This document shows positions 1 through 27,934 of a stretch of DNA of 27,934 bases, piece by piece. Under the pieces are notes generated by a model. The model made no database searches. It had not been told where the DNA came from and saw nothing but the letters and a program-made list of their open reading frames with translations. Positions within the stretch are counted from its first letter, which is position 1; every line of letters starts with the position of its first letter. A program made the translations under genes and the position numbers. The stretch comes from a virus, in IMG/VR virus record IMGVR_UViG_3300031974_004842, positions 1-27,934 of that record, one strand, 5' to 3'.

Positions 1-151
1 CATTCGTTCGTGAATCACCAGTTAGGGGGTATTATGCCCCCTTATGTGTTGCCCGCCGTGTATATAAAACCCCCCACTTCCCTAAGCTATAAACGACCCA
101 GACCGACTTCTCTATATCAGACTCATAAAAAAAATTTTTCATATATAAAAA
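1..151 (+). other. Intergenic region at the window edge
   Basis: No gene is supported here. A TGA at 11-13 could end an upstream gene, but only three codons of it would be visible. The stretch holds a GC-rich hairpin (24-42), several TATA-like runs (61-67, 88-93) and an A8T5 tract at 127-139 that may bend the DNA just before the first gene. None of the TATA-like runs matches the late box TATAAATA seen elsewhere in this window. Confidence 0.5.
24..42 (+). terminator. GC hairpin, possible terminator of the upstream gene
   Basis: AGGGGG at 24-29 pairs perfectly with CCCCCT at 37-42 across a 7-base loop. It sits 11 bases after a TGA (11-13) that may end the preceding gene, which is where a terminator would be expected. 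No run of T follows (the next bases are TATGTGTTG), so it is not a canonical intrinsic terminator. It could instead be an mRNA-stabilising or processing hairpin. Confidence 0.3.
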
Positions 152-343
152 ATGGCAACAAGGTTCAAAGATATGCAAAAAAATCCGCAGGAAAATTTTA
201 CAACGATAGAGATCAATCCAGTGACTGGGGAGCATTATATTACAATACCTGAGTGGATTTGTGATGAAAGGGGGTGGTACGAGGGAGTAGAAGTAAACAT
301 CGAGGTTGAGAATGACTGTATTATTATTCGAGATCTTGAGTGA
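152..343 (+). CDS. Small AbrB/MazE-fold-like protein
   Basis: A 63-residue protein that is hydrophilic in its first 20 residues. From about residue 22 its pattern resembles the swapped-hairpin AbrB/SpoVT fold: strand 'YITIPEWIC', a short turn with 'RGWYEGVEV', then strands 'NIEV' and 'CIIIRDL'. Proteins with this fold bind DNA as dimers, acting as transition-state regulators or antitoxins. No toxin-like partner gene lies beside it, so a role as a small phage regulator is only a guess. The ATG at 152 lacks a clear Shine-Dalgarno sequence. A second ATG at 173 would remove seven residues before the fold begins, so the start is not certain. The stop at 341-343 abuts the -35 box of the next promoter. 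Confidence 0.6.
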   Translation: MATRFKDMQKNPQENFTTIEINPVTGEHYITIPEWICDERGWYEGVEVNIEVENDCIIIRDLE

Positions 344-372
344 TTGACTTTGTATAGATAGAGTGTTATGAT
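344..372 (+). promoter_or_regulatory. Sigma70-type promoter (early class)
   Basis: TTGACT at 344-349 and TATGAT at 367-372 are separated by exactly 17 bases. Each box differs from the bacterial consensus (TTGACA, TATAAT) at one position. It fills the 51-base gap before the glycosyltransferase gene at 395 and predicts transcription starting near 379. T4-like cyanophages use host-type sigma70 promoters for early genes, so this suggests that the genes from 395 onward can be expressed early, separately from the late baseplate operon. Confidence 0.7.
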
Positions 373-394
373 ATTGATGTAGTTACTTACTATT

Positions 395-1153
395 ATGGCT
401 AAAGGATTTACTGTAAAAGCAAAGGCACCCAAAGCGTCTGAGAGCACACAAGAATGGGACTATGAAAAAGCAAGAGAAATGGTGAAAGGCAAGGCCATTG
501 TGTTTTGCCTACCCGGTAGAGGAGTTTCTTATACATATCTCAAAAATTTTGTACAACTTTGTTTTGATTTGGTACAGGCAGGAGCAAGTATTCAGATCTC
601 ACAAGACTACAGTTCAATGGTAAACTTCGCACGTTGCAAGTGCCTTGGGGCAAATGTGCTGCGTGGACCCGATCAGATTCCATGGGACGGTAAGTTAAAG
701 TATGATTATCAGTTATGGATTGATAGTGACATTGTGTTCAACTCTGAGAAGTTCTATCAGTTAGTTCTGATGGATCAGGACATTGCGAGTGGATGGTATA
801 TGACTGAGGACGGTCGTACCACGAGTGTTGCACACTGGATGGAAGAGGATGATTTCCGTAACAATGGTGGAGTGATGAATCATGAAACTGGTGAGAGTAT
901 TTCCAAACGTCGCAAACCATTCACTGTTGACTATGCAGGATTTGGATGGTTATTGATCAAGCACGGAGTCTTTGAGCACGAAGACATGAAGTATCCATGG
1001 TTTGCACCAAAGATGCAAGTCTTTGAGTCTGGAGAGGTTCAGGACATGTGTGGAGAGGATGTAAGTTTCTGTCTGGATGCAAAGGAAGCAGGATTTGAGA
1101 TTTGGTGTGATCCTCGCATTCGCGTTGGACACGAAAAGACTCGGGTGATCTGA
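395..1153 (+). CDS. Glycosyltransferase-like protein, GT-A fold
   Basis: A 252-residue protein. After a Lys/Ala-rich start of about 35 residues it shows a GT-A (family 2-like) pattern: strand 'KAIVFCLPGRG' (33-43), a helix, then 'LWIDSDIVF' with the DxD motif at D110 and D112. DxD motifs coordinate the metal and nucleotide-sugar. An acidic 'GEDVSFCLDA' (220-229) and a late histidine in 'VGHEKTR' (H246) resemble the catalytic-base and metal-ligand region of such enzymes. It should transfer a sugar, but the substrate and acceptor cannot be read from sequence. Candidates are host surface glycan, phage DNA or virion proteins. It has its own sigma70-type promoter and overlaps the next gene by one base (TGATG). 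There is no signal peptide or membrane segment, so it is probably cytoplasmic. Confidence 0.72.
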   Translation: MAKGFTVKAKAPKASESTQEWDYEKAREMVKGKAIVFCLPGRGVSYTYLKNFVQLCFDLVQAGASIQISQDYSSMVNFARCKCLGANVLRGPDQIPWDGKLKYDYQLWIDSDIVFNSEKFYQLVLMDQDIASGWYMTEDGRTTSVAHWMEEDDFRNNGGVMNHETGESISKRRKPFTVDYAGFGWLLIKHGVFEHEDMKYPWFAPKMQVFESGEVQDMCGEDVSFCLDAKEAGFEIWCDPRIRVGHEKTRVI

Positions 1154-1314
1154 TGATACAGACAGAGTATACAATTCTCCATAAAGGGAAAGTTCTTCAT
1201 AAAGGATTGACGGAGGAGGAATACTTTGATATAATGGAGGACCTTTCGGTAGAGTATTATCAGAAAGGTTCTCCAAGACCACAAGATTTGGAAACCAAGA
1301 CTATTAAGATTTAA
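1153..1314 (+). CDS. Small hypothetical protein (53 aa)
   Basis: The ATG overlaps the stop of the glycosyltransferase gene in TGATG, so the two are probably translationally coupled; no separate Shine-Dalgarno sequence is evident. The product starts 'MIQTEYTILHKGKVLHKG', which looks like a short beta hairpin, followed by an acidic helix 'LTEEEYFDIMEDLSVEYYQ' and a polar tail. There is no membrane segment or metal-binding motif. I believe similar short proteins occur in cyanophages as conserved hypotheticals, but I cannot name a family. The spacing to both neighbours and the intact frame support a real gene. Confidence 0.65.
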   Translation: MIQTEYTILHKGKVLHKGLTEEEYFDIMEDLSVEYYQKGSPRPQDLETKTIKI

Positions 1315-1323
1315 GGAGTGATT

Positions 1324-1473
1324 ATGGCAGTACGTTCAAAGGTTGGATTGGTCAAAGACGGTTTTATGCCTGGGAAACCCAAAAAAACTCGTCAGGGAAG
1401 TGGTAAGCACACGAAGTATGCAGCTACGTCTCGTAATGGGAAGCGTAAGATGTACAGAGGTCAAGGTCGATAA
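1324..1473 (+). CDS. Small highly basic hypothetical protein (49 aa)
   Basis: The ATG is preceded by a strong Shine-Dalgarno AAGGAG (1313-1318), which overlaps the stop codon of the previous gene. The 49-residue product is rich in Lys, Arg and Gly ('GKPKKTRQGSGKHTKYAA', 'SRNGKRKMYRGQGR') with almost no acidic residues. It is likely unstructured or nucleic-acid-binding; binding to DNA, RNA or ribosomes is inference from charge alone. Its stop codon lies eight bases before the next gene's start at 1481, so it is part of the same transcription unit as the glycosyltransferase. Confidence 0.68.
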   Translation: MAVRSKVGLVKDGFMPGKPKKTRQGSGKHTKYAATSRNGKRKMYRGQGR

Positions 1474-1480
1474 TGGAACA

Positions 1481-2164
1481 ATGATTGATGACGATACACA
1501 AGCATGGGAAGCATATCCTTCATTTCGATGGGTATTCAATAAACTTGAAGTTGCAATGCGATTTGGTTATGAGTGTGGACCTGCCTGTGTACCAATCAAG
1601 AAAAAGGGTAATTACATTATAAGACCCATTTACAACTTATTCGGACAAGGTATTGGTGCTAAAAAACAATACCTTGATCCTGAATTACATACCGAAGAGA
1701 TGATTCTTCATGAACATGTGCCTCCTGGATATTTCTGGTGTGAGTATCTAAAGGGGCAGCATTATAGTATTGACTATAAACGTGAAAATGAACGATGGAT
1801 TCCTTTTAGTGCAATGATTGGAAAGCATGAAACAGAAGAAAATCTAACAAGATTTGAAGTATGGGAAAAAATTGAACTACCAAATTTTACTTTACCCGAT
1901 TTCATTCATCAAATTGATGTGGAATACTTGAATATTGAATCAAAAAACGGCAAACCATTTGAGATTCACCTTCGGACTGGTAATGATCAGATATGGGATC
2001 TACCAATGGGTTCAAAAGTTTATCCAATATGGGATGAGGAGAGTATGAATCACAAGAAAAACTTAAAATTCTCGCCAAATCATCAATCAGATCTTCGTTT
2101 TTACTCGGCAGATGGGCATTTAAGTGATGTAAGGCGTGGATTTTACATTGAAGAAGCAAAATAA
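1481..2164 (+). CDS. ATP-grasp-like protein
   Basis: A 227-residue protein with three features in the right order for an ATP-grasp ligase. These are 'NYIIRPIYNLFGQGIGAKK' (44-62, resembling the nucleotide-binding K/R-P...G.G loop), 'YFWCEYLKGQHYSIDY' (84-99, like the E-F/Y-x-x-G-x-x-Y-S-x-D strand pair) and 'VEYLNIE..GKPFEIHLR' (148-165, like the E...E-I-N-x-R metal-binding strand, with His in place of Asn). ATP-grasp enzymes join a carboxylate to an amine or similar group via an acyl-phosphate; the substrate here is unknown. The open frame extends upstream to an ATG at 1343, but that would overlap the basic-protein gene by 131 bases. ATG 1481 starts just after that gene and is preferred. It has only a weak GGA upstream. 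Confidence 0.55.
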   Translation: MIDDDTQAWEAYPSFRWVFNKLEVAMRFGYECGPACVPIKKKGNYIIRPIYNLFGQGIGAKKQYLDPELHTEEMILHEHVPPGYFWCEYLKGQHYSIDYKRENERWIPFSAMIGKHETEENLTRFEVWEKIELPNFTLPDFIHQIDVEYLNIESKNGKPFEIHLRTGNDQIWDLPMGSKVYPIWDEESMNHKKNLKFSPNHQSDLRFYSADGHLSDVRRGFYIEEAK

Positions 2165-2167
2165 ATA
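2160..2167 (+). promoter_or_regulatory. Possible late promoter box variant (AATAAATA)
   Basis: AATAAATA overlaps the stop codon of the ATP-grasp-like gene and lies 56 bases before the 59-residue gene. It differs from the late box TATAAATA by the first base. In this A+T-rich sequence such a match could be chance. Confidence 0.25.
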
Positions 2168-2198
2168 CAAAAAAGGGATAGAAACCCCTCAAAAAGTT

Positions 2199-2215
2199 CT
2201 GATTGTACTAATCAG
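2199..2215 (+). promoter_or_regulatory. Hairpin abutting the Shine-Dalgarno of the 59-aa gene
   Basis: CTGATT (2199-2204) pairs perfectly with AATCAG (2210-2215) around the loop GTACT. The 3' arm overlaps the first two bases of the Shine-Dalgarno AGGAG (2214-2218) that serves the ATG at 2224. This geometry could limit ribosome access or present the site. A 6-bp stem is short, so function is uncertain. Confidence 0.4.
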
Positions 2216-2223
2216 GAGTCAAA

Positions 2224-2403
2224 ATGGGCAACTCACCCGTCGATAGAAACGCAAACATCATGAGAGAAGTGTGGGGAACAACAAGTTTAACGTCAGATTA
2301 TTGGTCATTGCCCCATGAAACGAATGATAATGCAGAAGAAAGAGTAATTCAAGAAATTATGCATGATGATTTGAAGAAAGGACAAAAGAATCTGCAGGAA
2401 TAG
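2224..2403 (+). CDS. Small hypothetical protein (59 aa)
   Basis: An ATG with a good Shine-Dalgarno (AGGAG at 2214-2218, five bases before the start) opens a 59-codon frame ending in TAG at 2401-2403, directly before the late promoter of gp25. The product starts 'MGNSPVDRNANIMREVWG', has a central Ser/Thr stretch and ends in an acidic then basic helix ('ETNDNAEERVIQEIMHDD', 'LKKGQKNLQ'). I do not recognise a family. There is no membrane segment or cysteine. The ribosome binding site and the exact fit between neighbours support a real gene. Confidence 0.62.
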   Translation: MGNSPVDRNANIMREVWGTTSLTSDYWSLPHETNDNAEERVIQEIMHDDLKKGQKNLQE

Positions 2404-2405
2404 GG

Positions 2406-2413
2406 TATAAATA
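2406..2413 (+). promoter_or_regulatory. T4-type late promoter upstream of gp25
   Basis: An exact match to the T4 late promoter box TATAAATA, in the 32-base gap between the 59-residue gene and gp25 (ATG 2436). In T4 this box is read by RNA polymerase carrying gp55 with gp33 and the sliding clamp. It should drive gp25, gp6 and the giant gp7-like gene, which follow with one-base gaps. Confidence 0.75.
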
Positions 2414-2435
2414 AAATTAAGAAAACTCTTTTCCA

Positions 2436-2837
2436 ATGGCAGTTCAAAGGATATCAAGGGCATTTAAGGATATTAGCTTATCTTTTGTGCCTCATCCTGT
2501 AACAAAGGACCTACCGATATTAAAAAATGAGAGTGCGATTCGTCGTGCGGTAAGAAATATTGTACAAACGATTCCAACAGAAAGATTTTTCAACTCTCTG
2601 TTGGGATCTGATGTAAGGAGAAGTTTATTTGAATTTGTTGATTTTGGTACTGCATCCGTAATTCAAGATCAAATTCAAATTGCAGTTGAAAATTTTGAAG
2701 AAAGAGTCGAAAATATAATTGTTCAAGTTGATCCAATATTTGACGAAAATTCTTTTAATGTAACTGTTATATTCGACATTGTAGGTCAAGAGTTTCCAAC
2801 ACAAGAATATTCATTCCTCTTAGAGGCAACCAGATAA
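2436..2837 (+). CDS. 25: Baseplate wedge subunit gp25
   Basis: A 133-residue protein, essentially the length of T4 gp25 (132). It has the gpW/gp25 family pattern: basic N-terminus 'MAVQRISRAFKDI', then 'KNESAIRRAVRNIV', then 'ERFFNSLLGSDVRRSLFEF', a helix ('AVENFEERVENIIVQV') and C-terminal strands. In contractile-tail phages gp25 sits in the wedge core and contacts the first sheath layer, priming sheath polymerisation. It follows a late promoter by 22 bases. A convincing Shine-Dalgarno is absent. Only the base at 2838 separates it from gp6, so the two are probably translated in a coupled way. The assignment is confident from both sequence pattern and gene order. Confidence 0.92.
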   Translation: MAVQRISRAFKDISLSFVPHPVTKDLPILKNESAIRRAVRNIVQTIPTERFFNSLLGSDVRRSLFEFVDFGTASVIQDQIQIAVENFEERVENIIVQVDPIFDENSFNVTVIFDIVGQEFPTQEYSFLLEATR

Positions 2838-2838
2838 A

Positions 2839-4815
2839 ATGCCTTTTACAAAATTTTCAAATTTAGACTTTGACCAGATAAAGACATCCATCAAGGATTA
2901 TCTTCGTGCCAACTCAACATTCACGGATTTTGACTTTGAAGGATCAAATTTTTCTGTTTTAATCGACACGTTAGCATATAACACATATATTACAGCATTT
3001 AACTCTAATATGATTGTGAATGAATCCTTTTTGGATTCTGCAACATTGAGAGAAAATGTAGTTTCACTTGCATCTAATATTGGTTATTTGCCTCGTTCTA
3101 GAAACGCATCTAAGGCACAAATATCCTTCGACGTAACAACCACCGAAGACACCCCTACACTTACTCTCAAGGCAGGTATAGTGTGTGTAGGAAGTGCTAA
3201 TGATACTTCATACACCTTTGCTATATCGGAGGATATTACAGCAAATGTCGTAGATGGTACGGCATCATTTAGTAACATTGATGTATATCAAGGAATATTT
3301 TTAACAAAACAATTTAGATATGATGGTTCTTTAGATCAGAGATTTATTCTGAATAATTCTTTCATTGATACCTCGACATTAAAAGTTTACATCAAAAGGG
3401 AATCCGAGAGTGGTATTGGAATAGAATATACGGCATCAGAAAATATTTTTAATGTTGATAAAAATTCCAGAATTTATTTCATCCAAGAAGTTCAAGATGA
3501 AAAATATGAATTACTTTTTGGTGATGGAATTATTGGTAAAAAATTAGGAGATGAGGTCGGATCTGATGGAACTATCATAACTGCAAATTATCTCATAACA
3601 GATGGTAGAGATGGTAATGGTGCAACATCATTCTCTTTTTCCGGAACCTTAGAAACATCGTCCTCTACAGTTATTGATCCGGGCACGATAATTATTACAA
3701 CAAATCAAACATCACAAAATGGTGCTGACATTGAGTCTATAAGTTCTATTAAATATTTTGCACCTAAAATATATGCATCACAATACAGAGCAGTTACTGG
3801 AAGAGATTATGAATCTATTATTAAAACAATCTATCCAGATACTGAATCTGTATCTGTAGTTGGAGGGGAGCAGTTAGATCCACCAGAATTTGGAACCGTT
3901 CAAATTGGCATTAAACCAAAGAATGGTTCTTTTTTATCAGACTTCAATAAATCTCAAATATTATCAAAATTAAAGCAGTTTTCTGTTTCTGGAATCAATC
4001 AGAAAATAGTTGACCTTAAAATTCTTTATGTGGAACTGGACAGTTCTGTATATTATAATTATTCTCAAGTTTCAAGTTTAGATACATTAAAGACTTCTGT
4101 AACCAATTCTTTAGAAGAATATTCAAAGTCATTGGATCTGAATAAATTTGGGGGAAGAATAAGATACAGTAAAATACAACAGGTTATTGATAATACAAAT
4201 ACTGCAATTACGTCTAATATCACAAAGGTTATTATTCGAAGAGATTTGAGGGTAGCACTGAATAAATTTGCACAGTATGAATTATGTTTTGGAAATAGAT
4301 TTCATGTAAATCCTCAGGGTAGAAATATTAAATCTACAGGATTTAAAATTGAAGGAGAATCATCGACAGTATATCTAAGAGATGTCCCAGATGTATCTGT
4401 AAATCAATCTTCTATCACTACTGCAAGTGAAGCATCGAATGTTTTTCTAACTAGACCAAACCAATTAGTATCAAAGACAGGAAAACTTTCTATTTTTAAA
4501 ATTGATGATAATGGTAATATTATTACTGTTGCCAAAGATGTAGGTACGGTCAATTATGAAAAAGGTGAGATTATTATCAACACTATAAAAATTACTCAAA
4601 CTTCATCACCTAATGGAATTGTAGAAATTCAGGCATTCCCAGAATCCAATGATGTTGTTGGATTAAGAGATCTTTATATCACTTTAGATATCTCAAAAAG
4701 TACAATAAATATGGTAAGAGATGTAATTGCATCTGGAGATGAAATTTCAGGAACCAGATTTGTTAATGATTTCTATACATCAAGTTACTCAAACGGAAAT
4801 TTAGTAAGAAAGTAA
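2839..4815 (+). CDS. 6: Baseplate wedge subunit gp6
   Basis: A 658-residue protein, close to T4 gp6 (660). The N-terminus has the characteristic opening of the gp6/J-like family: 'FDQIKTSIKDYLRANSTFTD' followed by 'FSVLIDTLAYNTYITAFN' and 'SATLRENVVSLASNIGY'. Further on are 'YELLFGDGIIGKKLGDEVG' and 'YRAVTGRDYESIIKTIYPD', both typical of this family. gp6 forms the dimeric ring that holds the wedges together and works with gp25, gp7 and gp53. It lies between gp25 and the gp7-like gene, with one base on either side. Nothing about its length or frame is abnormal, in contrast to its downstream neighbour. Confidence 0.93.
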   Translation: MPFTKFSNLDFDQIKTSIKDYLRANSTFTDFDFEGSNFSVLIDTLAYNTYITAFNSNMIVNESFLDSATLRENVVSLASNIGYLPRSRNASKAQISFDVTTTEDTPTLTLKAGIVCVGSANDTSYTFAISEDITANVVDGTASFSNIDVYQGIFLTKQFRYDGSLDQRFILNNSFIDTSTLKVYIKRESESGIGIEYTASENIFNVDKNSRIYFIQEVQDEKYELLFGDGIIGKKLGDEVGSDGTIITANYLITDGRDGNGATSFSFSGTLETSSSTVIDPGTIIITTNQTSQNGADIESISSIKYFAPKIYASQYRAVTGRDYESIIKTIYPDTESVSVVGGEQLDPPEFGTVQIGIKPKNGSFLSDFNKSQILSKLKQFSVSGINQKIVDLKILYVELDSSVYYNYSQVSSLDTLKTSVTNSLEEYSKSLDLNKFGGRIRYSKIQQVIDNTNTAITSNITKVIIRRDLRVALNKFAQYELCFGNRFHVNPQGRNIKSTGFKIEGESSTVYLRDVPDVSVNQSSITTASEASNVFLTRPNQLVSKTGKLSIFKIDDNGNIITVAKDVGTVNYEKGEIIINTIKITQTSSPNGIVEIQAFPESNDVVGLRDLYITLDISKSTINMVRDVIASGDEISGTRFVNDFYTSSYSNGNLVRK

Positions 4816-4816
4816 T

Positions 4817-7800
4817 ATGATACAAACTGGATTTGATTCTAGAATAAAAGTACAAGACATTATTGAAAGTCAACTTCCAAGTTTTATTTTGGAAGAAAGT
4901 CCGAACGCTTCAGAATTTCTAAAGCAATATTATATTTCTCAGGAATATCAAAGTGGACCAACTGATATTGTTGATAATTTAGATCAATATCTAAAACTTG
5001 ACAATCTAACTCCTGAGGTTGTCGTTGATAGTACAACATTATCAGCAGATATAAGTGAGAGTGATACTATAATTTCTGTCTCAAGTACAAAGGGATTTCC
5101 AAATCAATATGGATTATTAAAAATTGATGATGAAATCATTACATATACTTCAATAGAAGATAATACTTTTGTTGGATGTGTTCGTGGATTTAGTGGTATT
5201 ACAAATTATCATCATACTCTAGATCAACAAGAACTTATATTTTCAACGTCAACATCGGAATCGCATACAAGTGGTTCATCGATTCAAAATTTAAGTTCTT
5301 TATTTTTAAAAGAGTTTTATAAAAAACTAAAATATACATTTGCTCCTGGATTTGAGGACATAGCATTTGCTGAAGATCTTGATGTTGGAAATTTTTTAAA
5401 GAGAATTAAAGATTTTTATGCATCAAAAGGAACGGAAGAATCGATAAGAATACTTTTCAATGTAATATTTGGAGAAACTCCAAAGGTCATAAACCTAGAA
5501 GAGTATTTAATTAAATCTTCTTCTTCAAATTATGTAAGAAGAGAAATCATTATAGCAGAGTTAATAACAGGAAATCCTTTAAATGTAGAGGGGCAGACAC
5601 TATTTAAAAATGGAGATACAAGTACATCAGCTCCAATTTCATCAGTAGAAACTTTTACTAAAAAGGGAAAACAATTTTATAAGTTAGAACTTTTTATTGG
5701 TTATGATGATAAGTCTTTAATTGAAGGAAATTTCACCGCAACACCTAATACAAAAGTATTAGAATCTGTTTCTATAGGATCTTCTGTTATTTCTGTAGAT
5801 TCTACTATTGGATTTTCAGATTCGGGTACTTTATTTTCCGGAACTAACACAATAACATATACTGAGAAAAGTGTAAATCAATTCTTTGGATGTTCTGGAA
5901 TTGCGTCACCGATTGATGCTACAGATAATATTAGATCCGATGATACTTATTTCTCATATGAAAATGGGGACATTAATAAGAAAGTAGAATTTATAATCTT
6001 TAATGTCATTTCTGGATTTGTTCAGGATGATAATGGTAGAGGAATTCATGAGAATGATCCTATAACAGTTAAGAGTCCCGGAGATAAAATCAACAATACG
6101 GGAAAGAATTTTAAAGAGATATTTGCAAATTCTTGGATTTATAATACTAGATCGAGATATCAAATAACGGATAATAGTTCTTTTAAATTGGGATCTAAAA
6201 TTGAAAAATCTAGTTTAAAAATTGGTGACGAAATTGAAGTTTTAGATAGAAACACAGAAAATGTAGTATCCACCAATTCTTATATCAATTCAATTGATGA
6301 ATCTGCAAATACAATAAGTGTAGAAAATGCTCCTACATTAGCATCAAATGGATTATATGATGTTAGAAGAAAATTAAACAAATCAAAATCATCATCAGTT
6401 CCATTTGAATATGGAGATAATTCTATTATTTCAGATGTTTTGAATGTTTATTCAGAAAAGAATGAATATGCTTATGTTGCATCAAATTCATTACCTTCCC
6501 AAGAAAATGATACTATCTCTTATAGAACTAATATAGAACTTGAGATAAGTTCGGTAGGTATCTCTACTGCTGACAATTTTTCAGACTATGATGCCTTAAA
6601 TCAAGTATATACAAGCTTTTTTGTAACTTCTGTCCCATTTTTTACTGGAGATAGGGTTTATTATTTACCAGAAAATGAATCTTTAATCGGACTTGATGAG
6701 GGTTCTTATTATATTGAAGTTTTATCTGGAAATAAATTTAGAATTTATGCTTCTCCATATCTCATAGGAACATCAAATTACATAACTTTTAATTACTCAG
6801 ATGAAAATAATATAGGAAATCATACCTTTGTTCTATATTCTCAAAGAAGTTTAGAGATTGGAAATGAAAATTTATTGAAAAAATTTCCATTAGAGAAAAA
6901 TATTAAAAAAGGATCTGGAGAAGAAACTACTCCTGGAAAAGTGGGAATGCTTATTAATGGGGTAGAAATATTAAATTATAAGTCTAAAGATTTAATTTAT
7001 TATGGACCATTAAGTTCTTCAAATGTTATTTCTGGTGGTGAAGATTATGATGTTATTAACCCCCCACAGATTGAGGTTGGATCTTATTTGGGTGTAGGAA
7101 CTACTGCAAAAATACAACCAGTCATAAGTGGAAGTTTTGAAAAAATTTATGTAGATAGTCAAGATTATGATATAGAAAATATTGTCTCCATTAATATTAG
7201 TGGTGGAAATGGGTCCGGAGTAAATATCGAACCTGTTCTGAAGAAAAAATTCAGAAGTGTATCTTTTGACTCTAAAGAATTTTCAAATGGTGGTGGTGTT
7301 AGTACAACTACAAATCAAATTCAATTTTTAACTGATCATAATTTTATAGATGGACAAGAAATTATATACACTCCAGTAGGAAGTAATTCTATAAGTATAG
7401 GAACTGATTTATCATCATCTTCAAGTGTTCCATCTGGAGCATCATTTTATGTTCAAGTAGATAATAATTCTACTATAACTTTGTATAATTCCTTAAGTGA
7501 TCAACAATCCCAAACTAATCCTGTTGGAATATATTCTGGATCTTTAGGAACACATAGGTTTACTTCCTCAAAATCAAAAAATCAATTAGATTCTATTAAA
7601 ATTTTAGATGGTGGAAGTGGATATACAAATCGTAAGTTGATTGTTGAACCCTCTGGGATATCGACATTCAATGATACGATTACTTTTAAAAATCATGGAT
7701 TTAATGATGGAGAAATAATTGAATATGAGTATGAAACATCAGCAATATCTGGAATTTCTACAAATAATCAACATTATGTCTTAAAAGTAAGTGATGATGC

Positions 7801-10800
7801 ATTCAGATTGTGTGATGCTGGTATTGGAGGCACAAACATTGAAAACTATAGTAGAAAAAATTATACAAAGTTAGAAAGCACTGGTAGTGGATATCAATAC
7901 TTCAAATATCCAGAGATTTCTGTTTCTATTAAGTATAGTCCAGTAGGATTTAGTTCAACTACTCAGGTATATCAGGATTTAATTGCAACCCCGGTTGTTA
8001 AAGGAAGTATAATTGATTCTTACTTATACGAGAAAGGGACTGGATATGGATCAACAATTATAAATTTCCAGAAAAAACCGATTATTTCTATAAAAAATGG
8101 AAAAGATGCAGATTTAAGTCCTGTAGTTATTGATGGGTTTATAGAAAATGTCATTATCGGATTTCGTGGAAATGAATACTATTCTGTTCCCAACTTAATA
8201 GTTTCTGATTCTAGTGGTTCAGGAACTGGAGCAGAATTAAGAGCTGTAGTTACTAATAATCAAATAACCGACGTTAAAATAATTAATCCTGGAATTGGTT
8301 ATTCTGCATCATCAACTAAAATAAAAGTAGTTCCATCAGGAAAAAACAGTATTATAGACGTTGATGTAAGAAAATTAACTATTAATGATTCTAATGTAAG
8401 ATTTAGTTCAGGTGAATCTTTAACTGAAGGGACCGATAAATTACAATATTCGGTTGTAAATTATTTTGAAAGATTAAGAAATTCATTTGGTGATACAGGA
8501 AATTTATCTGGTATTATTGGATGGGCATATGACGGAAATCCAATTTATGGTCCAAAAGGAAAATCTGATCCAGAAGATACGTCTTCTGCACTAAAAACTT
8601 TAGAATCTGGGTATACTCTCGATGCATCAAATGTAATTGATAGACCTGCAGGTTTTAGTGATGGACATTTTGTCGAGGATTATGTTTTCGATAACAGTGG
8701 AGATCTAGATGAACACAATGGAAGATATGAAAAAAATGACGATTTTCCAAATGGAATCTATGCCTATCATGCAACTTTAGATTCTTCAAATTCTCCAGAG
8801 TTTCCATATTTTATAGGAAACAAATATAATTCAAAATTTATTGAGCAAAACTTAAATCAATCATATGATTTCAATAATTCCAATATTTTAAGAAATACTT
8901 TCCCATATAAAGTATCTGAAAAAAATGCAGATTATGATTTTATTGATGAATTACAAGATATTTTAGATCAAAAAATAAAGATTAAATCATCTTCTTCGGG
9001 ATTTATAGATAATATTTCGATTATAGGTTCTGGAGATAACTACAAAATTGATGATAAATTAGAATTTAATAATAATGGAACTTCTGGGAGTGGTTTAGAT
9101 GCTGTTATTTCTTCTATAAAAGGAAAAACTATTACTAGCATTGATACTAATTCAGAATTTTTTGAAGACTCTATTTTTTCTTGGAATTCACCAAATCAAA
9201 TAAAAATTTCTATATTACCCCAACACAATCTTTCAAGCTTAGATTATGTAAGCATTTCTGGATTTTCTACAAATCTATCAAAACTGAATGGATTTTATGA
9301 GATACAAGTCCCATCTATTGCTAGTGGAAGATGTTTATCTTCAATAACATCAGCACCTGCTGGACTTACAACAGAAATTTATGTTTCACCAATACCAGAA
9401 CAAGTATCTGTTGGAAGTAGTATTTCTGTTGGTACAGAAACGATGAAAGTTCTTGGTATATTCAGAAATGAAGATATACTTAGAGTTATCAGAGGATCTA
9501 GTGGAGTATCTCATAATTTAGGGACTGCAGTATCATTCTTGCCAGATTCATTTATTATAACAGAAAGTATTGATAAATTTGATTCTAGAGTAGATAATAA
9601 GGTATATTTCAATCCAAAAGAATCTGTTGGAATTTCCACAATAAGTGGAGTTGGATATTCAACATCATTTACTTTTGGACAAATTAATGTAACCAGAGAT
9701 ATTCCATCCAGATCGATTTACATAGAAAATCATCCATTCACAACAAATCAATTAGTAACTTATACTTCGGTGGGAATAAATTTAATTGTATCTACCGATG
9801 GAATAAACACTTTTGACTTACCTTCAAGTCTCTATGTTGTCAATAAGAATTCAAATCTGATTGGAATTAAGACTCAAATTAATAGTTCGGAGTTATTTTT
9901 CCATACGAATGGTGATGATAATGATGAGTACTTGTTTGAATCCAATTACACGCAGATACTAGGAGACGTACAAAAAGATCAAATTACCGTATCTGTTTCC
10001 ACATCACACTCACTTCAGGTTGGTGATACGGTAAAATTAAATGTAGAACCAAATCTTTCGGTTGGCATTGGAACTTCAACAGCAGTCAGAGTTCTTTATA
10101 AGTCGGAAATTGATGCAATTGTCATAAATCCAATTGGATTCAATTCGACTGGAATTAATACAACTACAAATGAAATCACTATCACTGATCACGGATTAGA
10201 AACTGGTGATAAGGTTTATTATAAAGATGATACTTTTGAGTATTTGTCGGGATTTATTGATACTAATGATCAGATCGATACCACTCCTCAAGGTTCTGCT
10301 GCAGAATCTATATTCTTCAAACCTGATGGTACGAAGATGTATATTGTTAGTAGAACTGGAGATGATAAAGTTAATGAGTATGATCTTTCAACACCATGGA
10401 GTCCAAGCACGGCAACATTTACAAATTTTATAGACATTAGTACTGAGCTTACCATTTCAGCCGGAATTTATATTAGAGATGATGGTCTTAAGTTCTGGGT
10501 TTGTGGGTATATAAATGATAGAATATATCAATATTCTATGTCTACTGCATGGGACATCAGTACTGCAAGTTATGATAATGTAAGTTTATATTTTGGGTCT
10601 GGAAATAGTCTAGGATTTGCTCAAGACCTTGCGGAAGGAATTTATTTTAAATATGATGGTACTGTACTTTACATAATTGGAGGAAATGGAACTTCCATTC
10701 ATCAATTAGATCTTTCTACTCCATGGGATATTACAACAGCATCTTATTCTGGAGATTCTACGGGCAGATTAGTTTTTAACTTCCCACCATATAGTAATCC

Positions 10801-13800
10801 TAAGGATATACACATTAATTCTTCTGGCACCATATTATATTGGGTAGGATCTTCCGCCCAATTATACATTTTTGAATTATCAACACCATGGGACATCACA
10901 ACTGGTGTTGAAATTGATAGGTTTGTATTTATAAATCCTGTTCTAACTGGAGTATATGTCTCCCCAGATGAAGAAAATTTCTATATTGTTTCTGCTGCTA
11001 ATGATATAGTTAGAAGATACAGAAGACCATCTCCATTAACCCAATCTGAATATTATATCTTCAAGGTTAATAAAAATAAAATTAATCTCTGTGAGACTTA
11101 TATTGATTCTCAACAAAATCCACCAACTATTGTAAGTTTTGCTTCTACTGGAGGTTCTTCTCAAACATTATCATTAATTAATCCAGAAATTAATCCTATT
11201 CAAAATAATAATCTAGTATTTGATTTATCAGATACATCTTTATCCGGATATAATCTGAAATTTTATTGTGAGAATGATTTTAAAAATGAATTTGTTTCTG
11301 TTGCGACTACCTCAGGATTTACTATTTCTGGAGTGGGAACAGTAGGGGTCTCTAGTACTGCATCATTAACTTTAGAGTATAACTCAATACTCCCGAATGA
11401 TCTTTACTACATATTGGAAAAAACTGGATCTTTATCTGGATATGACAATACTGTACAAAACTATTCAAAAATATCTTATGAAGGTAGTGGATATAATGGT
11501 TCATACTCTATTAGTGGGGTAGGAAATACTACATTTATTATCAATTCCAACAAAACTCCCGAAAAACTCTCATATTCTCCATTAGAATGTGATACTTTAG
11601 AATATACTACAACATCAACTAATGCTGAAGGTCCAGTAAATACAATTGATATATTATCGACTGGAGTGGGATATAAAAAATTACCTACTTTGCAAGGCAC
11701 CAATTCGGACTCTGGAAAAGATTTGATTGTATCTACAGAATCAAGCACTATAGGAGCACAAAAAGAAATAAAAGTTATTAATAACAGATTCACATATTCT
11801 ATAGATAAAACATTAAGACCAAAGACTTTATTGCCAACCTTTATTGAAACTAAAAATTCAAATACATTAGATACTGTAACAGTTATTGATGGTGGAAGTG
11901 GATACTTATCTGCTCCTGATGTAGTTCTTGTAGATCAAGAAACTGGAAATGCTGTAGGTGATGGTTTTTATGAGGTTGTGTTGGCAGGACAAAAAATTCA
12001 ATCTATTAATATCATTAATGAACCAAAAGGACTTCCTGATAATTCAGTCAAAATAATTACAATTAATAATACAAATGGTGTCACTGTTGAGCAAGTACAG
12101 TCTAGTAATACTGGAATCTTTACTTGTCTGATTAGTACACCTACACTTGGATTCCCTATTGATAAATTTTCTGTAGGGGATCAAGTATATGTTGAGGGGA
12201 TACAAAAATCTAGTTCTGATGGTACAGGATTTAACTCTGAAGATTATGATTATAATTTCTTAACTGTGAGTGGATATGATAGTGGTGGATCTCTTGTTGC
12301 AGTAACTTTTGATGTATCTGAAATCACAACAAATACTGGAATAGCAAAAACGATTCAAGATTATTCAGGATATCTTATCAATTCTACAATTTATCCATCC
12401 TTTGAAGTTACTCAAAAAGTATCAGAATTTTTGGTTGGAGAAACTATTTCATCAAATCAGATTGAAAGAGATTTAAAAGTTGTTGATTCTGACCAAAACA
12501 ATTTAAAACTTATTGGAACATATGAATTATCAAATGGTGAAATTTTAGTAGGAAATGAATCTGGAAATAGAGCAACAGTCAAATCAATAACAATCAACTC
12601 TGGACTTTATGATGTAAATTATTCGAATGTTAATGATATTGGTTGGAGTGATGATGTAGGAAAACTAAGTGAAGATTATCAAGTAACTCCTAATAATGAT
12701 TATTATCAAAATTTATCATACTCTATAAAGAGTTCTGTAACTTACAAAGATCAACAATCACCGGTAGAAAATTTAGTACATACGAGTGGACTTAAGAATT
12801 TTGCAGATACTGAATTATCTGTGGGATCTGGAGTAGGTTCTGTAACTGTAAATAGCAGTTTGGATATTTTATATTCTTTAATTGATGATAAGAGAGTAGA
12901 TGCTATTAATAATTTTGATAATGTTTATGACATTGATGTTGTTGCATCAACAGCATCAACATCAAAATCAAATTTCTTGCAATTACAAAATAAGAGATTA
13001 ACTGATTATGTAGAACTTATTGGAAACAATGCCTTGAGAATAGATGACATTTCAAATCTATTCTCAAACTTTGAATCTGAAAGTACAGAATATTTAAATA
13101 TTGAAGAAATTGATGATAAATCTTACTACAATTATCTAATTAGAGTTACAGATTTATCTAATACAAAAATTCAACTGACAGATATAACGATTTTATCCAA
13201 CGTCAATGGTTCCTATATTGTAGAAAATGAATCAATTGTAAATATCGGTTCTACAGATATTCATTTACTTGACGAACAATATGGATCTTTTGAAATCGTT
13301 GAAAATGATTTTGGAGAGGATATTTTAAGATTTATTCCCGTTGATCCATTTAATACTGATTATGACTTAAAAATAATCAGACAAACTTTTAATACTTTAT
13401 CTGCTGGTATTGGTACAACTTCCATTGGATTTGTAAATCTAAATGGTAAAGTGAATGTGGAAAGTACTGGTATTGGTAGCACCACTATAATCGAACTAGA
13501 TCCAAATGAGTTTGAATCTCTTTACATCAATTCTCAGGTTATAAATGAATCTAATGATGATATGAATTATGTGAGATTATACATTTCTCATGATGGGACA
13601 AATACTTTTATTTCAGAATATTATATTGATTCCATTTTATCCAAAACGTTCTCTGGTAACTCAATTGGAACATTCTACTCTAATATAAGTGGAGGAATAT
13701 TATCAATATATCACGAAAATGATTCATCCTCCCCAATTACAATAAGGAGTAATATTGTAGGATTTGGAAATACTTCTGTAGGTATTGGTACTTATCGATA

Positions 13801-16800
13801 TATTCTAGATGGTCAAATTGAAGGAAATGAAAGAAGTGCTGTTTATGAATCAAATTATTATTCTACTGTTTCTGCAGCATCTACAACGATTCAAGTTCTT
13901 GATAGAGGTATTTTTAATGCATCAAAGTGTATAGTTGAAGTAAGTGCTGGATCTACAAAAGCACTGCATCAGGTTATGATGATTTATGACCAAAATGATG
14001 TATACACTCAACAATTGCCCTTCTTGTCCGTATCAGGAATTGGAACATTTGATGAAGCATCGGGAATTGGAACATTTGGTGGGGAAATATCCGGTACTAA
14101 CTTACTACTCAATTTTTATCCAGATGTAAATCAAACTGGACAAATTGATATAGAAGTATTGAGTAAATCTTTATACAATGATTTGGATGTTGTAAATGAG
14201 CCTGAAGAGTTAGTTTATGGACCTGTTACAGAATTGATTGATGAAAAATTCTATAATTCTATTAATGGAGATAGAATCAATAGATTTGATTTTGAAATGA
14301 CTAGTGACGGTATTCCAATATTTTCCAAAACTTTTAATCCAAATTCAGTGTCTCTTGCAGCAACTACTGGAATATTTACTATTCAAAACCATTTCTTCTC
14401 CGATAATGAAGAATTGATTTATACACCTGGAAGTAGTTTTACGGGTATTGCCGCAAGTGCAATGAGATATACTGCAACTGATGAACTTCCTTCTACAGTA
14501 TATGTTGTCAAATTGTCTGAAGATTCATTCCAAATATCTACCACTAGGTCTGGAACAGCAGTTACTTTTACTTCTTTAGGTGGAGGTAATACCCATAGAT
14601 TTACAATGAGTGAAAGAAATACAAAAACTATCATCACAATTGATGATTTAGTTCAGTATCCTATAAGATCTACTAAAATAACCCATACTTTAGATGGAAA
14701 TGTTGGGGGTGGAATTACATCCTCCACTGAAATTTTCTCTTTATCTGGAATTTCTACTATTAATCCAGCAGATATTTTAAGAATTGATGATGAATATATG
14801 CGTGTTGTCAATGTTGGATTTGGAACTACTAATATTGGTCCAATTTCACAAGATGGCACAGAAACTTTAGTCGAAGTTGATAGAGGTTTTGTGGGTTCTT
14901 CCGCAACATCTCATACAGATTCTACACTAGTTAGAATTTATAATGGTGCTTATAATATTGTTGATAATACAATTCACTTTGCAGACGCACCTAGAGGAAA
15001 TCCTCAAATTGAAAAGACAAAACTTAATTTAGACTTTGAAACATCAGACTTTACTGGAAGAGTATTCTTAAGATCTGATTATAGCAATAATAAAATTTAT
15101 GATGATATATCTGATGAATTTACTGGAATAGGAAGAACTTTTGACTTAAAGGTTGGTGGAGCAAATACGACAGGAATAGGGACTATTGGTGGAAGTGGTT
15201 TAGTATTCATTAATAGCATTTATCAATCACCAAAAACAGACAATAATCCCAATCAATTTAATTATGAAATTAATGAAGATCTTGTATCTGGTGTTAGCAC
15301 AGTAGTATTTTCTGGTATTACAAAGTTTGATGACCCAGCAGCATATGTTACATCAGATATTGATATAAACGTTAATGAGATTCCTAGAGGTGGTATTATA
15401 GTTTCTTATGGATCTACACCTGGACTTGGATTTGCACCACTTGTAGGAGCTTCTGTTACTGCTGTTGTTTCTGCAGGATCTATAGTATCAGTAGGATTAG
15501 GTACAACTGATAATCTTGGATCTGGATATAATGGATTAGTTTCTATTGGAATTAGTGTTTATGAAGAAGGTCACACAGGAAATGTTGCGGATATTTCTGC
15601 TAATATAGGAGTCGGTGGAACATTATCATTTACCATTAATGATGGAGGAACAGGTTATAATAATCCACAAATCTTTGTATCCGATCCTTCATATGAAAAT
15701 CTTCCCGTCATTGGTGTTTCTAGATTGGGAGTTGGTGCAACAACAGAAACTGGAATTGGATTGTTGGTTGATGTTGAAGTGGGTGGATCTACTGGAATAG
15801 GTTCTACTTTATTTGAAGTTACTGATTTTAAAATTGCTAGAAATGGTTATTCATTCCAAAGAGGAGATGTATTTAAACCAGTAGGACTAGTAACTGATAA
15901 GTCTTTATCATCTCCATTGTCAGATTTTACAATTACTGTAGTTGATACATATTCCGATAGTTTTGCTGCATGGGAATTTGGAAAATTGGATTATATTGAT
16001 TCCGTTTCCAGTTATCAAGATGGCAAAAGAATTAGATTCCCATTATATTATAATTCTGAATTATTAAGTTTTGAACCTAGAAATGGTGCTCCTGTAGAGG
16101 ATAACTTGGACAATGTACTTATAATCTTTATAAATGGAATTCTACAAGACCCTGGAGTAAATTATTATTTTGAGGGAGGAACTTCTTTTGTATTCACAAC
16201 GGCACCAAAACCAGAGGATAATGTCCAGATTTACTTCTATAAAGGATCTGATGGGGATACTATACTTGTTGATGATATTTTTGAAACTATAAAAGTTGGA
16301 GATGATGTTCAAGTAATAAAAAATAACAAATATACAGAAACTGTAGATCAAGGTGAAAGAGTAATATATGATCTGTCTTTCTCGGATAAATTCCAAACAA
16401 ATCTATATGGTGGAGTTGGAATTGATGATGAAAATATTGAAAAACCACTAACATGGATTAAACAGAAAGCAGGAAAAATCATCAATGAAGAATATGTTTC
16501 TAAGACAAGAGATTCTATTGAAGCATTAGTATTCCCAACTGCAAAAATTATCAAAGATTTTTCAGATACGGATAATGAAATCTTTGTAGATAATGCTCAA
16601 TTTTTCAGATATGAATATAATAATTTGGACATTGATGGAGGTGAAAATTTTAACGCATTAGTCATCAATGGAATTTCGACATCTGCACAAGACTCTATCG
16701 AATTGGTAAGAGATTTTAATGATGTTAACGGATGGTCTGGGATTATTACTGGAATAACAACAGTACCAGGAACGGGTGGTAACCCACTAGCATTGAGATT

Positions 16801-17278
16801 TGAAATTCAACATATCGAAGAGTTTCCTTATAGTTCCGAATTTGAAGTAAATTCGGGTATTTCCACAGGATATCCCGTTTATATTTTTGACACTAGAATT
16901 GGTAGTGGAGTAACTTCAATTGATGATTCTGATTCTGCTATAGTTGGAATCGGAACAAACTTCTTAGATAATGTCTATTATATTTCTGATTGGTCATATA
17001 CTAGTAACGCCAATAAAATTGGTGTCATTACTTGCAATGTAAAATCCGACTCAAATATTATTGGATTATCTTCTATTGGAAATGTTTCCAATCCTGTTGG
17101 AAAATATTCTTGGGGAAGATTATCAAATAATACTCCTGGACTGACAAGACCAAATCCAATATCAATAGGTGTTTCTGGAAACATTGTTTCTGGACTATCA
17201 ACATATCCAACTATTCAAAGAAGGGGTGGAATTAACATAAGAAATACTGGGGCATTAACTAAAGAGATAGATTTATAA
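4817..17278 (+). CDS. 7: Giant gp7-like baseplate wedge protein (4,153 aa)
   Basis: It occupies the T4 gene 7 position between gp6 and gp8. Residues 199-216, 'DFYASKGTEESIRILFNV', match the T4 gp7 segment 'DFYSTKGIEASYKFLFKV' as I recall it (10 of 18 identical). The flanking helices ('VQDIIESQLPSFILEE', 'LFLKEFYKKLKYTF') and strands also fit gp7, which bridges gp6/gp25/gp53 to gp8 and gp10. T4 gp7 is 1,032 residues, so this is about four times longer. The rest is beta-rich modules: four 'IDDEIITY' modules (about 75-140, 310-380, 1515-1575, 3296-3378); five 'NHGF..GE.I.Y' modules (near 840, 956, 1636, 1789, 3189); many 'GGSGY' repeats; a YHYH domain (about 1222-1341); a propeller-like insert (about 1813-2076); and a C-terminal 'FINGILQDPGVNYYF' fibre-type domain. 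There is no signal peptide or membrane segment. The frame is unbroken throughout. Confidence 0.82.
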   Translation: MIQTGFDSRIKVQDIIESQLPSFILEESPNASEFLKQYYISQEYQSGPTDIVDNLDQYLKLDNLTPEVVVDSTTLSADISESDTIISVSSTKGFPNQYGLLKIDDEIITYTSIEDNTFVGCVRGFSGITNYHHTLDQQELIFSTSTSESHTSGSSIQNLSSLFLKEFYKKLKYTFAPGFEDIAFAEDLDVGNFLKRIKDFYASKGTEESIRILFNVIFGETPKVINLEEYLIKSSSSNYVRREIIIAELITGNPLNVEGQTLFKNGDTSTSAPISSVETFTKKGKQFYKLELFIGYDDKSLIEGNFTATPNTKVLESVSIGSSVISVDSTIGFSDSGTLFSGTNTITYTEKSVNQFFGCSGIASPIDATDNIRSDDTYFSYENGDINKKVEFIIFNVISGFVQDDNGRGIHENDPITVKSPGDKINNTGKNFKEIFANSWIYNTRSRYQITDNSSFKLGSKIEKSSLKIGDEIEVLDRNTENVVSTNSYINSIDESANTISVENAPTLASNGLYDVRRKLNKSKSSSVPFEYGDNSIISDVLNVYSEKNEYAYVASNSLPSQENDTISYRTNIELEISSVGISTADNFSDYDALNQVYTSFFVTSVPFFTGDRVYYLPENESLIGLDEGSYYIEVLSGNKFRIYASPYLIGTSNYITFNYSDENNIGNHTFVLYSQRSLEIGNENLLKKFPLEKNIKKGSGEETTPGKVGMLINGVEILNYKSKDLIYYGPLSSSNVISGGEDYDVINPPQIEVGSYLGVGTTAKIQPVISGSFEKIYVDSQDYDIENIVSINISGGNGSGVNIEPVLKKKFRSVSFDSKEFSNGGGVSTTTNQIQFLTDHNFIDGQEIIYTPVGSNSISIGTDLSSSSSVPSGASFYVQVDNNSTITLYNSLSDQQSQTNPVGIYSGSLGTHRFTSSKSKNQLDSIKILDGGSGYTNRKLIVEPSGISTFNDTITFKNHGFNDGEIIEYEYETSAISGISTNNQHYVLKVSDDAFRLCDAGIGGTNIENYSRKNYTKLESTGSGYQYFKYPEISVSIKYSPVGFSSTTQVYQDLIATPVVKGSIIDSYLYEKGTGYGSTIINFQKKPIISIKNGKDADLSPVVIDGFIENVIIGFRGNEYYSVPNLIVSDSSGSGTGAELRAVVTNNQITDVKIINPGIGYSASSTKIKVVPSGKNSIIDVDVRKLTINDSNVRFSSGESLTEGTDKLQYSVVNYFERLRNSFGDTGNLSGIIGWAYDGNPIYGPKGKSDPEDTSSALKTLESGYTLDASNVIDRPAGFSDGHFVEDYVFDNSGDLDEHNGRYEKNDDFPNGIYAYHATLDSSNSPEFPYFIGNKYNSKFIEQNLNQSYDFNNSNILRNTFPYKVSEKNADYDFIDELQDILDQKIKIKSSSSGFIDNISIIGSGDNYKIDDKLEFNNNGTSGSGLDAVISSIKGKTITSIDTNSEFFEDSIFSWNSPNQIKISILPQHNLSSLDYVSISGFSTNLSKLNGFYEIQVPSIASGRCLSSITSAPAGLTTEIYVSPIPEQVSVGSSISVGTETMKVLGIFRNEDILRVIRGSSGVSHNLGTAVSFLPDSFIITESIDKFDSRVDNKVYFNPKESVGISTISGVGYSTSFTFGQINVTRDIPSRSIYIENHPFTTNQLVTYTSVGINLIVSTDGINTFDLPSSLYVVNKNSNLIGIKTQINSSELFFHTNGDDNDEYLFESNYTQILGDVQKDQITVSVSTSHSLQVGDTVKLNVEPNLSVGIGTSTAVRVLYKSEIDAIVINPIGFNSTGINTTTNEITITDHGLETGDKVYYKDDTFEYLSGFIDTNDQIDTTPQGSAAESIFFKPDGTKMYIVSRTGDDKVNEYDLSTPWSPSTATFTNFIDISTELTISAGIYIRDDGLKFWVCGYINDRIYQYSMSTAWDISTASYDNVSLYFGSGNSLGFAQDLAEGIYFKYDGTVLYIIGGNGTSIHQLDLSTPWDITTASYSGDSTGRLVFNFPPYSNPKDIHINSSGTILYWVGSSAQLYIFELSTPWDITTGVEIDRFVFINPVLTGVYVSPDEENFYIVSAANDIVRRYRRPSPLTQSEYYIFKVNKNKINLCETYIDSQQNPPTIVSFASTGGSSQTLSLINPEINPIQNNNLVFDLSDTSLSGYNLKFYCENDFKNEFVSVATTSGFTISGVGTVGVSSTASLTLEYNSILPNDLYYILEKTGSLSGYDNTVQNYSKISYEGSGYNGSYSISGVGNTTFIINSNKTPEKLSYSPLECDTLEYTTTSTNAEGPVNTIDILSTGVGYKKLPTLQGTNSDSGKDLIVSTESSTIGAQKEIKVINNRFTYSIDKTLRPKTLLPTFIETKNSNTLDTVTVIDGGSGYLSAPDVVLVDQETGNAVGDGFYEVVLAGQKIQSINIINEPKGLPDNSVKIITINNTNGVTVEQVQSSNTGIFTCLISTPTLGFPIDKFSVGDQVYVEGIQKSSSDGTGFNSEDYDYNFLTVSGYDSGGSLVAVTFDVSEITTNTGIAKTIQDYSGYLINSTIYPSFEVTQKVSEFLVGETISSNQIERDLKVVDSDQNNLKLIGTYELSNGEILVGNESGNRATVKSITINSGLYDVNYSNVNDIGWSDDVGKLSEDYQVTPNNDYYQNLSYSIKSSVTYKDQQSPVENLVHTSGLKNFADTELSVGSGVGSVTVNSSLDILYSLIDDKRVDAINNFDNVYDIDVVASTASTSKSNFLQLQNKRLTDYVELIGNNALRIDDISNLFSNFESESTEYLNIEEIDDKSYYNYLIRVTDLSNTKIQLTDITILSNVNGSYIVENESIVNIGSTDIHLLDEQYGSFEIVENDFGEDILRFIPVDPFNTDYDLKIIRQTFNTLSAGIGTTSIGFVNLNGKVNVESTGIGSTTIIELDPNEFESLYINSQVINESNDDMNYVRLYISHDGTNTFISEYYIDSILSKTFSGNSIGTFYSNISGGILSIYHENDSSSPITIRSNIVGFGNTSVGIGTYRYILDGQIEGNERSAVYESNYYSTVSAASTTIQVLDRGIFNASKCIVEVSAGSTKALHQVMMIYDQNDVYTQQLPFLSVSGIGTFDEASGIGTFGGEISGTNLLLNFYPDVNQTGQIDIEVLSKSLYNDLDVVNEPEELVYGPVTELIDEKFYNSINGDRINRFDFEMTSDGIPIFSKTFNPNSVSLAATTGIFTIQNHFFSDNEELIYTPGSSFTGIAASAMRYTATDELPSTVYVVKLSEDSFQISTTRSGTAVTFTSLGGGNTHRFTMSERNTKTIITIDDLVQYPIRSTKITHTLDGNVGGGITSSTEIFSLSGISTINPADILRIDDEYMRVVNVGFGTTNIGPISQDGTETLVEVDRGFVGSSATSHTDSTLVRIYNGAYNIVDNTIHFADAPRGNPQIEKTKLNLDFETSDFTGRVFLRSDYSNNKIYDDISDEFTGIGRTFDLKVGGANTTGIGTIGGSGLVFINSIYQSPKTDNNPNQFNYEINEDLVSGVSTVVFSGITKFDDPAAYVTSDIDINVNEIPRGGIIVSYGSTPGLGFAPLVGASVTAVVSAGSIVSVGLGTTDNLGSGYNGLVSIGISVYEEGHTGNVADISANIGVGGTLSFTINDGGTGYNNPQIFVSDPSYENLPVIGVSRLGVGATTETGIGLLVDVEVGGSTGIGSTLFEVTDFKIARNGYSFQRGDVFKPVGLVTDKSLSSPLSDFTITVVDTYSDSFAAWEFGKLDYIDSVSSYQDGKRIRFPLYYNSELLSFEPRNGAPVEDNLDNVLIIFINGILQDPGVNYYFEGGTSFVFTTAPKPEDNVQIYFYKGSDGDTILVDDIFETIKVGDDVQVIKNNKYTETVDQGERVIYDLSFSDKFQTNLYGGVGIDDENIEKPLTWIKQKAGKIINEEYVSKTRDSIEALVFPTAKIIKDFSDTDNEIFVDNAQFFRYEYNNLDIDGGENFNALVINGISTSAQDSIELVRDFNDVNGWSGIITGITTVPGTGGNPLALRFEIQHIEEFPYSSEFEVNSGISTGYPVYIFDTRIGSGVTSIDDSDSAIVGIGTNFLDNVYYISDWSYTSNANKIGVITCNVKSDSNIIGLSSIGNVSNPVGKYSWGRLSNNTPGLTRPNPISIGVSGNIVSGLSTYPTIQRRGGINIRNTGALTKEIDL
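8480..8840 (+). other. YHYH-type domain inside the gp7-like protein
   Basis: Residues about 1222-1341 of the giant protein contain, in order, 'GWAYDGNPIYGP', 'DLDEHNGRYEKND', 'GIYAYHATLD' and 'FPYFIG'. This is the signature order of the YHYH family, known mainly from bacterial extracellular proteins, whose namesake Tyr-His-Tyr-His appears here as Y-A-Y-H. Function is unknown for the family. Here it is likely a surface-exposed structural or binding domain. Confidence 0.7.
10260..11044 (+). repeat. Propeller-like 'LSTPWDI' repeats inserted in the gp7-like protein
   Basis: Residues about 1813-2076 contain five tandem units of the form 'GIyFk.DGt.lYiv......v..Y.LSTPWDisTAs'. The 'LSTPW' motif codons recur at 10382, 10535, 10709 and 10874, that is every 51, 58 and 55 codons; a fifth unit ends without the motif. 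Alternation of 'DGT.lY' strands with turns is typical of beta-propeller blades. The insert separates 'DHGLETGDKVYYKDD' from 'YYIFKVNKNKINLC', which are adjacent in the other copies of that module. Confidence 0.72.
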
Positions 17279-17306
17279 ATTTACCATAATACATTCAAAA
17301 AGATAT

Positions 17307-17314
17307 TATAAATA
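17307..17314 (+). promoter_or_regulatory. T4-type late promoter upstream of gp8
   Basis: An exact TATAAATA lies in the 53-base gap after the giant gene, 17 bases before the gp8 ATG at 17332. It continues as TATAAATATCTAAA, the same 14 bases seen at 26427. The box also lies within an inverted repeat, GATATT (17302-17307) and AATATC (17311-17316). Confidence 0.78.
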
Positions 17315-17331
17315 TCTAAAAAACTATTAAT

Positions 17332-18843
17332 ATGGCTGCATTCGTAACAGATCAATTTAGAATATTGAATGCTAGTAATTTTGTAGATTCCGTATCCGAT
17401 GAAAATAATTCATATTATGCTTTTTTGGGTCTCTCAAATCCTACTGCAGTAGGATTTGGAAGAACATCGGAATGGGATACAAACGTCCCTAGTCCTACAG
17501 ATAATTTTCAGTATAGTTCTCATTATAAAGATACTGCATTATTTGGTAAAAAAATAACATCTTCAAATGCAAGAAGAGTAATAAGAAAGGTTGAGTGGAC
17601 TGCAAATACTGCCTATGACATGTATAGACATGATTATAGTAATCTCAACCCTACTCCAGTTTCTGGAACTTTGAGATTGTATGATGCAAATTATTATGTT
17701 ATTACTAGTGAATTCAAAGTATTCATTTGTATAGATAATGGATCTTCTGGAACAAATACTCCAAATAGGTCTTTATATGAACCTACATCAACTCAGGTCG
17801 AACCTTCCCAAGCGGGTTTAGGGGATGATGGTTATCTGTGGAAATATTTGTTTACAATTTCTCCATCCGATATAATAAAATTTGATTCCACTCAATATGT
17901 TGCTCTTCCCAATGATTGGAGCACTAGTACTAATACAGATATTGAAACAATTAGAGAAGGTGGAGACTATAATATACAACCAAATCAGATTAAAAAGGTA
18001 TATGTGGAGAATGGTGGAACAGGATATGATAGTGGAACATATAATATTATTGGTGATGGATCGGGAGCTCAAGTATCATTAAATGTCTCTACTAGTGGTG
18101 TCATCCAATCAGTAGATATTAGTAGTGGAGGATCTGGATACACATTTGGTGTTGTTGACCTTTCATCAAATCCAGGAACGGGAGCAAAATTAATACCTAT
18201 TATACCACCATCAAGAGGTCATGGTTATGACATTTACAAAGAATTGGGTGCTGATAGAGTATTAATGTATTCAAGATTTGATGATTCCACAAAAGATTTT
18301 CCTATAGACACTAAATTTTCTCAGATTGGAATTATAAAAAATCCAGAACAATATTCATCACAAACAATTTATTCTGGAAATACGTTTTCATCACTATACT
18401 CTATTGTACTGACTTCTATTCCAAGTTCTTTTAATATCGGTGATGAGATTACCCAAATTCAAGGTACTGTAACTGCAAAGGGTTATGTAGCATCTATTGA
18501 TAGTGAAACAAAGGTTTTGAAATACTATCAAGACAGATCTTTAGCATTTTCTAATGGTTACGATCAGCAGGATAGTGACAACAATACTGGTCTATATGAG
18601 TTTAATAATAGTAATATTATTTCATTTGACAGTGGAGGATCTGCAAATGTTGATAGTTCTGTGAGTGGTTCTACTATCACAATAGACAATAAATTGATTG
18701 ATCTTGGATCCAATTTTACAAATGGTCTTGCAAATCCAGAGATAAATAACAAGACAGGGGATATTATTTACATAGACAACAGACCTGTTGTCGAAAGAGA
18801 CTCTAGACAAAAAGAAGACATTAAAATTATTCTGGAATTCTAA
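17332..18843 (+). CDS. 8: Baseplate wedge subunit gp8 with a glycine-rich insert
   Basis: A 503-residue protein. Two stretches match T4 gp8 as recalled: 'GDDGYLWKYLFTISPSD' (164-180; T4 'GDGYVWEYLFEIPPD') and the C-terminal 'GDIIYIDNRPVVERDS' (T4 'GEMIYMENRPPIIMAM'), followed by a hydrophobic strand at the very C-terminus as in T4. The N-terminus 'VTDQFRILNASNFVDSV' and 'FGRTSEWD' also fit. gp8 dimers sit on the wedge and hold gp7 and gp10. T4 gp8 has 334 residues. Much of the extra length is an insert at about 205-290 carrying two repeats, 'ENGGTGYDSGTYNI' and 'SSGGSGYTFG', of the same family as in the two giant proteins. It has its own late promoter. The ATG at 17332 has no Shine-Dalgarno. 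Confidence 0.85.
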   Translation: MAAFVTDQFRILNASNFVDSVSDENNSYYAFLGLSNPTAVGFGRTSEWDTNVPSPTDNFQYSSHYKDTALFGKKITSSNARRVIRKVEWTANTAYDMYRHDYSNLNPTPVSGTLRLYDANYYVITSEFKVFICIDNGSSGTNTPNRSLYEPTSTQVEPSQAGLGDDGYLWKYLFTISPSDIIKFDSTQYVALPNDWSTSTNTDIETIREGGDYNIQPNQIKKVYVENGGTGYDSGTYNIIGDGSGAQVSLNVSTSGVIQSVDISSGGSGYTFGVVDLSSNPGTGAKLIPIIPPSRGHGYDIYKELGADRVLMYSRFDDSTKDFPIDTKFSQIGIIKNPEQYSSQTIYSGNTFSSLYSIVLTSIPSSFNIGDEITQIQGTVTAKGYVASIDSETKVLKYYQDRSLAFSNGYDQQDSDNNTGLYEFNNSNIISFDSGGSANVDSSVSGSTITIDNKLIDLGSNFTNGLANPEINNKTGDIIYIDNRPVVERDSRQKEDIKIILEF

Positions 18844-18848
18844 AAAAG

Positions 18849-21800
18849 ATGGCACAAAAAACCGATTTAAACATCAGTCCATATTATGATGATTTTGATA
18901 AGAATAAAAACTTTTATAAAGTTTTATTCAAACCAGGATATCCTGTCCAGTCTAGAGAATTAAATAATCTCCAATCAATTTTACAAAATCAAGTAGAGTC
19001 GTTTGGTACTAATATTTTTAAAGAAGGAACAGTCGTCGTTCCTGGTTCAACTTCTTATGATAATCAGTTCAATTCGGTAAAACTGAATTCAACTAATTTT
19101 GGTGTAGATGTTTCCATATACATTAATAACTTTATCGGAAAGACTATAACGGGTTCTTCTTCAGGTGTGAAAGCATCTATACAGTATATTGCCTTTCCCT
19201 CCGAAAGTGATACTGTAGAAAATATTACTTTATATGTAAAATATTTAACCTCCGGCAATGATTCTGAATTAGATACATTTTTGGATGAAGAAACATTAAC
19301 TGCAGATGAGAATGTAGTTTACGGTAATACAACAATTAATGCCGGAACTCCTTTTGCATCTCTAGTTTCTTCTGATGCAACATCAATTGGATCCGCAGTT
19401 TCTATTGATGATGGAGTTTATTTTGTCAGGGGAACTTTTGTTGATGTATTAAAGCAGACAATTATATTAGATTACTATACTAATACTCCCAATTACAGAG
19501 TTGGATTGAAGATAAATGAAACTGTTGTAAAAGCAAATGATGATGAGTCTTTGTATGATAATGCAAAGGGATTTACCAATTATGCCGCACCTGGAGCAGA
19601 TAGATTTAAGATATCTCTAACGTTAACTAAAAAACCATTAACTGATTTAAATGATGTTGATTTTATAGAAATACTTAGAGTTGATGATGGTAAAATAAAG
19701 AAAATTCAAAATAAAACAGTTTACAATATAATTAGAGACTATATTGCAGAAAGAACTTATGATGAGTCTGGACATTATACTGTAGATGAATTTAGTGTCA
19801 GTTTGGTAGAGTCTTTAAATGATAGACTCGGAAATGATGGATTATTTCTGGAAAATGAAGTTACTGAAGATGGAAATGATCCATCAGATGATTTAATGTG
19901 TGTCCAGGTTTCTCCTGGAAAGGCATATGTTGCTGGATATGATGTCGAATTAGATGGTGAGAGAAACGTTGATGTAGAGAAACCCAGAGACACTGAAAAT
20001 GTTTCATCCATAAATGTTCCTTTTGAAATGGGACATCTTTTGAGAGTTAATAATGTTGATGGAGCACCGGAAGAAAATACCATTATTGATTTACAAGATC
20101 AATTTAAGGGAGATAGTCCATCAACTATTGGTAAAGAACGAGTATATACATTTAATTTAACTGATGCTGCATATTCTGGTGCAGCAACTCAATGGGATTT
20201 ATATCTATATGATATTCAGACATACACCAACTTAACATTTAACAGAAGTGTAACTGGTACAGAAGTTCCTCAAACTTCTTTTATAAGAGGAAAAAGTAGT
20301 GGTGCAAGTGGATATGCAGTTGCTGCAGGCAGTGGCACGTCTTTGGATATCTATCAAACATCGGGAACTTTTGTTGCAGATGAGCAGGTAACAATTAATG
20401 GTGTTGATGCTGCATTAAGCATCAAAGAGTTTACTGTTTATGGAATTAGGGATATCAAATCCGTTTATCAAACTGGACTAATTGCATTTGATGCAGATAC
20501 TGTCTTAAGTACCAAAAAAATTAATGGAATTTCACAAGTCAATATTTCCGGAAGTAACGTAACAAGTCCCGGAAAACTTTTTACTGGAATTCAAGTTGGA
20601 GATGTTCTTACTTATCAAGATGGATCTAATTTAAGATATAATAGAATTAGTGATATATCACCAAGCTTAGATTCATTAACAGTTTCTGCGATTACATCAG
20701 TTTCTGGTGTTTTTGTAGGTACACTTGGATCTGGACAATTTGCAGCAAATCTTGGATATACTGAAATAAGGAACAGTGAAAATGCATTCTTATATGCAAA
20801 TCTTCCAGATGTAAATGTTTCTTCAGTCAATCTTTCAGATTCTCAATTATCCATAACTAGACAACTCACAGCACAATCTACTGATGTAAATGGACAACTA
20901 ACATTTAATTTAGCTGATGTGACTGGAGTTACAGATGCATCATTTGAGTCATTTGATCAGGAAAGATATTCTGTTCATTACAATGGTGGAGGTATTGGAA
21001 CCATAACTTCAGATACCTTCAATTTGAGTGGCAATGTAGTTACTATTGAGGGGTTGACACCTAGTCAGTCAGTAGTTGTAAACGCAACTTTAGTAAAAAA
21101 TAATATCCAAAGTAAAATTAAGGAATATACAAGAAGTGCATTAAATGTTGTAAATCTTTCCACTCTTGTTCGTTCTGGTGCTGCAACAAGTGATTCTATT
21201 GTTGATGGATTAACATACAATCAATATTATGGATTAAGAGTTCAAGATGATCAGATTTCTCTCAATGTTCCTGATGTATCTGAAATTATTGCTGTTTATG
21301 AGTCAACGACTACTGGAGACCCAGTTTTAGATAGAATCGAGTTTTCCTCATTATCTCAAGTAGATACTGACGCAATTATCGGTGAAAATATCATTGGATC
21401 TGATAGTGGTGCTGTGGCAAGAATTGTCCAAAATTCATCAACACCAGCAACACCAGCAATCCCCACAAATAATCTTGGAATAGTTTATTTAAGCTCTGAG
21501 AGATTTACTTTAGGAGAAAATGTAACATTTGCAGAATCAAACATAAAATCAACTGTAGTATCAATTACTCTCGGAAAATATAAGAATATTACAAATAATT
21601 TTGAACTAGACAAAGGGCAAAGAAATGAATATTATGATTATTCTAGAATCGTAAGAGTTGGTAATAATATACCACAAAGGCGTGTATCAATTGTATACGA
21701 TTATTATACTGTTCCATCATCCGATAATGGTGATGTATTTACTGTCCTCAGTTATGATGCGGATAGATTCTCAAAAGATATTCCTGAAATAGGAACAAGA

Positions 21801-24800
21801 AATGATAGAGCATCTGATACCCTTGACTTTAGACCAAGAGTACAGGAATTTACTGTAACAACATCATCACCATTTGATTTTTCATCTAGAAGTTTTGGAT
21901 CAGATCCTAAATTTGTATTGAAACCTGGAGAGGGATCACTGATTGGATATGATTTTTATCTTCCAAGAATTGACAGAGTTTATCTGGACAAGTTTGGAAA
22001 TGTGATAGTCAAAAAGGGCATTTCTTCTACAGAACCACAACCACCATCAAATGAAGATTTTGATTTAATGCAGTTGGGTCAGATCAATCTCCCACCATAT
22101 CTTTATAATGTTGATGATGTTTCTATTCAATTGCTGGAGAATAGAAGATATACGATGAGAGATATTGGTTCTATTGAGGACAGAGTAGAAAATCTTGAGA
22201 GATATACATCATTAAGTTTACTTGAAGTTGGAACAGAGTCATTAAGAATAGAGGATTCTGAAGGAAATAGCAGATTCAAATCTGGCATTTTTGTTGATGA
22301 TTTTGTGGATTCTTCACTTTCCGATGACGAATTGACCAACGCAGATATAATTAGTGGGCAATTGAGACCAAGAATATTCAGAAACACTATTCAACAAAGA
22401 CCTATTCCTGCAACAGAAATTGCTGAAAATGAATTAGATCTTTCTGAAAATTATGATTTATTAGATCCAAATGTACAAAAAACTGGAAATGTAATTACAT
22501 TAAAATATGATTCTATTGATTGGTTGCAACAACCTTTTGCAACAACTGTAGAAAATGTAAATCCATTCCATGTTGTCGAATACATTGGAGAAATTAAATT
22601 ATCCCCAAATACTGATAATTGGGTAAGAACTATTAGAATTCCTCCAAAAACAATCACAAGAACTGTGAATAGAACCAGCACTATCAGTGTTTGGGGTCGT
22701 ACAGGCAGACAAGTACGTTTTTGGCAGAATAGGGGATCCTCATTCACAATTAGTGGATGGGCATTTGGAGGATTTTTACTAAGACGACCCTTTTCTCAAA
22801 GGACCGATGGTAGAGCCACTCCAAGAGCAAGATTTACATCGAGGAGAATCCAAATACCATCAAGAATAAGAAATATTCTGAATCGATTAAGAAATCCACG
22901 AAGGTCTGTATCAAGCAGAACACGAGATGTACTTCTTTCTTCAGGGATAGAAAAGTATATTAGATCTAGAAATATTTCGTTCTTTGGTACTGGGTTTAGA
23001 CCTCTCGCAAGACACTATCAGTTCTTTGATAGTCATAGTAATGTAGATTTTATTCCAAAACTTGTTGAAATTGCAAATAGTGCAACTTTAGAAAATTATG
23101 GAACTAATTCCGGTTCTTTCAGAACTGGAGAAACTATTCAAGTATATTCTAGTGGAAAGAAAATCGGAACTTTTAGATTAGCATCTTCCAATCATAAAAC
23201 TGGAAAATTTAATGCACCTACATTTACATACACCACAAATCCATATGTAACATCGGAAAATATTTCATCTGGATATAGTCAATCATCAAAAACTTTAAAT
23301 ATTGACTTGAATTCTCTTTCTGCAGAAGCTCAAGGAAATTTCAATGGATATTTGAAAAAGGGTGCAAAGATAGTTGGGCAAACCAGTGGTGCAGTTGCAT
23401 ATGTGAAAGACTTGAGACTTATTTCTGATGCAAATGGTGCTTTATTTGGATCTACTTTTATTAGAAATCCACATACAAGTCCAGCACCAAATCCAAGAAT
23501 TACTACAGGAAGAAAAACCTATAGATTAACTAGTAGCTCCACAAATCAAGAACAACTTCCAGGAAGTAAATTAATATCTTTTGGGGAAACTTCTTATACT
23601 GCTACTGGTACATTCAGAAGAGTTCAAAAACAAACTACAGTAACTACTACAGTTACAAGATTTAGATTAAGAGTAAGAAGGGATCCATTAGCACAATCAT
23701 TTACAGTTGGTAGAGATATTAGTGCTCCAGATCTTAGTGGTAATGGACCAAGTGACGATGATAATGGAGTTTTCTTGACTGCGGTTGATTTATTCTTCTC
23801 ATCAAAACCAGGTGGAAATGAACCTCTGACTGTTGAGATAAGAACAATGCAGTTGGGTATACCAACTCTAGATGTCATAGGAGAATCGAAGACATTAACT
23901 CCAAGTGAAATTTCTATATCTGCTGATGGTGAAACCGCCACTAGAGTAACATTTGATAGTCCAATCTATCTTCCACCAGGTGATGAATATGCATTAGTAC
24001 TTCTTGCCCCAACTTCAGACCAATATGAAGTCTGGACAGCAAAGATGGGTGAAAAAACTATTTCTACTCGTAATCTTCCTGCATCTGAATCCATCAAATA
24101 TAGTAAGCAATTTGCAATGGGAAGTCTATTTAAATCTCAAAATGGTTCTATTTGGACTCCATCACAAGAGTCGGATCTTAAATTTAAATTATATAAGGCA
24201 AAATTCGCAGCAAATACTGGAATTGTGCATTTTGGTAATCCACCTCTTGACGAAAGTAATGGATATGTACCAACACTACAAGAAAATGCGATTACTTCAT
24301 TACCTAAAAATATAACTTTAGGAATTACTACGGTTACAGATGCTGGTCTAATTAATATTTTATCCGAAGGTAGAAGAATTCCCGGTGCTGCACCAAATAG
24401 TTCTGGAGTTATATCCTTTGTCGGAAGTGAAGTGACAGGAACAACAATCACAGATGCTGGATTAAATTATACAACCAGAACTAATGTTGAAACCTTCAAT
24501 GTTTTTGGATCTGGATCTGGTTTAACCTTTGATATTGATACAGTAGGTGCAAGTGGTGAAATTACAGGACTCTCTATTGCAAGTGCAGGAAATGGATATA
24601 GGGAGGGTGATGTTGTTACAATCGTAAATGCTGCTAATGAAACTGGAAGAGATGCAATTATTACAATTAGTACAATTAATGGTATCGATACATTATATCT
24701 TACCAACGTTCAAGGTGAAGTTGGTAGTGGAAAAGCATTCCAAGTTGGTGCATCTTTAAGTTACTATGATACTGATTCTACCACAGTCTCTTTAGCATCA

Positions 24801-26207
24801 ACTACATTGACTGATAGGACATCTGAAGATGGTGGTATCTTCTCGGGCAATTATCTGAAAGTTGATCATTTCAATCATAATATGTATGCAAATAATAATA
24901 AATTGACATTAGATAATATTATATCCGATACTGCACCAACATCTCTTACGGCAAATTTATTATCTAGTGAATCAGCTACTATTGAAGTTAGTGATTCATC
25001 AATTTATGAGAATTTTGAAGGTCAACCTGTTGGAGCATCAAATCCTGGATATGTAAAAATTGGTGATGAAGTTATTGAATATCAATCTGTTACTACGGGC
25101 CAATTGGGAACTCTAAGTAGAGGTATTCAAGGCATTGCCCAAAATCATGATATAAACTCTGAGGTATTTAAGTACGAATATTCTGGAATTTCATTGAGAA
25201 GAATTAATGGAGTTGTATATGATATTTCTGATGTCGATATCAGAGATAATTCTTATTATATTGAAGTTGATAGGGGAGCAACATCCACTATTGAAGGTCA
25301 AAATATAGGGGTTAATAGATCATCCGATGGAACTTATTCTCAATTATCATTTGCAACAGAATTGAATGGTGGTGGAAATGAAATTAATGCGACCGAAAAT
25401 ATTATGTTCAATAGAATTAACCCAAGATATGATCTTTTGATTCCAGGATCTCAAACATCTATAACATCAAATATAAGAACTACAACAGGAACTAGTATTG
25501 ATGGAAATGAAACTTCTTTTGTTCTCGGAAATGTTCTTGAGGAAGTAACTCCAAACGAAGAAAATGAATTAAGTTCTGTTCGTATGGTTTGTTCGAGAGT
25601 AAATGAACTCAATCAATCTGCATTTGATGCATCTGTAGGGAGAAGATCATTTAAATCAACTCTCACATTAAATACTACCGATGAAAATCTTTCTCCGGTT
25701 GTTTTTATTGATACATCTACAGTGGAATTTATATCCGATAATATCAATAGACCTGTAACGGATTTTGTAAATGATTCTGGTGCAAATTCAATATTTAATG
25801 ATCCACATTCTGCAGTATATGTTTCGAATATTATAACACTTGCTCAACCAGCATCTTCCTTAAAAGTTATATTAAGTGCATATAGACCAGATTCTGCAGA
25901 TATTAGAGTTCTTTATCAGTTAGTCAGAGATGATTCTACTGATGTTGAACAGGAATTTGAATTGTTCCCAGGATATGATAATTTAGAAACAACTTCTGAT
26001 GGTATTAGAGTTGTAGATCCTTCATTAAATAATGGAAGACCTGATGTTAGAGTTCCTGCAAGTCAAAAGAATCAGTTCTTGGAATATGAGTTTACTAACA
26101 ATGATCTGCCAGAATTTACTGGTTATAGAATTAAAATTGTGATGGCATCGTCGGATCAGGCAAATTATCCAGTTATAAATGATCTTAGAACTATTGCATT
26201 GAGATGA
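18849..26207 (+). CDS. Giant DUF4815-type virion structural protein (2,452 aa)
   Basis: The N-terminal region (about 1-260), with 'ISPYYDDFDKNKNFYKVLF', 'PVQSRELNNLQSILQNQVE' and 'GVYFVRGTFVDV', matches my memory of DUF4815, found in tail proteins of marine phages. Later parts include 'GE.I.GS.SGA.A.V' repeats (near 840 and 1495), an arginine-rich stretch (1268-1391) and a region starting 'RDPLAQSFTV' (1611 on) that looks like a beta-sandwich ('VDLFFSSKPGG', 'VTFDSPIYLPPGDEYALVLL', 'MGSLFKSQNGSIWTPSQ'). A 'GNGYREGD' module (1858-1944), an 'IGDEVIEYQSV' module (about 2035-2110) and a C-terminal beta domain ending 'FTGYRIKIVMASSDQANYPV' complete it. It takes the place of T4 gp9/gp10 after gp8, so a peripheral baseplate or fibre-attachment role is likely but inferred. 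It starts five bases after the gp8 stop. Confidence 0.78.
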   Translation: MAQKTDLNISPYYDDFDKNKNFYKVLFKPGYPVQSRELNNLQSILQNQVESFGTNIFKEGTVVVPGSTSYDNQFNSVKLNSTNFGVDVSIYINNFIGKTITGSSSGVKASIQYIAFPSESDTVENITLYVKYLTSGNDSELDTFLDEETLTADENVVYGNTTINAGTPFASLVSSDATSIGSAVSIDDGVYFVRGTFVDVLKQTIILDYYTNTPNYRVGLKINETVVKANDDESLYDNAKGFTNYAAPGADRFKISLTLTKKPLTDLNDVDFIEILRVDDGKIKKIQNKTVYNIIRDYIAERTYDESGHYTVDEFSVSLVESLNDRLGNDGLFLENEVTEDGNDPSDDLMCVQVSPGKAYVAGYDVELDGERNVDVEKPRDTENVSSINVPFEMGHLLRVNNVDGAPEENTIIDLQDQFKGDSPSTIGKERVYTFNLTDAAYSGAATQWDLYLYDIQTYTNLTFNRSVTGTEVPQTSFIRGKSSGASGYAVAAGSGTSLDIYQTSGTFVADEQVTINGVDAALSIKEFTVYGIRDIKSVYQTGLIAFDADTVLSTKKINGISQVNISGSNVTSPGKLFTGIQVGDVLTYQDGSNLRYNRISDISPSLDSLTVSAITSVSGVFVGTLGSGQFAANLGYTEIRNSENAFLYANLPDVNVSSVNLSDSQLSITRQLTAQSTDVNGQLTFNLADVTGVTDASFESFDQERYSVHYNGGGIGTITSDTFNLSGNVVTIEGLTPSQSVVVNATLVKNNIQSKIKEYTRSALNVVNLSTLVRSGAATSDSIVDGLTYNQYYGLRVQDDQISLNVPDVSEIIAVYESTTTGDPVLDRIEFSSLSQVDTDAIIGENIIGSDSGAVARIVQNSSTPATPAIPTNNLGIVYLSSERFTLGENVTFAESNIKSTVVSITLGKYKNITNNFELDKGQRNEYYDYSRIVRVGNNIPQRRVSIVYDYYTVPSSDNGDVFTVLSYDADRFSKDIPEIGTRNDRASDTLDFRPRVQEFTVTTSSPFDFSSRSFGSDPKFVLKPGEGSLIGYDFYLPRIDRVYLDKFGNVIVKKGISSTEPQPPSNEDFDLMQLGQINLPPYLYNVDDVSIQLLENRRYTMRDIGSIEDRVENLERYTSLSLLEVGTESLRIEDSEGNSRFKSGIFVDDFVDSSLSDDELTNADIISGQLRPRIFRNTIQQRPIPATEIAENELDLSENYDLLDPNVQKTGNVITLKYDSIDWLQQPFATTVENVNPFHVVEYIGEIKLSPNTDNWVRTIRIPPKTITRTVNRTSTISVWGRTGRQVRFWQNRGSSFTISGWAFGGFLLRRPFSQRTDGRATPRARFTSRRIQIPSRIRNILNRLRNPRRSVSSRTRDVLLSSGIEKYIRSRNISFFGTGFRPLARHYQFFDSHSNVDFIPKLVEIANSATLENYGTNSGSFRTGETIQVYSSGKKIGTFRLASSNHKTGKFNAPTFTYTTNPYVTSENISSGYSQSSKTLNIDLNSLSAEAQGNFNGYLKKGAKIVGQTSGAVAYVKDLRLISDANGALFGSTFIRNPHTSPAPNPRITTGRKTYRLTSSSTNQEQLPGSKLISFGETSYTATGTFRRVQKQTTVTTTVTRFRLRVRRDPLAQSFTVGRDISAPDLSGNGPSDDDNGVFLTAVDLFFSSKPGGNEPLTVEIRTMQLGIPTLDVIGESKTLTPSEISISADGETATRVTFDSPIYLPPGDEYALVLLAPTSDQYEVWTAKMGEKTISTRNLPASESIKYSKQFAMGSLFKSQNGSIWTPSQESDLKFKLYKAKFAANTGIVHFGNPPLDESNGYVPTLQENAITSLPKNITLGITTVTDAGLINILSEGRRIPGAAPNSSGVISFVGSEVTGTTITDAGLNYTTRTNVETFNVFGSGSGLTFDIDTVGASGEITGLSIASAGNGYREGDVVTIVNAANETGRDAIITISTINGIDTLYLTNVQGEVGSGKAFQVGASLSYYDTDSTTVSLASTTLTDRTSEDGGIFSGNYLKVDHFNHNMYANNNKLTLDNIISDTAPTSLTANLLSSESATIEVSDSSIYENFEGQPVGASNPGYVKIGDEVIEYQSVTTGQLGTLSRGIQGIAQNHDINSEVFKYEYSGISLRRINGVVYDISDVDIRDNSYYIEVDRGATSTIEGQNIGVNRSSDGTYSQLSFATELNGGGNEINATENIMFNRINPRYDLLIPGSQTSITSNIRTTTGTSIDGNETSFVLGNVLEEVTPNEENELSSVRMVCSRVNELNQSAFDASVGRRSFKSTLTLNTTDENLSPVVFIDTSTVEFISDNINRPVTDFVNDSGANSIFNDPHSAVYVSNIITLAQPASSLKVILSAYRPDSADIRVLYQLVRDDSTDVEQEFELFPGYDNLETTSDGIRVVDPSLNNGRPDVRVPASQKNQFLEYEFTNNDLPEFTGYRIKIVMASSDQANYPVINDLRTIALR

Positions 26208-26407
26208 AGAAATTAGTAAAAGTAAAAGATCATCCTCATCTTTATCGAGATGAGGATACTGGTGCAATTATCAATTATGATACTGTTGGATATAATGCAA
26301 GAATTAAAAAAATTGAATCTCAAAAATCCCAAAAAGAAGAACTTGATAATATGAAAAAAGACATAGAAGAAATAAAATTATTACTTAAAGATTTTCTGAA
26401 TAAATAA
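26204..26407 (+). CDS. Small coiled-coil protein (67 aa)
   Basis: The ATG overlaps the stop of the giant gene in ATGA, implying translational coupling. The first half, 'VKDHPHLYRDEDTGAIINYD', looks like a compact conserved segment with His and acidic residues. The second half, from about residue 34 ('IKKIESQKSQKEELDNMKKD', 'IEEIKLLLKDFLN'), is a charged amphipathic helix with heptad spacing, likely a coiled coil. I recall similar short proteins beside tail genes of cyanophages, annotated as hypothetical. A role as an assembly chaperone or small virion component for the giant protein is conjecture. The gene holds a strong internal hairpin (26232-26257). Confidence 0.72.
   Translation: MKKLVKVKDHPHLYRDEDTGAIINYDTVGYNARIKKIESQKSQKEELDNMKKDIEEIKLLLKDFLNK
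26232..26257 (+). repeat. Perfect 10-bp inverted repeat inside the 67-aa gene
   Basis: ATCCTCATCT (26232-26241) and AGATGAGGAT (26248-26257) are perfect reverse complements around TTATCG. In mRNA this would be a stable hairpin 26 bases after the start codon at 26204-26206. No T-run follows, so it is not a standard terminator. It encodes the 'HPHLYRDED' part of the protein. Confidence 0.6.
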
Positions 26408-26426
26408 GACCCACTTTATTTGATAA

Positions 26427-26434
26427 TATAAATA
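26427..26434 (+). promoter_or_regulatory. T4-type late promoter upstream of the 112-aa gene
   Basis: An exact TATAAATA in the 55-base gap between 26407 and 26463, extended to TATAAATATCTAAA exactly as before gp8. It should drive the 112-residue gene, the fibre-like gene and the gp13-like gene, which overlap one another by one base. Confidence 0.78.
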
Positions 26435-26447
26435 TCTAAAGGAACAT

Positions 26448-26459
26448 ATGCTCATCTGA
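26448..26459 (+). other. Three-codon leader reading frame
   Basis: ATG CTC ATC TGA follows a Shine-Dalgarno-like AAAGGAA (26438-26444) with normal spacing. Its stop is three bases before the ATG at 26463, which is too far from that site to use it well. It could be a minicistron that delivers ribosomes to the next start, or a chance arrangement. Confidence 0.3.
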
Positions 26460-26462
26460 ATA

Positions 26463-26801
26463 ATGGCAGTATTTGTATCAAATATAGTAATTGAGCAGGG
26501 ATTTAATTTTGATACTACGTTTATATTGGAAGATACAGTCACAACTAACTTATTGGACTTGACTGGATATACAATAGAATCTCAACTCAGAAAAACTTAC
26601 ACATCTTCATCAGCAGTTTCTTTTGCATCTTCAATTACAAATCCCACTAAAGGGCAAATTGAAATATCATTAGGATCTACAATTACTTCTGATATAAAAG
26701 AGGGTAGGTATGTTTACGATATTAAAGCAACAACAGATGTTGGGTCGGTGGTAAAATTAGTGGAAGGTTCAGCACTAGTAAGACCAGGAGTGACTAGATA
26801 A
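26463..26801 (+). CDS. Small Ig-like virion protein (112 aa)
   Basis: An all-beta pattern fills the protein: 'FVSNIVIEQGFNFDTTFIL', 'LDLTGYTIESQLRK', 'KGQIEISLGSTITSDI', 'GRYVYDIKATT' and a closing 'VKLVEGSALVRPGVTR'. The order of an 'f..g.dF...f.l.d', 'ltGy.i..qlR' and 'G.Y.YDi....' segment resembles the N-terminal domain of siphophage upper baseplate protein BppU, an Ig-like fold. That relationship is inference from pattern. It follows a late promoter and shares one base with the fibre-like gene (TAATG), so it is probably a small baseplate or fibre-attachment component made together with the fibre. Its own ATG lacks a well-placed ribosome binding site. Confidence 0.65.
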   Translation: MAVFVSNIVIEQGFNFDTTFILEDTVTTNLLDLTGYTIESQLRKTYTSSSAVSFASSITNPTKGQIEISLGSTITSDIKEGRYVYDIKATTDVGSVVKLVEGSALVRPGVTR

Positions 26802-27829
26802 TGCCAGAAATAAGAGCTAGAGTCGGACCTCAAAATGTAGTTCGTGTTTTATCAAATGCATCTTCTCCCCCATCAAATTTAATTGATTTAAGTGATGTAA
26901 ATAGTAATCTTAAAAATGAAGATGGGATGATTCTTGTTTGGGATTTACCAACCCAAACATTTATAATGACGAGTGTCATTGATTCTGCATCTTCGACAAT
27001 TGGTGGAATTGCTTATTATACAAATACTACTGATAATATTTTAGGAGATTCTAATACAGGATCTGTTCAAATTGATGGTGGTGTTGGAATTGATAAAAAT
27101 CTGACTGTTGGGGCAGGTCTATCAGTATTTTCTTCAGTAACTTTTAATAATGGATTAGTTCAAGGAACTATTGAAAATACTTTAGGTAACCCAGATACTG
27201 GTGCTTTTCAGGTTGATGGTGGTGTTGGGATTAATAAAAATCTCACTGTTGGTGGTGGTTTTTATGTTCAAGGAGCATCCGAATTCATAGGTGTTGCTAC
27301 TTTTAGAGGTGGCACAATTAATATTGGTGATGAAGATACTGATGATATTAATGTTGGTGGTGAATTTATATCAAATTTAGTACCAAATGATGATGATTCT
27401 TATGATTTAGGCACCGAAATAAAAAGATGGAGAAATGGATTTTTCTCAAATACTTTATCTGCAGATTCTTTAATCATATCTGGTGTATCAACCTTTAACG
27501 GTTTTGTAGATATTAATGATAGTGTATTTGTATCTGGAATAACAAGTACAACTAATTTATTTGTATCTGGAACATCTACATTTTTAAATGATTTAAATCT
27601 AACAGGTAATTTAAATGTTGTTGGATTTGTATCAGTAACTGAAGGTCTTTATTATGATGCTGATGATTATGATGGACCAAATGGAGTTGCATATTTTGAC
27701 TCTACTGGAAAATTGGTTAGTGGAATAAGTACAGAGTCTGCAATAGATACTAGCAACTATATACTAACAACAGAAGCAGGAACAGATATTCCTGTATGGA
27801 CAAACACCATTGATGGAGGAGAATACTAG
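26801..27829 (+). CDS. Repeat-bearing tail-fibre-like protein (342 aa)
   Basis: An N-terminal segment, 'SNLIDLSDVNSNLKNEDGMI', is followed by two 47-residue tandem repeats (about 78-171) containing 'GGVGIDKNLTVG' and 'GGVGINKNLTVG'. Next comes 'NLVPNDDDSYDLGTEIKRWR', a segment common in phage and viral fibre shafts. After it come further 'SGVSTF', 'SGITSTTNLFVSGTSTF' and 'LNLTGNLNVVG' strands of a likely trimeric beta-helix. The C-terminus is 'TDIPVWTNTIDGGEY'; no intramolecular-chaperone (S74) domain is visible. The shaft pattern suggests a fibre or whisker-like appendage that may contact the host, but receptor binding is not shown. The start shares one base with the preceding stop, and its own stop TAG shares one base with the next GTG start. 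Confidence 0.75.
   Translation: MPEIRARVGPQNVVRVLSNASSPPSNLIDLSDVNSNLKNEDGMILVWDLPTQTFIMTSVIDSASSTIGGIAYYTNTTDNILGDSNTGSVQIDGGVGIDKNLTVGAGLSVFSSVTFNNGLVQGTIENTLGNPDTGAFQVDGGVGINKNLTVGGGFYVQGASEFIGVATFRGGTINIGDEDTDDINVGGEFISNLVPNDDDSYDLGTEIKRWRNGFFSNTLSADSLIISGVSTFNGFVDINDSVFVSGITSTTNLFVSGTSTFLNDLNLTGNLNVVGFVSVTEGLYYDADDYDGPNGVAYFDSTGKLVSGISTESAIDTSNYILTTEAGTDIPVWTNTIDGGEY
27032..27313 (+). repeat. Two tandem 141-bp repeats in the fibre-like gene
   Basis: Units at 27032-27172 and 27173-27313 encode 47 residues each. Both start 'DNILGDSNTG' or 'ENTLGNPDTG' and continue with 'GGVGI.KNLTVG'. The DNA is most alike in the core GATGGTGGTGTTGG. Confidence 0.7.
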
Positions 27830-27934
27830 TGGCTAAACCAAGCACAAGACAAGGATTGATAGATTACTGCTTGAGGCAATTGGGTGCCCCTGTATTAGAA
27901 ATCAATGTTGCTGACGAACAGATTGATGATTTAG
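27829..27934 (+). CDS. 13: Neck protein gp13-like, N-terminal part only
   Basis: The gene runs off the window. It starts with GTG, sharing one base with the TAG of the fibre-like gene, behind a strong Shine-Dalgarno GGAGGAG (27815-27821) with a seven-base gap. The visible product is (M)AKPSTRQGLIDYCLRQLG followed by 'APVLEINVADEQIDDL'. The pattern 'LR.LGAP.l.i.v...Qi.d' resembles the start of T4-like neck protein gp13, which with gp14 connects the filled head to the tail. The family assignment rests on 35 residues and on my memory of cyanophage annotations, so it is likely rather than certain. Confidence 0.65.
   Translation, partial: MAKPSTRQGLIDYCLRQLGAPVLEINVADEQIDDL

What the first reader, a model, noticed from the sequence alone, without database searches (positions are those of the whole stretch)
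1481..2164. Probable ATP-grasp enzyme in a phage structural neighbourhood
Three ordered segments fit the nucleotide loop, the 'EYLKGQHYSID' strand pair and the 'EIHLR' metal strand of ATP-grasp ligases. With the adjacent glycosyltransferase it may form a small modification module, perhaps acting on a sugar, peptide or virion protein.
Basis: inference. Interest (0 to 1): 0.5.

Follow-up and report, generated by a model that had tools for sequence, protein, structure and literature searches.

The report
Phage-only ATP-grasp ligase family
This virus gene encodes a small, probably active member of the ATP-grasp enzyme superfamily, of a kind found almost only in viruses and not yet labelled as such in the databases searched; in some related viruses it sits beside a gene resembling enzymes that attach amino acids to proteins, which hints that it joins amino acids or peptides to something.

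Summary
The ORF (ATG 1481, 227 aa) is under purifying selection, and its AlphaFold2 model (pLDDT 91.6) matches ATP-grasp enzymes (Foldseek best E 1.9e-6; VIA Z up to 13.1). The whole family carries ExH where the superfamily has ExN, and lacks a pre-ATP-grasp domain. It is phrog_3577 ("unknown function"), abundant in IMG/VR, nearly absent from cellular genomes, and named by neither Pfam nor NCBIfam.

The glycosyltransferase "module" is not supported: that gene is common in cyanophages whose slot holds other cargo. The strongest context lies in relatives: an arginyl-tRNA-protein-transferase-like (ATE_C) gene lies in 17 of 198 distinct loci and is next to the ATP-grasp gene in all 17 (one intervening gene in one), in three supported clades. 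In cyanophage-type loci an ATE-containing cassette occupies the same slot instead. Its usual partner resembles thiolate-haem guanidine hydroxylases (weak to moderate evidence). Best reading: an amide-forming ligase of a small phage amino-acid or peptide modification pathway; substrate unknown.

The parts
1481..2164 (+). ATP-grasp family ORF, 227 aa (phrog_3577)
   Evidence: ORF; 62 of 62 members match phrog_3577; fold; conservation, dN/dS
1541..1543 (+). K21, linker lysine of the ATP-grasp template
   Evidence: invariant in 193 of 193 rows; template from PMC4431377 section read; residue equivalence inferred from order and secondary structure
1622..1651 (+). R48 and nucleotide loop N52-G57 (RPIYNLFGQG)
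   Evidence: R48 190 Arg + 3 Lys, N52 193, G55 189, G57 170 of 193; strand 43-49 then loop in model
1733..1774 (+). FWCEYLKGQHYSID strand pair (F85-D98), hinge region
   Evidence: F85 and W86 193, E88 188, G92 188, S96 185, D98 97 of 193; strands 84-88 and 95-102
1931..1975 (+). Metal-binding hairpin N151-E153 and E161-I-H163-L-R165 (ExH in place of ExN)
   Evidence: N151, E161, H163, R165 193 of 193; E153 189 Glu + 4 Asp; profile alignment to cellular ATP-grasps in the same register in 5 of 5 comparisons, weak P 0.014-0.047
395..1153 (+). GT-like protein, phrog_1574: conserved neighbour on the edge of the slot, not shown to be a partner
1153..1314 (+). small ORF (cluster c7), 53 aa
1324..1473 (+). 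small basic protein, 49 aa (cluster c9/k14), upstream border of the variable slot
   Evidence: read; profile match 5.6e-26
2224..2403 (+). 59-aa ORF (cluster c3/k10), downstream border of the slot
2436..2837 (+). baseplate wedge gp25
   Evidence: PF04965 1.5e-08, phrog_261 2.6e-49
2839..4815 (+). baseplate wedge gp6
   Evidence: PF21379 2.4e-17, phrog_219 1.8e-196

Best explanation
The ORF encodes a stand-alone, catalytically competent ATP-grasp ligase. It would bind Mg-ATP between the strand carrying R48 with the N52-G57 loop and the E153/E161/H163 metal hairpin, phosphorylate a carboxylate, and pass the acyl group to an amine, making an amide (peptide-like) bond. Lacking the usual pre-ATP-grasp domain, it probably takes its second substrate from a protein, a peptide or a partner enzyme. 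It belongs to a virus-specific family that in several marine phage lineages lies beside an ATE_C (arginyl-tRNA-protein-transferase-like) gene, so the likely pathway is attachment of an amino acid, perhaps arginine-related, to a peptide, protein or small molecule during infection. In the window's cyanophage-like lineage it is a cargo gene in a variable slot just upstream of gp25. Shown here: the predicted fold, conservation of the active site, purifying selection, family distribution, adjacency to ATE_C genes and shared slot use. Inferred: ATP use, amide chemistry, and the amino-acid or peptide substrate.
For: Fold: AF2 pLDDT 91.6, pTM 0.87; Foldseek top hit L-amino acid ligase 3vot 1.9e-6, with Streptomyces ATP-grasp peptide ligase 8ynd/8ynq and BacD/YwfE among the best; VIA Z 13.1 over 206 residues for GAR synthetase, the 50 rows shown lying within about 2 Z. 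Active-site conservation and dN/dS. ATE_C neighbour: Pfam PF04377 2.3e-06 over cut-off for L084, best PDB sequence match ATE1 at E 0.0018. Of 198 distinct ATP-grasp loci 17 hold an ATE gene, all 17 adjacent, 16 with overlapping stop-to-stop frames and one with one gene between. On 50 whole contigs 10 have ATE, 7 within 17 nt of the ATP-grasp match; random placement gave 7 or more in 0 of 200,000 trials, and with one contig per clade 3 of 5, P 3e-4. Three separate supported clades, gene order reversed in one. Slot use: 28 deduplicated GT-to-gp6 loci with ATP-grasp, 14 with ATE-k12-k2, none with both.
Against: 181 of 198 distinct loci have no ATE gene in the fetched flanks and 40 of 50 long contigs have none at all; in 3 of 10 contigs with both, they lie 35-67 kb apart. 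The window has no ATE, k2 or k12 match. No profile method links the family to ATP-grasp significantly: Pfam ATP-grasp_3 reached only E 0.073 in 2 of 62 members, PDB sequence profiles found no ATP-grasp, hhalign P was 0.014 at best with deeper profiles and not significant with shallow ones. The fold ranking does not separate amide ligases from carboxylases (rows tied). The H in ExH is unusual. Substrate and product are unknown. 'Neither' cases at the slot were not sampled, because loci were fetched through the ATP-grasp or ATE queries.
Confidence: 0.58

Rival explanations
1. It is a purine-pathway type ATP-grasp (PurK/PurD-like) serving nucleotide supply, as cyanophages carry several purine genes (recalled).
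For: The best VIA rows are GAR synthetase and PurK chains, Z 13.1-12.6; some cyanophages with other slot cargo carry a gene annotated purM there.
Against: Rows within 1 Z are tied and amino-acid ligases reach 12.2; the protein lacks the pre-ATP-grasp domain those enzymes have, the model aligning from chain residue 47 or later in the top rows; ExH replaces ExN in 193 of 193; the slot 'purM' protein has no PurM-type Pfam match.
Confidence: 0.1
2. With the GT-like neighbour it forms a sugar or surface-glycan modification module.
For: Adjacent in the window's clade; GT profile in 21 of 198 distinct loci; GT-like match to phrog_34859 glycosyltransferase 2.2e-05; a UDP-glucose 4-epimerase gene lies upstream in BUCT-ZZ01.
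Against: The GT is found in twice as many phage records, stays when the slot holds other cargo, and is not found with most of the family.
Confidence: 0.1
3. A non-catalytic or differently catalytic ATP-grasp-fold protein (for example a phosphotransferase, or a virion or assembly factor beside baseplate genes).
For: Sits directly upstream of gp25/gp6 in the window; ExN is altered to ExH; D98 is variable.
Against: K21, R48, N52, E153, E161 and R165 are kept across very diverged members; outside the window's clade and its isolate relatives the neighbours are other genes, not gp25/gp6.
Confidence: 0.17
4. It is a member of the R2K (CDC123-like) peptide-ligase clade known from phages.
For: R2K.2 members occur in caudate phages and are predicted peptide ligases (PMC4431377, sections read).
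Against: R2K lacks the linker lysine and the glycine loop; this family keeps both in nearly all of 193 rows, and no R2K Pfam model matched.
Confidence: 0.03

Closest known systems
ATP-grasp L-amino acid ligases and peptide ligases (BL00235-type 3vot, BacD/YwfE 3vmm/3wnz, Streptomyces 8ynd/8ynq)
   Same: Predicted fold over the whole 227 residues (Foldseek E from 1.9e-6; VIA Z 11.3-12.2) and the K, basic-strand, glycine-loop and acid positions of the template.
   Different: About 10-14% identity; no pre-ATP-grasp domain; ExH instead of ExN; no significant sequence-profile link.
R2K clade of ATP-grasp enzymes (CDC123, DUF4343; PMC4431377, read in part)
   Same: Small ATP-grasp proteins in phages, predicted to ligate peptides.
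   Different: R2K has lost the linker lysine and the glycine loop; this family has kept both.
Argolaphos cluster of Streptomyces monomycini (ATP-grasp AlpC, GNAT aminoacyl-tRNA ligases AlpF/AlpO, YqcI/YcgG AlpD; PMC8976061, passages read)
   Same: In some phages the ATP-grasp, an ATE_C gene and the YqcI/YcgG-like k2 gene lie side by side.
   Different: The window has only the ATP-grasp; k2's likeness to YqcI/YcgG is weak by sequence (hhalign P 0.008) and moderate by fold (Z 7.7); no phosphonate genes were looked for.
phrog_3577
   Same: All 62 members of the alignment match it, E down to 1.6e-41.
   Different: PHROGs gives it no function.

Membership tests
ATP-grasp superfamily | ATP-grasp fold (RAGNYA plus kinase-like subdomain) | tested here: met
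   Model pLDDT 91.6; 111 PDB chains at E <= 1e-3; Z 13.1 over 206 residues. Predicted, not solved.
ATP-grasp superfamily | Positively charged residue in the linker before the RAGNYA domain | tested here: met
   K21 193 of 193; template as in PMC4431377 section read
ATP-grasp superfamily | Positively charged residue at the end of RAGNYA strand 2 | tested here: met
   R48 190 Arg, 3 Lys of 193; strand 43-49
ATP-grasp superfamily | Acidic residue in strand 4 of the kinase-like domain | tested here: met
   E153 189 Glu, 4 Asp of 193
ATP-grasp superfamily | ExN (occasionally another polar residue) in the last strand | tested here: met
   ExH in 193 of 193: E kept, N replaced by His, a substitution of the kind PMC4431377 allows
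ATP-grasp superfamily | Sequence-profile similarity to known families | tested here: inconclusive
   ATP-grasp_3 E 0.073 in 2 of 62; hhalign P 0.014-0.047 in 5 comparisons against 0.082-0.88 in 20 decoy comparisons; shallow profiles not significant
R2K clade | Linker lysine absent | tested here: not met
   K21 present in 193 of 193
R2K clade | Strand 2-3 loop without the glycine motif | tested here: not met
   G55 in 189 and G57 in 170 of 193
[quoted passage not shown]
   No conserved Arg seen in residues 84-102 of the conservation lists, but the equivalence of the strand was not established by a structure-based alignment
Amide/peptide-forming ATP-grasp ligases | ATP-dependent amide bond formation | not testable with these tools
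   needs an enzyme assay

The most novel reading that the evidence does not exclude
Marine and freshwater tailed phages carry compact, swappable gene sets (an ATE_C-type aminoacyl-tRNA transferase, this ATP-grasp ligase, a miniature YqcI/YcgG-like thiolate-haem guanidine hydroxylase, sometimes an amidinotransferase and radical-SAM enzymes) that build an arginine-derived or guanidino-modified peptide, metabolite or protein tag during infection. The window's gene is the ATP-grasp arm of that system, kept alone in a cyanophage cargo slot where relatives carry the ATE arm.
Probability: 0.2. Interest if true: 0.82.

Novelty: new variant of a known kind. Interest (0 to 1): 0.58.

Why it matters
A family with at least 574 tblastn-confirmed matching stretches in IMG/VR in one capped scan, seen in 3 loci of the 84,980-species genome collection, is carried by PHROGs as unknown function and matched by no Pfam model over cut-off (62 members tried) and no NCBIfam model (5 members tried). 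Reading it as ATP-grasp, with an invariant ExH motif and a recurrent ATE_C neighbour, turns an anonymous phage gene into one with a direct assay (ATP plus amino acids, tRNA or peptide) and raises the question whether phages tag proteins or make peptide-like metabolites.

Tried and rejected
Rejected: an R2K assignment (two defining features not met). Rejected: the TTG-1343 start; the match of the query's first residues to S-T4 and S-SRM01 reflects the out-of-frame small basic gene. Rejected: GT plus ATP-grasp as an obligate module. Set aside: speD (AdoMet decarboxylase-like) directly after the ATP-grasp in 12 loci (annotated so in S-SRM01), because it occurs with the ATE cassette too.

Led nowhere: PDB sequence profiles; hhalign with shallow ATP-grasp sets and in global mode; Foldseek on k2 (no E <= 1e-3); k2 profile against PDB sequences; GT against PDB sequences (no match); PADLOC (no match); ATE in cultured phages (no match); Pfam on further neighbours mostly nothing. 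Paper searches that found nothing: phrog_3577 (0 papers); arginyl-tRNA-protein transferase + phage + ATP-grasp; arginyltransferase + bacteriophage + viral genomes. Searches with hits but none seen to describe this family: (listings; passages or sections read only where cited; also passages of PMC7824862, PMC3597751 and PMC11360552). These cover an open-licence library only. A paper that may bear on it (Iyer et al. 2009) is not held.

Rows dropped before counts: the 198 loci are distinct by the last 150 residues of the open frame (287 loci before); the 193-row alignment leaves out frames under 180 aa and may hold the window protein twice (window and L001); the tree keeps 136 rows below 85% identity, ATE-linked rows first; the 55-row list is reduced at 80% and leaves out rows under 180 aa. 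I did not intersect the full lists (44 rows were not shown).

Full report
What is there. Window 1481-2164 (+) is a 227-aa ORF, ATG to stop. The longer mechanical ORF from TTG 1343 overlaps, in another frame, a 49-aa basic gene at 1324-1473 that is conserved on its own. Order in the window: small ORF 152-343, GT-like 395-1153, small ORF 1153-1314, basic gene 1324-1473, the ORF, small ORF 2224-2403, gp25 2436-2837, gp6 2839-4815, then large genes. The record is a virus contig. It resembles T4-like cyanophages (Kyanoviridae) in this region. The ORF is under purifying selection: dN/dS 0.08 to L002, 0.06 to L003, 0.08 to L014, 0.16 to L038.

Fold. No Pfam or NCBIfam model matched the window protein at E 1, and among 62 family members only two touched ATP-grasp_3, at E 0.073. 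All 62 match phrog_3577, unknown function. An AF2 model from those 62 sequences has pLDDT 91.6 and pTM 0.87. Foldseek gave 111 PDB chains at E <= 1e-3, best 3vot (L-amino acid ligase) at 1.9e-6. VIA-align gave Z 13.1 (rmsd 3.4, 206 aligned) for 3lp8, a GAR synthetase, then PurK, PurT, L-amino acid ligase, biotin carboxylase and peptide ligase chains down to Z 11.0 in the 50 rows shown. Rows within 1 are tied, so the fold says ATP-grasp but not which reaction. In the top rows the aligned chain range starts at residue 47 or later, after the N-terminal domain of those enzymes; the protein has no room for a pre-ATP-grasp domain. Sequence profiles alone are weak: hhalign of a 193-row family profile (152 used) against five cellular ATP-grasp templates gave P 0.014-0.047, each aligning the same metal hairpin, against 0.082-0.88 for four other profiles in 20 comparisons; shallow profiles were not significant.

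Active site. On 193 rows: K21, P49, N52, F85, W86, N151, E161, H163 and R165 are invariant; R48 is Arg in 190 and Lys in 3; G55 189; E88 188; E153 189 Glu and 4 Asp; W128 192; G220 192 of 192. The superfamily template (Burroughs et al. 2015, PMC4431377, abstract and sections 5 and 7 read) has a linker basic residue, a strand-2 basic residue, an acidic residue in strand 4 and ExN in the last strand; the family fits with ExH for ExN in 193 of 193. The R2K clade of that paper lacks the linker lysine and the glycine loop, so this is not R2K. Residue equivalences are inferred from order and secondary structure; no coordinates were available to superpose.

Distribution. In cultured phages 50 records match, all named Synechococcus phages, 45 of them ACG-2014f types. 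The genome collection gave 3 confirmed loci of 14 candidate stretches, in MAG or binned contigs. So the family is essentially viral in the collections searched.

Neighbours. The GT-like gene is a neighbour only in the window's clade and related isolates. It is present in 104 phage records. In cyanophages the stretch between the basic gene and gp25 is a cargo slot: ATP-grasp in the window, S-T4, ACG-2014f and (split in two frames) S-SRM01; k12 (phrog_3704, annotated variously ferredoxin, purM or transcriptional regulator) in Bellamy, S-SM2, Sf-FS3 and Sf-CH5; a 2OG-Fe(II) oxygenase in P-SSM2; S-CAM7 has the GT without gp6 in the stretch fetched. Sullivan et al. 2010 (PMC3037559, passage) already name the stretch between gp46 and gp25 a hot spot with small genes.

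The ATE_C link. A neighbour cluster in other clades matches Pfam ATE_C (arginyl-tRNA-protein transferase C terminus): 2.3e-06, over cut-off, for L084; below cut-off for L081, L160 and L173; none for L079. Its profile finds arginyltransferases as the best five PDB sequences, E 0.0018 to 0.056. Of 198 distinct ATP-grasp loci, 17 hold it and all 17 have it adjacent. On 50 whole contigs (of 64 records that I had listed), 10 have it, 7 within 17 nt and 3 at 35-67 kb. Random placement reached 7 of 10 in 0 of 200,000 trials; with one contig per clade, 3 of 5, P 3e-4. In the tree the ATE-linked rows fall into three clades (SH-aLRT 99, 100, 99; one row of the second, L334, has no ATE in its locus), and the gene order is reversed in the third. 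This supports a functional tie, but 181 of 198 loci show no ATE in their flanks, many of which are short.

The slot swap. Of loci with both the GT and gp6, deduplicated, 28 hold the ATP-grasp between them, 14 hold ATE-k12-k2, none both. Loci were fetched through one or the other query, so slots with neither are not counted.

Wider cassette. ATE's commonest neighbour is k2 (76 gene places within five genes in 87 ATE loci). An AF2 model of k2 (pLDDT 94.8) has no Foldseek hit at E <= 1e-3; VIA's five best rows are all AglA of Streptomyces monomycini, Z 7.7 to 7.3 with 153-158 of 168 residues aligned, next row 5.6. Z under 8 may mean only a common arrangement. AglA is a YqcI/YcgG thiolate-haem enzyme that hydroxylates the guanidine of arginine (PMC12866846, passages). 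hhalign of k2 with YqcI/YcgG sequences gave P 0.0081, aligning PCPFAKKA with PCVGAKSA, and with one DUF6875 sequence P 1.1e-4; four other profiles against the YqcI set gave 0.16-0.63 (one of the six YqcI rows was probably a wrong frame). The cysteine is invariant in k2. Next to some ATP-grasp genes lies k98, whose profile matches amidinotransferases (HsvA 9e-13, SxtG 2.1e-11, AGAT 4e-10), in 5 of 198 loci, and radical-SAM-type genes in some. The argolaphos cluster of Streptomyces combines an ATP-grasp ligase, GNAT aminoacyl-tRNA ligases and a YqcI/YcgG enzyme (PMC8976061, passages), which is why I name the arginine reading as the novel case. ATE, k2 and k12 were searched for in the window and not found; k98 was not.

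Mechanism. Most likely: ATP phosphorylates a carboxylate; an amine attacks; an amide results. Fold and residues are shown (predicted); chemistry and substrate are inferred from the superfamily and the ATE_C tie. Lack of a pre-ATP-grasp domain suggests a protein, peptide or carrier substrate (inference).

Verdict. A new, virus-specific variant of a known superfamily, of moderate interest as it stands and high interest if the cassette reading holds.

Noticed in passing
L013:3499-4005 (also L035): A second, truncated copy related to the ATP-grasp (27-32% identity) lies just upstream of the full one and lacks the ExH motif.
   Followed up: partly
L030:4983-5291 and 5197-5700 (S-SRM01): The ATP-grasp homologue is split over two overlapping frames in this isolate record: either decayed or a sequencing error.
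   Followed up: no
L104:941-1666 and cluster c51: A ferredoxin-dependent bilin reductase gene (PF05996, 3.1e-20) lies one or three genes upstream of the ATP-grasp in five loci.
   Followed up: no
L160:5017-5673; phage hits: The cyanophage gene labelled purM, ferredoxin or transcriptional regulator (phrog_3704) has no supporting Pfam match: the name looks wrong.
   Followed up: partly
L189:1629-2003 and cluster c11: A gene annotated S-adenosylmethionine decarboxylase in S-SRM01 directly follows the ATP-grasp in 12 loci and also occurs in two ATE-cassette slots.
   Followed up: partly
L157, L148, L172: Radical-SAM genes cluster around the ATE/k2 pair.
   Followed up: partly
window 1207-1235 (+): A promoter-like match (TTGACG-17-TATAAT, 11 of 12) upstream of the slot genes; 11 such sites against 6.3 expected, so weak evidence.
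   Followed up: no
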